Shown: positions 1-64,000 of the stretch, piece after piece | How the letters are laid out: each line of letters opens with the position of its first letter | How positions within the stretch are numbered: the first letter of the stretch is position 1 | Origin: Candidatus Cloacimonadota bacterium | GTDB lineage: Bacteria > Cloacimonadota > Cloacimonadia > Cloacimonadales > TCS61 | Direction: 5' to 3' | Length of the DNA stretch: 64,000 nt | Assembly (NCBI GenBank): GCA_030445745.1 | Contig: JASUTE010000004.1 | Coordinates: 95,149-159,148 of the forward strand | The notes under the pieces: model-generated | The model's input: only the letters and a program-made list of their open reading frames with translations | Database searches by the model: none | What the model was told of the DNA's origin: nothing | Position numbers and translations under genes: made by a program

Positions 1-1254
1 TTACCAATTTCTTCTGCAACGGGAACAAATCAGCCTTTTATTGATGCGTTATTTACCTCGGCCTCAGCAGTATCAACAACAGGTTTAAGTGTAGTTGATA
101 TAGGAACTTTTTACAATTTGTTTGGGCAGATTATTATTCTGCTTTTAATACAAGTTGGAGGTTTAGGGTACATGGTATTTGTGGTTTTACTTATCTATAT
201 TATTAGGCGAAATATATCGTTGCAGGGTTCGTTTTTCATGAAAGAAATACTATCAGGAGATTCTGGTATTACAGCTGAAAACGTTTTAAAAGTAGTTAAA
301 ATCGTAATAGTTACAACATTGATTATAGAATTATTCGGTGCAGTTTTATACACTGTTTTCTTTTATCAAGATTTCTCAATATCAAAAGCAATATATTATG
401 GCATTTTCCATTCTATTTCAGCTTTTTGTACAGCTGGTTTTTCTTTATTCTCGGATAGTATGTCACAGTATCAATTTAATTATGGAATAAATATAACTAC
501 ATATTTAATTACAATGGCAGGTGGTCTTGGGTTTGTGGTGTTATATGACGTCTTTTCTAAGCTCAAAAATAAGAACCTTAAATTCTGCAGATTAATGCCA
601 TATTCAAAACTAGTGCTGGTTACTTCTGCAATTATTATTGGTATTAGTTCGATTATAATCTTCTATTCAGAAACTTTGCTTACACATTATTCAGATTCAA
701 ATAGATTCCTAACAACATTGTTTCAATCAATTTCAGCATCTTCGACAACTGGATTTAATTCATTCGATATAACATCATATAGTATTACATCACTATTTGT
801 AATAATTGTGTTAATGTTCATTGGAACTGGCTCCGCCAGTACCGGGGGTGGGGTAAAATGCTCAACCTTTTCGATTGCAGTATTATCGATAATTGCTATA
901 TTAAAAGGAAACAAAGATACAAATGCTTTCGGGCATAAAGTTCCTCAACATACTGTTAAGATTGCCTTTGTCATAATATTTTTAGGAATCTCATTAATTC
1001 TGGTTGATTTGATAATCTTAGCAAATACTGAAACTCATTCTCTATTTGACTTAATTTTCGAAATAACTTCAGCTTTTGGAACTGTAGGATTATCTACTGG
1101 TATAACCTCTACTCTAAGTTACGCTGGTAAAGCGATAATTATCTTCACTATGTTAATAGGACGTTTGGGACCCCTAACAATAGGTATGAGTATTGCAGGG
1201 AAGCAACCCAAAAGTACGTTCAGTTACGGTGTGGAACAGTTTCATGTAGGCTAA
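1..1254 (+). CDS. TrkH/KtrB-type potassium channel subunit, 5' partial
   Basis: This is the ion-conducting subunit of a Trk/Ktr potassium uptake system in the inner membrane. The frame is open from base 1, so the start and first helices lie outside the window; the TTG at 118 falls inside the protein. All four pore loops with their filter glycines are visible: STTGL (codons 26-30), CTAGF, STTGF and GTVGL. The conserved GSASTGGGVK segment before the last helices is also present. The protein is hydrophobic throughout. No trkA/ktrA regulatory gene follows, so a partner would have to be upstream or elsewhere. The family assignment is firm. Whether it is Ktr-like (Na+-dependent) or Trk-like cannot be decided from this fragment. 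Confidence 0.93.
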   Translation, partial: LPISSATGTNQPFIDALFTSASAVSTTGLSVVDIGTFYNLFGQIIILLLIQVGGLGYMVFVVLLIYIIRRNISLQGSFFMKEILSGDSGITAENVLKVVKIVIVTTLIIELFGAVLYTVFFYQDFSISKAIYYGIFHSISAFCTAGFSLFSDSMSQYQFNYGINITTYLITMAGGLGFVVLYDVFSKLKNKNLKFCRLMPYSKLVLVTSAIIIGISSIIIFYSETLLTHYSDSNRFLTTLFQSISASSTTGFNSFDITSYSITSLFVIIVLMFIGTGSASTGGGVKCSTFSIAVLSIIAILKGNKDTNAFGHKVPQHTVKIAFVIIFLGISLILVDLIILANTETHSLFDLIFEITSAFGTVGLSTGITSTLSYAGKAIIIFTMLIGRLGPLTIGMSIAGKQPKSTFSYGVEQFHVG

Positions 1255-1369
1255 TCCAATATAATCAATATTTTACTTTAAAATTACATGATTAAAAAGA
1301 GATAAAATACTAAACCCAAAAGCTTTTAGTTACCATTTTAGAGAGTTTTTTCTGCTATAGAGCTTTTGT

Positions 1370-1699
1370 TTATTTTAGTTCTGGAATCATAATATTCTAG
1401 TATTTTTTTCCAAATTTATTACAGTTTATTTTTATTACTTCTCCCGCTTCCAGTCCTAAGATTTTGTAAATATAATCACCGCTCTCTTTATTTTGCTACA
1501 ACTGAGTATGTTGTGTGATGATTGGCTATCCATCTTTTTCGATTCCTACTTAACCATTAAAATATTCGGAAACATTACATACTTTGTATTCGCATTCTAT
1601 GGTAAGTGTTTTCGTATGAGGATTATCATTTGCCTGTAGGTTGGAAGCAGGAAGTGCACAAAGTGTTCCTAAAACATCAATACAGGCAAGATATGTTAT
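1370..1699 (-). pseudogene. Decayed exported-protein gene with four in-frame stops
   Basis: One minus-strand frame reads as plausible protein for about 110 codons with no frameshift, but is broken by one TAA and three TAG codons before a final TAA at 1372-1370. The N-terminus looks like a signal peptide (ITYLACIDVLGTLCALPASNLQA), and the first codon is ATA where ATG would be expected. Later segments include TIECEYKVCNVSEYFNG, PIITQHTQL and YKILGLEAGEVIKINC. At the three TAG positions a CAG (Gln) would fit. It overlaps the end of the membrane-protein gene upstream by 4 bases, so it was probably the second gene of that transcript. The family is not recognised. It could be chance, but the amino-acid composition and single-frame continuity argue for a recent pseudogene. 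Confidence 0.45.
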
Positions 1700-1926
1700 C
1701 TTTTCTTTTTCTTAAAGATTTGATTTTTTAGCCAATTCCAATTCAATCTTATGTGAAAAATAGCCATTATAAAGAAAAGAATACCGGCGATTTCATGGAT
1801 TTCGCTCAAAAATGATGCACCTTTAAGTTGTGATGGAATAAATTCATAAAAGAGAATACTTAAAACTATAATAAGGAACAAAAAGAGCATACAAACGTTA
1901 ACGATTTTGAGTGATTTTAATTTCAT
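1696..1926 (-). CDS. Small two-helix membrane protein, DUF4405/cytochrome b-like
   Basis: A 76-residue protein with two hydrophobic helices (about residues 8-30 and 43-61) and a basic C-terminus (KKKKR). Histidines in HEIAG near the start of helix 2 and in FHIRLNW at its end match the pattern of DUF4405-type small membrane proteins, where paired histidines are thought to bind haem. AGGAGG stands just before the ATG, which supports the start. The gene is followed by a decayed reading frame in the same direction. Function is unknown. A role in membrane redox chemistry is inferred only from the histidine spacing. Confidence 0.7.
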   Translation of the reverse strand: MKLKSLKIVNVCMLFLFLIIVLSILFYEFIPSQLKGASFLSEIHEIAGILFFIMAIFHIRLNWNWLKNQIFKKKKR

Positions 1927-1978
1927 AAATCCTCCTACTGCTATTTGGAAATTTATTTAACTATTTGTCAATAAATAA

Positions 1979-2014
1979 AAAAATCGGTGACAGAAATATC
2001 GGTCACCGATTTTT
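1979..2014 (-). terminator. Rho-independent terminator after the SDR gene
   Basis: A perfect 13-bp inverted repeat (core ATCGGTGAC / GTCACCGAT) with a 10-base loop lies 12 bases beyond the SDR stop codon. On the minus strand it is followed by TTTTATTTATT. It separates the SDR gene from the small membrane-protein gene. Confidence 0.85.
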
Positions 2015-2026
2015 GTATTTATTATA

Positions 2027-2791
2027 TTATTGAGCTGTCATTCCACCATCTACCGGCAATACTACTCCCGTAATAAAGCTACTTTCATCACTAGCTAGAA
2101 ATACTGCTGCAGCTGCTACTTCTTCGTTTGTTGCATATCTTTGTAGGGGGATAGATTGCTCGAAATTAGATTTAGCTGCTTCTGCCTGACCAGGAGTGAA
2201 TCCCTCTTCCAAAGAGCGCATCATACGATTATCTACCGGAGCTGGGTTAATTGTATTTACTCGTATTTTGTGAGGAGCACCTTCCAGAGCTGCTGAGCGC
2301 ATCATACCTATGACAGCATGTTTGCTGGTAACATAGGGAAGTATATTGGCTGTGCCAGTTAAGCCAGCTACCGATGATGTCATAATAACCGAACCGCCTT
2401 TTTCTTTCATCAATGGAAAGATATAACGCAGCCCATAAAACATTCCATCCACGTTAATGGACATTAATTTATGGTATTTATCCAGCGAATAATCTTCTAA
2501 TGGTTTAACTTCGCCTTCTATACCAGCATTGTTGCAAAACACATCTACATTGCCGAAAAGCTCTTTAGCCTTCTTAGCATAAGCTTTTACTTGCTCTTCA
2601 TCGCTAACATCTGCAACAAAGGTGTGCACATTTGGTGAGTTTAAATCTTCTGCTGTTTTTTGCAATGCTCTTTCGTTTATATCAACCAAAAGAATTTTAG
2701 CGCCTTCAGCCAGCATCATTTTTGCTACTGTAGAGCCAATTCCTCCGGATCCACCGGTGATAACTATCTTTTTGTTTTCCAGTCTTTTCAT
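2027..2791 (-). CDS. Short-chain dehydrogenase/reductase (SDR)
   Basis: A classical SDR oxidoreductase of 254 residues using NAD(P)H on an alcohol or ketone substrate that cannot be named from sequence. Visible motifs are the Rossmann nucleotide loop TGGSGGIG near the N-terminus, the NNAG motif, and the catalytic Ser...Tyr-x3-Lys set (SSVAG then YVTSK). The C-terminal FITGVVLPVDGG is typical of the family. The upstream ATG at 2803 would give four more residues, but GGAGG lies between the two ATGs, so the second is preferred. It is a single-gene unit between two strong terminators. It may act on an acetoin-like or 3-hydroxyacyl substrate; this is not resolved. Confidence 0.9.
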   Translation of the reverse strand: MKRLENKKIVITGGSGGIGSTVAKMMLAEGAKILLVDINERALQKTAEDLNSPNVHTFVADVSDEEQVKAYAKKAKELFGNVDVFCNNAGIEGEVKPLEDYSLDKYHKLMSINVDGMFYGLRYIFPLMKEKGGSVIMTSSVAGLTGTANILPYVTSKHAVIGMMRSAALEGAPHKIRVNTINPAPVDNRMMRSLEEGFTPGQAEAAKSNFEQSIPLQRYATNEEVAAAAVFLASDESSFITGVVLPVDGGMTAQ

Positions 2792-2796
2792 TTTTT

Positions 2797-2801
2797 CCTC
2801 C
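2797..2801 (-). promoter_or_regulatory. Shine-Dalgarno site that decides the SDR start
   Basis: GGAGG lies 5 bases before the ATG at 2791 and downstream of the first base of the alternative ATG at 2803. The longer reading frame is therefore unlikely to be the translated one. Confidence 0.7.
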
Positions 2802-2875
2802 ATTTTACTTTTCTTAATAAACTAATGGTAAATGTTAATAATGCTAAATATATTTTCTAAATTTGGAAATAAAAA

Positions 2876-2900
2876 AGCCCGAGCTATTAGGGCTCGGGCT
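2876..2900 (-). terminator. Rho-independent terminator after gcvPB
   Basis: The inverted repeat AGCCCGAGC / GCTCGGGCT (9 bp, loop of 7) is followed on the minus strand by TTTTTTATTT. It lies 21 bases beyond the gcvPB stop and closes the gcvPA-gcvPB unit. Confidence 0.9.
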
Positions 2901-2921
2901 AGAAGATTAATAAATTAGTAT

Positions 2922-4370
2922 TTACCACTCAAATTTCACATTAAGCTCGCGTACCGCTTTGGTATCGTCCACCCGGCGAACCGGAGTGTTTAGTGGTGCT
3001 TCTTTTAGTGTTTCAGGTGAATTTACAGCTTCTGCAGCAATATCTACCATAGCTTCAATAAATTCATCTAAAGTTTCCTTGCTTTCCGTTTCTGTGGGTT
3101 CTATCATCATTGCTTCCGAGACTATAAGTGGGAAGTAGATGGTAGGAGCATGAATTCCTTTATCTAAGAGTCTTTTGGCTATATCCAAAGTTTTTACTCC
3201 GGTTTTATCCTTCTGCCATTTACCGCTAGCTACAAATTCATGCATACAATATTCATCTTTGAATGGGACTAAATAATGTGCTTGCAGTTTTTTCATTAGG
3301 TAATTAGCATTAATCACAGCGTTTTCAGAAACTCTTTTTAATCCTTTAGGGCCTAACATCTTAAGATAGATGTAAGCACGCACATTTACAGCAAAATTAC
3401 CATAGAACGAATGTATTTTCCCAATAGAAGTATTTTTGTGGGAATAATCCCAGAAAAATTTTCCATCTTTTCGATTAACCATTGGTACAGGTAGGAATTT
3501 TACCAGATCTTTCCGTACTCCAATTGGACCTGAACCTGGTCCACCACCTCCATGTGGGGTAGCGAAAGTTTTATGCAAGTTGTAATGCATAACATCAAAA
3601 CCAATTTCACCCGGTTTCACTATTCCCAAAAGTGCGTTAAAATTGGCTCCATCCATATACATTAAGCCGTCAACATCGTGAATAATCTTGCTGATTTCTT
3701 CAATTTGGGCTTCGAAAATACCCAAAGTATTTGGATTTGTAAGCATGAACCCAGCAGTTTTTTCATTAACGGCTTCGCGCAGAGCTTTAATATCCACCAT
3801 ACCGCGCTCGTTACTGGGAATTTCTACTACTTCATATCCTACCATTTTCACACTAGCAGGGTTGGTGCCATGAGCAGAATCTGGAAGAATGATTTGGTTT
3901 TTTTTATTTCCCTTAGTAGCATGATATGCTTTTATAATCTTCAGGCCAGTAAATTCGCCTTGAGCTCCAGCTACGGGTTGTAGGGAAGCTTTTGCGAAAC
4001 CAGAAATTTCTGAGAGCATATTTTGAAGCTCAAACAGAATTTCCAGCGCTCCTTGAACAGTATTTTCTGGTTGTAGAGGATGAATATTGGCAATAGAGGG
4101 ATTTCGAACCAATTCTTCACTTATTTTAGGATTATATTTCATTGTGCAGGAACCAAGAGGATAAAATCCCTTTTCTATAAAATGATTCATATGACTAAGC
4201 TCGATAAAGTGACGCATTACATCTAGTTCACTTACTTCTGGCAATTTTAACTCTTGTTTACGACGGAAGTTTTCCGGGAAACAGTTTTCTAATTTGGTAT
4301 CTACATCATTTGCAGGCAGGGTATAACCTCTACGGTTGTCGGAGTGTTTTTCAAAAATAGTTTTAGGCAT
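2922..4370 (-). CDS. gcvPB: Glycine dehydrogenase (decarboxylating) subunit 2
   Basis: C-terminal half of the two-chain P-protein of the glycine cleavage system. It binds PLP and decarboxylates glycine, passing the aminomethyl group to lipoylated H-protein. The 482-residue length is normal for split GcvPB. The PLP-lysine region reads NLHKTFATPHGGGGPGSG, and the preceding PDSAHGTNPAS and YMDGANFNA segments are also family signatures. It starts one base after the gcvPA stop, so the two are translationally coupled. gcvT, gcvH and lpd are not in the window. In an anaerobe the system may run in either direction: glycine oxidation, or C1 reduction to glycine. Confidence 0.97.
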   Translation of the reverse strand: MPKTIFEKHSDNRRGYTLPANDVDTKLENCFPENFRRKQELKLPEVSELDVMRHFIELSHMNHFIEKGFYPLGSCTMKYNPKISEELVRNPSIANIHPLQPENTVQGALEILFELQNMLSEISGFAKASLQPVAGAQGEFTGLKIIKAYHATKGNKKNQIILPDSAHGTNPASVKMVGYEVVEIPSNERGMVDIKALREAVNEKTAGFMLTNPNTLGIFEAQIEEISKIIHDVDGLMYMDGANFNALLGIVKPGEIGFDVMHYNLHKTFATPHGGGGPGSGPIGVRKDLVKFLPVPMVNRKDGKFFWDYSHKNTSIGKIHSFYGNFAVNVRAYIYLKMLGPKGLKRVSENAVINANYLMKKLQAHYLVPFKDEYCMHEFVASGKWQKDKTGVKTLDIAKRLLDKGIHAPTIYFPLIVSEAMMIEPTETESKETLDEFIEAMVDIAAEAVNSPETLKEAPLNTPVRRVDDTKAVRELNVKFEW

Positions 4371-4371
4371 C

Positions 4372-5700
4372 TTAAACCTCCTTCAAAGCAGCAACTAATT
4401 CGTCTAAGTTAGTTTTACTTTTCTTTTCGGTAACAGCTATTAGCAGTAAGTTTTCCTCTAAACCAAACTGTTCCAAACTAATACCAGGCAAAATATCGTA
4501 GTCTACCAGTTTAGTTATTATCTTTTTAGCCGGTAACGGGGTTTTTACGGTAAATTCTTTAAAGAAAGGTTTGTTGCTCATTAGTTTATAATTAGGAAGC
4601 TCGGCGATCTTAGTAGCCAGGTAATGAGCTTTAGTAGCACTTTGGGTTGCTACTTCCTGTAATCCCTTGGGGCCCATCAGACTCATATAAACTGTAGCTG
4701 CCAATGTGCAAAGAGCATCGTTAGAGCAGATGTTGGAAGTAGCTTTGGCACGACGAATATGTTGTTCGCGCGCTTGCAGAGTTAAAGCATAAGCACGAGT
4801 GCCATTGGCATCTTCGGTTGCCCCTACAATGCGGCCGGGCATGGTACGTGCCAATTTTTGGTGGGTAGCCAAAAACCCAAAGAGGGGGCCACCATAATTA
4901 GTGTGATTGCCTAAGGCTTGACCTTCGCCCACCACAATATCTGCTTTGTATTCTGCTGGAGAATTCAATACAGCCAAAGAGATGGGATCTACAACAGCTA
5001 TAAATAAAGCTTTTTTAGCGGAATGCGTTATTTTCTCGATAGCGGCCATATCTTCCAAATTACCAAAGAAGTTTGGAGTTTGTACAACCACACAAGCTGT
5101 ATCGTTATCGCTTGTTTCTGCCAATTTCTGCAGGTTATCTTCAATATCAACATCGATCAATTCAATATCCATTCCCTCTGTATAGACACTCACTATTTGA
5201 CGATATAAAGGATTAAGCGAGTTAGCCAGAATTGCTTTATTCTTCTTGGTTTTACGTGCAGCCATCAGAACAGCTTCTGCTGTGGCTGTAGCACCGTCGT
5301 ACAAACCTGCATTGGAAATTTCCATTCCCGTCAGTTCACATATCATTGTTTGATATTCGTAGATATATTGTAGAGTTCCCTGGCTAACCTCAGCTTGGTA
5401 GGGTGTATAAGCGCTATGAAATTCAGGACGCTGAATGATATGATCTACTGCTGCGGGAATAAAGTGATCGTAAATTCCACCACCTAAAAAGGCATTGATT
5501 TCGTTTGCTGAAATGTTTTTGGCAGCTAGTTTAGCATATTTGCGAGAAATTTCTAATTCAGAATACTGTTTTTCCAAACAGCAATCTTCTTGAAGAAGGA
5601 ATTTTTCTGGGATGTTTTTCAACAGTTGTGAAAAATTCTCCACACCAATTGCTGCCAACATTTCCTGGCGTTCTTTGTTTGTATTGGAAATGAAGGGCAT
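4372..5700 (-). CDS. gcvPA: Glycine dehydrogenase (decarboxylating) subunit 1
   Basis: N-terminal half of the split glycine cleavage P-protein, forming an alpha2beta2 enzyme with GcvPB. Typical segments are FLGGGIYDHFIPAAVDHI, YTPYQAEVSQGTLQ and the GRIVGATED region. The usual length of this subunit is about 440-450 residues and this one has 442. An in-frame ATG two codons upstream (5706) sits only one base from the ribosome-binding site, so the second ATG, seven bases away, is preferred. The 93 bases before it contain a TTGACA (5757-5762, minus strand) but no convincing -10 at normal spacing. The leader is too short for a glycine riboswitch. Confidence 0.97.
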   Translation of the reverse strand: MPFISNTNKERQEMLAAIGVENFSQLLKNIPEKFLLQEDCCLEKQYSELEISRKYAKLAAKNISANEINAFLGGGIYDHFIPAAVDHIIQRPEFHSAYTPYQAEVSQGTLQYIYEYQTMICELTGMEISNAGLYDGATATAEAVLMAARKTKKNKAILANSLNPLYRQIVSVYTEGMDIELIDVDIEDNLQKLAETSDNDTACVVVQTPNFFGNLEDMAAIEKITHSAKKALFIAVVDPISLAVLNSPAEYKADIVVGEGQALGNHTNYGGPLFGFLATHQKLARTMPGRIVGATEDANGTRAYALTLQAREQHIRRAKATSNICSNDALCTLAATVYMSLMGPKGLQEVATQSATKAHYLATKIAELPNYKLMSNKPFFKEFTVKTPLPAKKIITKLVDYDILPGISLEQFGLEENLLLIAVTEKKSKTNLDELVAALKEV

Positions 5701-5707
5701 ATTCATA

Positions 5708-5713
5708 CTCCTT
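5708..5713 (-). promoter_or_regulatory. Ribosome-binding site deciding the gcvPA start
   Basis: AAGGAG lies 7 bases from the ATG at 5700 and only 1 base from the ATG at 5706. This favours the second ATG. Confidence 0.6.
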
Positions 5714-5793
5714 TTTATATATTTTTTTAATTTTACAATTTTTTTTGTACTTATTCTGTCAATTAAAACGATTAAAGAAAAAACAGAGCTTTT

Positions 5794-6447
5794 TTAGTCC
5801 AAAATTATTTTATTTTGCAGTTCAAAAAAACTTTTCACCGTCAGGTCTGCTTTGTTAATATCTTGTTTGGAAGTGGAATTGGTTTGAAGTGCTGCGCAAT
5901 ACATACCTGCCATTTTTGCAGCATTAACTCCGTTAGCCGAATCTTCTATCACCAGAATGTTCGCAGGTTTTGTATGCAAGAATTCGGCACTTTTTAAGAA
6001 TATTTCGGGGGAGGGTTTGGGATTGGTTACATTTTCACCGCCTAAAATACTGTCAAAATAATCTCTGATTCCTAATTTATTCAGTATCAAAATTACTAAT
6101 TTGCTGTGGGTAGAAGAAGCAACGGCTAGTGGCAAACCAGCTGTCTTTTGTAAAAAGGGTAGTAACCCGGGCATGGGTTTCAATTTATTTATTTTTTTAA
6201 ACTCAGAATAAAGCAGTTTCTTATTTTGCTCTATTAACTGCTCTACGGAATTCGGAAGCGCATGCTTTTGTTTCAGATAACTCCACATATATTGTAAATT
6301 GCTGCCAATAAAGCTTTCATATTCCTGCTCTCCAACCTCTATATTTAAATTATCGAACATCTTTTGAGTAATTTTTGCATGCAGAGGTTCACTATCTAGT
6401 AGCACTCCATCCATATCAAAAATAATAGCTTTTGGTTTGAATTTCAT
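5794..6447 (-). CDS. HAD-family sugar-phosphate phosphatase/mutase
   Basis: A 217-residue haloacid dehalogenase-fold enzyme of the beta-phosphoglucomutase/YcjU-like group. Motif I is DMDGVLLDSEP near residue 10, with the nucleophile Asp and general acid Asp. A helical cap follows. Motif II is the ASSTHS serine region, motif III the lysine in NPKPSPEIF, and motif IV is EDSANG. GGAG lies before the ATG. Substrate is not predictable: many relatives dephosphorylate small sugar phosphates or interconvert hexose phosphates. It is transcribed in the same direction as gcvPA but separated by about 90 bases. Confidence 0.88.
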   Translation of the reverse strand: MKFKPKAIIFDMDGVLLDSEPLHAKITQKMFDNLNIEVGEQEYESFIGSNLQYMWSYLKQKHALPNSVEQLIEQNKKLLYSEFKKINKLKPMPGLLPFLQKTAGLPLAVASSTHSKLVILILNKLGIRDYFDSILGGENVTNPKPSPEIFLKSAEFLHTKPANILVIEDSANGVNAAKMAGMYCAALQTNSTSKQDINKADLTVKSFFELQNKIILD

Positions 6448-6577
6448 ATCTCCTTCCTTGATACAAATGAAACTTAAAACTTAACTAAAATGTCAAGCAA
6501 ATCTGCTTTTTGTTTGACAACCACAGCATTTTCCAATTTATGAGAAATATCTAAAATAAAATATGAGGATAAGATAA

Positions 6578-7903
6578 ATGCCTAAAAAAGGTGGTAGATA
6601 CGTTTTTTTAATAATATTTAGTATGTTTATCGTGGCTTGTTCCGACCAAGTAGAACAAGAAAAAAAAATTGAAGAACCCGTATTACCAAAATATGAATAT
6701 AGAACTGGTCACATAGGACGAGGTGAAACTTTAGCTGAAACTATGCTGGAAATGGGATTAAAAAATACCCAGGTTTATGCTATGGTTAATAAACTTAATT
6801 CAGTTTATAATTTACGCTATACGCATCCGGGAGATAGTTTTCAAGTCAAATTAGATTCTTTGCACAATATTCAAGAGCTTAGCTTTTATCCGGAAGTGGT
6901 AAAAACCTACAAAGTGATTCGAAAAGATAGATTGGTTTATGATGAAGATAGTTTGCGGGCATTGCAGGCAAAAAAACTCCCGCCTCTGGATTTTCTAGAA
7001 AGGATGGATGATTACATCATCGATACCACCTTTGTTTATACTGCTCAGGTAGATTCTTTGCCTTTAAAAAAGGAAATTGGAATTTGTACGGGTGAGATAG
7101 AGAGTTCTTTATGGCAAGCCATGCTGGATGCAGGTGAAAAACCTAAACTTACGATGGAACTCAGTCAAATATTCCAGTGGGATATCGATTTTAATATTGA
7201 TCCACAAAAGGGAGATAAATTTATCTTGGCCTACGAAAAATATACAAGCGATGGCGAATTTGTGAAATATGGAAATATCCTCACAGCACGGTATGTTAGC
7301 AAAAAATATGATAATACAGCTTATCGATTTAATTCCCTAACCGATGGACCTCACTACTACGATTCTCAAGGGAAATCATTCCAAAAAGCGTTTTTGAAAT
7401 CGCCATTGAATTATACGCGGATAACTTCCTACTTTGGGTATAGAAATCATCCGATAGCTCGTAAAGTAAGATTCCACAATGGGGTAGATTACGCTGCCCC
7501 TTATGGCACACCGGTAGAAAGCACTGGCGAAGGTGTGGTAATTCATAAAGGATGGAAAGGTGGTCATCCCACGGTGAATGGCCGGCGCGGAGGATATGGG
7601 AAAACAGTTATGATTCGTCACAGCAATGGCTATAAAACTCTTTATGGTCACTTAAGCAGCTATGCCAAGATTTGGGTAGGAAAAAGAGTAAGTCAACATG
7701 AGGTGATAGGTTATGTCGGCTCTACTGGTCTTTCTACTGGAAATCATCTACACTACACCATATATCATCACGATAAACCAATAAATCCTTTAAGATTGAA
7801 AAATGTGTCAGGTCCACCAGTACCAAAAGAGCAAATGGCTGAATTCAAAGAACGTGTTAAAGAGCTAAAACAGCTTATTGCAGGTTTCGATGGAATTTCC
7901 TAA
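6578..7903 (+). CDS. M23 family peptidoglycan endopeptidase, lipoprotein
   Basis: Zinc metallopeptidase that cleaves peptidoglycan cross-links. Residues 1-21 form a lipoprotein signal (FIVAC), so it is anchored in the envelope. A LysM/OapA-like region spans about residues 48-95 (GRGETLAETML, HPGDSFQV). A middle linker domain follows, then the LytM/M23 domain from about residue 285 (YFGYRNHP). Zinc ligands are all present: HNGVD (His and Asp) and the HLHY motif, with the further histidine in LYGHLS. An active enzyme is therefore expected, unlike the degenerate EnvC/NlpD activators. The last 14 bases overlap the next gene. Confidence 0.93.
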   Translation: MPKKGGRYVFLIIFSMFIVACSDQVEQEKKIEEPVLPKYEYRTGHIGRGETLAETMLEMGLKNTQVYAMVNKLNSVYNLRYTHPGDSFQVKLDSLHNIQELSFYPEVVKTYKVIRKDRLVYDEDSLRALQAKKLPPLDFLERMDDYIIDTTFVYTAQVDSLPLKKEIGICTGEIESSLWQAMLDAGEKPKLTMELSQIFQWDIDFNIDPQKGDKFILAYEKYTSDGEFVKYGNILTARYVSKKYDNTAYRFNSLTDGPHYYDSQGKSFQKAFLKSPLNYTRITSYFGYRNHPIARKVRFHNGVDYAAPYGTPVESTGEGVVIHKGWKGGHPTVNGRRGGYGKTVMIRHSNGYKTLYGHLSSYAKIWVGKRVSQHEVIGYVGSTGLSTGNHLHYTIYHHDKPINPLRLKNVSGPPVPKEQMAEFKERVKELKQLIAGFDGIS

Positions 7904-8924
7904 GTTAGTTTTAGATAAACAAAAATGCAAAACAAATATAAAAAGGTTTGTTAGCAAAGCCAAGAAGAAAGGTTTAATATTTCGGCCGCATTTCAAAACT
8001 CATCAGTCCGCGCAAATTGGTGAATGGTTTCGGCAAAATGGTGTTAATAGTATCACAGTATCTTCTATAGCAATGGCGGAATATTTCGCAGCTGCTGGCT
8101 GGAATGATATCACTATTGCCTTTCCCTTGAATGTTTTACAAATTTCACAGTATAACAAGCTAGCAGAAAATATTAATTTAAATTTATTAATCTCCACGAC
8201 TCAGATTTTGCCGAAATTATCCCAGCTATCAGATAAAATAGGCTATTTCATCGAATTAGATAATGGCAGCAATCGCAGTGGGTTGGAAATAGATCTTGCG
8301 TTGAAATTAGCTGCAATATTACCTTCAGATCGGGTTAGGGGTTTTTTATTGCATGCAGGAAATACTTATAAGGCAAAAAATTCCACTGAAATTTTGAAAA
8401 TACACCAGCAGCAATTAGAAATAGCGCAAAAGTGTAAACAGAATTTTCCTGAAAAGATATTTTCTATTGGTGATACACCTTCTTTCAGTCTTGCTGAAAC
8501 TTTTTCTAATATTGATGAGGCGAGACCAGGTAACTTTGTATTTTTCGATGTAATGCAAAGAAATTTGGGAAGCTGCCAATGGGAAGATATAGCTTTAGCA
8601 GTATATTGCCCAGTAGTAGCAATGTATGATAAGCGTCAGGAAATAGTGATTCATGGTGGCGCCGTACATCTTTCCAAAGAAAATGAAAAAGGTTGTTTTG
8701 GTAGGGTTGCAATTCCTGGTAAAACAGGGTGGGGAGAACCTTTGCCGGATACATATGTAACTTCGTTATCACAAGAACATGGCATTATAAAAACTCGAGG
8801 AGATGTTTTAGAAATGATAGAATTAGGTTCTATTTTAGCTATTTTGCCTATTCATTCTTGTTTAACAGCAAATCTGTTTACAGAATACAATACCTTAGAA
8901 AATAATATAATAGAAAAGTTGTAA
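7890..8924 (+). CDS. D-serine dehydratase / D-threonine aldolase-like PLP enzyme
   Basis: A fold-type III (alanine racemase-like) PLP enzyme of 344 residues. The PLP lysine is in RPHFKTHQS near the N-terminus. Near the C-terminus is the metal site, a His-x-Cys pair in PIHSC. In characterised relatives HxC marks D-serine dehydratase and HxD marks D-threonine aldolase, so dehydration of D-serine to pyruvate and ammonia is the best guess. The ATG at 7890 is chosen over an upstream TTG at 7878. It overlaps the M23 peptidase gene by 14 bases, which suggests coupled translation and perhaps a link to turnover of wall D-amino acids (inference). Confidence 0.85.
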   Translation: MEFPKLVLDKQKCKTNIKRFVSKAKKKGLIFRPHFKTHQSAQIGEWFRQNGVNSITVSSIAMAEYFAAAGWNDITIAFPLNVLQISQYNKLAENINLNLLISTTQILPKLSQLSDKIGYFIELDNGSNRSGLEIDLALKLAAILPSDRVRGFLLHAGNTYKAKNSTEILKIHQQQLEIAQKCKQNFPEKIFSIGDTPSFSLAETFSNIDEARPGNFVFFDVMQRNLGSCQWEDIALAVYCPVVAMYDKRQEIVIHGGAVHLSKENEKGCFGRVAIPGKTGWGEPLPDTYVTSLSQEHGIIKTRGDVLEMIELGSILAILPIHSCLTANLFTEYNTLENNIIEKL

Positions 8925-8935
8925 AAGGAGTATTT

Positions 8936-9889
8936 ATGAATGTTTTAGTAACTGGCGGTGCTGGTTTTATTGGTTCTCATTTGTGTGAAAAACTTTTGGA
9001 TGCTGGACACAGGGTCTATAATGTAGATAATTTTTGTGATTTCTATTCGCCAGATATAAAAAGAAATAATATTCAAGTAGCTCAGCAAAATCCAAATTAT
9101 AGATTGCTGGCAGGCGATATTCGTAACCAGGAATTTTTAGAAAGAATTTTTGCAGAAAATCAATTCGACATGGTAATTCACTTAGCAGCCATGGCGGGAG
9201 TTAGGCCATCTATAAAAGCTCCTCAGCTTTATACTGAGGTAAATGTAAATGGTACAGTAAACTTATTGGAATGCTGTCGCAAAAATTCCATTAAGAATTT
9301 TATCTTTGCCTCTTCCAGCTCGGTTTATGGCAATAATACCAAAATACCATTTGCCGAAACCGATGCGGTTGATTTTCCTATTTCGCCCTATGCTGCTACT
9401 AAAAAAGCGGGAGAACTTTGGTGCTATACCTACCATCATCTACACAAAATCTCTATTGCCTGTTTACGGTTTTTTACTGTCATTGGCCCGCGCCAGAGGC
9501 CTGATTTGGCATTACACAAATTTGCCAGTAGAATTGCTAACCATAAACCTATTCAGGTGTATGGTGACGGCAGTTCCAAACGAGATTATACCTACATCGA
9601 CGATATCACTGACGGAGTGCTGAAAGCGATGCAATATGTCAAAAACAATTTGGTTTACGATATTTTCAATTTAGGTGAATCGAAGAGGATAGATCTATTA
9701 CATATGATAAAGAGCTTGGAAGATGAAATGGGAATGACTGCGGAGAAAGAGTGGCTGCCTATGCAACCAGGTGATGTACAGCTTACCTATGCTGATATCG
9801 AAAAGAGTAGAAAAATTTTAGGTTACTCGCCACAATTCCCTTTTGAACTTGGTGTGAAGAAATTTGTGGAATGGTTTAACGAAAGATAA
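8936..9889 (+). CDS. NAD-dependent sugar-nucleotide epimerase (UDP-glucuronate 4-epimerase-like)
   Basis: Extended SDR family enzyme of 317 residues. The Rossmann motif GGAGFIGSH is at residues 7-15, and the catalytic Tyr-x3-Lys is YAATK after the SSSVYG serine motif. The segments MAGVRPSI and TVIGPRQRPD, the length and the C-terminal NLGE/DI.KS pattern are most like UDP-glucuronate 4-epimerases, though UDP-glucose 4-epimerase activity is possible. AAAGGAG precedes the ATG. It lies 11 bases after the D-serine dehydratase-like gene and likely closes that three-gene unit. Confidence 0.9.
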   Translation: MNVLVTGGAGFIGSHLCEKLLDAGHRVYNVDNFCDFYSPDIKRNNIQVAQQNPNYRLLAGDIRNQEFLERIFAENQFDMVIHLAAMAGVRPSIKAPQLYTEVNVNGTVNLLECCRKNSIKNFIFASSSSVYGNNTKIPFAETDAVDFPISPYAATKKAGELWCYTYHHLHKISIACLRFFTVIGPRQRPDLALHKFASRIANHKPIQVYGDGSSKRDYTYIDDITDGVLKAMQYVKNNLVYDIFNLGESKRIDLLHMIKSLEDEMGMTAEKEWLPMQPGDVQLTYADIEKSRKILGYSPQFPFELGVKKFVEWFNER

Positions 9890-9937
9890 ATTTTGGAATA
9901 AAATTTGCATTAATCATGGAAAATTCGGAGGATAAAG

Positions 9938-10504
9938 ATGAAAATAGTCAGAACAGTTATGATCTTGGTGCTAGTATTGCTTTCTGTAGCAGCATTAGCC
10001 GAACTAAAAGGAAAGGATTTTGTGGAGAAGGGTGAACTGCAAGAATTTAGCGGAAACCTAATAAAGACTGATGAAGAGTGGTCTTTACAGACAGAAGAAG
10101 CCACTTTTGATTTGCATTTTGGCCCACAGGAATATCTGCAGAGCAAAGAAGTTGTGCTGCAAGAAGATACAGAAATAAATTTAACGGGCTATTTGTATAA
10201 AAAAAATATTGCCGTTGTTAAGTTTGTTTACTATGATGTTAATGTGGTTTTGCGAAGCGATAAAGGTGATCCACTTTGGCATGGCACAAAATATGCCAAA
10301 AAACATGATAAGCATTACGTGGATTCCAGCAAATGCATTGGCTGCAAACTTTGTGTTAGTGCCTGCCCCACAGGTGCTATTAGCATGAAAGATGGCAAAG
10401 CTGTTATCGATCCGGACAAATGTATAAACTGTGGTATTTGTATAAATGGAAATGGTCAGGGGTTTTCCGGTTGTCCGGTAAAGGCTATAAACAAGAATGA
10501 ATAA
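9938..10504 (+). CDS. Exported 2[4Fe-4S] ferredoxin-like protein with N-terminal beta domain
   Basis: First gene of the exported-ferredoxin operon, 188 residues. A Sec-type signal peptide spans residues 1-21 (cleavage near ALA-E, no twin arginine). Residues 22-108 form a beta-rich domain that may be OB-like; its family is not recognised. The C-terminus carries two cluster motifs. Cys133, 136, 139 and 143 form a standard CxxCxxCxxxCP. Cys162, 165, 168 and 179 form an unusual CxxCxxC-x10-CP with a glycine-rich insertion. It probably accepts electrons from the NapH-like membrane protein, whose gene overlaps it by 8 bases, as NapG does from NapH. GGAGG precedes the start. Confidence 0.8.
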   Translation: MKIVRTVMILVLVLLSVAALAELKGKDFVEKGELQEFSGNLIKTDEEWSLQTEEATFDLHFGPQEYLQSKEVVLQEDTEINLTGYLYKKNIAVVKFVYYDVNVVLRSDKGDPLWHGTKYAKKHDKHYVDSSKCIGCKLCVSACPTGAISMKDGKAVIDPDKCINCGICINGNGQGFSGCPVKAINKNE

Positions 10505-11285
10505 ACGAGATAAAATTCGTTTTTTTAGTCAGCTTTTTTTCCTAATAGTATCGTTAACGCTCTTAGTTTTGCTAATTTTAGGATTTCTAGGAGTATCGCA
10601 CTCTTACTGTCCATTTGCCAGTGTTTGTTTTGGAATTCTGGGGCTTAGTCCTGCAGTTTCGGTTTGGTTGTTTAAAACAGCTGCTATTGTAGGAATTCTA
10701 ATAGCTTTCAGTACGGTCTTTTGGGGAAGAAAGTTTTGCGGTTATATATGTTTCTTGGGCACACTTCAGGAATTTATTTACAATTTGAACTGCAGCCGGA
10801 AAAAGTATTGTCGGAAACTGTCTTATAAAACTCATTTAATTTTAAGAGTGTTAAAGTATCTGGTACTTATCTTTACAGCAGTGACTGCTTTCTTGGCTCT
10901 ACAGTATCTATATATGAAATTTTGTCCAGTGTATGCATTAGCTCATCCCCAAAACATTAGCTTAGCAGCAGTATTTACTTTAATTGTGATATTTGTTTTG
11001 GGAGTGTGGGTCGAAAGATTTTGGTGCAGATATTTGTGCCCTTATGCAGCATTGATGAATCTATTCCAATATATGGGTAAATTGCTGGGAATTAAAAGAC
11101 AGAAAATTAGAAGAAATATTGAAGCAAGCGTGAATTGTAAAACTTGTTCAAATTATTGTCCAATGGGCATAAAAATTGAATGTAAAGAGGAGATAAGTAA
11201 TATTAACTGCATACATTGTGGTCGTTGTGTTAGAAAATGTTTGAAAGACAATTTCTCTAAAGAACAGTGTTTATACAGAGATTAA
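10497..11285 (+). CDS. NapH/YccM-like polytopic 4Fe-4S membrane protein
   Basis: A 262-residue inner-membrane protein with about five hydrophobic helices. Paired cysteines lie at the membrane edge: YCPFASVC (38, 44), CGYIC (81, 85) and CRYLCP (177, 181). The latter two are the hallmark of the NapH/NosR/RdxA group. The C-terminal domain has two cluster motifs: C214, C217, C221 with C229, and C238, C241, C244, C248. Family members take electrons from quinol, or pass them on, and hand them to a partner ferredoxin. It starts within the previous gene (ATGAATAA overlap) and sits in an operon of exported ferredoxins. It is therefore the likely point where electrons leave the membrane. No nap, nos or rnf genes are nearby. 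Confidence 0.85.
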   Translation: MNKRDKIRFFSQLFFLIVSLTLLVLLILGFLGVSHSYCPFASVCFGILGLSPAVSVWLFKTAAIVGILIAFSTVFWGRKFCGYICFLGTLQEFIYNLNCSRKKYCRKLSYKTHLILRVLKYLVLIFTAVTAFLALQYLYMKFCPVYALAHPQNISLAAVFTLIVIFVLGVWVERFWCRYLCPYAALMNLFQYMGKLLGIKRQKIRRNIEASVNCKTCSNYCPMGIKIECKEEISNINCIHCGRCVRKCLKDNFSKEQCLYRD

Positions 11286-11288
11286 ATT

Positions 11289-12254
11289 ATGAAAAAGATA
11301 CTCATATTTTTAGCGATTTTAAGTTTATTCGCTTGTGATGATTCTATTTCCAAGCTTAGTCTAGATAATACAGCTCCTAACCCGGTTTCTAATTTGCAAA
11401 TATTAGAAACGGGAGGAGATTATGTGAAGTTGATATGGAGTGTACCAGATTCCAAAGATGCTGCTTTTTACAAAATTTATAAAAAATTAAGTACGGAAAC
11501 AGAGACTATTACCAACTTTATTTTTACCGATCAACTTCAAGTTAACTTACAAAACACTCAGCAGGGTATAATTATAGACAGCTTAGCTTTCAGCAATAAT
11601 TACGATTTTGCCGTTTCGGTGTGCGATGAAAGCATGAATGAGAGCGAATTACAAAAAATAACAGGTATTGAAACGCTTAACAATAATCCTGTTGACACAA
11701 CACCTCCAGGTGATATTGCACAGCTGCAGTTGGTACCTACATTTTCGGAAGGCTATGAGATAATTGACGTAGTTATAACAGCTTCTTTTGTTGCACCAGG
11801 CGATGATGGCGATAACGGTATAACCGAGATTGAAGTAAGATATTCACCATTTGGACCAGTTAATTCAGATAACTGGCAAACCGCTTTTCCTTATCAGGGT
11901 ACAGTTTTTAGTGGTATTGCTGGAGAAACCACAATAATTGAACTTCCCTTGAAAAAATGTATGGCTCCCCCTCCCGTTCCACCCAATTATGCTTTTTATT
12001 TTGCTGCCAGAGCTATTGATGAAGCAGGAAATACTTCGGCTATCAAGAGTTTTTCTGGTAAAATAACCGCAGAAGTTATCCGTAAAAGCTGTATTTCTTG
12101 TTGGGAATGTTTAGATATTTGCCCGGAAAATGCTATCTCCAAACAAAACGGAAAGGCTTCTATCGATTTGAGCAAATGTGTGCGCTGTGGCGATTGTATT
12201 TTAACCTGTGAAGAAAAAGGTAATGAAGCAATAAAATATTATATAACAGAATAA
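11289..12254 (+). CDS. Lipoprotein with Fn3-like domains fused to a 2[4Fe-4S] ferredoxin
   Basis: A 321-residue protein with a lipoprotein signal (LFAC, Cys16). Two fibronectin type III-like modules follow, about residues 30-135 (begins APNPVSNLQIL, contains VKLIWSVP) and 137-262 (begins DTTPPGDIAQL, ends RAIDEAGNTSA). The last 57 residues are ferredoxin-like, with cysteines 268, 271, 274, 278 and 297, 300, 303, 307, spaced as in bacterial 2[4Fe-4S] ferredoxins. The second motif lacks the usual proline. I know of no common family with this arrangement. The Fn3 modules could act as a spacer or docking arm carrying the redox head across the periplasm (inference). Confidence 0.8.
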   Translation: MKKILIFLAILSLFACDDSISKLSLDNTAPNPVSNLQILETGGDYVKLIWSVPDSKDAAFYKIYKKLSTETETITNFIFTDQLQVNLQNTQQGIIIDSLAFSNNYDFAVSVCDESMNESELQKITGIETLNNNPVDTTPPGDIAQLQLVPTFSEGYEIIDVVITASFVAPGDDGDNGITEIEVRYSPFGPVNSDNWQTAFPYQGTVFSGIAGETTIIELPLKKCMAPPPVPPNYAFYFAARAIDEAGNTSAIKSFSGKITAEVIRKSCISCWECLDICPENAISKQNGKASIDLSKCVRCGDCILTCEEKGNEAIKYYITE

Positions 12255-12271
12255 AAGAGAGGTAGGAGAAG

Positions 12272-12811
12272 ATGAAAAAGAAAATAATTTACGCGATAAT
12301 TTTGCTGTTTGTAATGGCCGTAACACTATATGCTGCTAGGGTTATCTATCAAATAGACCCCGATCAGTGTAATGGTTGTGGTGAGTGTTTTGTACAATGT
12401 CCCAATGATGCTATCTATTATGATTATGAAGTATGGACTTATCAGATCAATCCAGAATTATGTGATGGTTGCGGAGATTGTGTAGATACTTGTAATCATA
12501 ATGCTATTCATGAAGTTGTTAGCAATGGCAGTGAAGAGATCGATCCTAATTTAAAGATATCTTGTTTCCCCAATCCACTTAGCTCTAATACAACTATTTC
12601 TTATGATATGCACAACGGGCAAAAAGGAGAAATAGTTATCTTTAACATCAAAGGCAGAAAAATTCGTTCTTTTCCAATAGAAAGCCGTACTGGCCAGGTC
12701 AGCTGGGATGGAAAGGATAGAGCTGGCAATGAAGTTGCAGAAGGTATTTATTTCTATAAATTGAAAACCGGCAATAGAAAAGTGATAAAAAGACTAACTG
12801 TAATAAAATGA
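12272..12811 (+). CDS. 2[4Fe-4S] ferredoxin with type IX secretion C-terminal sorting domain
   Basis: A 179-residue exported protein in three parts. The signal peptide is residues 1-21 (TLYA-A). A ferredoxin unit covers residues 24-80, with cysteines 33, 36, 39, 43 and 64, 67, 70, 74. A FlgD-Ig-like T9SS type A sorting domain covers about 95-179 (FPNPLSSNTTISY, FNIKGRKIRSF, GIYFYKLKTG, KRLTVIK). In the FCB group this tail sends proteins through T9SS to the cell surface or outside. A surface-exposed ferredoxin is therefore predicted. GGAG lies before the ATG, and the last 4 bases overlap the next gene. Function in electron transfer is inferred. Confidence 0.82.
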   Translation: MKKKIIYAIILLFVMAVTLYAARVIYQIDPDQCNGCGECFVQCPNDAIYYDYEVWTYQINPELCDGCGDCVDTCNHNAIHEVVSNGSEEIDPNLKISCFPNPLSSNTTISYDMHNGQKGEIVIFNIKGRKIRSFPIESRTGQVSWDGKDRAGNEVAEGIYFYKLKTGNRKVIKRLTVIK

Positions 12812-13050
12812 AAAAAATTAATATAATTTTAGTTTTAGTGCTGCTGCTCATTATTTCGTGTGCAGCAGCCTCTGCTGCTTATCGAGTAAATACAAACGAC
12901 TGTGTAGGTTGTAATGATTGTGTTAAAGTGTGTCCTGTAAATGCGATCTCTATCGAAGATGGAAAAGCTTATATAGACCAGGAGAAATGCATCAAATGTG
13001 GGTTGTGTTATAAAACCTGTACTTACGAAGTTATTAGGAAATCAAAATGA
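12808..13050 (+). CDS. Small exported 2[4Fe-4S] ferredoxin (probable lipoprotein)
   Basis: An 80-residue protein that is essentially a signal peptide plus a bacterial-type ferredoxin. The signal could be lipoprotein type (IISC, Cys18) or be cut after ASA at residue 23. Cluster cysteines are 32, 35, 38, 42 (CxxCxxCxxxCP) and 61, 64, 67, 71. It overlaps its neighbours on both sides by 4 bases (ATGA type), so it is translated together with them. Ferredoxins of this fold normally stay in the cytoplasm. A periplasmic or outer-membrane-anchored electron shuttle is inferred. Confidence 0.83.
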   Translation: MKKINIILVLVLLLIISCAAASAAYRVNTNDCVGCNDCVKVCPVNAISIEDGKAYIDQEKCIKCGLCYKTCTYEVIRKSK

Positions 13051-13289
13051 GAAAAATTGCTATTCTATTCTTGCTAATTGTTCTGATAGCTGTTTGGGGT
13101 TGTGAAAAAGTTAGCAATCCCCAATATCATGTAGATAAAGAATCGTGTAATGCTTGCGGAGAATGTTTAATTGTATGTCCCGTAGACGCTATTGAATTCG
13201 ACGCAGATGGTAAAGCTGTGATCGACCAAACCAAATGTAACCAATGTGGCAAATGTATAAATGTTTGCCCTCAGGATGCGATATACTAA
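13047..13289 (+). CDS. Small 2[4Fe-4S] ferredoxin lipoprotein
   Basis: An 80-residue paralogue-like companion of the preceding gene. The lipobox is AVWGC (Cys19). Clusters are Cys34, 37, 40, 44 and Cys64, 67, 70, 74, both with complete CxxCxxCxxxCP motifs, and the chain ends five residues later. The residue after the lipid cysteine is Glu, not Asp, so retention in the inner membrane by the enterobacterial rule is not indicated. Its TAA overlaps the start of the barrel gene (TAATG). It is the most canonical ferredoxin of the set. Confidence 0.85.
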   Translation: MRKIAILFLLIVLIAVWGCEKVSNPQYHVDKESCNACGECLIVCPVDAIEFDADGKAVIDQTKCNQCGKCINVCPQDAIY

Positions 13290-14485
13290 TGAAAAAATTG
13301 TTTTTATTGCTTATAGTTTTATATGCTGTAACCGTACAAGCTCAGCTATCCAGTTATACCGATATCAGTTTTCGCTATATTAATACCGATTCCAGTAGTG
13401 AATTTTTTACCGATCCCAATGATTCAGAGGTGAAAAAGGCTAGTGGCTACTCGGGTATGGATTGGGAATATCATCTTAACTACAAGTTCAACAAAAATTT
13501 ATTTCTTACATGGAATAATCAGCTTTTTTATTCTGAAGTATCGTCAGAGTTACGCAATTCCTTCCTATACGATAAAAGCCGCTTGAGTATAGGTTTTCGA
13601 AATTCTGTTCACAAACTTTCACTTTTTCTGAATAACAGGTTTTATGGAGATGATGATACCACGATCTCGAATATTGCCGGCTTAGATACTTTGATTAAAA
13701 AAAGAGCCACCTTTGCTTATGGCTTAAACTATGAGCTGAATTTCGGGAAACTAGAATTTGCTACTTCCGGTTACTATAGAAATTTGCGCTACTTAGAATA
13801 CACAACCAGTCAAAATGAATGGGAAAATGATCTCTACTTAGCTAGTAAGCTCGGTTACCAGATTATACCACACTGGCAAATTTTCACCAATTTCTACTAT
13901 AAAGATGACCTAAACCAGGTGGATTGGTACGACCAGACTAAATGGGGGGCAGGAGTTGCCTACGAAAATAGATTTGACTTTTTCAACTCTGTAGAAGCAG
14001 TGGTGAATTATTTTCATAGCGAAACAGATGAGTTGCCCCAATATCAGAATGACTATCTTTTCACCAAAGTTCGCTATTTCAAAAGATTTGGCACAACTTT
14101 CAGTAGCTTTATAACTTATATAAATCGTAGTACCTACAACACTTCCCAAGAAAAACTCTTGCGGATCTCTAATTTAATAAGACTGCAGGCAAAATATATT
14201 TATCAAGAAGGCAGAGCAGAATCTTCTTATCTACTGTTTTCCGGAAAATATAATCCAGAGAATTCTGGCAGTAAGTTACGCTTGGGTGTGAACCAGCATT
14301 TATTTAAAGACCTCTATTTTGGTATAGCTGGTGAGTATGCACCAGACCTGTACAATGGTTATGAAGGAGAATTCCGATATTTACTTAGCGGATTTCGCTA
14401 TCTCTACCTGCGCTATCAACTGCGGGATTACCAGGATTTTGTTGGTACTCAGAAGATTCAGGCAGGCCTTTCTTACCAGTTTTAA
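13289..14485 (+). CDS. Predicted outer-membrane beta-barrel protein of the ferredoxin operon
   Basis: A 398-residue protein with a signal peptide (cleavage near VQAQ-L). The rest is a regular alternation of aromatic-rich strands (FYKLKT-like, YYRNLRYLEY, FRYLYLRYQL), ending in AGLSYQF. A terminal Phe with alternating hydrophobics is typical of outer-membrane barrels. Roughly 16-18 strands could fit by length; this is not counted rigorously. No family is recognised. The ATG at 13289 overlaps the previous stop by one base; an upstream frame extension to 13244 has no support. As last gene of the operon it could be the pore or sheath through which electrons pass, as MtrB does for MtrA/MtrC (analogy only). 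Confidence 0.75.
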   Translation: MKKLFLLLIVLYAVTVQAQLSSYTDISFRYINTDSSSEFFTDPNDSEVKKASGYSGMDWEYHLNYKFNKNLFLTWNNQLFYSEVSSELRNSFLYDKSRLSIGFRNSVHKLSLFLNNRFYGDDDTTISNIAGLDTLIKKRATFAYGLNYELNFGKLEFATSGYYRNLRYLEYTTSQNEWENDLYLASKLGYQIIPHWQIFTNFYYKDDLNQVDWYDQTKWGAGVAYENRFDFFNSVEAVVNYFHSETDELPQYQNDYLFTKVRYFKRFGTTFSSFITYINRSTYNTSQEKLLRISNLIRLQAKYIYQEGRAESSYLLFSGKYNPENSGSKLRLGVNQHLFKDLYFGIAGEYAPDLYNGYEGEFRYLLSGFRYLYLRYQLRDYQDFVGTQKIQAGLSYQF

Positions 14486-14492
14486 TTTAATT

Positions 14493-14507
14493 TGAGAATC
14501 ATTCGCA
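14493..14507 (+). promoter_or_regulatory. Fur-box-like operator 1, before fur
   Basis: TGAGAATCATTCGCA is a 7-1-7 near-palindrome matching 11 of the 14 arm positions of the classical Fur consensus TGATAATNATTATCA. It lies 9 bases upstream of a TTGACA -35 and belongs to a set of three similar sites in this region. Confidence 0.6.
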
Positions 14508-14516
14508 AAAATAAGC

Positions 14517-14545
14517 TTGACACATAATAAGCGCTGTGCAATTTA
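14517..14545 (+). promoter_or_regulatory. Possible sigma-70 promoter of fur
   Basis: A perfect TTGACA at 14517-14522 is followed 17 bases later by AATTTA, a poor -10. The -35 is convincing and the -10 is weak. Confidence 0.3.
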
Positions 14546-14560
14546 GGCGCAGAGGTTATT

Positions 14561-14989
14561 ATGAAAAAAGAAGAAGCTATTTTTCGTGATTTTTTGAAAA
14601 CAAAGGGGCTAAAATTAACTAAACCCCGTCGCATTATCCTGAATGCGGTCTTCAGCACACACGAGCATTTTAATGTGGATGCACTTTACGATATTATCCG
14701 TAAAAGACATAAAAATGTATCGCGGGCAACCATCTACAGAACTATGCCGCTTATGATAGAAGCAGGTCTTATAAAACAAGCTTTACGATGTCAGGCAAAA
14801 GACCACTACGAACATATTTTTGGCCATAAAAGTCATCTACATTTTATCTGCGATAAATGTGGAAAAATAGTTGAAAAAGAGAGTAAACAAGTTGAAAAAA
14901 TAATAAAAGATCTAGCAGAAACTGAAGGATTTGAAATACGTGAATTCAATGTTGGTGCTAAAGGTTTGTGTGCAGATTGCCGCAGTTAA
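14561..14989 (+). CDS. fur: Ferric uptake regulator (Fur family repressor)
   Basis: A 142-residue Fur-family DNA-binding regulator. The N-terminal winged helix contains VSRATIYRTM, the recognition helix. The dimerisation domain contains HLHFICDKCG, and two CxxC pairs (Cys97/100 and Cys137/140) form the structural zinc site. Metal-sensing histidines include HEHF near residue 35. The family also includes Zur and PerR. The position directly before feoB, and the Fur-box-like sites before fur, feoB and feoA, make iron the most likely signal. It probably represses its own gene. Confidence 0.92.
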   Translation: MKKEEAIFRDFLKTKGLKLTKPRRIILNAVFSTHEHFNVDALYDIIRKRHKNVSRATIYRTMPLMIEAGLIKQALRCQAKDHYEHIFGHKSHLHFICDKCGKIVEKESKQVEKIIKDLAETEGFEIREFNVGAKGLCADCRS

Positions 14990-15005
14990 AAATTTAGACT
15001 GTATC

Positions 15006-15020
15006 TGAGAATGAATTGCA
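15006..15020 (+). promoter_or_regulatory. Fur-box-like operator 2, before feoB
   Basis: TGAGAATGAATTGCA shares TGAGAAT and the terminal GCA with operators 1 and 3. It sits in the 55-base fur-feoB gap, 25 bases before the feoB start. Confidence 0.55.
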
Positions 15021-15044
15021 AAATCAAATAGTTGAGAGGTTAAC

Positions 15045-17282
15045 TTGAAAAAATATACAATAGCATTAGCAGGAAATCCCAATTGTGGTAAAACTACCCT
15101 GTTCAACGCTTTTACCGGTTCCAAACAAAGGGTAGGCAACTGGCCAGGTGTAACTGTAGAAAAAATTATCGGTAACTATAAATATAAAGATGCTGAATAT
15201 GAAATTATCGACTTGCCTGGAATATATTCCTTTTCAGCACATTCGATGGACGAAACAGTATCCCGAGAGTTTATCTTGATGGAGAAACCAGACTTAGTAG
15301 TGAACATTATAGATGCTACTAACCTGGAAAGAACACTCTATCTTACTACCCAGCTTCTGGAAATGAAGATTCCAGTTATTATCGCGCTGAATATGATGGA
15401 TATGGCTAAACAGCGGCGGATAAAGATAGAGCTGGATCATTTAGCCAAGCACCTTGATACAAAAATAATATCTATTGTAGCACCCAAAAAACAAGGTCTG
15501 GATGAATTAAAACAACAAATTGCTGAAAGTGTAGAAAAACAACATATTCCTCATACCCAGGTGGAATACGATTCCGTGGTAGAAACAGCTATAAATGAGA
15601 TAGCTCCGCAGTTAGATAAATATGCCAAAAAATATCAAGTAGATAAACGCTGGCTAGCTATCAAACTGTTGGAAGAGGACAAGTTAGCTGCTCAGCTTAC
15701 CAATTCCGACTTAGCAGATCTAGTAAATCAGCAGATCCAGAAAATAGAAAAACATACTAATAACGATGTGGAAATTGTAATTGCAGATGGACGCTATGGT
15801 TTTATTCATGGATTAACTTTGGATGTGGTTCATAAAGCTGGTGATGCTCGGCGTAATTTTTCCGATCTGGTAGATAGTATCGTATTAAATCGTGTTTTGA
15901 GCATTCCCATATTTTTGGGAGTGATGTATCTGGTATTTATGCTAACAATAAATGTGGGTTCTCCCTTCATAGATTTTTTTGATAATTTAATGGGCACTAT
16001 TTTTGTGGATGGTACAGAGTACTTTTTACAAAGTCTTAATGCTCCAGCATGGCTTATTTTACTACTGGCACAAGCTTTAGGAGGTAGCATTCAAACAATT
16101 TCCACCTTTATTCCTCCTATTTTCTTTATGTTTCTATCGCTTTCCATTTTAGAAGATTCGGGTTATATGAGCAGGGCTGCTTTTGTGATGGACAGGTTTA
16201 TGCGCTTCATTGGCCTCCCGGGAAAAGCATTTATTCCAATGTTGGTGGGTTTCGGTTGCAATGTTCCAGCAATAATGGCAACCAGGACACTGGAAAATAA
16301 AAAAGATAGACTCTTAACTATTCTAATTAACCCATTAATGTCCTGCGGTGCCAGATTACCTGTTTATACACTTTTCGCAGCAGTATTTTTCCCTGAACAT
16401 GGAGGACAGGTAATTTTTGCACTCTATCTCACTGGTATTGTCTTAGCTATAATATTCGGGCTAATTTTCAAGAAAACTCTTTTCAAAGGCGAAACTTCTA
16501 CATTTGTTATGGAACTATCACCTTATCACCTACCAACTTTCAACGGAATTATGTTACATACCTGGCAACGTCTGAAAGGTTTTATCATCAGAGCTGGGAA
16601 AGTAATCGTAATTTTTATAATTATATTAACTGTGTTAAATTCGGTGGGAATAGATGGAAGTTTGGGCAATCAGGATTCAGAGAATTCTGTGTTAAGCTAC
16701 ATTGGGAAAAAGATTAGTCCGATTTTCCAACCAATGGGAGTACAGCAGAAAAATTGGCCAGCAGTAGTTGGTATGATGACGGGTATTTTTGCTAAAGAAA
16801 CAGTGGTAGGAACGCTGGATGCACTTTATTCGCAACTGGCTGGAGCTCAGCAGCAAGTAGAAGAAGAAACCGGTTACGATTTTACCTCGGGTATAGTTGC
16901 TTCTTTTCGGGCTATAGCTACTGGATTTGGTATAATAGAAGCTAAAGATGGAGAAACTACTCTACAAAAGGGTGTTACCAGAGAAATGATGAACAGATTT
17001 GGTGGAAAGAATAATGCTTTTGCCTATCTGCTATTTATACTTATTTATGCTCCCTGTGTGGCTGTAATCGGCGCTATTTACAAGGAAACAAACCTGAAAT
17101 GGACATTTTTTTCTGTTTCCTATTTAACCATGTTGGCATGGTTGGTAGCCACTTTGTTTTACCAAGTTTCGATAATTGCGATACAACCTGCTGTAAGTTT
17201 GGGTTGGATTCTGGGAATTAGCTTGATTTTCTTTGGATTCTATAAAACACTACAAAAGATAAAACCAGGTGAAACTTTTTGA
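15045..17282 (+). CDS. feoB: Ferrous iron transporter FeoB
   Basis: A 745-residue GTP-gated Fe2+ permease. The N-terminal G domain has G1 GNPNCGKTT (residues 8-16), the DLPG of G3 and NMMD of G4. A helical region follows, then the membrane domain from about residue 280, with the two Gate regions including GFGCNVPAIMATR and the later APCVAVIGA. The start codon is TTG, supported by GAGAGG six bases upstream and by the conserved MKKYTIALAGNPN beginning. The stop codon overlaps the next Fur-box-like site. It works with the FeoA-like and FeoC-like proteins encoded just after it. Anaerobic life is implied, since the substrate is ferrous iron. Confidence 0.97.
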   Translation: MKKYTIALAGNPNCGKTTLFNAFTGSKQRVGNWPGVTVEKIIGNYKYKDAEYEIIDLPGIYSFSAHSMDETVSREFILMEKPDLVVNIIDATNLERTLYLTTQLLEMKIPVIIALNMMDMAKQRRIKIELDHLAKHLDTKIISIVAPKKQGLDELKQQIAESVEKQHIPHTQVEYDSVVETAINEIAPQLDKYAKKYQVDKRWLAIKLLEEDKLAAQLTNSDLADLVNQQIQKIEKHTNNDVEIVIADGRYGFIHGLTLDVVHKAGDARRNFSDLVDSIVLNRVLSIPIFLGVMYLVFMLTINVGSPFIDFFDNLMGTIFVDGTEYFLQSLNAPAWLILLLAQALGGSIQTISTFIPPIFFMFLSLSILEDSGYMSRAAFVMDRFMRFIGLPGKAFIPMLVGFGCNVPAIMATRTLENKKDRLLTILINPLMSCGARLPVYTLFAAVFFPEHGGQVIFALYLTGIVLAIIFGLIFKKTLFKGETSTFVMELSPYHLPTFNGIMLHTWQRLKGFIIRAGKVIVIFIIILTVLNSVGIDGSLGNQDSENSVLSYIGKKISPIFQPMGVQQKNWPAVVGMMTGIFAKETVVGTLDALYSQLAGAQQQVEEETGYDFTSGIVASFRAIATGFGIIEAKDGETTLQKGVTREMMNRFGGKNNAFAYLLFILIYAPCVAVIGAIYKETNLKWTFFSVSYLTMLAWLVATLFYQVSIIAIQPAVSLGWILGISLIFFGFYKTLQKIKPGETF

Positions 17283-17294
17283 GAATGATTTGCA
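17280..17294 (+). promoter_or_regulatory. Fur-box-like operator 3, overlapping the feoB stop, before feoA
   Basis: TGAGAATGATTTGCA begins with the feoB TGA stop codon itself. It is 45 bases upstream of feoA and suggests separate iron control of feoA-feoC. Confidence 0.55.
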
Positions 17295-17338
17295 AAAAAT
17301 CTAAAAATAAATAGTTTTTAAAATAAAAAGGATAAAAA

Positions 17339-17632
17339 TTGTTTGGAAGAAAAAAAAGACGAAGAGCTAAAGGGAAACGTTGTAAAAATCATCCGCAGTG
17401 CAACCGTGGGAGCAATAATAATAGATTTTTAAATCTGTGTGAAGCCGAAGTTGGTAGAAAATATGTGGTAGTGGATAATCCAGATCACAAAATAATGGAG
17501 ATGGGTGTTTTTAATGGCTGTGTTATCACTGTACACAAAAATAACCCAAGTGATAGTAATATAATTATAGCGGTAGGTGAATCTCGGTTCATAATTCCCA
17601 AGCCAACTGCTTGCCGCATTTTGATACGCTAA
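17339..17632 (+). CDS. feoA: FeoA-like protein with cysteine-containing N-terminal extension
   Basis: A 97-residue protein. Residues about 34-97 form the small SH3-like FeoA domain (EVGRKYVVVD, MGVFNGCVITV, ILIR end), which associates with FeoB and modulates iron transport. The start is TTG, with AAAGGA seven bases before it; no ATG exists before residue 50. The first 33 residues are highly basic and contain Cys15, His18 and Cys21 (CKNHPQC), which could bind metal. This extension is absent from standard FeoA of about 75 residues. Confidence 0.82.
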   Translation: MFGRKKRRRAKGKRCKNHPQCNRGSNNNRFLNLCEAEVGRKYVVVDNPDHKIMEMGVFNGCVITVHKNNPSDSNIIIAVGESRFIIPKPTACRILIR

Positions 17633-17633
17633 A

Positions 17634-17858
17634 ATGCTCTCGGAAATTATAGAATATTTTCACCAAAAAAAAGTATTAAGTATTTCAGAAATAGCTACTT
17701 GGTTAAATTCTAACGAAGAAGCAGTAGAGGGAATGTTGCAAATACTGTTGCGTAAGAAAATGATAAAGCCGTGGAGACCTGCGTGTAAAAGCTGTAGCTC
17801 CTCCTGTGCTTCCTGTAATTTGGTGAAAACAAAATATTACCAGTGGATTTCTGCTTGA
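17634..17858 (+). CDS. FeoC-like winged-helix protein with four-cysteine cluster site
   Basis: A 74-residue protein with an N-terminal winged-helix fold (residues 1-46) and cysteines 51, 54, 58 and 61 (CxxCxxxCxxC). This is the layout of FeoC, which binds an Fe-S cluster and controls FeoB stability. It starts one base after the feoA stop. The sequence is short, so the assignment rests on layout and context. Confidence 0.8.
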   Translation: MLSEIIEYFHQKKVLSISEIATWLNSNEEAVEGMLQILLRKKMIKPWRPACKSCSSSCASCNLVKTKYYQWISA

Positions 17859-17890
17859 CTAAAGCTTGCCACAATAAGTAAAAAGTTCTT

Positions 17891-19969
17891 ATGCAAGCTT
17901 TACAGAAAGATATTAAATATTTGAAAGGTGTCGGTGAAAAACGAGCTCTTTTGCTACACAAATTAAATATATACACCATCGCCGATTTAATGGAATTTTT
18001 TCCTAGAGCCTACTTGAACAGACATTCCAAAGATACAATTGCCAAACTAAACCCAGAAGAGCAAGCAGCAGTTATTGGGCATATCGTTTCGGTGGAAAAA
18101 CGTAATTTGGGAAGGCATCGCACGCAGCTTAACGTAGTAGTTAGTGATGGTAAAAGCTATCTTTTTTGTACTTGGTTTCGGTTTGGGAAATGGTTGCCGG
18201 CTAAGTTCGAGGTAGGGAAAAAGATTTGGGTAAGCGGTAAAATTTCTTATTTCAAAGGTAGTCCACAAATTGTGCACCCCGATTTTGAAGTTTTGGAAGA
18301 GGACGAAGAGCAGAGTTTTTGGAACAAACGCGATATTTTACCTGTTTATCCGCTTACCGAGGGTATTTCTATTCGTCAAATGCGCCGTTTAATTTTGAAT
18401 GCTTTCCAATTTTATGCAGATGAAATACAGGAAACATTACCCGAATATTTACGTGAAAAATTGAAATATGAGCCCAGGCGTATTTCACTGCAGAAAATCC
18501 ACTTTTCGCAACATCCAGATGAAATTCCTCCCATCAAGCAGCGTTATGCTTTTGAAGAATTATTCTATCACCAATTAATGTTAGCCAGAGTAAAAAAAAT
18601 CCATAAACAAAAGGAATCTGGTTATAAATTCATCTTACACAAAACTTATACCACTAAGCTAAAAGGGTCTTTGCCATTTAAGATGACAGCAGCACAAAAA
18701 AAGGTAATCCGCGAGTTTGTGGCCGATATGAATTCTGACAGACAGATGAATAGACTGTTGCAGGGCGATGTAGGTTCTGGAAAAACCATCATAACTGTTT
18801 TTGCTATGCTGCTTGCAATAGAAAATGGATTCCAGGCAATTTTTATGGCACCTACCGAGATTTTGGCAGAACAGCATTTTGCCAGTATTAAATCTTTTTT
18901 ACAAAATCAGCCCGATATAAAAATAGCCTTACTAAAAGGTGGTAATTATAAAGGGAAAAAAGCTACTATAGAAAAAATCGCAAACGGTGAAATCGATATT
19001 ATCGTAGGAACACACGCACTTATTCAGCCAGATATAAAATACAAAAAAGTGGGTTTTGTAGCAATAGATGAACAGCATCGTTTTGGCGTAGAGCAGCGCG
19101 CTGTACTTTCCCAAAAAAATCGTCATCCCGATGTAATGTACCTTTCTGCAACTCCCATTCCTCGTTCTTTGGCCTTAACTGTATATGGCGATTTGGATGT
19201 GAGTGTTTTAGATGAACTTCCCCCAGGAAGGCAGCCCATTAAAACTATCTGGCGCAATTCCAACAAGAAAAAAACTGTTTATAAAGAGGTTGAAAAAGAG
19301 TTACAGAAAGGTAAACAGGTCTATATTGTTTGCCCGCTTATTGAGCAATCGGAAAAGAGTGATCTGTTGGCAGCGGAAACGCTTTATCAGGAAATTTCTG
19401 AGAGGATTTTTCCCAAATACAATAGTTTTTTGCTGCATGGAAAGATGAAAACTGCCGAAAAAGATGAAATCATGCAGAAATTTAAGCAAACTCCAGCTTC
19501 TATTTTAGTTTCCACCACGGTTATCGAGGTGGGGATAGATGTACCCAATGCTTCTGTAATGATAATTGAGCATGCTGAGCGCTTTGGGCTTAGTCAGTTA
19601 CATCAACTGCGGGGTAGGGTAGGTCGAGGTCAAGGCAGATCTTATTGCTATCTTATCGCACATCCGCCAATAAGCTCAGAAGCCCGTGAGCGCCTACAGA
19701 CTATGGTTTCTACCACAGATGGTTTCAAAATAGCTGAAAAAGACCTGGAACTACGCGGCCCAGGTGATTTTTTTGGTACAGAACAATCTGGTATGCCTCT
19801 GTTCAAACATGCCAATTTAGTGCGCGACCAGCATCTGCTGAAAATAGCTAGAAATTTGGCTTTCCAAATTGTGAAAGATGATCCCCAACTTGAAAAGCCA
19901 GAAAATAGATTGTTACACCAAAAATATAAAGCTGAATTTGCTCAGCGTGAGCAGCTTTTTAATTTCTAA
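17891..19969 (+). CDS. recG: ATP-dependent DNA helicase RecG
   Basis: A 692-residue superfamily 2 helicase that remodels stalled forks and branched DNA. It has the N-terminal wedge (OB) domain (residues 60-150), then helicase motifs: Walker A GDVGSGKT near residue 297, MAPTEILAEQH, the DEQH box, LSATPIPR, and the QLRGRVGRG motif VI. The C-terminal TRG-like segment LELRGPGDFFG is diagnostic. The start at 17891 lacks a strong ribosome-binding site. The gene ends tail-to-tail with the SIMPL gene, sharing 4 bases, so no terminator fits between them. Confidence 0.97.
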   Translation: MQALQKDIKYLKGVGEKRALLLHKLNIYTIADLMEFFPRAYLNRHSKDTIAKLNPEEQAAVIGHIVSVEKRNLGRHRTQLNVVVSDGKSYLFCTWFRFGKWLPAKFEVGKKIWVSGKISYFKGSPQIVHPDFEVLEEDEEQSFWNKRDILPVYPLTEGISIRQMRRLILNAFQFYADEIQETLPEYLREKLKYEPRRISLQKIHFSQHPDEIPPIKQRYAFEELFYHQLMLARVKKIHKQKESGYKFILHKTYTTKLKGSLPFKMTAAQKKVIREFVADMNSDRQMNRLLQGDVGSGKTIITVFAMLLAIENGFQAIFMAPTEILAEQHFASIKSFLQNQPDIKIALLKGGNYKGKKATIEKIANGEIDIIVGTHALIQPDIKYKKVGFVAIDEQHRFGVEQRAVLSQKNRHPDVMYLSATPIPRSLALTVYGDLDVSVLDELPPGRQPIKTIWRNSNKKKTVYKEVEKELQKGKQVYIVCPLIEQSEKSDLLAAETLYQEISERIFPKYNSFLLHGKMKTAEKDEIMQKFKQTPASILVSTTVIEVGIDVPNASVMIIEHAERFGLSQLHQLRGRVGRGQGRSYCYLIAHPPISSEARERLQTMVSTTDGFKIAEKDLELRGPGDFFGTEQSGMPLFKHANLVRDQHLLKIARNLAFQIVKDDPQLEKPENRLLHQKYKAEFAQREQLFNF

Positions 19970-20673
19970 TCGGAATAAAAAGAGCAGGTTACCGTTACTT
20001 TTATATTCTTTTTGCGGGTAGAAGTAGAGTGGATTCCATAGCCGGCAATATCGGTGGAATAGGGCTCGGTTATTTGGAAAACACCTGCGTGAGCAGTTTT
20101 TAATTTTCCTACTTTAGAACCATTGGCTGCAGCAATTTCGTTAGCTCGTTCGCGTGCATTTTTGGTAGCAGCTGCCAGAAGTTGTTTCTTAATTTCGGGA
20201 AGTTTAGTGGAAAAATACTGCAAATTAGTTCGTTCAAATGCAATTCCAGCATCAATAAATTTTTTGGGATTAATACTGATATCTTCCACCGCATCTAACT
20301 GCTCGGAAATGATAAAAATACGCTGTTCAAAGTGATTCCCAACTATTTTTCCCTGCTCGCCATATTGTTTGTAAACGTTCACGGGACTTATGTTCATGTC
20401 GGAGTAAGCAATGTTTTGTTTTTCCCATATTAGTTTAAATTTTTCCAATTTATTTTGCAGAATCTTGTAGCCGGCAGCAATGTCATTAACATCATTCACA
20501 TTAGTCGAAATGGAAAAATCCCATTTAATTTTATCAGCAGTAAAAGCTTCTGTGGCGTAGCCCACTACCCGAATTGTATTTTTGTTAGCGCGCGAGGAAT
20601 GGAAAAATATTCCAAATACCAAAGCGGCTAAAATTAGACCCACACTCAAGATCACGGCGAATTTGTTGTTCAT
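19966..20673 (-). CDS. SIMPL (DUF541) domain exported protein
   Basis: A 235-residue protein with one N-terminal hydrophobic segment (residues 5-22), as signal or anchor, followed by a SIMPL/DUF541 domain (begins IRVVGYATEAFTADKI; later AATKNARERANEIAAANG). Family members are periplasmic or membrane-anchored oligomers linked to oxidative and envelope stress; the biochemical role is unclear. GGAGG seven bases before the ATG at 20673 fixes the start; the frame extends 21 codons further without support. It begins one base after the metallophosphatase stop. Confidence 0.87.
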   Translation of the reverse strand: MNNKFAVILSVGLILAALVFGIFFHSSRANKNTIRVVGYATEAFTADKIKWDFSISTNVNDVNDIAAGYKILQNKLEKFKLIWEKQNIAYSDMNISPVNVYKQYGEQGKIVGNHFEQRIFIISEQLDAVEDISINPKKFIDAGIAFERTNLQYFSTKLPEIKKQLLAAATKNARERANEIAAANGSKVGKLKTAHAGVFQITEPYSTDIAGYGIHSTSTRKKNIKVTVTCSFYSD

Positions 20674-20674
20674 T

Positions 20675-21745
20675 TTATTCCTCCAATTTTTTCTTATTTC
20701 CCTCGATATCAATTTCATACCAGCCGGAACTGTCAATAAGTATTCCAGCTCCAGTGTTACCTTTTTTCAGGCCGGCATCAATAGGAATTATCTTTCCTTG
20801 GAAAATGGGAGTGATTTGTTCTTGAGTGGTGTGTCCTACAACTATTTTTTCTACCTTAAAATGAGACAGAGTGCTGTCGACCTGAGCTTGATTTATAGCT
20901 TTATAACGCCAACTGCTGCCAAAATAACCACGATACCAAAAAGGGCCCTTGCTGTGCTGTAAATATTCTAAACTATCAGGCAGGTTCATTTGCACAGCTA
21001 GCTTATTTAGTTGGGAAATAGATAAATTTTGCCTATAAACTAGCGGGTGAATGCCGGCATGCACAAAGAGAATATTGTTTATTTTTATCGCATTAGGAAG
21101 TGTGTGTAGCCATTTTCCCAAAATGCTGTTTGTTGCATAAAGCTGCGGATATTTTTTGTTGAGCAACTTGCAGGTTTTTGCCAAATATTTATCGTTCACA
21201 TAACGCAGATCATTCTGCTGTATCATTTTTTCATGATTCCCGCGAAGTAAGATAACACAGCCCCCGGCTTGACAAGCTTGATTACGCAGTTTGTAAAGTA
21301 GCCAAAAACTCTGGTTAACCTGTGCCCCTCTATCGAAAATATCACCAACCACAACTAACACCCCATCTGCGAAGCTCCAGTTAAAGTCATCATCGATAAC
21401 GTGAGCTTCTTTTAATAATTTTTGCATAACTCCAAATTGACCATGCACATCGCTGAGGGCAAATATCTTACTAGCAGATAAGGAATCAACTTCAGGGAAT
21501 TTAGTTTTTGCTATTTTTACTGGATATGGTAAAATACTCTCGGAAAAGTTTACAGTATCGGCATAAACTTTATGGTACAAGCTATCGTTTTGAATAAAAT
21601 AAACTTGTAGGCTATCGTTTTCCCAAAAAATATATGGGCCATCGTTCCAAGACTCTTTTGACCCATCTTGGGGAAAACTGATATAATTGTATGTTGCCCA
21701 CAATAAACTACTTAAAAGGAAGAAAACGAAGATAACTTTCTTCAT
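20675..21745 (-). CDS. Exported calcineurin-like metallophosphoesterase
   Basis: A 356-residue protein with a signal peptide (residues 1-18). About 75 residues precede a PPP-type phosphatase domain. All signature blocks are present: SDVHGQ, GDIFDRG, RGNHEK, FVHAGIHP and VVGHTTQ. They supply the ligands for two metal ions. This arrangement resembles the bacterial serine/threonine-type or ApaH-like phosphatases. The signal peptide places it in the periplasm, which is unusual for that group. It starts one base after the ABC permease stop. Substrate is unknown. Its dependence on metals and its place in a metal-uptake operon may be related. Confidence 0.88.
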   Translation of the reverse strand: MKKVIFVFFLLSSLLWATYNYISFPQDGSKESWNDGPYIFWENDSLQVYFIQNDSLYHKVYADTVNFSESILPYPVKIAKTKFPEVDSLSASKIFALSDVHGQFGVMQKLLKEAHVIDDDFNWSFADGVLVVVGDIFDRGAQVNQSFWLLYKLRNQACQAGGCVILLRGNHEKMIQQNDLRYVNDKYLAKTCKLLNKKYPQLYATNSILGKWLHTLPNAIKINNILFVHAGIHPLVYRQNLSISQLNKLAVQMNLPDSLEYLQHSKGPFWYRGYFGSSWRYKAINQAQVDSTLSHFKVEKIVVGHTTQEQITPIFQGKIIPIDAGLKKGNTGAGILIDSSGWYEIDIEGNKKKLEE

Positions 21746-21746
21746 A

Positions 21747-22568
21747 CTAACATTTTCTCTTTTTCCTTTTTAAAAATAGCGAAATGAAATAAGCCATACC
21801 GCTTAAGATGATTATAGTAGCTCCAGTTGGTAGGTTAGCTGAATACGAAAGCACAATGCCACTTCCAGTGAATATAATTCCCAATACTGCAGCTATTAAC
21901 ATCATTGTTGCTGGGCTTCTGCTGAAAAGAAATGCGATAGCAGCGGGTAGAGTTAAAAGTGCTATCACCAATATTATGCCAACAATTTGAATTAGTACCA
22001 CTATAGTAAGTGCAATTAGAATAAGTAGAAAGATGTAAAGTAAATTAACCTTCAAACCGCTGATACGTGCATATTTTTCATCAAAAGCGATTGCTATAAA
22101 CTGACGATAGAAGACAAAAATGCTGCCAATAATTACTAAATTCAAAATTAACAGGACCCATAAATCGGAACGTGTAACTAACAAAATATTTCCAAATAGG
22201 TAGGTCATCAAATCGCTTTTATAACCAGGAGTAAGATACATGAAGATTAGTCCTAAAGCCATACCAACAGCCCACAAAGCTCCAATCACTGTATCTTCGT
22301 GCTGTGCTCCTTTTAGCTTTATAAGTCCAATAATTACAGCAGCCAAGATGGCGAATACAAAGGCACCGATAAGGGGCTCGATTCCCAAATAATAAGCAAT
22401 GCCTATACCACCTAAAACAGTATGTGCAATACCGCCGCTGATAAATGTGATGCGTTTTATAATGACAAAAGTACCAGTAATTCCACAGACTATGCTAGCC
22501 AGAATACCTGCTATGATGGCATTTTGCAAAAAAGCATGATTTAAAAACGAGTAGAAAAATTCTGCCAT
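21747..22568 (-). CDS. znuB: Metal ABC transporter permease (ZnuB-like)
   Basis: A 273-residue inner-membrane permease of the zinc/manganese/iron chelate ABC family (ABC-3), with about eight hydrophobic helices. Conserved segments include GIAYYLG, IGALWAVGMALG and the LLTLPAAIA coupling region. AAGGAG precedes the ATG. Metal choice between Zn2+ and Mn2+ is not decided by the permease; the histidine-rich binding protein suggests zinc. Confidence 0.9.
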   Translation of the reverse strand: MAEFFYSFLNHAFLQNAIIAGILASIVCGITGTFVIIKRITFISGGIAHTVLGGIGIAYYLGIEPLIGAFVFAILAAVIIGLIKLKGAQHEDTVIGALWAVGMALGLIFMYLTPGYKSDLMTYLFGNILLVTRSDLWVLLILNLVIIGSIFVFYRQFIAIAFDEKYARISGLKVNLLYIFLLILIALTIVVLIQIVGIILVIALLTLPAAIAFLFSRSPATMMLIAAVLGIIFTGSGIVLSYSANLPTGATIIILSGMAYFISLFLKRKKRKC

Positions 22569-22577
22569 AAAATCTCC

Positions 22578-23309
22578 TTACAAATTACAACCGTGTTCCA
22601 AAGCTTTTATAGAACCCATATAAGCTTGTTGCAGTTTTTCACCTTTAATATCTTTCGTATAATGCGTGCAACTACGCACATTTAAACAGGTTACTTTGTT
22701 TACATAGGAAGAAACAAAAGCGATGTCGTGAGAAACAAGTAAAATAGTAGTATTTTTGTTTAATTCTTCCAAGGTGTCGTAGATATCTTTTTCTATGGAA
22801 GAATCGATAGAGGCGGTGGGTTCATCCAGCAGCAAAATTTTGGGATCTGTCATTAGAGCACGGGCAATAAGGGTACGCTGTTTCTGTCCGCCGGAAAGTT
22901 CACCCAGCCTTTTTTCAGCTATATTTTCTATTTGGAGTTTTTTCAAGAGAGCAATTGCTTTTTTTTGTGCACGTTGTGGGTATTTAGGAAAGAAAGAATT
23001 GTTTTGTAAACAGCTCATCATTACTACTTCTTTTACTTTAATGGGAAAATCGGAATCGAATTGGGCATATTGTGGTACATATCCTATATGACGACGTGCT
23101 TTTTGTGGGGTAGTACCTAAAATTTCTATCTTACCGCTATCTGGTTGCAAAAAGCCCAAAATTATTTTCAGTAAAGTTGTTTTGCCGCCTCCGTTTGGAC
23201 CCAAAATAGCCATAAAATCATTTTCTTCTACTTCCAAATTGATATTTTTCAAGGAAGGTTGAAAGTCATAGCTATAAGATAGATTTTCTATTTTTATTAT
23301 TTTATTCAT
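22578..23309 (-). CDS. znuC: Metal ABC transporter ATPase (ZnuC-like)
   Basis: A 243-residue ATP-binding subunit. It has Walker A GPNGGGKTT (residues 38-46), a Q-loop in YVPQYAQ, signature LSGGQKQR, Walker B LLLDEPTAS and the switch histidine in LVSHD. The segment after the ATPase core holds several Cys and His residues (VRSCTHY, EHGCN). It overlaps the binding-protein gene by 8 bases. Confidence 0.93.
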   Translation of the reverse strand: MNKIIKIENLSYSYDFQPSLKNINLEVEENDFMAILGPNGGGKTTLLKIILGFLQPDSGKIEILGTTPQKARRHIGYVPQYAQFDSDFPIKVKEVVMMSCLQNNSFFPKYPQRAQKKAIALLKKLQIENIAEKRLGELSGGQKQRTLIARALMTDPKILLLDEPTASIDSSIEKDIYDTLEELNKNTTILLVSHDIAFVSSYVNKVTCLNVRSCTHYTKDIKGEKLQQAYMGSIKALEHGCNL

Positions 23310-24171
23310 TCAATGCCTTTCTCAGTTGTTGTGCTACCTGTAGTAAATTTTCGGAATAATTAGGTGCTAAGGGATCGATAGAGACCGCTGTGCCACCTAT
23401 TTGTTCTGCTATCGATTTAGCAATAGCTCTGTTAAACTGCTTTTGTATGAAAATGGTTTTTATTTGGTGCTGGTTTGCGAAATCTATTATAGCAGCTAAC
23501 TCCTTGGAATTTGGGGATTTTCCTTCCATTTCAATAGGTATTTGGGTTAAATCAAACTCTTCAGCAAAGTAGCCCCAAGAGGGGTGAAAAACCAAAAATT
23601 TTCGATTAGGTAGATCTTTTAAAATTATGGCAATTTGTTCATGCAGGTTTTGTAGTTCATTTTGGAAACTGCTTAAGTTATTCTGTATTTTTTGTTTATG
23701 GTTAGGAAATTGTTTCACAAGCTCATTAGCTATATTCTCAGCTTGTTTTTTTACCAAGAGTGGGCTAAGCCAAATATGCGGATCTTGGGTATGTGAAGCG
23801 TGATGCTGTTTTGTATCAGCAAGCAAGTGAGTTTGCATATCTCGCAGTTTGATACCAGCGCGGGTATCAACAATTTTAAGATTGGGATTGGTTTGTTTTA
23901 TTTTTGGCAGCCAGGCTTTTTCGAAAGGAACCCCAATTCTGAAAAAAAGAAGCGCATCTGCTAGTTTAGCCATTTGTTTGGGGGTTACTTCATAGGTAGC
24001 AGGGTTTGCACCAGGTTGCACCATTACCTCTATCTCTACCAAATCTTGTGCCAACTTCTCTACAAAATATTTTTGGGGTAAAATACTAACGAAAACTGTA
24101 TTTTGGGCATTTTGTGTACTACAGGAAAATAGAATACCAAATAACACTACTATCAAGCATATTTTCTTCAC
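23302..24171 (-). CDS. znuA: Metal-binding lipoprotein of ABC transporter (ZnuA-like)
   Basis: A 289-residue cluster A-I substrate-binding protein. The lipobox is LFSC (Cys17). A histidine-rich loop near residues 119-131 (KQHHASHTQDPH) lies between the two lobes, as in ZnuA proteins. The family metal ligands fit the histidines in DPHIW and FHPSWGYF and a C-terminal acidic residue (SIDPL). The start is GTG, overlapping the stop of the upstream gene (GTGA). Zinc is the likeliest metal; manganese is possible. Confidence 0.9.
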   Translation of the reverse strand: MKKICLIVVLFGILFSCSTQNAQNTVFVSILPQKYFVEKLAQDLVEIEVMVQPGANPATYEVTPKQMAKLADALLFFRIGVPFEKAWLPKIKQTNPNLKIVDTRAGIKLRDMQTHLLADTKQHHASHTQDPHIWLSPLLVKKQAENIANELVKQFPNHKQKIQNNLSSFQNELQNLHEQIAIILKDLPNRKFLVFHPSWGYFAEEFDLTQIPIEMEGKSPNSKELAAIIDFANQHQIKTIFIQKQFNRAIAKSIAEQIGGTAVSIDPLAPNYSENLLQVAQQLRKALNE

Positions 24172-24539
24172 TTTTGGCTCTCCCGCTCTTGTAACATTTT
24201 TTCTCCAGAATCTATTGTAGTAATTGCATCAGCAATCTGAACAATTCCTACTTTCCCATCAACTGTACACAAAACATTTTTCTCTAGTTGGAAAGTTGTG
24301 GAAAATTCATTAATATCCAATTGAACAGCTGCTGGTTTTAGTTGCTTAAGTTCATCATAATTGTCTATAACTGCAGCTTTTATGATATATATGGAGTCAC
24401 CTTTAGCAATTTGTATTTCAGATTCACAGCTACTTAATAGTTTGCCTTCGATTTTTTCTTGATTTAGTAAAATTGCTGTGACAGCATTTAATTGGATAAA
24501 AAATATTATAATTAATAACCAACTAGCAAATTTTTTCAT
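24168..24539 (-). CDS. Small exported protein heading the metal-uptake operon
   Basis: A 123-residue protein with a signal peptide (residues 1-20). No family is recognised. The mature part is beta-rich at first (KIEGKLLSSCESEIQIAKGD, similar to small beta-barrel folds), with a short charged tail (ERESQK). It is first in the operon and overlaps znuA by 4 bases, so a role with metal uptake or its sensing is plausible but unproven. The 75 bases before it are AT-rich and hold no clear Fur/Zur-type palindrome. Confidence 0.6.
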   Translation of the reverse strand: MKKFASWLLIIIFFIQLNAVTAILLNQEKIEGKLLSSCESEIQIAKGDSIYIIKAAVIDNYDELKQLKPAAVQLDINEFSTTFQLEKNVLCTVDGKVGIVQIADAITTIDSGEKMLQERESQK

Positions 24540-24614
24540 ATCAACCCTTCTAAACTTCTAATATAAAAGATAAAATTATTTAAAATTTTACAAGCAAAAT
24601 CTTGTATCTGAGCT

Positions 24615-25361
24615 TCAGCTCAAATTTGGGTATTCAACATTTTGCAAATATAATCCTTGGGGAGGAGCGGTGGAGATTAAGTTACTTTGGGGAGATCGAG
24701 CTGCTAGCAACTCTGTTATTATGCTTATTTCTTGTTCTTTATGGGAAATATTTACCAAGGTGCCAACTACACGGCGTACCATGTTATGCAAAAATCTATT
24801 AGCTTCTATCTGCAGAGTTATGGTATCAGTATTTTCATAGCAGTTGAAATTATAAATTTCGCAGATTTGGGTTTTTACATCCGGATTAAATTTGCTAAAG
24901 GCGGTAAAATCATGTTTACCTAAGAAAAGTTGTGCCGCTTGATCGATAATAGAAATATTCAAGTTTTTTTTGGGAAAATAACTCTGGTAGAAGCGATTGA
25001 AAGGTGTTCGTTTTTTGGTAATGATGTATAAATAAGTTCGTTTGCTAGCATCGTAACGCGCATGAAAATCTGCTGGTACTTCCCAAATTTGTTTTATCAA
25101 AATATCCTCTGGCAAAAGTGAATTTAATGCTGCCACTATTTGTTTGGGTTGCATGGAAATGGGAAAATCGAAATGCGCATATTGGTTAAGGGCATGTACT
25201 CTAGCATCGGTACGTCCACTTCCCACAATTGGTGTGGTTTGTTTGGCTATTTTAGATAGAGTAGGTTCCAAAACTTGTTGCACTGTGCGTACTTGAGGCT
25301 GAGTTTGCCAACCGCTAAAAAAAGTACCGTCATAACTCAATTGCATCAAAAAACGCTTCAT
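24615..25361 (-). CDS. truA: tRNA pseudouridine synthase A
   Basis: A 248-residue enzyme that makes pseudouridine at positions 38-40 in the tRNA anticodon arm. The catalytic aspartate is in GSGRTDARVHA. FLHNMVRRVVGTL near the C-terminus is also diagnostic. The start at ATG 25361 overlaps the preceding stop as ATGA; the TTG four codons upstream is less likely. The last gene of the long minus-strand operon. A short hairpin (TGAGCT/AGCTCA, 24609-24622) overlaps its stop but lacks a clean U-tract. Confidence 0.95.
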   Translation of the reverse strand: MKRFLMQLSYDGTFFSGWQTQPQVRTVQQVLEPTLSKIAKQTTPIVGSGRTDARVHALNQYAHFDFPISMQPKQIVAALNSLLPEDILIKQIWEVPADFHARYDASKRTYLYIITKKRTPFNRFYQSYFPKKNLNISIIDQAAQLFLGKHDFTAFSKFNPDVKTQICEIYNFNCYENTDTITLQIEANRFLHNMVRRVVGTLVNISHKEQEISIITELLAARSPQSNLISTAPPQGLYLQNVEYPNLS

Positions 25362-25972
25362 AGATATTTCCAACTAACTAAGTTTAGAAGCAGAATATAA
25401 AAGAGCAAGATAAAATTAGCACTATTTGCTATACTCCTAATAGGCAGAGGTTCTGCCAATTTGGCCTCAATTTTCTTTACTATTGAAGGTGAATCCTGAG
25501 CAGTTTTGGTAATAGCTTGCAGTGCAGAATGAAAAATATCACTTTTTATCTGACGAAAATTATTTATAAATGCTGGTATAAACTCCACAGTAGCGGAAAT
25601 GTAAAGTACAAAAGCAGATTTTTTGCCAAAGATTGGGGCAATATCTGCTAAGAAGTTATGAAGACTGGTAGTGTGAATAAGATAAACTGAAACCATGACT
25701 AAAATTAAAATCTTGGTAGCTGTTTGTAGTTGAGAAATAAAATCTGAGTCGAACAATATTCCTAACAGAAAAAAAGCTATAAAAAACGGAACCAACTTGA
25801 GGCTGGTTCGGAGCCAGGCGATAATTAGTGTTGGCTGTAACAGAAAAAAAATAAATTGTGCTATCAGCAAATAACCGATGAATTCAAAACTTGCATGAAA
25901 TAAATAGAATATTACCGAAATCAACAGTAGAAGTTTGAGTAAAAGGTGCTGTTTGGAAAATAAATTATTCAT
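25358..25972 (-). CDS. EcfT/CbiQ-like membrane protein
   Basis: A 204-residue protein with about five hydrophobic segments in the N-terminal 130 residues. A hydrophilic helical stretch follows (FRQIKSDIFHSALQAITKTAQ, PLPIRSIANSA), then a last membrane helix. This resembles the transmembrane subunit of ECF vitamin/metal transporters. In many Firmicutes ecfT is directly before truA, as here. No EcfA ATPases are encoded nearby, and the Ala-Arg-Gly coupling motifs are weak, so it may be divergent or work with distant ATPases. It overlaps the TPR gene by 8 bases and truA by 4. Confidence 0.6.
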   Translation of the reverse strand: MNNLFSKQHLLLKLLLLISVIFYLFHASFEFIGYLLIAQFIFFLLQPTLIIAWLRTSLKLVPFFIAFFLLGILFDSDFISQLQTATKILILVMVSVYLIHTTSLHNFLADIAPIFGKKSAFVLYISATVEFIPAFINNFRQIKSDIFHSALQAITKTAQDSPSIVKKIEAKLAEPLPIRSIANSANFILLFYILLLNLVSWKYL

Positions 25973-28232
25973 TTTGATTTGGTTTGGTTGTAGGAAGGGG
26001 AAGATTGTTTTCCGAATTGCCCAGAGTATCTGCTATTGCGGGGTTCAATGTGTTAATACTGTCTGGCTTTTGGATTTTTACACTATCGGAATATAACTTG
26101 GTGCTATCTTGTAACGCACTTAAATTTTTAGCAGTTGCATTCATGCTATCTACCACGGTTTTAGTGCTATCTAGCATTACTTTAGCGCTATCGCTAGCAG
26201 CTTGTTCTGCTGCCATTGCCTCTTTAATTGCCTGCAGGCGATCTTCTTTTATAAATTTTTTGCCATCAAAGAATTTTTGCACTTCATCTTTCCACTCGCT
26301 GTCTTCCATGGCTAATATCTGTTTCCAATATGGTTTAGCCGCCAAAGTATCTTCTCGGATGAAATATTGGATATGCCCCAAAGCATACAGCGCTTTTTGA
26401 TAAAATCTGTGGGTTGAATCGCTGGCAATGTTTTCCAATAGTTCTATGGTTTTGGAATAGTTTTCTTCTAAATGTTGCATAGCTTGGTGATATTCGTTTA
26501 GCTGTTGCTCTTCCTCTGTTCCAAACTCAATTTTCTGGTTATTCAAAAGTTGTCGGCAGGCCCTAGTGTATTTGTTTTCAGGATAATTCTGTTCTAAATA
26601 TCTGGTAAGGCTATCGGCAGTAGTGCTATCGTGTTTCACCTTATCATAGATCCAAACTTTTAGAAAATTAGCATGGGGGATACATATATCTTGATAAATT
26701 TTATACTCTTTTTGTTTTTGTGAAATTTGGTTTTGTAACTCTGTGAATTTAGTTTGTAAGGAATCTATTACTGCATTTTTGCGAGCAACAGAATCGCTAG
26801 CAGCGGTTGTGGAATCTATCTTTACTGAATCAGCCGGTAAAGAGTTCAAGCTATCTTGTGTTAGTGTAAAGGAAAGTGTATCAATATACACCTCTGTAGA
26901 ATCTTCAGGCAAGATAACGCTGGAATCTGCTACTACTGTGGTCAAGGTGGAATCTGAACTGATGGTTTCTGTTAGGAAGGGATGAGCCAAATGTAAACTA
27001 TCCAACTGTGCTTGCAAGGAGTCTAATTCAGCACCTATTAATTCCTTACGTTGAATGATATCATTATAGACAACCAAAGCAGAATCTGGTTGCTGCAAAT
27101 TCTGCAAATAGAATTCTGCCAGCTTAAACTGTTGGTCGACTAAAGTTTCGATATCAAGAGTTCTATCTGGGTGGTAATATTGAATAATTTGGCTTGCCAC
27201 CGAGCTTTTGGAAACTGCTTTTTCTACAAATTCCGAGTTTCTATCTTGATTTTGCACTTGATTATATTTTTCGATAGCAGCTTCATAATCATGTGTGATT
27301 TGGAAGTGCATCTCGCCCCAGTAAAAATAGGCCTGTGCAGCTACTTTACTGCGTTTATTTTCGTCTATTATTTTTTGGAAAAGTTCTGCTGCTTTTTCGG
27401 TTTTCTTCAGGTTTGCCAAACTGCGGGCAATTAAGAGTTCAATTTTGGGAAAATTAGCAGGGTCAACTTCATCTTTTAAAAGTTCGCGACTTTCTTGCAA
27501 AGCTTGGTCGTAATTTTTTAACTCTAACTGGTTCAAAGCAAGGTAATAGCGAGCATCTAATTTGGTTCTTTTGCTTACTTTGCTATTAATTAACTCGGTA
27601 AAGGTATCGCGGGAGCGCTGGTATTTTTCCTCTTCCCAATATAATTTTCCTAAATTAAAGAAAGCTTGTTCAAATTCATCCGATTTTGGAAATTTATTAA
27701 CAATATTATTCAAATAATATTCTGCTTGCAAATAATTTTCATCATCTTTGTAATATTGAGCCAGTGTGAGTAATATTTGTGGATGGATCTCTTTGAACTC
27801 TTTTTTTTGTAATAATTCTTTTAGCTCTTCAATAGCCTGAGTTTTTTTATTCATCTGGTAATGGCTTTTAGCTAAAAACAGATGTGCTTCTTCGTAAAAT
27901 TCACTTTCAGGGTAAAATTTAATAAGTTCTTCGAATTTTTCTATAGCCTGTACATAACCGCGTCCTTTATAATAGAAAGCTTTTCCCATCAACATCAGAG
28001 CATCATCGGCATATTTACTATCTTTGTAATCGGTTAAGATTATCCCACATTTTTTTATAACTTGATTGTATTTGCCAATAGCATTAGAATTTGCCCTGCC
28101 GTCATCTCGGCGCGGCATTTCGCTGGCTTCTTTATAAAGTTTTTTGGCATTGTAAAAAGTGTTGTAGTAGGCATTGAAGTTGGTACAGGAAAAAATAGCA
28201 AATATAAGCAACAGGGGAAAATATTTTTTCAT
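25965..28232 (-). CDS. TPR lipoprotein, PorW/SprE-like
   Basis: A 755-residue protein with a lipobox IFSC (Cys16). The start of the mature part (NAYYNTFYNAKKLYKEA) resembles PorW/SprE lipoproteins of the T9SS. Residues about 60-345 are tandem TPR/Sel-like repeats (YKGRGYVQAIEKFEELI, YQMNKKTQAIEELKELL, YYLNNIVNKFPKS). A low-complexity Ser/Asp-rich stretch spans about 400-490 (many D-S pairs). A second helical repeat block follows (about 490-665), then another D-S-rich tail. Its operon also encodes a T9SS cargo protease and a PorV-like protein. This supports, but does not prove, a role in secretion. Confidence 0.78.
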   Translation of the reverse strand: MKKYFPLLLIFAIFSCTNFNAYYNTFYNAKKLYKEASEMPRRDDGRANSNAIGKYNQVIKKCGIILTDYKDSKYADDALMLMGKAFYYKGRGYVQAIEKFEELIKFYPESEFYEEAHLFLAKSHYQMNKKTQAIEELKELLQKKEFKEIHPQILLTLAQYYKDDENYLQAEYYLNNIVNKFPKSDEFEQAFFNLGKLYWEEEKYQRSRDTFTELINSKVSKRTKLDARYYLALNQLELKNYDQALQESRELLKDEVDPANFPKIELLIARSLANLKKTEKAAELFQKIIDENKRSKVAAQAYFYWGEMHFQITHDYEAAIEKYNQVQNQDRNSEFVEKAVSKSSVASQIIQYYHPDRTLDIETLVDQQFKLAEFYLQNLQQPDSALVVYNDIIQRKELIGAELDSLQAQLDSLHLAHPFLTETISSDSTLTTVVADSSVILPEDSTEVYIDTLSFTLTQDSLNSLPADSVKIDSTTAASDSVARKNAVIDSLQTKFTELQNQISQKQKEYKIYQDICIPHANFLKVWIYDKVKHDSTTADSLTRYLEQNYPENKYTRACRQLLNNQKIEFGTEEEQQLNEYHQAMQHLEENYSKTIELLENIASDSTHRFYQKALYALGHIQYFIREDTLAAKPYWKQILAMEDSEWKDEVQKFFDGKKFIKEDRLQAIKEAMAAEQAASDSAKVMLDSTKTVVDSMNATAKNLSALQDSTKLYSDSVKIQKPDSINTLNPAIADTLGNSENNLPLPTTKPNQNE

Positions 28233-28233
28233 T

Positions 28234-29751
28234 TTATTGCAGGGTAATTATCTTGTTAAGTTTAGCTAATAGTTCTTCCGATTCTATATAATTTTTTGCT
28301 TTATGAATATCTTCGGTTATAATACGGTCTTTTTCCAAAGGCAAAATCTGGCTTCTGACCTCTTTTTTTAATTTTTCAATAAAATTGGAGCTTTTAAAGT
28401 TGCGGTAGTCTAGCGCTTGCAAGGCTGCCATTAATTCAATTCCCAATACATATGCAACGTTGGAAATCACATTGCGGGCTTTTACAGCACCTATAGTTCC
28501 CATGCTTACATGATCTTCCTGATTAGCCGAAGTGGGAATGGAATCAACACTCGCTGGATGTGCTAACACTTTATTTTCCGAAACCAGAGAAGCGCTGGTA
28601 AGTTGTGCTATCATAAACCCGGAATCTAAACCAGGGCGGGCAGCTAGGAATGGTTTTAAATCGCGATTTAAGGCTGGATTTAAAAGCTGCTCAGTACGCC
28701 TTTCTGAAATATTAGCCAATTCTGCTACTGCAATAGCCAAACTATCTGCTGCAATAGCTACAGGCTCACCATGAAAGTTACCGCCAGAAATTACCTTGTC
28801 TTCATCAGGAAAGATTAAAGGATTATCGGTGGTAGAGTTGAGTTCGATAGTAAGAACGTTGCGTACATAGCTCAAAGCTTCGCGTACAGCTCCATGTACC
28901 TGGGGAGTGCAGCGCAAACTGTATGCATCTTGCACATTCTTACAATTTCGATGTGACTCTCGTAATGGACTATTTTTTAAAATATTATACAGATTAGCTG
29001 CAGATTTTTTTTGGCCTGGGTAGGGACGCAAATTATGAATTAACGGATCGAAAGCAGCTGGAGTTCCTAAAAGAGCATCTACACTAGCTGCAGCGCAAAC
29101 ATCTGCCATTTGAGTTAGGTGTTCTGCCTTTAACAAAGCCAAAGCAGCAATTCCTGTCATTACTTGAGTGCCATTATTCAAAGCAAGTCCTTCTTTAGCC
29201 TTTAATTTTATCGGTTTTAAGCCAGCTTGGGCCATTGCTTCTGCCCCAGGCATTATTTTGCCTTGATATTCTGCTTCACCCTTTCCCAATAGAACCAAAG
29301 CTAAATGAGAAAGCGGTGCCAAATCGCCACTAGCACCTACAGAACCCTTTTCTGGAATGCAGGGATGAATTTGCATATTTAACATATCTATAAGAGTTTG
29401 CAAGGTTTGTAAACGAATCCCAGAATGTCCCTTTGCTAAAACATTTATGCGTAATAGCATAATAGCTCTGACTTCTTCTTTAGGTAATAAATTTCCAACA
29501 CCAGTTGCATGACTCAAGATCAGGTTTTGCTGAAGTTCGTCTATTTGATCAGGTGGAATTTTTATGGAAGCAAATTTGCCAAATCCGGTGGTTAAACCGT
29601 AAACAGTTTTATTTTCAGCTATTATTTTTTCTATATATTTGCGGCATTTTGTCACTTTCTGTTGGGAAGCTTCACTTAATTCTATTTTTTCATCTTCGCA
29701 AGCAACTTTTTTTAATTCTTCTAAAGTTAAATTATATCCATCTATTTTCAA
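28234..29751 (-). CDS. hutH: Histidine ammonia-lyase
   Basis: A 505-residue enzyme that deaminates L-histidine to urocanate, the first step of histidine use. The Ala-Ser-Gly triad that self-cyclises into the MIO cofactor is present in GASGDLAPLSHLAL. The catalytic tyrosine region is in VYGLTTGFGKF, and SANQEDHVSMG is typical. Other aromatic ammonia-lyases share the fold, but the overall sequence fits HutH. hutU, hutI and hutG are not adjacent. Amino-acid fermentation is consistent with gcvPA/PB in the same window. Confidence 0.95.
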   Translation of the reverse strand: MKIDGYNLTLEELKKVACEDEKIELSEASQQKVTKCRKYIEKIIAENKTVYGLTTGFGKFASIKIPPDQIDELQQNLILSHATGVGNLLPKEEVRAIMLLRINVLAKGHSGIRLQTLQTLIDMLNMQIHPCIPEKGSVGASGDLAPLSHLALVLLGKGEAEYQGKIMPGAEAMAQAGLKPIKLKAKEGLALNNGTQVMTGIAALALLKAEHLTQMADVCAAASVDALLGTPAAFDPLIHNLRPYPGQKKSAANLYNILKNSPLRESHRNCKNVQDAYSLRCTPQVHGAVREALSYVRNVLTIELNSTTDNPLIFPDEDKVISGGNFHGEPVAIAADSLAIAVAELANISERRTEQLLNPALNRDLKPFLAARPGLDSGFMIAQLTSASLVSENKVLAHPASVDSIPTSANQEDHVSMGTIGAVKARNVISNVAYVLGIELMAALQALDYRNFKSSNFIEKLKKEVRSQILPLEKDRIITEDIHKAKNYIESEELLAKLNKIITLQ

Positions 29752-29762
29752 TTTCTACTCCA

Positions 29763-30419
29763 TTAAAATCTATAATTAAATGTAAGCAGCGGGTTCAGCT
29801 GTTTGTTTACTTTTACTTTAACATCTACTTCAGTTTGGAGTGCACTTATTCGTAGAGAATTTATAACACTAATAATATGATTTGCTACTATTGCTCCGCT
29901 AAAAACCTTGGCGTAATCATCGAATTCAAGGCTTCTTTTTTGCAAAATTTTATAATCATGTTGGCGCTCATCAGATTCCCATTTCCAAAAATGAGATTCT
30001 GAATAGATATGTTCATCAATAAATTGCTGTCGTTCCTCCGGATCTTCAATACTTTCAGCCTGTAGGATGATATTGGCATTGTATCCGCCGGTTTCAAAAC
30101 CGTAGCTATCATAGTTTTTCAAATCGATCCAGAAATCTTGGCTATAATTACCTTGGGGATCTACGTCAGCGTAACGATAAGCGTAATCGTGTGCTGCAGA
30201 TATTTTCAGGTCAGATTCTTGGGCAAAGTAGAGTTGCGCCGACCAAAGCAGTATTTCGGAAGCAATAAAAGCGTAACCAGTATTATTGCCCATGGAAATT
30301 TCGCCCCAACCTGGCAATATAGCCGATTTCAAGACATTTATTTTACTATGTTGAGCAGTTAAATTAGTTGTAAATAACAGTAAAAGGGTAATGATGAGTA
30401 ATTTAGAAATTAATTTCAT
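29763..30419 (-). CDS. DUF5683-like exported protein, paralogue 3 of 3
   Basis: A 218-residue protein with a signal peptide (ends near NLTA-Q). It shares a plan with the next two genes upstream: a short membrane-like motif after the signal (KSAILPGWGEI, then a hydrophobic helix) and a long hydrophilic region containing HFWKWESD. A NHIIS-INSLR helix and a beta-strand end (LLTFNYRF) complete it. The PGxG helix is typical of DUF5683 proteins of the FCB group, whose function is unknown. It overlaps the preceding paralogue by 17 bases. Confidence 0.72.
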   Translation of the reverse strand: MKLISKLLIITLLLLFTTNLTAQHSKINVLKSAILPGWGEISMGNNTGYAFIASEILLWSAQLYFAQESDLKISAAHDYAYRYADVDPQGNYSQDFWIDLKNYDSYGFETGGYNANIILQAESIEDPEERQQFIDEHIYSESHFWKWESDERQHDYKILQKRSLEFDDYAKVFSGAIVANHIISVINSLRISALQTEVDVKVKVNKQLNPLLTFNYRF

Positions 30420-31062
30420 ATGAAACCTGCATTCCTTTTTTTTGTAAATCTGGTTTTACAGAAAGATTGTTCAGCTTTTCTTTCACATAATTACTGGTAA
30501 CCATAGCATCGATGGTGGAAACGATTCGATTTAGAATAGCTGCTGCAATGGCAAAATTGGCATATATTTCCAAATCTTGTTTTTCGCGCCGCAAATCTTT
30601 ATATTTTTGCCAATCTTGCGTATTTTCCCAGTTCCAATTATTTTCTTCAGGTAGCAAATTATTGTTCAAGTAAGTTTCGTAAGCATCCTTATCTTCCAAA
30701 CCTATCAAAAAATAATTACGTGCAGTTTGGATGACATCGTTGTTATAATCTTCTAAACTCATATAATCTTGAGCTTTTTGGTAGATAAAATCAGGGCTGT
30801 CGGAGTTTAGACCGGCATTATTTTGGGCAAATTGCTGGTAGGTGTTTATTTTCCAGTTTTTCTCAGCATCTAAGCGCAGATAGGAAAGAATGATAGCTAG
30901 TTCTGCACCTAAATAGATGCCACCTTTGTTGTAGTCTTTTAAATAAAGATGACCACTTCCAGGCACTGCCAGCGAAAATAAAGCTGCTTTGCCAGTGGAA
31001 ACCTGTGCCAAGGATACAGAACATAAACTTAGTAGAATTAAGATAATAAGAAATTTACGCAT
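30403..31062 (-). CDS. DUF5683-like exported protein, paralogue 2 of 3
   Basis: A 219-residue protein with a signal peptide (ends near SLAQ). The PGSGHLYLKD motif precedes a hydrophobic helix. The central part is rich in Tyr, Asn and acidic residues (NNWNWENTQDW). A NRIVSTIDAM helix and the final MQVSYEINF strand match its two neighbours in position. The set looks like a local duplication that has diverged strongly. It starts 4 bases after paralogue 1. Confidence 0.72.
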   Translation of the reverse strand: MRKFLIILILLSLCSVSLAQVSTGKAALFSLAVPGSGHLYLKDYNKGGIYLGAELAIILSYLRLDAEKNWKINTYQQFAQNNAGLNSDSPDFIYQKAQDYMSLEDYNNDVIQTARNYFLIGLEDKDAYETYLNNNLLPEENNWNWENTQDWQKYKDLRREKQDLEIYANFAIAAAILNRIVSTIDAMVTSNYVKEKLNNLSVKPDLQKKGMQVSYEINF

Positions 31063-31065
31063 AGA

Positions 31066-31938
31066 TTAGAACCCTTTAGAAAAAACTAACCCGAGAGAAA
31101 CTTGGTTGTCTACAAACATAGGTGATATCTTCATTTTAAGATTATTTTGTGAAATAGCTTCAAAATTATATTGTTTAGTAACGCGCAGGGCATCGAAAGC
31201 ACTAATAATATGGTTGAAAACTATGCCAAAGCTCATCAAATCGGCTTTGTCGTAATAATCTTCTGCTTCTCTTCTCATATCGATATATTCAGCTCGCATT
31301 TCACTGTAGATACCGTTATGATTATCGTAGATTTGTTCTTTGCCTACATAATATTGCGAGTTAGGATTTATCGGTTGATTACCTGCCCACTTCTTATAAT
31401 TAGCACTTTCATCTTCCCAGATCCAAGTGGCATTTGTCCAAAAACCCTGGGGGTTGGTGCAGTAGATATCGAACCAATCTTGCCAGCCGAAGATATATTT
31501 GTTGTATTTCCCAATATCTTCGTAAAAATGTTGTGAATTTTCATCATCCAGTCTGAAATGATTTTCATAGAAGGGATTATTATTGCTGGCTATAATTAAG
31601 TCTTCTTCAGCATGATGTTGACGGTCTCTATCGTAATAATTATCTGCATAGTCTTGATATGAAGCTTCTTTATCTTCGCCTTCCTGCTGGAAATGATACA
31701 TTCCATACCATAACCCAATTTCGATAAGAGGAAAGATGTAAGTGGTAATGCTTTTGTAGTTGGCATAAGCCTGACCAGTGCCAGGAAAGATAGAACTCAT
31801 AATCATAGCTTTAGCTGCCGATTTGGGTTCATATTTAACTTCTATAATATCGTTTATTATCTCTTCATCTTCGTTGTCTTGAGCCACTAGTGGCAACATG
31901 AGAGCTGTTACAACCAAAATAACAAGTAATTTTTTCAT
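31066..31938 (-). CDS. DUF5683-like exported protein, paralogue 1 of 3
   Basis: The longest of the trio at 290 residues, with a signal peptide (ends near LVAQ) and an acidic segment (DNEDEEIINDII). A PGTGQAYANYK motif precedes its membrane helix. The central insert is rich in Tyr, Asp and Asn, with WTNATWIWEDES aligning with the WxWE motif of the others. A NHIISAFDALR helix and the closing VSLGLVFSKGF strand end it. It lies 10 bases after the M6 protease gene. Function is unknown. A periplasmic or outer-membrane accessory role is inferred from signal, helix and strand end. Confidence 0.72.
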   Translation of the reverse strand: MKKLLVILVVTALMLPLVAQDNEDEEIINDIIEVKYEPKSAAKAMIMSSIFPGTGQAYANYKSITTYIFPLIEIGLWYGMYHFQQEGEDKEASYQDYADNYYDRDRQHHAEEDLIIASNNNPFYENHFRLDDENSQHFYEDIGKYNKYIFGWQDWFDIYCTNPQGFWTNATWIWEDESANYKKWAGNQPINPNSQYYVGKEQIYDNHNGIYSEMRAEYIDMRREAEDYYDKADLMSFGIVFNHIISAFDALRVTKQYNFEAISQNNLKMKISPMFVDNQVSLGLVFSKGF

Positions 31939-31947
31939 AATAAACTC

Positions 31948-34900
31948 CTATTTTATTATGGCTATGGGAACTTTTTGAGTTTCTCCCCGAGAACTGATAA
32001 CTGCAAAATATACACCCGAGCTGAATTTGTCAGTAGAAAACCAGATATCTTTAGAATTCCCATCATTTTTTTCTATATTATCCGAATAAATTTTATGGCC
32101 AGCTATGTCAAATATCTTAATTTTTATATCCGCTTTCGCATTTTTCACTTTTATTCTAAATTCACCTTTTTTAGCTGGATTGGGGAAAGCAAAAGCTGCT
32201 AAATTTTCAGTCTCGGATATTGGCATATCAATAAAAGCTTCATATAAACCACTGTAGTTATTACGGTAACCTTGCCAAACCAAGGGGTTTACCTGGACGG
32301 AATCTTTTCGAGAAGCAAAAAGATTATGATTACTATCTTGGTGAAAATAGAAAAGATTTTTCTGAGAACCTTGCCAGAAATAACTGTGTTTATTTGTAAA
32401 TTCGGAATTGGAAATACTGAATTCTGGATGCTGATTGCCCAGGTTGTCTATAGCTATACTAGCATCATTGTCGGTACTTAGTACTATCATTGTAGCTTGA
32501 GCGAAATTTATAATCTCTGGAAAACTGTTAGCAAGTATGTTTTTATTTTCCACATAAGCCGGAAATCCTTCCAATAGTGTACCATCAAGAGTTAGAGCAA
32601 AAACTCTGTCCCTTATTCCAAAAGTGATGTAAACCTGATTTTCGTCTGTCAATTTGCCTAAAGCCAATTGTGAAGCTTCATTGCCCCAGTTTTCTGCTGT
32701 AAATATTCTTTCATAATCATTACCAGATAATTTGTAGATATTCGCTTGCTCATCTTGGATGAAAACAGCAGAATTAGCTGCATTTAAGGTATCATTGTAG
32801 CAAACTGGTTCGTAATTGGCAGTAGAGTGTGGCAGATTGATCTGATGAGTAATTTGTCTATTTTCTATGTCTATGAAATTCACCACATTATCGGTAACAG
32901 CGATCAACTGGGAATTGTTGTACGCCAGTTTTGCCGCTGGTAAATCGAACTGGCTCTCTCCTATATATAGTATTTCCGCAGTAGCCACTACTTTCTGTGA
33001 GATTTCGGGAAGATAGAGAGGAGGTGAAGTTATTTCAGTTGGATACTCATTTTCGGAAATATATTCGTCAGAAACAATAGTAAGTTTATTGTTTGCTACT
33101 AAATAAAATTCATTATTAGGAGATTTTCTGCCAACTGTAATTGGTTGAGTCAACTCACCAGTATATTCTTCTTCCCACTGTAAATGATTAGCTACAGTAT
33201 TATTTATGATGGAAAAGAGCTCTACTTTATTATCTTCCACAACTGGGAAGGTAGGAAAATCATAAATATTACCAACTGGACCGATAGCTTGCAGAAAATC
33301 GTATTCAGCTATTTTACTAGTATTTTGGAAGTACTGCGTACCCAGTTTGAAGCTGATTGTTCGAGTTTGATCGGCCTGCAGGCTGCAGCTACCAATATCG
33401 TACACACGGTAGATGGAGTTTTGACCGGAATTAAGCTGCAGTGCCGGTTCACTAGTTGACGAAAGCTCGTCGTTAAAAGTAGGAAGTGTTTGCCCAGCAG
33501 CATAATTTATGTCCCAATTCAAAAAATAACCATCACTGCTGAGTTCAGGAAGATATCTGTGGTAGGGCTCATAAGCTGTGCCCCGCCAATATTGAGAATA
33601 AGCATTACCAATATCCGGCAGGTTGTCTGCTTCTATTATTTTTACAGCACGATTGGAATGACTGGTATTTACACTATTGTTGGCAAAGTTATTATTCTCG
33701 TACAAAATCTTCTGATCGATATGCCAAACTACTATGCCACCACCTACAGCCTCTCCGGTGCTCTTTTGCCAGCCGGGTAAAAGATAGTCATATTCATATG
33801 TGGGCTGGTCATAAGGATCATCAAAACGGCAAGGATAAAGAGCAACTCTGTTACCGGAAGTGGTTACAACCGATGTTCCGCCATCACCATCTGAATCTAC
33901 TTGCCGATTTTCCAAAAGAAGATATTCTTCATTTCCCAATGGGATCTTTACAAAATATGGGTTTTCGCAGTTTTCTGTAAGTTTTTTTTCAACTGGTTCT
34001 AAAATGATCTCTTCGTCAAAAGTTAAATCAGAGGCATTTTTATAGATTCTTTCTTGTTGGAATTCATTTTCCCACACCAGTAACCGAGTCCAAACACTGG
34101 GTAAAGTAGGCAGGACGCCTTCTATATAAAATAGTTTATCATCTTGTCCGTCGCCATCGGTATCTTGCACAACACCAGAAAGCCCAGCTCCGCCACTATC
34201 CATAATATCCCAATAACCTACTTCTGGTCTATGATTGTAAGTATTGTATAGATCTACAAAGCCCAAAGAATGACCAAATTCATGAGCCATAACTGCATTA
34301 ATAACTCCATAATTGTAAACAATAGGCATTGAATTAGTTTCGTATTGTTCTATATCTTGCGTTATTGTTTCAGGTACATTACAAGCATAGTCTATCATCA
34401 CAGTACCATCATCTACGTAAACTTCTTTTCCGTCTCCCATGGTAATAAAGAAAGATGGCATGTCATTGGGTGAATTACCCAAAACATCATGCTGCCAGTC
34501 CGAACCAGCGTGAATTAGCATAAAATGATCGTATTGGGAAAAATCTATCTGAGGCGAGGTTTGATCGGCGATATGGAAACAATCGGCAAAGTATTCCTCG
34601 AATCTACTAACCATTAGTTGTTGATCAGATGTACCTGGTGAATAATAGGACAATTTATGGGGTAAGGTATAGGCATTAAATTCACCAGATTTAGAAACTG
34701 GAAAGATATCGTAGTTCAAATTAAAATTACCAAAACTGACAGCTTTGTAATAATATCGCAGACTAGTTAGTTGATCGCTAAAAAACTGATAGTTATGAGG
34801 AGGTTTTCCCAAACTGGGTTGGTATCCCGTGGTATCTTGCACAAATTGACCATTGCCAGTGGTAGTGCTGGTTGTATCTGGTTGAAATTGAACTAAAAGC

Positions 34901-35091
34901 ACAAGAAGATTTTCAAAGTTCCTAGATTTTGCTAAGATCTCTCTTTTACCAACACCAGAAAATTCTGTTTCCAGTGGATGCACATTTTTTTCCTCTATTT
35001 GAGGATATGATATTTTTTGCAGCTTCATTTTCTCAGCTATTGCTAACTGAGAAAACAGCAGCAGACAAAATATTAAGCTGAAACGCTTCAT
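31948..35091 (-). CDS. M6-type metalloprotease with T9SS sorting domain
   Basis: A 1047-residue secreted protease. The signal peptide ends near residue 19. The catalytic domain contains HEFGHSLGFVD near residue 270 (HExxHxxGxxD; zinc ligands and catalytic Glu intact), followed by the met-turn-like WDIMDSG. This is the M6/immune-inhibitor-A type. Asp-rich DGDG segments suggest calcium sites. A long beta-rich region follows, then a T9SS type A tail from about residue 965 (FPNPAKKGEFRI, FDIAGHKIY, SSGVYFAVIS). It shares one base with the stop of the PorV-like gene (TAATG). Degrading protein outside the cell fits an amino-acid fermenter. Confidence 0.9.
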   Translation of the reverse strand: MKRFSLIFCLLLFSQLAIAEKMKLQKISYPQIEEKNVHPLETEFSGVGKREILAKSRNFENLLVLLVQFQPDTTSTTTGNGQFVQDTTGYQPSLGKPPHNYQFFSDQLTSLRYYYKAVSFGNFNLNYDIFPVSKSGEFNAYTLPHKLSYYSPGTSDQQLMVSRFEEYFADCFHIADQTSPQIDFSQYDHFMLIHAGSDWQHDVLGNSPNDMPSFFITMGDGKEVYVDDGTVMIDYACNVPETITQDIEQYETNSMPIVYNYGVINAVMAHEFGHSLGFVDLYNTYNHRPEVGYWDIMDSGGAGLSGVVQDTDGDGQDDKLFYIEGVLPTLPSVWTRLLVWENEFQQERIYKNASDLTFDEEIILEPVEKKLTENCENPYFVKIPLGNEEYLLLENRQVDSDGDGGTSVVTTSGNRVALYPCRFDDPYDQPTYEYDYLLPGWQKSTGEAVGGGIVVWHIDQKILYENNNFANNSVNTSHSNRAVKIIEADNLPDIGNAYSQYWRGTAYEPYHRYLPELSSDGYFLNWDINYAAGQTLPTFNDELSSTSEPALQLNSGQNSIYRVYDIGSCSLQADQTRTISFKLGTQYFQNTSKIAEYDFLQAIGPVGNIYDFPTFPVVEDNKVELFSIINNTVANHLQWEEEYTGELTQPITVGRKSPNNEFYLVANNKLTIVSDEYISENEYPTEITSPPLYLPEISQKVVATAEILYIGESQFDLPAAKLAYNNSQLIAVTDNVVNFIDIENRQITHQINLPHSTANYEPVCYNDTLNAANSAVFIQDEQANIYKLSGNDYERIFTAENWGNEASQLALGKLTDENQVYITFGIRDRVFALTLDGTLLEGFPAYVENKNILANSFPEIINFAQATMIVLSTDNDASIAIDNLGNQHPEFSISNSEFTNKHSYFWQGSQKNLFYFHQDSNHNLFASRKDSVQVNPLVWQGYRNNYSGLYEAFIDMPISETENLAAFAFPNPAKKGEFRIKVKNAKADIKIKIFDIAGHKIYSDNIEKNDGNSKDIWFSTDKFSSGVYFAVISSRGETQKVPIAIIK

Positions 35092-36125
35092 TAAAATTCT
35101 AATTTAGCAGAGAAAGTTTTGTTATAGTCTGTCATTTCACCAGCCGGCTGCATGGCAAAGTCAATTGATAACTTGTATTTTCCCGAAAATGCATAATGAA
35201 TACCGCCACCAAAAGAGAAGCCGTCGATAGCACCAGCCTCATCGTAGATGTAACCTGTTCTTAAGGAAAGAAGATCCAAATATACATATTCTGCACCACA
35301 GTTGTAGATAGGAGCATCACCGCCCCAAGCTGTAAATAGTCTCTGGTAAAAAGCATCATCATTATCGGTTGCTAGCACTTTATTAAAATCGGCATTAATG
35401 GTGAATTTGTTCATCTGTGTCTCTAGAACTCGGTAGGAAATTCCCATTCTCCAGTTCATAGGCAATTGGTCCGATTGAGATTCATTGATATAGGTGATGT
35501 TTGGGCCCACATTTTGCAAGTTCAAGCCAGCATCAAGTCCTCTGAGGAAAAGGTCTTTTCTTTTTACACCAAAGTCGAAAGCATAACTCATTCCACGTCC
35601 TTTTACCCCAGATTCTGTTTCTCCTTGTCCTTCTGGTGCAAGGTCACTGTAGATGAATTTAAAAGTAATACCCAAGCCTGTTTTGGGATTTAACTGATAG
35701 CCATAGCTAATAGCAGGGGCGGCTTCCCAACTGCTAAAAGTGCCTTGGTAATTTCCTTCGGAATCGTATTCTTCCTGTTCGCCGTAGGTCATAAAGATCA
35801 TATTAAAACCTATATTTCCAATATTTTCATAATATTTGTTCCACCCGATATATTCATAATACATATCGTTGATATCGGAAACATCACCCAGCCAGTTTGT
35901 ATGCATCCAGGCAAATTGATTTTTTCTGTTAAAAGCCATAGCCCCTGGATTCCAATAACCAGCATAAGCATCATCTACTTGTGCCACGTAAGCAGAACCC
36001 ATAGCTCCAGCACGGGAACTTGGTTCTATAAGTAAAAAGATAACGGCAGATTGAGATACAGCAGTGGCTGTAGCGGGGATAAGTAATGACAAGATCATTG
36101 CGATCAGTATCCATTTAGATTTCAT
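35091..36125 (-). CDS. PorV/PorQ-family outer-membrane protein
   Basis: A 344-residue protein with a signal peptide (ends near ATAVS). The N-terminal motif PSSRAGAMGSAYVAQVDDAYAGYWNPGA is the hallmark of PorV/PorQ-type FadL-like barrels, and the C-terminus ends in SAKLEF. In T9SS organisms PorV carries cargo released from the translocon. Here it is directly followed by a T9SS cargo protease. GGAGG precedes the ATG at 36125; a longer frame to 36140 lacks such a site. It is the first gene of the nine-gene operon. Confidence 0.87.
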   Translation of the reverse strand: MKSKWILIAMILSLLIPATATAVSQSAVIFLLIEPSSRAGAMGSAYVAQVDDAYAGYWNPGAMAFNRKNQFAWMHTNWLGDVSDINDMYYEYIGWNKYYENIGNIGFNMIFMTYGEQEEYDSEGNYQGTFSSWEAAPAISYGYQLNPKTGLGITFKFIYSDLAPEGQGETESGVKGRGMSYAFDFGVKRKDLFLRGLDAGLNLQNVGPNITYINESQSDQLPMNWRMGISYRVLETQMNKFTINADFNKVLATDNDDAFYQRLFTAWGGDAPIYNCGAEYVYLDLLSLRTGYIYDEAGAIDGFSFGGGIHYAFSGKYKLSIDFAMQPAGEMTDYNKTFSAKLEF

Positions 36126-36145
36126 AAAATTCCTCCACAATTATT

Positions 36146-36176
36146 TCTATAGGATGAAGTTATAAAAGATTGTCAA
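36146..36176 (-). promoter_or_regulatory. Candidate promoter of the porV-like operon
   Basis: TTGACA (36176-36171) and TATAGA (36151-36146) on the minus strand, 19 bases apart. The -10 is about 20 bases before the start codon. The long spacer matches that of the neighbouring tRNA promoter. Confidence 0.4.
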
Positions 36177-36223
36177 ACTAACAACTCGGTATATCTGCCT
36201 CCATACTTTATTTTCAAATTTTA

Positions 36224-36311
36224 TGGTGCCGAAGGCCGGACTCGAACCGGCAAGAGCTAAAAGCTCGGTGGATTTTGAGTCCACTGCGTCTACCAATTTC
36301 ACCACTTCGGC
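36224..36311 (-). tRNA. tRNA-Leu (anticodon CAA)
   Basis: An 88-base class II tRNA. The acceptor stem GCCGAAG pairs with CTTCGGC, followed by A and an encoded CCA. The anticodon stem GTGGA/TCCAC carries loop CTCAAAA, so the anticodon is CAA, reading UUG. The T arm is GCCGG-TTCGAGT-CCGGC. The long variable arm (GAGCTTTTAGCTC) is expected for leucine. Confidence 0.96.
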
Positions 36312-36320
36312 ACATTGGCT

Positions 36321-36351
36321 GTTATAAAAAAAACAACCTATCATGTGTCAA
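36321..36351 (-). promoter_or_regulatory. Candidate promoter of tRNA-Leu
   Basis: On the minus strand, TTGACA (36351-36346) is followed by TATAAC (36326-36321) at 19 bases, or by TTTATA at 17. It ends about 10 bases before the mature tRNA 5' end. Confidence 0.5.
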
Positions 36352-36553
36352 GTAAAAATGATTTCCATGCATACCCCGAAATATTTTCATTAGAATGATG
36401 GACCGGAGGTGCATCCTAAGTTCATACTTGGTAATCCTAACTAATTTTCTATACAACCTTACGTAATTATAACATATCTAACAACTAGAGCGAGGTTATA
36501 GTAGATAAATTTTCCCTGCAAATTTTTAATCATATTTTTTCTGTGAACCGCAT

Positions 36554-36608
36554 AGAAATGCTCCTTTTATTATTTTTTTTATTAGAATTAATATGATAGA
36601 GCATTTCT
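36554..36608. repeat. 10-bp inverted repeat in the tRNA-rlpA gap
   Basis: AGAAATGCTC and GAGCATTTCT are exact reverse complements separated by 35 AT-rich bases. The wide loop and lack of an upstream gene on the plus strand make a terminator unlikely. It could be the ends of a small non-coding element. Confidence 0.4.
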
Positions 36609-36716
36609 TTGCAGCTATTTTTTAATGATTTTCATTAAGACTATCCATTTTTTTCAATAGATTACCTTATCATAAATCTGCTTTTTTAGAGTAAGGGTAA
36701 TAAAACTAGAATATTT

Positions 36717-36740
36717 ATCAAGTTAGTCATCAAGTTAGTC
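36717..36740. repeat. Two tandem copies of a 12-bp unit
   Basis: ATCAAGTTAGTC occurs twice in direct succession and is followed by ATCTTG. It lies about 165 bases before the rlpA start. Confidence 0.6.
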
Positions 36741-36903
36741 ATCTTGATTTGCAGATAGACTTATGAGCTAACTGGCATATCCTGGTTATTTTCTATTTTA
36801 TCTAATCCAATTCGAGGTTTTCAGCAGGCGAAGTTAGCCGAGGTATAAAAAAATCATAGACATATAGAAATTAATTTCAACTTTTGTGTTACAGGAGGGT
36901 AAG

Positions 36904-37371
36904 GTGAATAAATTTCCCATTTATCTATTAATTTTGCTAATTTTAGCTGGTTGCAGTTCTACAGCTAAGTATAAAACCAACAGCAACAGATACAGCGGTT
37001 ACACCAGAGGTTATGGCAATACAGTTACTAAAACAACGACGACAAACCAGCAGAAATTCCACCAAGGAGAAGTATTATATCTCGTTACTTCCTATTATGG
37101 TAAAAAATTCCATGGACACCCGACCTCCAATGGTGAAGTTTTCGATATGAATAAATTCACCTGCGCCCACAAGGAATTGCCTTTTAACACCAAATTGCGG
37201 GTAACCAATGAAGCCAATATGAAATCAGTGGTGGTACGTGTAAACGACCGTGGCCCTTTCATACCTGGTCGCGATTTAGATATTTCCTATGCAGCAGCCC
37301 AAAAAATTGGCCTTACAGCTAGCGGAGTGAAAAAATTGAAAGTAGAAATTTTGGAGTATCCCAATGAATAA
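36904..37371 (+). CDS. rlpA: RlpA-like septal lipoprotein
   Basis: A 155-residue lipoprotein (LAGC, Cys17) with a double-psi beta-barrel domain (about residues 60-150: TSYYGKKFHGHPTSNGE, then VVVRVNDRGPF and RDLDISYAAA). RlpA proteins cleave naked glycan strands or bind septal peptidoglycan. No SPOR domain is present, so septal targeting by denuded glycans is not evident. The start is GTG at 36904, with AGGAGGG before it; the frame extends six codons upstream through that ribosome-binding site and so is not used. The gene overlaps psuG by 8 bases. Confidence 0.9.
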   Translation: MNKFPIYLLILLILAGCSSTAKYKTNSNRYSGYTRGYGNTVTKTTTTNQQKFHQGEVLYLVTSYYGKKFHGHPTSNGEVFDMNKFTCAHKELPFNTKLRVTNEANMKSVVVRVNDRGPFIPGRDLDISYAAAQKIGLTASGVKKLKVEILEYPNE

Positions 37372-38266
37372 AATAGTTGAACTAAGCGAAAAAGTGAAGA
37401 CAGCTTTCCAAACTGGTAAGCCGATAATAGCATTGGAATCTACCATCATCTCGCATGGTATGCCCTATCCCGAAAATTTGCAGGTAGCCCAAGCTTTGGA
37501 AAATATCGCTGAAGAAGCTGGCGTAACTCCAGCTACGATCTGCCTGATGAATGGCAAGATCAAGATAGGTTTGAACGATTCTGAGCTGGAGCAGTTGGCT
37601 ACTGCTTCCCAGGTGGAAAAGGTAAGCAGGCGCGAAATTGGTAAGGTGCTGGTACAAAGCAAAACAGGCGCAACCACGGTGGCTGCCACCATGTTCTGTG
37701 CTAACCTGGTTAATATAAAAGTCTTTGCTACCGGTGGTACAGGCGGTGTGCATCAAGGTGCTGCAACTAGCTTCGATATCTCGGCCGATCTGCAAGAATT
37801 TGCTTCCACTCCGGTTATAGTTGTTTCTGCTGGTGTAAAAGCTATTTTAGATATTCCTAAAACCCTGGAAATGCTGGAAACTTTGCGTGTGCCCGTGCTA
37901 GGCTATAAAACCAGTTCTTTCCCAGCTTTTTACTCTAACAATTCTCCTTGGCAGGTAGAGAAAATAGACTCAGCTGCCCAAATAGCCGAAATATATAAAT
38001 TGGAACACCGTTTGGGTCTTAAAAATGGAATGCTGATTGCCAACCCCATACCTGCTAAAGATGAGATCCCATTTTCTAAGATGGAAAAAATAATAGCTGC
38101 CGCCTTGAAAGCAGCAAAAAAGCAAAAAATAACCGGTCAGGCAGTTACACCATTCCTATTAAAAAAGATAGTGGAACTAACGAAAGGCCGCTCGCTGCAG
38201 GCGAACATCGCTTTAGTGAAAAACAATGTGCGTCTAGCTTGCCAAATAGCTAAAGAGCTGGCCTGA
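37364..38266 (+). CDS. psuG: Pseudouridine-5'-phosphate glycosidase
   Basis: A 300-residue enzyme that reversibly splits pseudouridine 5'-phosphate into ribose 5-phosphate and uracil. Family signatures are ALESTIISHGMPYP, the TTVAATM region, FATGGTGGVH and GYKTSSFPAFY. No psuK kinase is adjacent. The gene converges on the DAHP synthase gene with a one-base gap. GC content appears higher than in most neighbours, judging by eye. Confidence 0.95.
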   Translation: MNKIVELSEKVKTAFQTGKPIIALESTIISHGMPYPENLQVAQALENIAEEAGVTPATICLMNGKIKIGLNDSELEQLATASQVEKVSRREIGKVLVQSKTGATTVAATMFCANLVNIKVFATGGTGGVHQGAATSFDISADLQEFASTPVIVVSAGVKAILDIPKTLEMLETLRVPVLGYKTSSFPAFYSNNSPWQVEKIDSAAQIAEIYKLEHRLGLKNGMLIANPIPAKDEIPFSKMEKIIAAALKAAKKQKITGQAVTPFLLKKIVELTKGRSLQANIALVKNNVRLACQIAKELA

Positions 38267-38267
38267 C

Positions 38268-39059
38268 CTATTTCCAGGCTGAACGTAATTGGTCGATTGG
38301 TTTTAGAATTTCTCGCAAAAGCTCCAAAGTTACCGTCTGTCGGCTATCGCACACAGTTTCATCGGGACAGAAATGAGTTTCAATCATAAGACCATTGGCA
38401 CCCGCAGCCACAGCTGCCCAGCTTAAAGATTTTATCATCTCGCGTCTGCCCGAACTATGCGAAGGATCAACTATTATAGGCAATTTACTCAGCTGTTTCA
38501 CTGCGCAAACAGCAGAAATATCCAAGGTATTACGGGTATAGTTCTCGAAAGTTCTGATGCCGCGTTCACACAAAATTACTCTAGGATTTCCTGCTTGAAT
38601 TATGTGTTCAGCAGCCAGCAACCACTCTTCTATAGTACTGCTCATACCTCGTTTTAACAAAATCGGATTTTTTACCTCTCCTAAAGCAGAAAGCAACCTA
38701 AAGTTGTACATATTACGGGTTCCAACCTGCAAAATATCCACATAATCTTGCATCAAAGGGAGGTCTTCTTTGGAAACTATCTCCGAAACAGAGATCATAC
38801 CGGTTTCCAAGCTCACTTTTTTAATATATTCCAAGCCTTTTTTGCCCAGCCCTTGAAAACTATAAGGCGAGGTGCGCATCTTGTAGGCTCCACCACGAAA
38901 TAAGTTAATGCCCATACTTTGCAATTGAAGTGCTATTTCTTTTAAATCCTGGTAATTTTCTATGGTACAAGGTCCGGCAATTACATTGAAACTATCCTGA
39001 GAAAATTCCACACCTTTAAAGGTAAATCCGCCTATTTCTTCATATTTAAAACTACTCAT
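38268..39059 (-). CDS. aroF: 3-deoxy-7-phosphoheptulonate synthase (type I-beta)
   Basis: A 263-residue DAHP synthase, the first enzyme of the shikimate pathway, condensing PEP and erythrose 4-phosphate. Signatures are IAGPCTIEN, LFRGGAYKMRTSPYSFQG, LQVGTRNMYNF, LLKRGM and DPSHSSGRRE. The length and lack of an N-terminal regulatory domain place it in the KDO8P-synthase-like I-beta group. No feedback domain is visible. It overlaps the Ppx gene by 4 bases. Confidence 0.93.
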   Translation of the reverse strand: MSSFKYEEIGGFTFKGVEFSQDSFNVIAGPCTIENYQDLKEIALQLQSMGINLFRGGAYKMRTSPYSFQGLGKKGLEYIKKVSLETGMISVSEIVSKEDLPLMQDYVDILQVGTRNMYNFRLLSALGEVKNPILLKRGMSSTIEEWLLAAEHIIQAGNPRVILCERGIRTFENYTRNTLDISAVCAVKQLSKLPIIVDPSHSSGRREMIKSLSWAAVAAGANGLMIETHFCPDETVCDSRQTVTLELLREILKPIDQLRSAWK

Positions 39060-39952
39060 CTTTCACCTAAATACTCTTCCAATTTTTTGCGAGGTAAATT
39101 CAAAATTCCATATTGTAGCCCCTTATCACTAACAAATATTTCCTGCACTCCAAAATAAGCAACGATTTCTTTCACTATCATAGTGCCAGTTAGAATTATC
39201 TCTGCCCGCTTAGGCTCGAATGGCATTATCTTTTGCAGTGTTTTTCGGTTGCTGTTTTTTAGTTTGGAAAGTATTGTCTGCAGTTCAGATTCGGTCAGAA
39301 TTTGTTTATGGATCTTGCTGGTATCGTATTCGTCCATATTTTGGGAAATTGCCACCAGCGAAGTAACAGTTCCGCCAATCCCAACTAATTTTGCCTTTGT
39401 TTTAGGAAGCTTACGCAAAATTTCGCGAGTATATTTCAATCTATTTTTCATATTGGAAAACTCATTATGCAGCCGGCGAATCCCCAGTTCCAAGCTAAAC
39501 ATTTTATCTATTTTACCATCGTTTACATAGGTAAATTCTGTGCTGCCACCACCCACATCGAACAGCAGCAGCTGTGAAAATTCTGCAAAATCGCCTAAGT
39601 TGGCCAGGCCGTTCAAATAAGCTTCTTCCTCACCCGAGATTATCTTGAAATTTATATTAAACCTGCTCTTTAGCCAAGTTTGCAGCAGTTTTATGTTAGC
39701 TGCACGCCGGGCAGTGCTGGTGCCAACTACAATAATATTGCTGGTAAAAAATTTACAATACTGAATATATTCCCGTAAAATTTTCTTGGCTCTAGCTAAA
39801 GCAGCACCAGTAATATTATCAGCTCGCATATTACGGCCTAGTGCCGAAGTGCGCGAACTTTTTTTCAGAGTAATTATCTCATCGTTTTGTTTGCGGGCAA
39901 TAAGTAGCAAAATATTATTGGTGCCCACATCTATAACTGCGTATTTTTCCAT
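39056..39952 (-). CDS. Ppx/GppA-type exopolyphosphatase/pppGpp phosphatase
   Basis: A 298-residue member of the actin-like ASKHA fold. Its phosphate loops are IDVGTNNILLLI (residues 7-18) and LFDVGGGSTEF. Members degrade polyphosphate or convert pppGpp to ppGpp. The protein ends after the two core domains, like the short Ppx forms, so the helical C-terminal domain of E. coli Ppx is absent. It lies 3 bases after the NYN gene. Confidence 0.9.
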   Translation of the reverse strand: MEKYAVIDVGTNNILLLIARKQNDEIITLKKSSRTSALGRNMRADNITGAALARAKKILREYIQYCKFFTSNIIVVGTSTARRAANIKLLQTWLKSRFNINFKIISGEEEAYLNGLANLGDFAEFSQLLLFDVGGGSTEFTYVNDGKIDKMFSLELGIRRLHNEFSNMKNRLKYTREILRKLPKTKAKLVGIGGTVTSLVAISQNMDEYDTSKIHKQILTESELQTILSKLKNSNRKTLQKIMPFEPKRAEIILTGTMIVKEIVAYFGVQEIFVSDKGLQYGILNLPRKKLEEYLGER

Positions 39953-39955
39953 TTT

Positions 39956-40765
39956 CTAATAATGATAGATCGCTTTGATATTTTCGGCCTGCATCCCTTT
40001 ATCTTTTACCTCTTTCAATTCAAATTCAAATATTTGCTGGCGATTAGGAAGCTCTCGCTCATCAATATTGTCTGGCAACTGTGAGCTATGTACAAAAGCA
40101 GTACCGTAAGGTGAGAGTTCATTACGTGAATCTGTTATCCACAGTCCGCCTCTCAAATCTTTCATATAGCGCATAAAACCATATTTTTTTTCGGGAAAAT
40201 AGGAATAACAAACTCCGCGATAATGTTTATTTCCATTTTCATGTTCCGGTTCCAACAGATCCGGCACCAAATAACCAGAAGTAAATACATCAGCCTCGTT
40301 TCTAAGTTGATGAGCTACATTCTTGAAGGCTAATATCTCTACACGGCAGCCTTTATTTTGTAACGCGCGTACTACTTGTACAAAATCACCATCACCGGAA
40401 ACCAACAACACGTAATCCAATCTTTCCGACTGCAAAAGCGCATCTACAGCCATATCCAAATCGGCATTGGCTTTACCATAGCGAACTCCATTATCATCAT
40501 AGAACCAGCGCACTTTTTTTACGATAACCTTGAAACCAAAATCGCGTAATACATTATGAAAATTTTGCGATTTTTTACGATATTCCGGGTTTTTGTTTGC
40601 CATCTCCTCATCATAAGCAACATAAGCATTTAAGCGCATGGCAACGCCATTGTTGCGGCAGGCAAATTCTCTTAGAATATCATATTGCATGCCATAACCG
40701 CCATTTTGGGCAATATTGGCCACATCTACGTAAACTCCTACTTTTAAACATCCGTCATTTTTCAT
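39956..40765 (-). CDS. NYN (LabA-type) nuclease domain fused to a cold-shock domain
   Basis: A 269-residue protein in two parts. Residues 8-165 form a NYN/PIN-like domain with the acidic residues expected of a metal-dependent RNase: VYVDVANIAQNG, DLDMAVDAL and LVSGDGDF. Residues about 185-269 read as a cold-shock OB fold: CYSYFPEKKYGFMRYM, then AFVHSSQLPD, then IFEFELKEVKDKGMQAENI, matching the RNP1, VHFS and KGPQAANV parts of CspA. An RNA-binding nuclease is inferred. Its genes for neighbours (Ppx, DAHP synthase, BamA-like) do not indicate the target. Confidence 0.85.
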   Translation of the reverse strand: MKNDGCLKVGVYVDVANIAQNGGYGMQYDILREFACRNNGVAMRLNAYVAYDEEMANKNPEYRKKSQNFHNVLRDFGFKVIVKKVRWFYDDNGVRYGKANADLDMAVDALLQSERLDYVLLVSGDGDFVQVVRALQNKGCRVEILAFKNVAHQLRNEADVFTSGYLVPDLLEPEHENGNKHYRGVCYSYFPEKKYGFMRYMKDLRGGLWITDSRNELSPYGTAFVHSSQLPDNIDERELPNRQQIFEFELKEVKDKGMQAENIKAIYHY

Positions 40766-40782
40766 AAATATCCTTTCTTTTT

Positions 40783-42441
40783 TTAAAATCTACTTTCAAC
40801 TCCAAAATGCAATAATCCTTGCATTGGAGCACTAAATTTTCCGTTTTGATAATTTAAGGCATAATCTAAATGAAATAAACCTAATCTGGTTTGCAACATC
40901 AAACCAGCACCAAAACCGCACAATAGACCATATTTGTAAACATCATTTTCTATATACCCATGATCGATAAAAATATAACTACGGCTAGTACGAGATAACA
41001 AATATCTAAACTCCAAAGTTGTTACAGCCGTTCTGTAACCATAAAATTCATTTTCTCTAAATCCACGCAGACTATTGTAGCCGCCTATTTCATAATAATC
41101 CAGATCTGTTAAATCCTTATTTTCTGCTACCTTGATTTTTGTTTGCAAAGCTAAACTAAGTCTATTTTTAATTGGAATATAACGCGCTGCTTCCCACTCT
41201 ACGGCCTGGTGCGAGTTTTCTTCCGAACCGCTATCGTTCATGATATAAAAATAGCGTAGTGAAAATGTTTGCCCATCGCGAGGATTTTTGCGATTATCCA
41301 CATTCCTATATTCCCATAACACACCTGTTTTAGTATAATTGCTTTTTTCGTATATTTTAGGTCGGCGGCTTCCCGGGTAAATTCCATTCCATCCCAAAAT
41401 AATTCCATAACGACTTTTTAGGTCCGTATAATAAACTTCAGTTTCTACTTCTGTGTCAATGTAGGTAGAATCTACTTCTTCGCGAAATAAGGAAAGATCG
41501 GCATTTACTGGCACGCTATTTACTCCAGTTTCGTGATAGTTCAATTGTACAGAACTGCGAGAAGCTACCAACCTCTGCCATTGTAAAGACAAAGACCGCC
41601 CCGTTCCAGATAAATTCATAAACTGCAAATCCACGAAACCTGTCAGTTGATTGTCTTCCTGGGCCGAATTATCGTAACCTAGCAAAAAAGCTAACTGAGT
41701 CATTTTATCTTCTTCAATTTTTATAAGCAAATTATCTGAATTTACAGGGATAATTTCTGCATTTTTAATGTATTCTTCATCTTCCAGATTTTCTTCTGCT
41801 AAACGAATGAGTTCTGGTGTAAGCAATTGGTAGTTTTGTAGGCCTGAAAGTCGAATTAAAGTATTTTCGGTAGTCACTTTGTTGCCTTGAAACCTAAAAT
41901 TCTCAATCTCACAAGGCTTACCCTCGTTGATTTTTAAAAATACTTTCAGGTTTTCATCTGTTTTTACAATTTTTTGCAAGGAAATAGAAGCAAAAAGAAA
42001 ACTCTGGTCATTGTAATATTGCACTATTTCTTTCATAAATTTGGGAAGCTGTTGCAATTGAGAAACATTTCCAACCTGCTCTCTTAGTTTATTGCTGGTT
42101 ATATAAGAATTACCGGTAAATTCTATACTAGCAATATTGATATTGGCATTTTCTTGTATTGAATAGATAATTTTTAATTTTTGAGCTGGCAAAAACTCTA
42201 TGTCTGGTTGAAATATTTTGGCAAAATAGAGTCCTTTGTTTTGATAAAGCCTGCTAAGGCGCTGGGCATCTTCACTAAGTTTTTGTTCGGAATATTCCGC
42301 CCCTGGCTTTAAACTTAAAATTTTTAAGATCTGTTCATCGTTTATTAGCTGATTACCTTCTAAAACTACATCTTCCACAATAACCTGTGCTACCAGAGAA
42401 GTACAAAAAAACATTAGGAAAAGCAGCTGGCTAATTTTCAT
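40783..42441 (-). CDS. BamA/TamA (Omp85)-family outer-membrane protein
   Basis: A 552-residue protein with a signal peptide (ends near SLVAQ). Three POTRA-like domains follow (about residues 20-235: VIVEDVVLEGNQLI, ANINIASIEFTGNSY, CEIENFRFQGNKV). The C-terminal beta-barrel ends in HFGVESRF. GGYNSLRGFREN contains the conserved loop-6 (V/I)RG(F/Y) motif. It is shorter than BamA (about 800 residues) and more like TamA or other Omp85 members. It overlaps ispG by 11 bases. Confidence 0.88.
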   Translation of the reverse strand: MKISQLLFLMFFCTSLVAQVIVEDVVLEGNQLINDEQILKILSLKPGAEYSEQKLSEDAQRLSRLYQNKGLYFAKIFQPDIEFLPAQKLKIIYSIQENANINIASIEFTGNSYITSNKLREQVGNVSQLQQLPKFMKEIVQYYNDQSFLFASISLQKIVKTDENLKVFLKINEGKPCEIENFRFQGNKVTTENTLIRLSGLQNYQLLTPELIRLAEENLEDEEYIKNAEIIPVNSDNLLIKIEEDKMTQLAFLLGYDNSAQEDNQLTGFVDLQFMNLSGTGRSLSLQWQRLVASRSSVQLNYHETGVNSVPVNADLSLFREEVDSTYIDTEVETEVYYTDLKSRYGIILGWNGIYPGSRRPKIYEKSNYTKTGVLWEYRNVDNRKNPRDGQTFSLRYFYIMNDSGSEENSHQAVEWEAARYIPIKNRLSLALQTKIKVAENKDLTDLDYYEIGGYNSLRGFRENEFYGYRTAVTTLEFRYLLSRTSRSYIFIDHGYIENDVYKYGLLCGFGAGLMLQTRLGLFHLDYALNYQNGKFSAPMQGLLHFGVESRF

Positions 42442-43492
42442 TCTGATAATTTTCTATAACCTCCAGCAGACCCTCGATCAGCTTATTTTCCGGCACTGTT
42501 TTCAGGATTTCACCCTTCTTAAAGATTATCCCCTGATGTTTACCACCAGCAATACCAAAGTCTGCTTCCTTGGCTTCGCCAGGGCCATTTACTACACAGC
42601 CCATCACAGCCACTTTCAGGTCGGCATCAGCATATTTTTGCAATCTTTTTTCCACTTCTGCGGCAATACCGATAACATCGATTTCTGTACGCCCGCAGGT
42701 GGGGCATGAAATAATCTCTAAACCCTTGCGCAATCCTAAATCACGCAAGATATGCTGAGCAACTGCTACTTCTTTTACTGGGTCAGCTGTTAGCGAAACC
42801 CGAATTGTGTCGCCGATACCCTCAGCCAGCAAAGTACCAATGCCGATCGCAGATTTTATAGTACCACTAAACTCGCTCCCAGCTTCAGTTACTCCCAAAT
42901 GCAAGGGATAATCCACTTTTTGGCTCAATAAGCGATAAGCTGCTAGGGTAAAAGGTACCGAAGATGCTTTCACCGATATTTTCATATCATAATAACCTGC
43001 TTTTTCCAAAATTGCTACGTGTTCCAAAGCACTTTCCACCAATGCTTGCGGTGTTACCCCATATTTTTTTATCATTTCTGGAGAAAGCGAACCGCTATTT
43101 ACACCAATTCGAATGGGAATTTGCTTAGGTTTGGCTGCTTCTATAACCTTCAGCACATTTTGGTAGCTGCCAATGTTGCCTGGGTTCAATCTAAGGCCAT
43201 CTATACCGCCTTCAATGCTGGCCACAGCCAGTTTATAATCGAAATGTATATCGGCGATAAGCGGCACCGTACTTGCTTGCACCAATTTCGGAATAGCTTC
43301 TGCTGCTTCTTTATTAGGTACAGCAACTCGCACTATTTCGCAACCGGCAGCAGCCAACTGCTCGATTTGCCGGCTTGTTTCGGGAATATTTTGAGTATAA
43401 GTATTGGTCATCGACTGAATCGAAATCGGATTATCGCCGCCAATGCCAACCTTTCCAACAAATATCTCTCTGGTTTTATGTCTTGGGAACAT
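42431..43492 (-). CDS. ispG: 4-hydroxy-3-methylbut-2-enyl diphosphate synthase
   Basis: A 353-residue 4Fe-4S enzyme of the non-mevalonate (MEP) isoprenoid pathway, converting MEcPP to HMBPP. The cluster cysteines are in ISCPTCGRTEID and VMGCVVNGPGEA. The N-terminal NPISIQSMTNT and the RLNPGNIG motif are conserved. Length fits the bacterial short form. AGGAG lies before the ATG. Confidence 0.97.
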   Translation of the reverse strand: MFPRHKTREIFVGKVGIGGDNPISIQSMTNTYTQNIPETSRQIEQLAAAGCEIVRVAVPNKEAAEAIPKLVQASTVPLIADIHFDYKLAVASIEGGIDGLRLNPGNIGSYQNVLKVIEAAKPKQIPIRIGVNSGSLSPEMIKKYGVTPQALVESALEHVAILEKAGYYDMKISVKASSVPFTLAAYRLLSQKVDYPLHLGVTEAGSEFSGTIKSAIGIGTLLAEGIGDTIRVSLTADPVKEVAVAQHILRDLGLRKGLEIISCPTCGRTEIDVIGIAAEVEKRLQKYADADLKVAVMGCVVNGPGEAKEADFGIAGGKHQGIIFKKGEILKTVPENKLIEGLLEVIENYQNEN

Positions 43493-43499
43493 TTTTCTC

Positions 43500-46400
43500 C
43501 TATTTCAAATAAAGCATTCGGCGAACATCACAGTTGTGACTAGCTTGCAATTTGATGAAATAAATTCCAGTTGCCAAATCCTGTTGCTGCATATTCCAAC
43601 TTATTTTGTGCTCACCTGTGCCAAATTTACCAACAGCCAATTTTTTGACAAGCTGTCCTTTAATATTGTAAGCATTCAGCTGGATCTTTTGTGGAGATTT
43701 CAGTTTAAACTTTATTTCGGTAGAACTATTTTTGGCAGAAGTAGGTGTGAAGGGATTGGGATAAACTGCGGTAATTTTAGCTGCTTGCGGTATGAATTCG
43801 GGTTGTTGGTCGTTGGCAACCAGCTCATAATTCAGATCCGTTGTATTTTCTATCATATTGTAATAAAAAGTTACATCTGCTGTTTGGGAAATAGAAAAAT
43901 TCAAATTGCCACTGGTTGTATTCTGATCCCAATTGTTATTCAGCACGATTTTGTATTCGTAACTGCCAGCTGGAATTTGCACCAGGCGAGTGAAAATACC
44001 GTCTCCGCTCACCTCATCGCCATTCAAGCCTTCATCGTTCATCACAGTAAGCTCGGTTTGCTCATTCCAATTAGTTCCACCAATTGCTGCCAAAAAATCT
44101 CCCGCTACAACTGGTAAATTCGTACTATGGCATACATATTCAATACCTTCATAAGTTTCTATTTGAGCTCCGCAATTCACGTAAAATTTTACTTCAGTTG
44201 CATCGTCTAAGACAATCGCCTGATTTTCGGAAGGATAATCATTATCATCCCAAGCATCACTTTCCACAACTTTGTATTCATGCACACCAGCATCCAGAGC
44301 TAAGGTTACTTGCCAAAGTCCATTATTTTGCAATATAAGATCATAACTATGGTTATCAACTTGCCACGCATTGAAAGAACCAACCAAATGCGGACGAATC
44401 ACGTTTACTACAGCTACTGTATTTTGTTCTGGAGCAATCTCGTTGCCATTCAAATCGGTTATGTTTTGCAAAACAACTTCGCCGAGGTCATCAGCAGAAA
44501 AATCGTTATTCGCTGTAAGCACTACCCGCCGGTTGTGGGTAAGCACTGCTTCTGCAACGGTGTAGGAACCACTGAAACCTTGCAGCTGATAGTTAGCTTC
44601 ATTTTCAGCTGCAGCAACATTTATAGCTTCCGAAAATGTCAGCTGCAATTTATTTTGACCTACCCAGGCAGCCTGCTCTTGCCAAACTGTGGGTGGAATG
44701 TCATCTTCCAAAATAGTTGCCAGGTTATCTAACTCTTCTACTTTGTTGTTGTATTCATCGTAAGGTGCGCTAGTGTAGCCAGCATACAAAAATAATTTAA
44801 AACTAGCACCACCTTTGATCTCATCTCCCATCACCAAAGTGCCTTCAAAGGTTGAGTTATGCTGAGCACCGCCGTTTCCTAAAACATAAGCAGCGGTAGC
44901 TCCGCTAGTGCTGTTCCTTCTACCGCAATAACTTCCGAAATCACCCCACATACGCTGCACATTTTCCTTTCCAGACCAAATAAGATCTAGAAGATCGGGG
45001 GACCAACCACTTTTCACGTAGGTATCGCCACTTCCAGCATATTCTACTTCCAAATAGGAATTACCGGTTTGCAATTTACAGATTTTGGTAACATCATTTT
45101 TAGTGAATTCTACTTCTACTTCATCACCGCTGGTCTGTAGCAAATTCCATTCGTAAATATCGTGTTGCAAATTGGGTGACGATTCGGAGAGAGCAGCCAC
45201 ATGGTTGTTGGAAGACTCGTTATAGTCGCCATCTGTTTCCGACCAATAAGCCATATCGGAGCCAACGACTGAGTACTGGCCGCCGTTATCATCTTTAGCA
45301 AAAATCCAGTTAGCCTTACCGCCAATACTCTCGAACACAGCCATCAGCTTATCGTTATGCATCACTACTTCATCCACTCCATCACGGTCGATATCTTCCA
45401 AATAAGCTGCGGTGGTTGCGGCATAATCTCCATTAGCCCAGCGCGAAGCTTCGGCATAAACATTGGCATTTTTCATGTGGGCAGAATAACGATGTTCCCA
45501 ACCAGAGATCTCCTCGCCATCGTGCCAGCCAGTTTCGTGCAAATTTATCATCAAAGTGTACCAACCCAACTGTGCCAGGTTGTTATCGGGGCAATTTATT
45601 AAATTTTCGTAAGCATTATTCCAAATAAATCCATAATTCCATTTAGGATCATGAAAATCGGAATGCGATTCGGCACCAGCCCAATGGGTATACCAACCGT
45701 TGTTTCCGCCCCCATAACCATCAGTTCCTCCCAAAAGACCATAAGTACCATGGGTAATATCGGCGGTAACGCCATTGAAATCGGGATTGGTTAATGCATT
45801 ATCCAGCTTCCAAACATTTACACCTGGATAGTTATCGTGACAGTACCAGAGAACATTTTCGTAGTTATCTAGGAAAAAGCTGCCGTCGTGTTCGTTCATT
45901 TCTGCTGCCACTTCCCAATCTGTACCATAAACACAGATGTTATACTGTCCCATGCCGGCAATCTGGTTTTTGACAGCATTGGCGTCGTAGTGCATATTAC
46001 CGACAAATTCGTTATTTATGGGAATCACGCGCAGGTCGATATCGGAGCCATTTGACATCCAGTGTATCTTGCGATTATCGTATCCACTCAAATGAGGCCA
46101 GTCATCCAAAACCACGCCCCAAACATCGTGCTGAGTCCAATTATCTCCTAGCCAATCAATTACACCAGCATCGGGATAATAACCCGGAGCTAACCATACT
46201 CTTTCGGGGACCCAAGCAACATGGGGAACGTAGTTGTAGCGGTAATCTACCATGTCACATTCAATATTTACCGACCAATTATTCATTTCATTTTGCACAA
46301 AAGGCATTATATGTTGTCCTAAAGCAGAGGTCATCATCGCTGCCTGGCCATCGGCGGACATCTGAGTAAGCCAGTCGTTGAATTCGGGATTGTGCCATTG

Positions 46401-46772
46401 AGCAGCTGGCATAAGTGTGCCCGACATATGAAAATTGCCAGGAACACCAGTCGCTTCGTGCACTTCCAAAACCTCATCAAATCCACTTCCATCTAAACCG
46501 CTTTCACCACTGGCACTACCATAGAAAACCTCGGTGTAGGTAAGTCCTTGATTTCCATGATGCACAAAAGCACAGTTGCCAGTATCGCGAGAACGCCTTA
46601 GCTTCCCAACAAAACTATCCTGCAATTCGCCTTCTAAAACAGTTTTAATACTTATTTGCTTATTTTTGGCTAAATATTTAGGTATTTTTAACTCTAGCAA
46701 ATTATTTTGTGGTGTACGCAAGAAATCATACTCAGCATTTTCGGCGTAAAGCTTGTCCAGATTTAAGCGCAA
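43500..46772 (-). CDS. GH57-like glycosidase with starch-binding-type modules and T9SS tail (main part, frameshifted)
   Basis: A 1090-codon frame lacking its own signal peptide. Residues about 50-440 resemble GH57-type glycosidases (WVPERVWLAPG, YNICVYGTDWEVAAEMNEHDG, LINLHETGWHDGEE). A further beta domain follows to about 690, an SbsA-like Ig module at about 695-790, and two X25/CBM48-like modules (LVGSFNAWQV...HEYKVVES; VAGDFLAAIGGTNWN...GSYEYKIVLNNNW). A T9SS type A domain ends it (YPNPFTPTSAK, YNIKGQLVKKL, GIYFIKLQAS). The TTG at 46772 is not a credible start: in-frame reading continues upstream as AIDGRK, and the signal peptide is in the adjoining frame. A one-base deletion between about 46765 and 46795 separates the two. 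Alpha-glucan breakdown at the surface is inferred. Confidence 0.8.
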   Translation of the reverse strand: MRLNLDKLYAENAEYDFLRTPQNNLLELKIPKYLAKNKQISIKTVLEGELQDSFVGKLRRSRDTGNCAFVHHGNQGLTYTEVFYGSASGESGLDGSGFDEVLEVHEATGVPGNFHMSGTLMPAAQWHNPEFNDWLTQMSADGQAAMMTSALGQHIMPFVQNEMNNWSVNIECDMVDYRYNYVPHVAWVPERVWLAPGYYPDAGVIDWLGDNWTQHDVWGVVLDDWPHLSGYDNRKIHWMSNGSDIDLRVIPINNEFVGNMHYDANAVKNQIAGMGQYNICVYGTDWEVAAEMNEHDGSFFLDNYENVLWYCHDNYPGVNVWKLDNALTNPDFNGVTADITHGTYGLLGGTDGYGGGNNGWYTHWAGAESHSDFHDPKWNYGFIWNNAYENLINCPDNNLAQLGWYTLMINLHETGWHDGEEISGWEHRYSAHMKNANVYAEASRWANGDYAATTAAYLEDIDRDGVDEVVMHNDKLMAVFESIGGKANWIFAKDDNGGQYSVVGSDMAYWSETDGDYNESSNNHVAALSESSPNLQHDIYEWNLLQTSGDEVEVEFTKNDVTKICKLQTGNSYLEVEYAGSGDTYVKSGWSPDLLDLIWSGKENVQRMWGDFGSYCGRRNSTSGATAAYVLGNGGAQHNSTFEGTLVMGDEIKGGASFKLFLYAGYTSAPYDEYNNKVEELDNLATILEDDIPPTVWQEQAAWVGQNKLQLTFSEAINVAAAENEANYQLQGFSGSYTVAEAVLTHNRRVVLTANNDFSADDLGEVVLQNITDLNGNEIAPEQNTVAVVNVIRPHLVGSFNAWQVDNHSYDLILQNNGLWQVTLALDAGVHEYKVVESDAWDDNDYPSENQAIVLDDATEVKFYVNCGAQIETYEGIEYVCHSTNLPVVAGDFLAAIGGTNWNEQTELTVMNDEGLNGDEVSGDGIFTRLVQIPAGSYEYKIVLNNNWDQNTTSGNLNFSISQTADVTFYYNMIENTTDLNYELVANDQQPEFIPQAAKITAVYPNPFTPTSAKNSSTEIKFKLKSPQKIQLNAYNIKGQLVKKLAVGKFGTGEHKISWNMQQQDLATGIYFIKLQASHNCDVRRMLYLK

Positions 46773-47065
46773 TTTTCTCCCATCGATTGCAATACCAGTT
46801 CAATTTTTTTATTTTTGTAATTATCCTTGGAAAATTTCAAGTGAGAGCGAGTAGCCATATCATCAAATGTTATTCTTAGGAAACTATCGTCAGTTTCTTG
46901 TCTGAAATAAACCGAAGCAATATCTCCTAAATTTTTGGCATCGCCCACTTTATCGAAGCCAATCAAATCTTGTTGTCGCCAGTTTTGGGGGTTGCCGGTG
47001 AACTGAAAGGCCAATATTAAACCAATTTGCATAAAAAAGTATAAAACAAAGATATATTTTTTCAT
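46763..47065 (-). CDS. N-terminal fragment of the GH57-like glycosidase, before the frameshift
   Basis: A 100-residue frame with a signal peptide (ends near ILAF) and a beta-rich start (FTGNPQNWRQQDLIGFDKVG). It runs into the next frame near KKIELVL and ends at a TAA 10 bases inside the main part. GAGGAGG precedes the ATG. The two frames together restore a normal secreted protein, so this is one gene broken by a -1 change or by a sequencing error. No slippery heptamer is seen in the overlap. Confidence 0.75.
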   Translation of the reverse strand: MKKYIFVLYFFMQIGLILAFQFTGNPQNWRQQDLIGFDKVGDAKNLGDIASVYFRQETDDSFLRITFDDMATRSHLKFSKDNYKNKKIELVLQSMGENCA

Positions 47066-47249
47066 TTCTCCTCCTCATTTCTTTCTAAGTTATTCTTTTG
47101 ATATTTGTCAATTTAAAATATTCACTGGTAAACCCCGAATTTTTGATAATGTCCAGAACTGGTGTAAAAAAGTTGAGCCAAAATTCAATCCTCATAACTT
47201 GGTTTAAGCAAAAATCAAAACAAGGACTAGAATAATAGCTCAAGTGTAA

Positions 47250-47537
47250 ATTAATTTAGATAGTAAATTATGGCAAGGTTTTAATGATATTTTAGCAGTT
47301 CTAATACTTCCCTTTAGATATCGTGGAAGCTTGCAAACAACCAATAGCATTGAACGTTTAAATAAAGAGATCAAAAGGAGGGGAAGAGTAATAAGAGTAT
47401 TTCCGAACGAAGCTTCTGTGATAAGATTGTTTGGAGCTTTGCTACATGAGCATCATAAAAAGTGGATAACAGGCAGAAAATATTTAGATATGGAAGCTAT
47501 AAAGAAAAAAAGTGAAAATATACTAAAAAGTGTTTAA
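47250..47537 (+). pseudogene. Remnant of an IS256-family (Mutator) transposase
   Basis: From 47250 the frame reads as the C-terminal end of an IS256-type transposase: FNDILAVLILPFRYRGSL, then TTNSIERLNKEIKRRGRV, FPNEASVIRLFGALL and the final segment with KKWITGRKYLDME. A stop at 47247 and the absence of the DDE catalytic parts upstream show that most of the gene has been lost. Possible element ends are the AT-rich stretches near 47150-47200 and 47540-47578, which share TCCTCATAA in inverse orientation. It cannot transpose by itself. Confidence 0.8.
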
Positions 47538-47668
47538 ATCTTTTATGAGGAATTTACATACTTTTGGGGACTTGACTGTTTAATAGATATTTAAAGTAAG
47601 AAATATAAATTGTTTGACGTTTTTTCTTACAAACTTTTTTTGAACCGAAAATAGGATAAGGAGAGCTT

Positions 47669-48430
47669 TTGGAAATATATTCTTGGAATGTAAACGGTTT
47701 AAGGGCTGCCGTTAGGAAAAATTTTCTGGAATTTATAGAAGATGAAGATCCTGATATCTTGGCAATTCAAGAAACTAAATTACAAGAAGAACAAATTCCT
47801 GAGGAAGTAAAGAATCTCTCTCAGTATCACCAATATTGGAATTTTGCAGAAAAAAGGGGTTATTCTGGTGTAGCTGTATTTACCAAGCAGAAACCTGAAA
47901 AAGTGGAATACACAATTGGGGATGCAGATTATGATGCAGAAGGTAGACTGCTGATTCTCTACTTTTCCGATTTTGTACTGTTAAACTGCTATTTTCCCAA
48001 TGGAAAGATGAGCGAGGAACGGCTGCAGTATAAATTGAATTATTATGATAAGATGTTCAACTTAATGCAAAAGTTGCGCAAAGCAGGACACAATGTAGTG
48101 GTTTGTGGCGATTACAATACTGCCCATAAAGAGATAGATTTGGCTAATCCCGAGCGTAATAAAGATATTTCAGGTTTTTTGCCTATAGAAAGAAAGTGGC
48201 TGGACAAATTAGTCAATAACGATTGGGTTGATACATTTCGTCAATTCAACCAACAACCAGGGCAGTATTCTTGGTGGACATACCGGTTTGGAGCTCGCAA
48301 GCGCAATGCCGGTTGGCGGATAGACTATTTTTTTGTGAACAAAGATTTTATGAATAGGGTGAAAGACGCCTTTATAAGGCAAGACATAATGGGCAGCGAC
48401 CATTGCCCGATAGGAGTGGAGTTAGGATGA
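47669..48430 (+). CDS. xth: Exodeoxyribonuclease III (ExoA/Xth-type AP endonuclease)
   Basis: A 253-residue base-excision repair enzyme that cuts at abasic sites and degrades 3' ends. Conserved motifs are SWNVNGLRA, IQETKL, CGDYNTAHKEIDL, WRIDYFFV and the final SDHCPIGVEL with the catalytic histidine. The start is TTG at 47669 after AAGGAGAG, and it gives the usual N-terminus of the family. The stop overlaps the next start (ATGA). Confidence 0.95.
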   Translation: MEIYSWNVNGLRAAVRKNFLEFIEDEDPDILAIQETKLQEEQIPEEVKNLSQYHQYWNFAEKRGYSGVAVFTKQKPEKVEYTIGDADYDAEGRLLILYFSDFVLLNCYFPNGKMSEERLQYKLNYYDKMFNLMQKLRKAGHNVVVCGDYNTAHKEIDLANPERNKDISGFLPIERKWLDKLVNNDWVDTFRQFNQQPGQYSWWTYRFGARKRNAGWRIDYFFVNKDFMNRVKDAFIRQDIMGSDHCPIGVELG

Positions 48431-49605
48431 AGAATAGAATAGGTTTTCTAGAATTGTTATTATATGTAACAAAGCATAAAAAGTTAGTTATCTCTACCGT
48501 TCTGTTGGCGTCAATATTGGCAGTTACCTATAGCTTGTTGGCACCTAAATATTGGAGTTCTAAAGCAACTTTTTTCCCTGCTGAAACGTCTAGTATGATT
48601 TCTTTTGGTGAAATTTCTAAAATTAGGGAATCATTATTTACTGGTAGTATGCAACCTGCAAGTTCAGAGTTAACAATGATAATGGAAAGTGATACGTTTA
48701 GCGAAAAAGTCATTAAGCATTTTAACTTAGTTGAAAGGCTGGAAATTACCGGAAGAGATTCTTTGGAAATTAGAGAAAAGGCAATTAAAAAATTGATGCA
48801 GGATATTGTAAATTTTTCTATAGATGAAGAGACGGGGTTGATCGTTGTTAGTGTAATGACTAAAGATAAATATCTTTCTGCCGAAATTGCAAATTATTAT
48901 ACCCAATTAATAAATCAATATAATAAAAAAACAAGAAAAACTAAAGGACGTAGGACAAGAAAATTTATTGAACAGCGTTTAACAGAAGTAGAAAATAAAA
49001 TTGATTCTCTTTCTATTGCTATTAAAAATTTCCAAGAAAAAACCAATTTAATCGACTTAGAAACTCAAGTGAAGAAATCAGTAGAACTATATTCTGAATT
49101 AATTTCCAAAAAGATGATTGCTCAAATAGAATATAATATTAAAGAATCATACCTTGACATCGATTCTTTCAATTTGCAAAAGTTGAAAAAGCAAATATCG
49201 GAATATGACAAACTGATAAATAGTTTGGAAGGTATTCAGAAGAATAAGGATTTCCAATATATAATCAAATTAAAGAATGTACCGAAGAATGCCCTAAAAT
49301 TAGGTAATTTGAAAATGGAACTGAAAATTCAGCAAACTGTATATGAATTCTTATATCCACAATATGAAAGTGCAAGAATTGATGAATTAAGAGATTCCGA
49401 ATCCATTGTAATTTTAGATGAAGCACGTCCAGCAGGTAAACGTACTAAACCACGAAGAGCCATCATTTGCATTACTACATTTATCATTGCCTTATTAGCC
49501 AGTATCATCCTCAGCATTTTAATTGAAATTTCTAAAGAATATCTTAAAGATGAAGAAGAACAAAAGTTAATTACTAACATAAAGTCTAATTTATTTCACA
49601 AGTAA
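48427..49605 (+). CDS. Wzz/GNVR-type chain-length determinant
   Basis: A 392-residue inner-membrane protein that controls polysaccharide chain length. It has an N-terminal helix (about residues 17-37), a large coiled-coil periplasmic part (residues about 160-310, rich in Lys/Glu heptads) and a C-terminal helix (about 345-367) preceded by EARPAGKRTKPRR. No tyrosine-kinase domain is attached. The start at 48427 (ATGA overlap with xth) is preferred over an upstream in-frame codon at 48403. Confidence 0.85.
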   Translation: MKNRIGFLELLLYVTKHKKLVISTVLLASILAVTYSLLAPKYWSSKATFFPAETSSMISFGEISKIRESLFTGSMQPASSELTMIMESDTFSEKVIKHFNLVERLEITGRDSLEIREKAIKKLMQDIVNFSIDEETGLIVVSVMTKDKYLSAEIANYYTQLINQYNKKTRKTKGRRTRKFIEQRLTEVENKIDSLSIAIKNFQEKTNLIDLETQVKKSVELYSELISKKMIAQIEYNIKESYLDIDSFNLQKLKKQISEYDKLINSLEGIQKNKDFQYIIKLKNVPKNALKLGNLKMELKIQQTVYEFLYPQYESARIDELRDSESIVILDEARPAGKRTKPRRAIICITTFIIALLASIILSILIEISKEYLKDEEEQKLITNIKSNLFHK

Positions 49606-50946
49606 ATGAAAAAAACTTTAATAATTGCGCTTCTTTTAGCCACTATTTCGCTAGGTTTGGCTTTAGATTTTAGATATATAACCCTGTTATTAATTCCAGC
49701 AGTTATCATTTTCTTGCCTAAATCTATATTTGATAGACGTTATATGTTTTTTTTTATTTTGTCAATATTTGCTATATTACCCCAGTTAGAGAGGTATTCT
49801 GTGCTTCCTGTCATTACCAGTTCAATGGCTTCTGTTATTTTACTGATAATGCTGTTTTATAGTTGCAATAACATTAGGCTTTCTAATTCCTATAATATTT
49901 TTTTCTTAATTTTAATAGCATTAATAGCATTTCAAACTTTCAGGGGATATTTTTTAGGATATAAATTCTATTATCTTTTCTCTGAAGCTATAAAATATTT
50001 ATATTACCCAATAGGCTTTTTCTTTACTATGAGTATGTTTAAAGATGATGACAAAGATGAAAGTATAATAAAAAATTTTTTACTTTTTTTTCTAGTTTCA
50101 GGTATCATCATTAGCATACAAATACTTTTCTATCACTTTAACGTTACTAGGGGAGAACGAGTTTTAACGCGCCAAGCAAACCTATTATTAATGTCAATAG
50201 TTGTTGCTATTATATATTTTTTTGCTTATGCGAGAGATATAAAAGAAAAAATAATGATTTCTATTTTACTTATGTTATATATTTTATCAGTGATATTATT
50301 TATGCAACGTTCTTTGTGGGGGGGGATTATAGTAGCCTTATTGTCTTTGATGTTCTGTTTACAAAAGAAGATTATTAAAAGCAATAAAGAGGCAATAATC
50401 ATAGTTTTAATAATTGCTTTATTACTAGCAGTTGTTATAAATATTTATCAGTCAATTAGCTTTAACTCAGATGTCATGTCAACCAGAACAGATGTGCTTG
50501 AAAGTGGTACAAAATCTTTTAGTTTAGGTGTACGTCTTTTATCTTTTGCCCGGATTTTCCAGAAGATAAAAAATCATCCTATTATTGGTTCAGGATTTGG
50601 AGATTCATTAGTGACTCCATATTTAAACAGTAGAGAAGTTGGGTTTGTAGATAATAGCTTTATTGTAATTCTTTGGAAAAGTGGAATACTAGGATTTATG
50701 ATTTTTTGTGTTATTTTTATCCGGTTTTTCTTTCAATTATTCAAAATTATAAATCATTCAAAAAATAAACATTATATATTATTTGCAATATTTTCACTGT
50801 CTACAATTGTTGGACAAATGGTAAACGGGCTTGCTTGCGTTATTATGATTTTGTATCACTTTAATATATATTGGGCAGCAATTATAGCTATTACTGACTA
50901 TATTTACAGGAGGGAATTTTACACACAAAATGAAAAAACTCATTAG
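49606..50946 (+). CDS. O-antigen polymerase/ligase-like membrane protein (Wzy/WaaL fold)
   Basis: A 446-residue protein with about twelve hydrophobic segments. A large loop near residues 290-345 contains RLLSFARIFQKIKNHPIIGSGFGDS, the usual landmark of Wzy_C/O-antigen ligase proteins. It follows the Wzz gene directly and overlaps the flippase gene by 17 bases. Wzy (polymerase) is favoured over ligase by context. Base composition is very AT-rich. Confidence 0.85.
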   Translation: MKKTLIIALLLATISLGLALDFRYITLLLIPAVIIFLPKSIFDRRYMFFFILSIFAILPQLERYSVLPVITSSMASVILLIMLFYSCNNIRLSNSYNIFFLILIALIAFQTFRGYFLGYKFYYLFSEAIKYLYYPIGFFFTMSMFKDDDKDESIIKNFLLFFLVSGIIISIQILFYHFNVTRGERVLTRQANLLLMSIVVAIIYFFAYARDIKEKIMISILLMLYILSVILFMQRSLWGGIIVALLSLMFCLQKKIIKSNKEAIIIVLIIALLLAVVINIYQSISFNSDVMSTRTDVLESGTKSFSLGVRLLSFARIFQKIKNHPIIGSGFGDSLVTPYLNSREVGFVDNSFIVILWKSGILGFMIFCVIFIRFFFQLFKIINHSKNKHYILFAIFSLSTIVGQMVNGLACVIMILYHFNIYWAAIIAITDYIYRREFYTQNEKTH

Positions 50947-52357
50947 TTCAAGCATATGGAATTTTTCAGCTAATTCGATAATAAGAGTATTAAGCTTGAT
51001 TACTTATCCTATTATAGTTAGAAATTTTAATAAGAGTGATATCTCATATTTCAAAGCTTTCCAGTCTCTTATTATGATTTTAATTGCTGTAATTCCTTTG
51101 GGAACGAAACAACTATTTATAAGTGCTCCCAAAAATTTAAAAGAAGAAAGGTGGAAAGTAACTTTTCTAATTACAATTAGTGTATCCTTACTTTTGATAC
51201 TAATAATTAATATTAATAATAGCTGGATTATGAATATTTTGGGCACCCAGTATTCTTTTATTAATAGTAATATACTTACTTTGATAATTTTATTAGCAAG
51301 TTTAAAAACGCTTTTTATTACATTATTGACTAGCAAGATTGATTTTAAGACAATTTCTATAGCGCTTATCATTAAACAATTATGTTTTTATTCGGCAGTT
51401 ATTGTAATTGCATTTTGTAAAAAAATACCAGGTATATTAATTTATTTGGTTATTATGGCTGAAATATTGGAAGTAGTGATATTGGCCTTGAAAATCTATT
51501 CAAAGCGAATTCGTTTCTTACCAAAAAAGAAAGTAAACTTTTTCCTTGATAAGGTTGCTGTTAAGTATATTAGTTTTATTGGGTCAGAACAAATTTTTAA
51601 CGTTTTAGCTCTTCATTTCCCTTCAATCTTTGTTATTTTTCTGATGGGCAGCAAACTCGCCCCTGAATTCCAGTTACCTTTTTATGCGATCAATATTCCT
51701 GCCAGCTTAATTATGATGTCCGTTGCTAAAGTTTTGTTCCCTTATAATTCAGAATATCGAGAAAACTCTATGATGCGTAAAACATATCGTACTGTTATTT
51801 TTGCTTTAACTTTTATCATGGTTCCAGTTCTTATTTCCATATTTATATTAAATAAAGAAATTGTGTCAATTTTGTTTCAACCCGATTGGATCTATGCTAT
51901 GCAAGCGGTTCGGATATTCCCAATAATGATTTTTGTAAATGTTATTTCAAACCCATTTTCTACTATTCCGAACATAAAAGAAAAACCTCAAATTATGTTC
52001 ATTTATTCTCTTGTACTCTTCGCGTTAAGAATGAGTGCTTTGTATTTTGGGTATACTATTTTTGGGTTTATAGGAGCGGTTGTAGCCTTTACCATAGCTG
52101 ATGCTGTAGTACGCTTAATGAAACTTAAAATAGATCTGCAGCTGATCGAGTACAAAATATTAGATTTTTTAAATAACATAAAACTAAATTTATTTGCGGG
52201 AGGGATCTATCTAATCAGCTTTTTCATACTAAAACTGGTTTTGCCTAAATATATTGCTCTATCAGCAAGTTTATTATTTTGCCTTGTTTTTATTGTTCTT
52301 ACTCAGAAGCAAAGAATAATTAATTTGTTACATAAAGTGAAAATGGAGCGAAAGTGA
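50930..52357 (+). CDS. Wzx-type oligosaccharide flippase
   Basis: A 475-residue MOP-superfamily membrane protein with about 12-14 helices. It begins SSSIWNFSANSIIRVLSLITYPIIVR, as is typical of Wzx/RfbX proteins. It moves lipid-linked oligosaccharide across the inner membrane for the Wzy polymerase encoded before it. Its TGA overlaps the next start as GTGA. Confidence 0.87.
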   Translation: MKKLISSSIWNFSANSIIRVLSLITYPIIVRNFNKSDISYFKAFQSLIMILIAVIPLGTKQLFISAPKNLKEERWKVTFLITISVSLLLILIININNSWIMNILGTQYSFINSNILTLIILLASLKTLFITLLTSKIDFKTISIALIIKQLCFYSAVIVIAFCKKIPGILIYLVIMAEILEVVILALKIYSKRIRFLPKKKVNFFLDKVAVKYISFIGSEQIFNVLALHFPSIFVIFLMGSKLAPEFQLPFYAINIPASLIMMSVAKVLFPYNSEYRENSMMRKTYRTVIFALTFIMVPVLISIFILNKEIVSILFQPDWIYAMQAVRIFPIMIFVNVISNPFSTIPNIKEKPQIMFIYSLVLFALRMSALYFGYTIFGFIGAVVAFTIADAVVRLMKLKIDLQLIEYKILDFLNNIKLNLFAGGIYLISFFILKLVLPKYIALSASLLFCLVFIVLTQKQRIINLLHKVKMERK

Positions 52358-53514
52358 AAAAAATAGTTTATATGGTTGTCCTGAATAATGTAATTTATGA
52401 TGCACGTGTTTTAAGAGAAGCCAAAGCATTATCAAGGAAATATGAAGTTCAAATACTGGGAATTAAGCAAAGTGAAACCGATTTAACTAACCACAAGGTT
52501 TCTGGAATAAATATACATTTGTTTCACCTTTTAACAAAAAATATATTGCCCAAGAACAACCTCGGATGGAGTATAAAATATCTCGAATTTATAATAAAAG
52601 CTAACTTGTATTTAGTTTTTAAGAAGTTAGATTTTTTACATGCCCATAACTTAAATGCACTCTTACCAATATATTTTTTAGGTAGAATTAAAAAGGCAAA
52701 AATTATTTATGATTCTCATGAGCTCTTTACAGAAATGTCTGGCAAAAAAAATACTTTAATAAATAGATTATGGTTTAGAATAGAAAAATTTTTATTAAAT
52801 AGGGTTAATATAGTAATTGCTGCCAATAAATCTCGGGCCGATATAATGTACAAGGAATATGGCGCTAAAAAAATACCTGAAGTTATTTTAAACATTCCTA
52901 GGAAACAACAAAAAATAGTTCAATATAATAAACTATTTAAATATCTAGAAGAAAATAATATCAGTACTGATAATAAAATTGTAATATATCAGGGCGGAAT
53001 CTCTAAAGCTAGAAATATTGATGTTCTGATAAAATCAGTGAAATTTTGGCAACCTGGAAGCCTACTCTTTTTAATAGGACCTATTTTAAGTTCGGAGAAA
53101 AATGAGCTGGAACAATTAATCAATCAGGAAGCAAGAGTTATTTATCATTCACCGGTAAATTCAGAGGTTTTACCACAATACACCAAATTTGCTGATGTTG
53201 GTATAGTTATATATGCTAACGATTGTAGAAATAACTATTATTGTGCTCCTAATAAATTATATGAATATATTTTTTCTAGTATACCGGTATGTGGCAGTAA
53301 TTTACCAGAAATTAAAAAGGTAATATCAAAGTACAAAGTAGGCGAGATCTTTGAGGATTCCAACCCAAAATCTATTGCTAGAGCTATTAATAAAATTTTA
53401 TCTAATTATGAAAACTATAATAAGAAAGAAATATACACAAAAATTATTGAAGAAGTAAATTGGGAAAAACAGGCTGAAAAACTGTTAAATATTTATAAAA
53501 GAATAACTGGCTGA
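52354..53514 (+). CDS. Glycosyltransferase family 4-like (GT-B fold)
   Basis: A 386-residue GT-B glycosyltransferase. The N-terminal lobe contains NNVIYDARVLREAKAL and FLHAHNLNALLP. The C-terminal lobe has YQGGISKARNID, LLFLIGPI and the nucleotide-sugar binding segment APNKLYEYIFSSIPV with an acidic residue. The start codon is GTG, overlapping the flippase stop. Donor and acceptor sugars are unknown. Confidence 0.87.
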   Translation: MKKIVYMVVLNNVIYDARVLREAKALSRKYEVQILGIKQSETDLTNHKVSGINIHLFHLLTKNILPKNNLGWSIKYLEFIIKANLYLVFKKLDFLHAHNLNALLPIYFLGRIKKAKIIYDSHELFTEMSGKKNTLINRLWFRIEKFLLNRVNIVIAANKSRADIMYKEYGAKKIPEVILNIPRKQQKIVQYNKLFKYLEENNISTDNKIVIYQGGISKARNIDVLIKSVKFWQPGSLLFLIGPILSSEKNELEQLINQEARVIYHSPVNSEVLPQYTKFADVGIVIYANDCRNNYYCAPNKLYEYIFSSIPVCGSNLPEIKKVISKYKVGEIFEDSNPKSIARAINKILSNYENYNKKEIYTKIIEEVNWEKQAEKLLNIYKRITG

Positions 53515-53519
53515 AGAAT

Positions 53520-54611
53520 ATGAAAAAAGTGTTTATATTTACTAGTGTTCATAAATGGGATGATATAAGGATATTCAAAAAAGAAGCAACTTCATTAGCT
53601 AAAAATTTTGATGTAGAACTACATGCTCCTGCTAATTTTGAGTTTAAAGAGAAAAATAATGTTAAAATCTACGGCTTGCCAGTTTGGGAAAAAAGGATTG
53701 ATAGAAAGCAAACTAGGAAAATTTTATGGTCCAGAATTAAGCAAAGCAACGCTGATATTTTTCATTTTCATGACCCTGAATTATTATTTCATGGGTTTTT
53801 TATTAAGTTATTTAAACGAAAAAAAGTGATTTTTGACATTCATGAGAATGTTGCATGGCAAATTCTTAATAAAACATATATTCCAACTAGAATTTTAAGA
53901 AAAATTATTTCAAGCTTATATTCATATATTCAGAAAATTTCCTGTAGTTTTTTTGATGTAAATATAGTAGCAGGTGATGGTATTTTAAAGAATTATTCTA
54001 AGAGAGAGGTCATAAACAATTATCCGATCTTGAAGGCCATTAAACCAGCTACAAGCAAGGATTTCTCATATTTGGCTTACCTGGGTGGCATAACACGAAT
54101 TAGAGGAATTGTTGAAAGTTTGCAAGCAATTAGAATGGTAAATATGAAACGAGATAATAAAATTAAACTAATTCTAATTGGTCCTTTCGAAGATGAGAAT
54201 CTTAAATATGAGTTATTAACTGAGTATAAAGAAGAAGTGGAATATTTAGGTATTTTAGATCAAGTATCAGCATTTGATAAAATAAAAAAATGTTTTGCCG
54301 GATTTGCTTTATATCAACCGGTACCTAACCACTATAATTTACGTTCCAATAAGGTGTTTGAGTATCTTGCTTTAAAAATTCCGGTAATTTATCCTAATTA
54401 TAAAGATTGGATAAAAAAGTTGGGTGATGGTAAGGTTGGATATGCAGTGGATCCAAAAAGAATCAGTGAAATCAGTTCTAAAATAGAATTATTATTAAAT
54501 GATAAAGATGGTTATAGAAAAATATTGAATAATACAAGAACTCTTGTAGATTCCAACTTTAGTTGGGATAGTGAAGAAAAGAAACTGTTACACATTTACA
54601 GAAAATTATAG
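53520..54611 (+). CDS. Glycosyltransferase (GT-B fold)
   Basis: A 363-residue enzyme built like the preceding one: N-terminal VHKWDDIRIFKKEATSLAKNF and DIFHFHDPELLFHGF, C-terminal YLGGITRIRGIVESL, LILIGPFED and LRSNKVFEYLALKIPVIYP. The HxHDPEL segment is common in capsule and O-antigen GT4 enzymes. Similarity of plan suggests the two genes derive from an old duplication. Confidence 0.87.
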   Translation: MKKVFIFTSVHKWDDIRIFKKEATSLAKNFDVELHAPANFEFKEKNNVKIYGLPVWEKRIDRKQTRKILWSRIKQSNADIFHFHDPELLFHGFFIKLFKRKKVIFDIHENVAWQILNKTYIPTRILRKIISSLYSYIQKISCSFFDVNIVAGDGILKNYSKREVINNYPILKAIKPATSKDFSYLAYLGGITRIRGIVESLQAIRMVNMKRDNKIKLILIGPFEDENLKYELLTEYKEEVEYLGILDQVSAFDKIKKCFAGFALYQPVPNHYNLRSNKVFEYLALKIPVIYPNYKDWIKKLGDGKVGYAVDPKRISEISSKIELLLNDKDGYRKILNNTRTLVDSNFSWDSEEKKLLHIYRKL

Positions 54612-54613
54612 AG

Positions 54614-56515
54614 ATGAAAAAGAATATAATAATTTCGATTATAACATTAATAATTGTTGTGTTTTTAATTCTAGCACCAACAATATACAGAGAGAATCAA
54701 ATAAAATCTTTTGAAATAAAACTGAATGATTATTGCGATTATTTTTTTTATCTAAAAACACAGAAGCGAGATAAACACAGAGCTTTACAGATAGCAAACA
54801 ATTCCTTAGGAAATAAATTTGAATTTCAAATCAAAACTTCCGATTATCCTTTATTAGAAGTAGAAAAACCACAAGAATTGTGGACCAAGAATAATTTTTA
54901 TAATAATACCCATGAATTTTATGGACATTCATTGATAATTTTGTGGGATTTAATTTTAGCTCATCAGCAAACGGGTAATGCAGACTACCTTTTAAAAGGA
55001 GAAGAACTTATAACGTCTTGGATTAACAATAATGAACGATTTGATCCTCTGAATCAACGCTATGCCTGGGAAGATCATTCAACTGCTAAAAGAATAATAG
55101 CTATATTGTTATTTTCCGATTATGCAAAACAATATATACAATTTAATAAGAAATTTTTTACTAATATAACTAAACTGACTAATTATTCAGCTGAATTTCT
55201 CAACAGTGATCAAAATTATTCTTTTAATCATAATCACGGGATATATCAGGATATTGCTCTTTTAACCATAGCACTACATTGTCAAAATATGAAAATATCT
55301 GACCAACTGATTAAAAGGGCTAATTCCCGCTTTGAGAAACAAGTTTTGGCTACATTTTCTCTTAATGGCTTTCATTTAGAGAATTCTCCAGGTTATCATT
55401 TTGTTACTACCGATAGATGTAACGATTTTAAGAGACTATATAAACTAACAGATTATAGCTTAGGTAGTAGAATAGAAAATATTATAAAAAAGGCGAATAG
55501 GAACAGAAAGCTATTTGTTATGCCAAATAATAAAATACTTAACTTTGGTGATACAAATAGTGAGGAGATAGTTCCTGAATACGAGGCAGATTCTTTATTG
55601 GTTTTCGACCAGCAAGCTGGCTATTTTATTTTTAAATATGACTACAACTATTTAGCAGTTAAAACCAGCAGTGTATTGCAAACACATAGACATTATGATG
55701 ACATGTCATTTATAATATTTATAGATGGTGAACAGTTAACATATGATCCTGGCTTTCTAACCTATGCCAAAACTGAAACAAAATATTATTCTAAGAGTAT
55801 GCAAGCTCATAATACAATTATTCCAAAAGAAAAATTAGGTGATTATAATTTTGATTATAACTCCAATTTTGTAAAATATTTTGTGAACGACGAGTTTTTG
55901 CTAGTAGCCATAAAAACCAAAAATGAAAATATTTACCGAAATATTATCTTCGATTATTCTAATATGTTATGTATTATAGAAGACGAAATTAAACAAAATG
56001 GAGATTTTTGTCAGATTATTAATTATAATAATAACTCTAAATTTAGATTGTACCTATCAGAAAGAGGAAAATTTTATCATGGCTCCAATAAGCCTAAACT
56101 CGGTTGGAAAGCACTTCCCTTACAAAAATTAGTAGCAGCTGATACTTATATAAACTGTGGAAAAGATAGTTTATTATTCAGCTTTAGCAAAAATAAAATA
56201 ATCAAAATTATATCAGATGAAGGTTCTTATATCATTAAAACAAACAAGGATAAAATAAAATTGAATTTAGATATAAAATATAAAGATTTTCCCGCAAAAA
56301 AAGTTCCCCCAAAAATTGGTCATATCTCCAAAACCAGATTAAGCTATTATCGTAGGAATCAATTATTATTTATTAATATTTTTATTACTATATTTGTGAT
56401 TTTATTAAATATTATCTGTAAAAGAATTAAACCTGGGTTAAGGAAATTTTTATTGACACCGCTATTTATTCAGCTATTTTTAATATTTATTTTGTATTGG
56501 AAATATATTAACTAA
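54614..56515 (+). CDS. Heparinase II/III-like protein with membrane anchors
   Basis: A 633-residue protein with an N-terminal membrane helix (residues 5-23) and two C-terminal helices (about 580-600 and 612-628). An (alpha/alpha) toroid domain spans about residues 80-300, with YAWEDHSTAKRI, NHNHGIYQDIALL and HLENSPGYHF. A heparinase_II_III beta-sandwich domain follows, with HRHYDDMSF and the metal/active-site region YDPGFLTY. Such proteins cleave uronic-acid polysaccharides. Inside a Wzx/Wzy locus it more likely trims or modifies the organism's own polymer, which would then contain uronic acid (inference). Confidence 0.85.
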   Translation: MKKNIIISIITLIIVVFLILAPTIYRENQIKSFEIKLNDYCDYFFYLKTQKRDKHRALQIANNSLGNKFEFQIKTSDYPLLEVEKPQELWTKNNFYNNTHEFYGHSLIILWDLILAHQQTGNADYLLKGEELITSWINNNERFDPLNQRYAWEDHSTAKRIIAILLFSDYAKQYIQFNKKFFTNITKLTNYSAEFLNSDQNYSFNHNHGIYQDIALLTIALHCQNMKISDQLIKRANSRFEKQVLATFSLNGFHLENSPGYHFVTTDRCNDFKRLYKLTDYSLGSRIENIIKKANRNRKLFVMPNNKILNFGDTNSEEIVPEYEADSLLVFDQQAGYFIFKYDYNYLAVKTSSVLQTHRHYDDMSFIIFIDGEQLTYDPGFLTYAKTETKYYSKSMQAHNTIIPKEKLGDYNFDYNSNFVKYFVNDEFLLVAIKTKNENIYRNIIFDYSNMLCIIEDEIKQNGDFCQIINYNNNSKFRLYLSERGKFYHGSNKPKLGWKALPLQKLVAADTYINCGKDSLLFSFSKNKIIKIISDEGSYIIKTNKDKIKLNLDIKYKDFPAKKVPPKIGHISKTRLSYYRRNQLLFINIFITIFVILLNIICKRIKPGLRKFLLTPLFIQLFLIFILYWKYIN

Positions 56516-56528
56516 AGTGTGGGGGATT

Positions 56529-57749
56529 ATGAAAATTATGTATATTAGCCAATATTTTTACCCAGAAGTCTGTGCTCCAGTTAATCGAGCACATTCGAAT
56601 GCCAAGCTGTTAAGCGAAATGGGGCATGATATCACCGTTGTAAGTGAGATCCCGAACCATCCAAAGGGAATTGTATTTCCGGAATACAAAAACAAAATCT
56701 ATCAATCGGATAATCAGCTTGGGTTTAAAACTGTTAGGCTCTGGGTTTTTACCAGTAAGAAGAAAAATTTTATTACCAGGCTTCTTTTTTACTTCAGCTT
56801 CTTATTCTCTGCTTTAATCTATTCTCTTTTTAATTTCCGAAAATACGATATAATATATATTAGTTCTCCTCCTTTATTTGTTGCCCTTATCGGAATAATT
56901 ATCAAGAAGATTGAACCTAAGAAGAAAGTTGTTTTTGAAGTTAGAGATCTGTGGCCAGATAGTGCAATACAATTAGGTGAATTAAAAAATAAAGTGCTGG
57001 TTAAGTTTAGTTTCTTTTTGGAAAAAAATATCTATAAACTGGCAGACAAAATAGTTGTCATCTCAGACCATATGAAAAATGAAATTAAAGAAAAAGGTAT
57101 TGAACCTGAAAAAATTTCTGTAGTTCATAATGGAACTGATTTAAATAGTATTCAAATTAATAAAAACTTGAGTAGGAAAGAAATTTATAAGGATAAAGCC
57201 GATAAATTTATTGTAGTCTATGCGGGTAATATTGGTCTGGCACAGAATCTAGAAATTATTGTAGATTCCGCTGAGATTCTGAAAAATGAGAAAGATATAT
57301 TTTTCTATATAATTGGCGAAGGCCCTAATAAACAAAAATTGAAAAACAGAAAAGAACAAAAGAAAATAAACAATATTTCTTTTATAGATGAAATTTCTCG
57401 TAAAGATATTCATAATTATCTTTATCAGGCAGATTGTGGCGTGGTTCCTTTAAGAGATTTGAAATTATTTCATGGTGCTCTTCCTTCCAAAATTTTTGAT
57501 TATTTAGCTTGTGCTTTACCTATTTTAGTTGGAATTGAGGGTGAAGCAAGAAAATTAGTGAATGAATCTAATACAGGTTTGTACTACAAACCAGAAAATT
57601 CTAGTGATCTTGCCGCTAAAATTATGTATCTCTACAAAAATAGAGATATCTTGAAAGAGTTTTCTAATAATGCCAGATCTTTTGTTGAGGAAAATTTCAC
57701 TAGAAAGAAATTAGCTAAAAAACTGGAAAAAATTCTATTAGAGGTATAA
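56529..57749 (+). CDS. WbuB-like glycosyltransferase family 4
   Basis: A 406-residue GT-B enzyme. The N-terminus MKIMYISQYFYPEVCAP with HDITVVSEIPNHPKG and the core VVFEVRDLWPDS are close to the WbuB/FucNAc-transferase group. The C-terminal donor lobe has YAGNIGLAQNLEII and PSKIFDYLACALPIL. A GGGGGA ribosome-binding site precedes ATG 56529; the in-frame GTG at 56517 lies before it and is not used. It probably adds one sugar of the repeat unit. Confidence 0.9.
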   Translation: MKIMYISQYFYPEVCAPVNRAHSNAKLLSEMGHDITVVSEIPNHPKGIVFPEYKNKIYQSDNQLGFKTVRLWVFTSKKKNFITRLLFYFSFLFSALIYSLFNFRKYDIIYISSPPLFVALIGIIIKKIEPKKKVVFEVRDLWPDSAIQLGELKNKVLVKFSFFLEKNIYKLADKIVVISDHMKNEIKEKGIEPEKISVVHNGTDLNSIQINKNLSRKEIYKDKADKFIVVYAGNIGLAQNLEIIVDSAEILKNEKDIFFYIIGEGPNKQKLKNRKEQKKINNISFIDEISRKDIHNYLYQADCGVVPLRDLKLFHGALPSKIFDYLACALPILVGIEGEARKLVNESNTGLYYKPENSSDLAAKIMYLYKNRDILKEFSNNARSFVEENFTRKKLAKKLEKILLEV

Positions 57750-57750
57750 A

Positions 57751-58728
57751 ATGAAAGTACTAATTACTGGTTCAAACGGTTATGTTGGTTCACATCTTAT
57801 GTATTTTCTGGAACAAAGTAACATAGAAGTATGGGGAATTGATAAAAGTGAAAAATGTAATATCGATCCACACCCAAAAACAAGCATAGGTGATATAAGA
57901 AATCTCGACGATTTAATGCAATTTAAAGAGGTTGATTTTGATGTTATTATTCATTGTGCTGCTGATAAACATGATTTTGGTATTTCCAAAGAAAGCTATT
58001 TCAGCAATAATGAATACGGCACAAAAGTGCTGATGCAATTTGCTCGCAGACAGAATATCAATAAAATTATTTATTATTCTACTGTATCTGTTTATGGTCA
58101 CCAAGATCATCCTTGCGATGAAACAGCAGAATATAAATCCAATACAGTTTATGGTGATTCAAAATTTGCCGGTGAAAAGGTTATTTGGAAGTGGCAAGCA
58201 GAAGATTCCCTAAATAGGCAAGCAATTATTTTACGACCTTCAGTAATATATGGTCCTTATAATTTTGCGAATATGTATAACCTTATTAGGCAGCTGAATA
58301 AATTCCCTTGGTTTATGGTAGGGAAGGGAAATCATATAAAATCGTTGGTTGCCTTAGAAAATATGCTGGATATTACTTTTTTTGTTTTAGATAAATTTAA
58401 ACCAGGAGTACAAAATTTTAATTGCATCGATAAACCTTATTTAACTGTTTGGCAGTTAATGGAAATTATTGCTTCTAATGACGGCTTTTCCTTGCCGAAA
58501 ATAAAGATTCCTTTGTGGTTAGCAATATTAATTGGAAGATTTTTTGATGTATTCAATAAATTAATAGGTAAAGATCTACCAATTAATAGCGATAGAATGA
58601 AAAAGTTTGGAACTGCAACAGATTATAGGGCAGAAAAAATTCGGGAACTTGGATATGTACAGCAACATTCTATCAAAGAAGTATTAGATAAAACATGCAA
58701 ATGGTACAAAGAAATTAACGAGTTATAG
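57751..58728 (+). CDS. NAD-dependent epimerase/dehydratase (extended SDR)
   Basis: A 325-residue enzyme with Rossmann motif GSNGYVGSH, a serine-tyrosine-lysine set (STVSVYG; YGDSK) and the substrate lobe motif LRPSVIYGP. It belongs with sugar-nucleotide epimerases and reductases. The specific reaction cannot be read from sequence. It lies one base after the WbuB-like gene. Confidence 0.87.
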   Translation: MKVLITGSNGYVGSHLMYFLEQSNIEVWGIDKSEKCNIDPHPKTSIGDIRNLDDLMQFKEVDFDVIIHCAADKHDFGISKESYFSNNEYGTKVLMQFARRQNINKIIYYSTVSVYGHQDHPCDETAEYKSNTVYGDSKFAGEKVIWKWQAEDSLNRQAIILRPSVIYGPYNFANMYNLIRQLNKFPWFMVGKGNHIKSLVALENMLDITFFVLDKFKPGVQNFNCIDKPYLTVWQLMEIIASNDGFSLPKIKIPLWLAILIGRFFDVFNKLIGKDLPINSDRMKKFGTATDYRAEKIRELGYVQQHSIKEVLDKTCKWYKEINEL

Positions 58729-58730
58729 CA

Positions 58731-59792
58731 ATGAAACTTCTCACAATTATTGGAGCTAGACCGCAATTTATTAAAGCAGCTACTGTTAGCAGGGTAGTAG
58801 CAGAAAAAGATGATATCCAAGAAGTAATTGTTCATACAGGACAGCATTTCGATGACAATATGAGCCAGATTTTTTTTCAGCAGATGCAGATACCGAAACC
58901 AGACTATAATTTGGAAATCAACAGCCTTTCCCACGGAGCCATGACTGGCCGCATGCTGGAAAAAATTGAAACTGTTTTGCAAAAAGAAAAACCAGACTGG
59001 GTTTTGGTGTATGGTGATACAAATTCTACCATTGCTGGTGCTCTGGCTGCCAAGAAACTTCATATTAAAGTTGCTCATGTGGAAGCTGGGCTGCGTTCTT
59101 TTAACATGCGCATGCCCGAAGAGGTTAATCGAATCCTTACCGATAGAATTAGTGATATACTCTTTTGCCCTACCCAAACTGCGGTAGATAACCTTACCAA
59201 AGAAGGATTCGAACATCTGCCAGCGATAATAGATAGATGCGGCGATGTGATGTATGATGCAGCTTTGTTTTATACGAAAAGAAGTCGGAAACCAAAACTG
59301 GAATTGCCAGAAAAATTTTTACTGGCAACCTGCCATCGCGCCGAAAATACTGATGATGAAGATAGATTGGCGCAAATTTTTGCTGCTTTTGCCGAAATTT
59401 CCCAGCAAACTTCTATCATTTTACCTCTACATCCCCGTACCCGCAAAATATTAGATAAAAGAAATATCAAAATAGATGCTAAAAATCTCTTACTCATTGA
59501 ACCGGTAGGCTATTTGGAAATGGTATGGCTGCTGCAAAATTGCCAAATGGTGCTTACCGATAGTGGTGGCTTGCAAAAGGAAGCTTACTTTTTTCAAAAA
59601 CCATGCCTTACCTTGCGTGATGAAACAGAATGGATTGAACTTGTTCAAAACAGTGTAAATAAAATATGCGGTGCTTCCAAACATCTTATACTAAAGAATT
59701 TTAAACAATTCTCTAGCCAAAAAATAAAATTTCCTAAACAGCTTTACGGCAATGGTAAAGCAGCCCAGCGCATTGTCTCACTTCTAAAATAA
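58731..59792 (+). CDS. wecB: UDP-N-acetylglucosamine 2-epimerase (non-hydrolysing)
   Basis: A 353-residue enzyme that makes UDP-ManNAc from UDP-GlcNAc. Signatures are IIGARPQFIKAA, VYGDTNSTIAGALAA, HVEAGLRSF, MPEEVNRILTDRISD and the LTDSGGLQKEA donor loop. Last gene of the polysaccharide locus. Its composition is less AT-rich than the glycosyltransferase genes before it. Confidence 0.95.
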   Translation: MKLLTIIGARPQFIKAATVSRVVAEKDDIQEVIVHTGQHFDDNMSQIFFQQMQIPKPDYNLEINSLSHGAMTGRMLEKIETVLQKEKPDWVLVYGDTNSTIAGALAAKKLHIKVAHVEAGLRSFNMRMPEEVNRILTDRISDILFCPTQTAVDNLTKEGFEHLPAIIDRCGDVMYDAALFYTKRSRKPKLELPEKFLLATCHRAENTDDEDRLAQIFAAFAEISQQTSIILPLHPRTRKILDKRNIKIDAKNLLLIEPVGYLEMVWLLQNCQMVLTDSGGLQKEAYFFQKPCLTLRDETEWIELVQNSVNKICGASKHLILKNFKQFSSQKIKFPKQLYGNGKAAQRIVSLLK

Positions 59793-59818
59793 TCAGCTTG
59801 CAAAAAAAATAACTTGAC

Positions 59819-59860
59819 GTTTTACGTTCCTGGTGTACCAGTTGACCCGTACAGTAAAAC
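59819..59860 (+). promoter_or_regulatory. Probable GntR operator/promoter region
   Basis: GTTTTAC (59819-59825) and GTAAAAC (59854-59860) are exact reverse complements. Between them is a smaller dyad CTGGTgtACCAG (59830-59841). TTGACG (59814) and TTGACC (59842) are possible -35 elements, but no good -10 is seen. The position, 13 bases before the regulator start, suggests autoregulation. Confidence 0.45.
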
Positions 59861-59872
59861 GGTAGGTGGAAT

Positions 59873-60244
59873 ATGAAAAAATTCGATGACAGTAGTCCTA
59901 TTTATCAACAGTTGAAAGACGAGATAGAAACGGCCATAATTGCGGGTAATATCCGCGAAGATGAAAAACTGCCTTCTATTCGCAATTTAGCACAGGAGTA
60001 TCGGTTGAATCCGCAAACCGTAGCCAATGCTGTGGGTGAACTACTTCAGGAAGGATATTTGTACAAAAAACGCGGCATCGGCATGTTCGTGAAGGAAGGC
60101 AGTCGCCAAAAACTTAGCAGCAGGCGCAAGGAACAATTTAAGGAACAAGAATTCAAAAAGATTTTGAAAACAGCTCAATTGCTTGGTTTTACCCAAAAAG
60201 AAGTTAGTCAGATGGTAGCAGATTTTTATGAGGAGGAAGCATGA
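59873..60244 (+). CDS. GntR/YtrA-family transcriptional regulator
   Basis: A 123-residue regulator with an N-terminal GntR winged helix (SSPIYQQLKDEIETAII, IRNLAQEYRLNPQTVANAVGELLQEGYLYKKRGIGMFV). The short helical C-terminus (about 45 residues) is typical of the YtrA subfamily, which controls adjacent ABC transporters. The last 4 bases overlap the ATPase gene. Confidence 0.9.
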   Translation: MKKFDDSSPIYQQLKDEIETAIIAGNIREDEKLPSIRNLAQEYRLNPQTVANAVGELLQEGYLYKKRGIGMFVKEGSRQKLSSRRKEQFKEQEFKKILKTAQLLGFTQKEVSQMVADFYEEEA

Positions 60245-61086
60245 GTTATATATCCATTAGAGGCCTTTCCAAATATTATGGAAAGCAGAAAGCTTTGAAC
60301 AATATAAACTTGGAGATTCCTAAAGGGCGCATCGTAGGTTTATTGGGGAAAAACGGTGCTGGAAAATCTACTCTGATGCGCTCTATATTGGGCTTTTTGA
60401 AATATGAAGGACAGATTAAAATATTGGGAGAAGATATTGCACATAATGCTATGGTTACCAAAAAAGATATCGCTTTTATTCCCGATGTAAGCTGCCTGGA
60501 CGACAGGCTAACAGTAGGGCAGACCATCGACTATGTGAAGAATGTAAACTTCAATTGGGATGAAGCTACAGCAGAGCGCTTATTGAAAAAGAGCGATCTA
60601 CCTTTGAACAAAAAAGTTTCAGCTCTTTCCAAGGGAATGAAAACTAAATTGTATCTGCTGATAACTCTGGCACTTGATGTAAAAATCCTCCTTTTGGATG
60701 AACCTACCTTGGGCTTGGATATTTTGTTCAGAAAAGAATTCTTCAATACAATTTTGGGCGAATTCTACAATTCCGAAAAAACTATTATCATCTCTACCCA
60801 TCAGGTGGAAGAGGTTGAACACATCTTGCAGGATATCATCTTTATAGACTATGGCAATTTGATTTTGTATGAGAATGTTCAAAACTTGAAAGATAAATAC
60901 AACATTATTTCGGTACCGTGTTCCCAAAAAAATGCTCTACTAGCCTATCAACCCCAGATGATGCACGAAGCTTTAGGTAAGGTACACGCTATAGTAAAAA
61001 GCGAAGTACAAATAGAAGGAGCAGAATATAATAGACCCGGCCTTTCCGACCTTTTCGTGGCTAAAGTGGGAGGTTTGCATGAGTAG
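60241..61086 (+). CDS. ABC transporter ATP-binding protein (YtrB-like)
   Basis: A 281-residue ATPase with Walker A GKNGAGKST (residues 37-45), Walker B LLLDEPTLGLD and switch histidine ISTHQ. The signature reads LSKGMKTK rather than LSGGQ, as in many exporters of this GntR-linked group. The last 80 residues form a separate C-terminal domain. It overlaps the permease gene by 8 bases. Substrate is unknown; relatives respond to cell-wall antibiotics. Confidence 0.9.
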   Translation: MSYISIRGLSKYYGKQKALNNINLEIPKGRIVGLLGKNGAGKSTLMRSILGFLKYEGQIKILGEDIAHNAMVTKKDIAFIPDVSCLDDRLTVGQTIDYVKNVNFNWDEATAERLLKKSDLPLNKKVSALSKGMKTKLYLLITLALDVKILLLDEPTLGLDILFRKEFFNTILGEFYNSEKTIIISTHQVEEVEHILQDIIFIDYGNLILYENVQNLKDKYNIISVPCSQKNALLAYQPQMMHEALGKVHAIVKSEVQIEGAEYNRPGLSDLFVAKVGGLHE

Positions 61087-61921
61087 ATTTGCTGCTGTTC
61101 TAAAAAAAGATGTTTTGGTGAACAAAAAAAATCTGTTAATTCCCTATATTATAATGGCGGTGTTCTATATCTTAATGACCGCGATCATTCTTTCCCAAGC
61201 CAGTAAGATGAATTTTGAATTTGATGATATGTATGTTTCTTTTAACGAGCCTAGCGCAGCTGCCAGCTATATTGGGAATATTTTTCTGTTAGCTTTACCT
61301 GGTTTTTTAAGCGTGATTTTTACTTTGTTGTTGGCACAAAGTGCGCTAAACGAAGATCTACGTCGTAATTGTGAACTTTTTCATCGCTCTCAGCCAATTT
61401 CCATTTGGAAACGAACTATTTCCAAATTCATCGTAGCTGTTGCCGGGAATTGGGTTTTCCTAATCGTGCTGGGAATAGTAAACCTGATTATTTCGGCAAT
61501 TATTCTAACTCAATTTGTTCCTTTCCATATTGGAAAAGCATTGGTAGGATTTATCCAAGCTTTTATTGGCTTTGCCAAATTCAATCTTATTGTTGGAAGC
61601 ATTGCTTTTTTCTGCTCAGCTATATTCAAAGATAAAGCCTTGCTTAAGGGTTTGGCAATTTTGGTGGGTGTACATGTGTTTTTAGGAATTTTGGAACTTT
61701 TTTTAAATATTTCTATACCTTCACCACTTTCCTATTTAGGAAAACTCTTGCAGGATACTTCAGTGACCATCAATTCAAACTTAAACCATAATTTAAAAAC
61801 GTTTATTTTGGATAGATGGCAATCTTTGATCTTAAATTCCAAGGTGCTTATTCAGCTGGTTTTTAGCGCTGTTATGTACGCAGCAGGTACCTTAATTTAC
61901 AAGAACCGTGAAGTTAAATAG
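61079..61921 (+). CDS. ABC-2-type permease
   Basis: A 280-residue membrane protein with six predicted helices. The first lies after the cytoplasmic start KKDVLVNKKNLLIPY, and a periplasmic segment rich in acidic residues (NFEFDDMYVSFNEPS) follows. The coupling region is EDLRRNCELFHRSQPISIWKR. It pairs with the preceding ATPase as a half-exporter. Confidence 0.85.
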   Translation: MSRFAAVLKKDVLVNKKNLLIPYIIMAVFYILMTAIILSQASKMNFEFDDMYVSFNEPSAAASYIGNIFLLALPGFLSVIFTLLLAQSALNEDLRRNCELFHRSQPISIWKRTISKFIVAVAGNWVFLIVLGIVNLIISAIILTQFVPFHIGKALVGFIQAFIGFAKFNLIVGSIAFFCSAIFKDKALLKGLAILVGVHVFLGILELFLNISIPSPLSYLGKLLQDTSVTINSNLNHNLKTFILDRWQSLILNSKVLIQLVFSAVMYAAGTLIYKNREVK

Positions 61922-61929
61922 GAGGGAAA

Positions 61930-62550
61930 ATGAAGAAATTTAGTCTATTGTTGCTAATTTTAATGGCAAATTTTGCTTTTGCCAAAGTTCAAACTTATCA
62001 ACTTGCCGGAACAGATGTGTATTTAAATTTCAAAAATGTAGAAGTAGGGGATTTGGAATTTATTAAAGGAGATGTATTGGAAGCAGAAGGAAATAATTTC
62101 CAAATAAAACAAACAGAAAATTTGCTAAGTTTTATTGCTGCAGAAGATACAGAAATTAAACTGGGATTACCGCTTAAATTTACTTATCACTTGCAAACCG
62201 ATGATGGGGAGTGTTATTTCAATGATGAAATGATCATAATAAAAGGCGAAGACGGCGAATTAGTACGTATTGTGGAAGGTGAGATCCAAGTAGTAGATCC
62301 CGAAGAGAATACCACAGTTAAAATCAATCAGGATGGAATTTTGGTATGGGATGAAGACGAAGATGAATTCGTGAAAATCAGTTCGGAAGGTATTTTTGTA
62401 CAAACAGATGGAACCGAAGAAGAGAAAAACAGATTTATCTTGAAGCTGGTGGGTGGAATTGTAAATTCAGTAGCCGATTTTGCTATGGATGAATTGAAGG
62501 ATAACCGCCCTCAAATAATTAAAGAAATTATCAATCGAGAATTTGATTGA
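61930..62550 (+). CDS. Exported protein of unknown function in the ABC operon
   Basis: A 206-residue protein with a signal peptide (ends near AFAK). The mature part is beta-rich and very acidic (GEDGELVRIVEGE, VWDEDEDEFVKISSEG), with a helical C-terminus. The repeated strand pattern resembles the DUF4097-type beta-helix of envelope proteins, but I cannot assign it. AGGAGG precedes the ATG, and it is 8 bases after the permease. It may be co-regulated by the GntR protein. Confidence 0.65.
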   Translation: MKKFSLLLLILMANFAFAKVQTYQLAGTDVYLNFKNVEVGDLEFIKGDVLEAEGNNFQIKQTENLLSFIAAEDTEIKLGLPLKFTYHLQTDDGECYFNDEMIIIKGEDGELVRIVEGEIQVVDPEENTTVKINQDGILVWDEDEDEFVKISSEGIFVQTDGTEEEKNRFILKLVGGIVNSVADFAMDELKDNRPQIIKEIINREFD

Positions 62551-62572
62551 TAGTTGGAAAGAGAGGAGAAAA

Positions 62573-64000
62573 ATGAAAAAGATATTTTTCTTAATAGTTT
62601 TATTAACCACGGTTGTCTTAAGCGCACAGAGTGCTTTCGATAACTTTTCTGTAGCCGACAGAGATGATTTTCTGGCGCCGTTGGTAAATCCAGCCAACAT
62701 TGGGTTTCGGAACGCTAAAGGTTTAGCTTATCTGGGAAATTATAACCAGGATGAATTTGAAAAAGATAACTATTCGTTGTTCTTCAATCTCGGTCAGTTT
62801 TCCTATGTATTCCAAAAAGCAAAAAAAGATCATCATTTGTTTAATTTGGGAATTGATCTAACCAATAATATTTATTTTGGTACCAGTTACGATTGGAATA
62901 ATAGTAGTTATAAAAAGGGAGATTGGAATTTTGGTTTTTTAGCGCGCCCTTACGATTTTATTTCGGTGGGTGCTGTTAGTTACAAAACATTTTCAGACGA
63001 TGATAGTTATCGTTTTGGTGCCGCAGTAAGACCTGTTTTCCTAGATGGCTCAATTTGGAATAGATTGACCTTGAGCCTGGATATGGATTACATTTCTCAG
63101 GGATGGCAAAAACCCATTTTGGGAATGCAAACCGAATTTATAGATGGCCTACTCTTGGGTGGTAACTACAATTTGGAAACAGAAACAGCTGGATTTAATT
63201 TCGGAATTCGTTTTACCAATTTAGGAGTAGGAAATATTACCCGCTTGAACCAGGATAACGAAGTAGATTCAGGTAATTTCTATGTTAATTTATCAAGCAA
63301 AAGTTTCCGTTCCTTGCTAGAACCCAGTGATTTCTCGAAAGCAGAAAACAAATTCTATAATTTAGATATGGGCGAAAAGATAGTAGAGAAAAATCCTAAA
63401 CGGAACGTTGGCCCATTTCGCATTATCTTTGGTAACAATAAAACAGCCCAGGAAATGATAGAACAATTACAGGAATTAAAAGAAAAAGAAGACATAAACG
63501 GAGTTTTGATCAAATCTGATAACTTTTCGGCTAGCTTTGCCAATATGAATGAACTTAAACAGGCTTTTCTGGATTTCAAATCTTCTGGTAAAAAAGTGAT
63601 TTTCTACTACAATAGCATAGGCAACTTGAACTACGCTTTTACCGCTGCTGTGGCCGATAAAATTTACTTAAATCCCGGTGGTTCTATCTATCTGAGTGGC
63701 ATTTCAACTACAGTTCCCTATGTAAAAGGATTGTTAGATACATTGGGTATTAAAGTTGTTAATCTGCAGAGCCATGAATACAAAACTGCATTTAATATGC
63801 TCTCGGAAGAACAGATGACTCCACCAGAACGAGAAGCTTATGAATATCTGCTAAGTGGACTTTACGATGAAATGGTTTCCATGATAGAATCAGGACGCGG
63901 AGATATACAGGCAAAATTACAGTTAGGAAAAGGTGCTGGCTATGAGCGGTGGGCAAAGATTTTTAATCTCAAACAGATGGCACAGACCATCAATTATCTA
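62573..64000 (+). CDS. sppA: SppA-type protease with N-terminal barrel-like domain, 3' partial
   Basis: The frame is open to the end of the window (476 codons). A signal peptide (ends near VLSAQ) is followed by about 240 residues of outer-membrane-like strands (LGNYNQDEFEKDNYSLFFNLG, GIRFTNLGVGN). From about residue 275 it resembles the first half of SppA signal-peptide peptidase: GPFRIIFGNN, NGVLIKSDN, AAVADKIYLNPGGSIYLSGIS, LLDTLGIKVVNLQSHEYKTAFNMLSEEQMTP. The lysine in SHEYK aligns with the SppA catalytic base. The half with the serine nucleophile would be beyond the window. GAGAGGAG precedes the ATG at 62573. Confidence 0.82.
   Translation, partial: MKKIFFLIVLLTTVVLSAQSAFDNFSVADRDDFLAPLVNPANIGFRNAKGLAYLGNYNQDEFEKDNYSLFFNLGQFSYVFQKAKKDHHLFNLGIDLTNNIYFGTSYDWNNSSYKKGDWNFGFLARPYDFISVGAVSYKTFSDDDSYRFGAAVRPVFLDGSIWNRLTLSLDMDYISQGWQKPILGMQTEFIDGLLLGGNYNLETETAGFNFGIRFTNLGVGNITRLNQDNEVDSGNFYVNLSSKSFRSLLEPSDFSKAENKFYNLDMGEKIVEKNPKRNVGPFRIIFGNNKTAQEMIEQLQELKEKEDINGVLIKSDNFSASFANMNELKQAFLDFKSSGKKVIFYYNSIGNLNYAFTAAVADKIYLNPGGSIYLSGISTTVPYVKGLLDTLGIKVVNLQSHEYKTAFNMLSEEQMTPPEREAYEYLLSGLYDEMVSMIESGRGDIQAKLQLGKGAGYERWAKIFNLKQMAQTINYL

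Follow-up and report, generated by a model that had tools for sequence, protein, structure and literature searches.

A conserved Cloacimonadota operon of exported 4Fe-4S ferredoxins and a predicted outer-membrane barrel: a putative haem-free electron conduit

Described conduits and NapH-type modules

To our knowledge, the outer-membrane electron conduits known so far use multihaem cytochromes. In MtrCAB, PioAB and Pcc, the genes of a barrel and of redox proteins located in the periplasm and at the surface occur together. The Cloacimonadota operon analyzed here shares this arrangement, as an analogy of how the systems may work. However, the redox proteins are multihaem cytochromes there and 4Fe-4S ferredoxins here, the barrel is predicted to have 20 strands compared with about 26-28 in porin-cytochrome conduits, and cytochrome-c maturation genes are absent here. 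Because a barrel was predicted but no multihaem cytochrome was found to accompany it, we did not class the operon as MtrCAB-type.

The NapGH and NosR-type modules likewise pair a NapH-like membrane protein with a periplasmic ferredoxin. However, the NapH-like product of the second gene, g2, scored far under the NapH family cut-off (TIGR02163, 66.6 bits compared with 213.05), there is no nitrate reductase, and relatives tie the module to 2-oxoacid:ferredoxin oxidoreductase (KOR). NapG carries a twin-arginine signal, whereas the signal of the first gene product, g1, is of the Sec type; no twin-arginine (RR) motif was found in g1-g6, and no TatC was found in the source genome. An earlier note on this DNA had drawn a parallel with NapH and NapG, which holds for the pairing of a NapH-like protein with a ferredoxin but falls short in that NapG is exported by Tat. 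In ccoGHIS clusters, the metal-reducing protein CcoG (RdxA) is encoded with DsbD_2/SafE genes. Here too, a NapH/CcoG-like Fe-S membrane protein shares a gene neighbourhood with a DsbD_2 protein, but the present system lacks the cbb3 oxidase context and adds exported ferredoxins and a barrel; the CcoG family score of g2 was far under the cut-off. Flavin-based extracellular electron transfer in Listeria is haem-free, as we infer for this operon, but it employs flavoproteins in a single-membrane cell and involves neither ferredoxins nor a barrel.

We found no described family that matches a conserved set of exported ferredoxins encoded with an outer-membrane barrel, and a search of open-access papers found none on exported or outer-membrane ferredoxin conduits. 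What we regard as categorically new is the parts and their arrangement only; conduit function is our proposal.

Composition and conservation of the operon

The source genome (2.04 Mb, 99.3% complete) belongs to the comparison set of 124 Cloacimonadota genomes. In the window, by which we mean the whole 64-kb stretch of DNA that was analyzed, ORF calls placed seven co-directional genes at 9938-14485 on the + strand (Table 1). The gaps from g1 to g7 are, in order, -8, +3, +17, -4, -4 and -1 bases, in agreement with the earlier description of seven tightly spaced, mostly overlapping genes. The claim of six 4Fe-4S genes was borne out by matches of g1 and g3-g6 to Fer4 families and of g2 to Fer4_5, all above the Pfam cut-offs. 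The cysteine sets of the operon proteins give about 12 clusters, the number estimated previously, and the reported lack of CxxCH was reproduced in all seven proteins, with no ORF in the window containing two or more such motifs. Three genes had been described as lipid-anchored; a clear lipobox is present in g3 and g6, whereas that of g5 is equivocal and missing from most g5 homologues. The start of g7 had been misplaced at 13244 and is given here as 13289.

Table 1. Positions of the operon features in the window
Feature	Position	Strand	Supporting evidence
Weak promoter-like site upstream of g1	9876..9904	+	9/12 matches
g1, exported ferredoxin, predicted periplasmic	9938..10504	+	Pfam Fer4 57.7 bits
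g2, NapH-like inner-membrane Fe-S protein	10497..11285	+	Fer4_5 (PF12801) 49.7 bits (gathering cut-off 22), two stretches
g3, lipoprotein with an FN3-like region and, at its C-terminus, a 2[4Fe-4S] ferredoxin	11289..12254	+	Fer4 family above Pfam cut-off; clear lipobox
g4, exported 2[4Fe-4S] ferredoxin with T9SS type A tail, predicted cell-surface	12272..12811	+	Fer4 51.9 bits
g5, short 2[4Fe-4S] ferredoxin with export signal; lipobox ambiguous	12808..13050	+	Fer4 57.3 bits; signal peptide, cysteines conserved
g6, 2[4Fe-4S] ferredoxin and lipoprotein; its gene immediately precedes the barrel gene	13047..13289	+	Fer4 61.5 bits; lipobox, ligands conserved
g7, predicted 20-strand outer-membrane beta-barrel	13289..14485	+	AlphaFold pLDDT 87.5; no cysteine; C-terminal Phe

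All of g1 and g3-g6 bear N-terminal export signals. In g1, an N-terminal OB-like domain (residues 34-104 in the AlphaFold model), which matched OB folds in the fold search, precedes a C-terminal 2[4Fe-4S] domain that was modelled with low confidence and whose second cluster motif is CxxCxxC-x10-C. In g2, two CxxxC motifs occur together with a 2[4Fe-4S] domain at the C-terminus. Among the g3 homologues, several are lipoproteins of roughly 600-1050 residues in which an FN3 array is flanked on either side by a ferredoxin. The C-terminal sorting domain of g4 exceeds both curated cut-offs (PF18962, 39.1 bits compared with 27; TIGR04183, 41.6 compared with 23), which substantiates the T9SS assignment made earlier for one gene, and a syntenic homologue of g4 is present in L128. 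The T9SS itself was detected through SprA_N in the source genome (G000:C27, E 4e-21) and in 70/70 high-quality genomes.

Judged by their ligand patterns, g1 and g3-g6 fit predicted Fe-S binding and carry the conserved ligands of clostridial-type 2[4Fe-4S] ferredoxins. The cluster cysteines of g1 are kept in 14 homologues, with Asp replacing one position in some. Both CxxCxxCxxxC sets are conserved in the 22 g5/g6 homologues, save for Asp at CxxDxxC in two, and the ligands are near-invariant among proteins of 33-65% identity, with Asp at CxxDxxC as the exception. In Pyrococcus ferredoxin, the Asp of CxxDxxC is known to ligate a [4Fe-4S] cluster.

The g7 model, built with 20 homologues, matched outer-membrane barrels of the PDB in Foldseek and VIA, and this match, the 20 predicted strands and the terminal Phe uphold the earlier barrel assignment. 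Sequence searches with g7 gave no match in Pfam, NCBIfam, the PDB or plasmids and only a weak match in PHROGs. The model resembles generic barrels such as TonB-dependent receptors and porins; the Mtr complex chain 6r2q_B scored Z 14.7, tied with unrelated barrels, so that MtrB is one of many tied matches. Simple geometry gives a 20-strand barrel a lumen of ~25-28 angstrom, which would be close to the dimensions of a single ferredoxin of 55 residues and could hold one.

In profile searches, the barrel was detected in 44/124 genomes from 26 genera and the NapH-like protein in 87/124. A short Fe-S ferredoxin ORF lies directly upstream of the barrel gene in all 34 of the genomes with enough flank, compared with 18/359 control genes, and this adjacency exceeds chance. 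Synteny is conserved across many genera, in line with the co-occurrence that the earlier note proposed to look for, and the homologues, rather than being cytoplasmic or scattered, retain signal peptides and adjoin the barrel. The usual order in relatives is NapH - g1 - g3 - g5 - g6 - barrel - DsbD_2, and one clade has the set split, with NapH-g1 at one locus and g5/g6-barrel at another. The close relative G070 has NapH with neither a barrel nor neighbouring ferredoxins, which counts against a conduit.

The eighth gene of the relatives encodes a DsbD_2 membrane protein with four invariant cysteines and directly follows the barrel gene in 25/38 genomes. The presence of the barrel and that of DsbD_2 are correlated (Fisher p 8e-13, kinship ignored). 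Nevertheless, DsbD_2 is absent from 11/44 barrel genomes, including the source genome, which carries DsbD in its place; the missing partner also argues against the conduit. Since the barrel alignment was too poorly conserved to serve as a query, occurrence outside the phylum was probed through the DsbD_2 gene only. This query recovered 28 loci, of which 26 are titled Cloacimonadota, Cloacimonetes, Cloacimonadales or Ca. Tenebribacter, one Armatimonadota (it matches G071 of Cloacimonadota) and one Delongbacteria.

Export route and cluster assembly

The cytochrome-c assembly family PF01578 is absent from the source genome and from 123/124 phylum genomes; therefore, c-type cytochrome wires are ruled out for these bacteria. 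TatC is likewise absent from the source genome and from all phylum genomes but six, one of which scored below the cut-off. Fe-S proteins are usually exported folded through Tat. Since Tat is nearly absent from the phylum, the ferredoxins must exit via Sec, and we know of next to no precedent for Sec-exported [4Fe-4S] proteins.

We considered whether the cysteines form disulfides in place of clusters, the outcome that the earlier note had named as fatal to its reading. The phylum genomes gave no VKOR match over the cut-off, and DsbB gave no match; therefore, exported cysteines should stay reduced. Moreover, g3-g6 each have odd cysteine totals. By a crude signal prediction, the cysteine content of exported proteins that lack Fe-S motifs is about half that of cytoplasmic proteins, and odd counts are commoner among them than even ones. 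Each of these observations weakens the disulfide reading.

Because export must use Sec, the clusters would probably be added once the proteins have left the cytoplasm, within an envelope that is reducing. CcdA/DsbD keeps apo-cytochrome c reduced. By analogy, we speculate that DsbD_2 in the relatives, or DsbD in the source genome, keeps the exported cysteines reduced until cluster assembly and thus contributes to ferredoxin maturation.

Proposed electron transfer and competing explanations

On balance, we read the operon as a haem-free conduit that would carry electrons across the envelope to the cell surface, a function first suggested in the earlier note. The synteny, the 20-strand barrel, the lack of cytochrome-c maturation and the KOR link speak for this role, which is itself still a proposal; the DsbD_2 partner, Sec export without Tat and the KOR link had been missing from the earlier account. 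In the putative mechanism, electrons from cytosolic reduced ferredoxin, generated by 2-oxoacid:ferredoxin oxidoreductases, or from quinol would enter the NapH-like g2 in the inner membrane and pass to g1 in the periplasm. From g1 they would reach the g5 and g6 ferredoxins, at or within the barrel g7, and then the surface ferredoxins g3, tethered by FN3, and g4, attached by the T9SS. The extracellular acceptor might be a syntrophic partner, humics, Fe(III) or sulfur. Several points tell against the conduit: the FN3 spacers could not conduct, low-potential clusters would waste energy, the clusters are predicted from sequence in proteins whose Sec export nearly lacks precedent, and the modelled barrel fold is generic, with MtrB only one among tied matches.

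With regard to the donor, NapH and g1 follow the KOR alpha and beta genes in one operon in some Cloacimonadaceae (L084, L088 and L099), successive genes being separated or overlapping by a few bases; an NCBIfam match identified KOR in L084, and a sequence motif did so in L088 and L099. Therefore, cytosolic reduced ferredoxin is indicated as the electron source. Several near-complete genomes of the KOR-linked clade keep NapH and lack the UbiA prenyltransferase. Since NapH persists there without UbiA, cytosolic ferredoxin is the likelier donor in that clade, and quinol as the sole donor is unsupported in genomes that lack UbiA. The source genome has UbiA; therefore, quinol is still a possible donor here.

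Other functions were weighed against the conduit. The earlier note had offered ferric reduction for FeoB, and such an assimilatory system would reduce Fe(III), or Cu(II) in a CcoG-like manner, at or outside the outer membrane, with Fe(II) then entering via the barrel and FeoB. The genes for Fur and FeoB lie immediately downstream of the operon, with a FeoA-like gene further along, and the NapH-Fur-FeoB synteny is common to G070. However, the Fur-box-like sequence TGAGAATNANTYGCA, a motif defined from these same sites, precedes fur (14493), feoB (15006) and feoA (17280), not the operon. Additionally, among the neighbourhoods examined, Fur and FeoB stand beside NapH only in the window and in one related genus, and the KOR links indicate catabolism. 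The Fur-box positions and the narrow synteny weaken this option, which we kept as an unlikely alternative. That electrons end at an envelope enzyme, not outside the cell, seems to us decidedly improbable: many genomes do carry NapH and g1 without a detectable barrel, as expected of a periplasmic relay, but the T9SS tail of g4, the FN3 arrays of g3 and the adjoining barrel suggest an outward direction.

The DsbD_2-like protein with invariant cysteines that adjoins the barrel in relatives would also suit a thiol or sulfur redox system, in which DsbD_2 and the ferredoxins reduce extracellular polysulfide or disulfides and the barrel serves as a channel for sulfur compounds. Ca. Tenebribacter (L124), for which sulfur metabolism has been inferred (PMC8542988), carries the operon. 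However, the operon contains no sulfur-active-site family, and the barrel genomes without DsbD_2 include the source genome itself, which makes this function very unlikely. We give little credence to the exported cysteine-rich proteins being apo-forms or binding Zn, Fe or Cu, in a role that involves storage, sequestration or resistance and no transfer of electrons. The lack of Tat, and thus of a known export route for preformed clusters, favours such a function, but both CxxCxxCxxxC sets are kept, Asp is confined to a position at which a known ferredoxin accepts it, and the proteins co-occur with NapH and KOR.

Cloacimonadota, a phylum of uncultured anaerobes, have been hypothesized to perform direct interspecies electron transfer, and the conductive structure chiefly named for them is pili (PMC13082233, PMC7382037). 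If our reading is true, the ferredoxin conduit would give these inhabitants of digesters and anoxic sediments a concrete route for the suspected transfer, and it would escape surveys because these look for CxxCH proteins. It would also mean that 4Fe-4S proteins can be Sec-exported and matured outside the cytoplasm, contrary to the Tat rule. More tentatively, and with some doubt, we suggest a phylum-wide conduit class in which Sec-exported apo-ferredoxins acquire clusters outside the cytoplasm, allowing direct electron exchange with partners that needs neither cytochromes nor Tat.

At the upstream end of the operon, promoter-like sites as strong as the one listed in Table 1 were equally frequent in shuffled sequence.

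Ferredoxin variants among relatives

Three relatives' loci encode lipoproteins in which a long FN3 array is capped at both ends by a 2[4Fe-4S] ferredoxin, an unusual architecture. In three further ORFs, the second cluster motif reads CxxDxxC, which would replace one cysteine ligand with Asp.

Positions of motif copies and genes
Feature	Location	Context
Fur-box-like motif	window 14493-14507	upstream of fur
Fur-box-like motif	window 15006-15020	upstream of feoB
Fur-box-like motif	window 17280-17294	upstream of FeoA-like gene
FeoA-like gene	window 17339-17632	
Ferredoxin-FN3-ferredoxin lipoprotein	L131 530-3691	
Ferredoxin-FN3-ferredoxin lipoprotein	L137 5851-8352	
Ferredoxin-FN3-ferredoxin lipoprotein	L119 6431-8227	
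CxxDxxC ORF	L140 233-481	
CxxDxxC ORF	L141 8594-8839	
CxxDxxC ORF	L119 5885-6412	
Cytochrome-c assembly gene	G097:C124:8378-9103 (L103)	

Fur-box-like sites and gene order

The Fur-box-like motif TGAGAATNANTYGCA occurs in three exact copies in the window. Resembling sites were observed around fur and feoB of L063, a locus of genome G070. The window and L063 (4997-10057) also share the FeoB-Fur-NapH-LytM order, and the ferredoxin and barrel genes are missing from inside this stretch of L063.

Isolated occurrences

A cytochrome-c assembly gene was detected in only one of the 124 genomes, possibly through contamination of that MAG. A DsbD_2 gene, preceded by a possible barrel C-terminus, was observed on a contig titled Candidatus Delongbacteria (L134, 1-1302); this locus may reflect spread beyond the phylum Cloacimonadota, or else misbinning.
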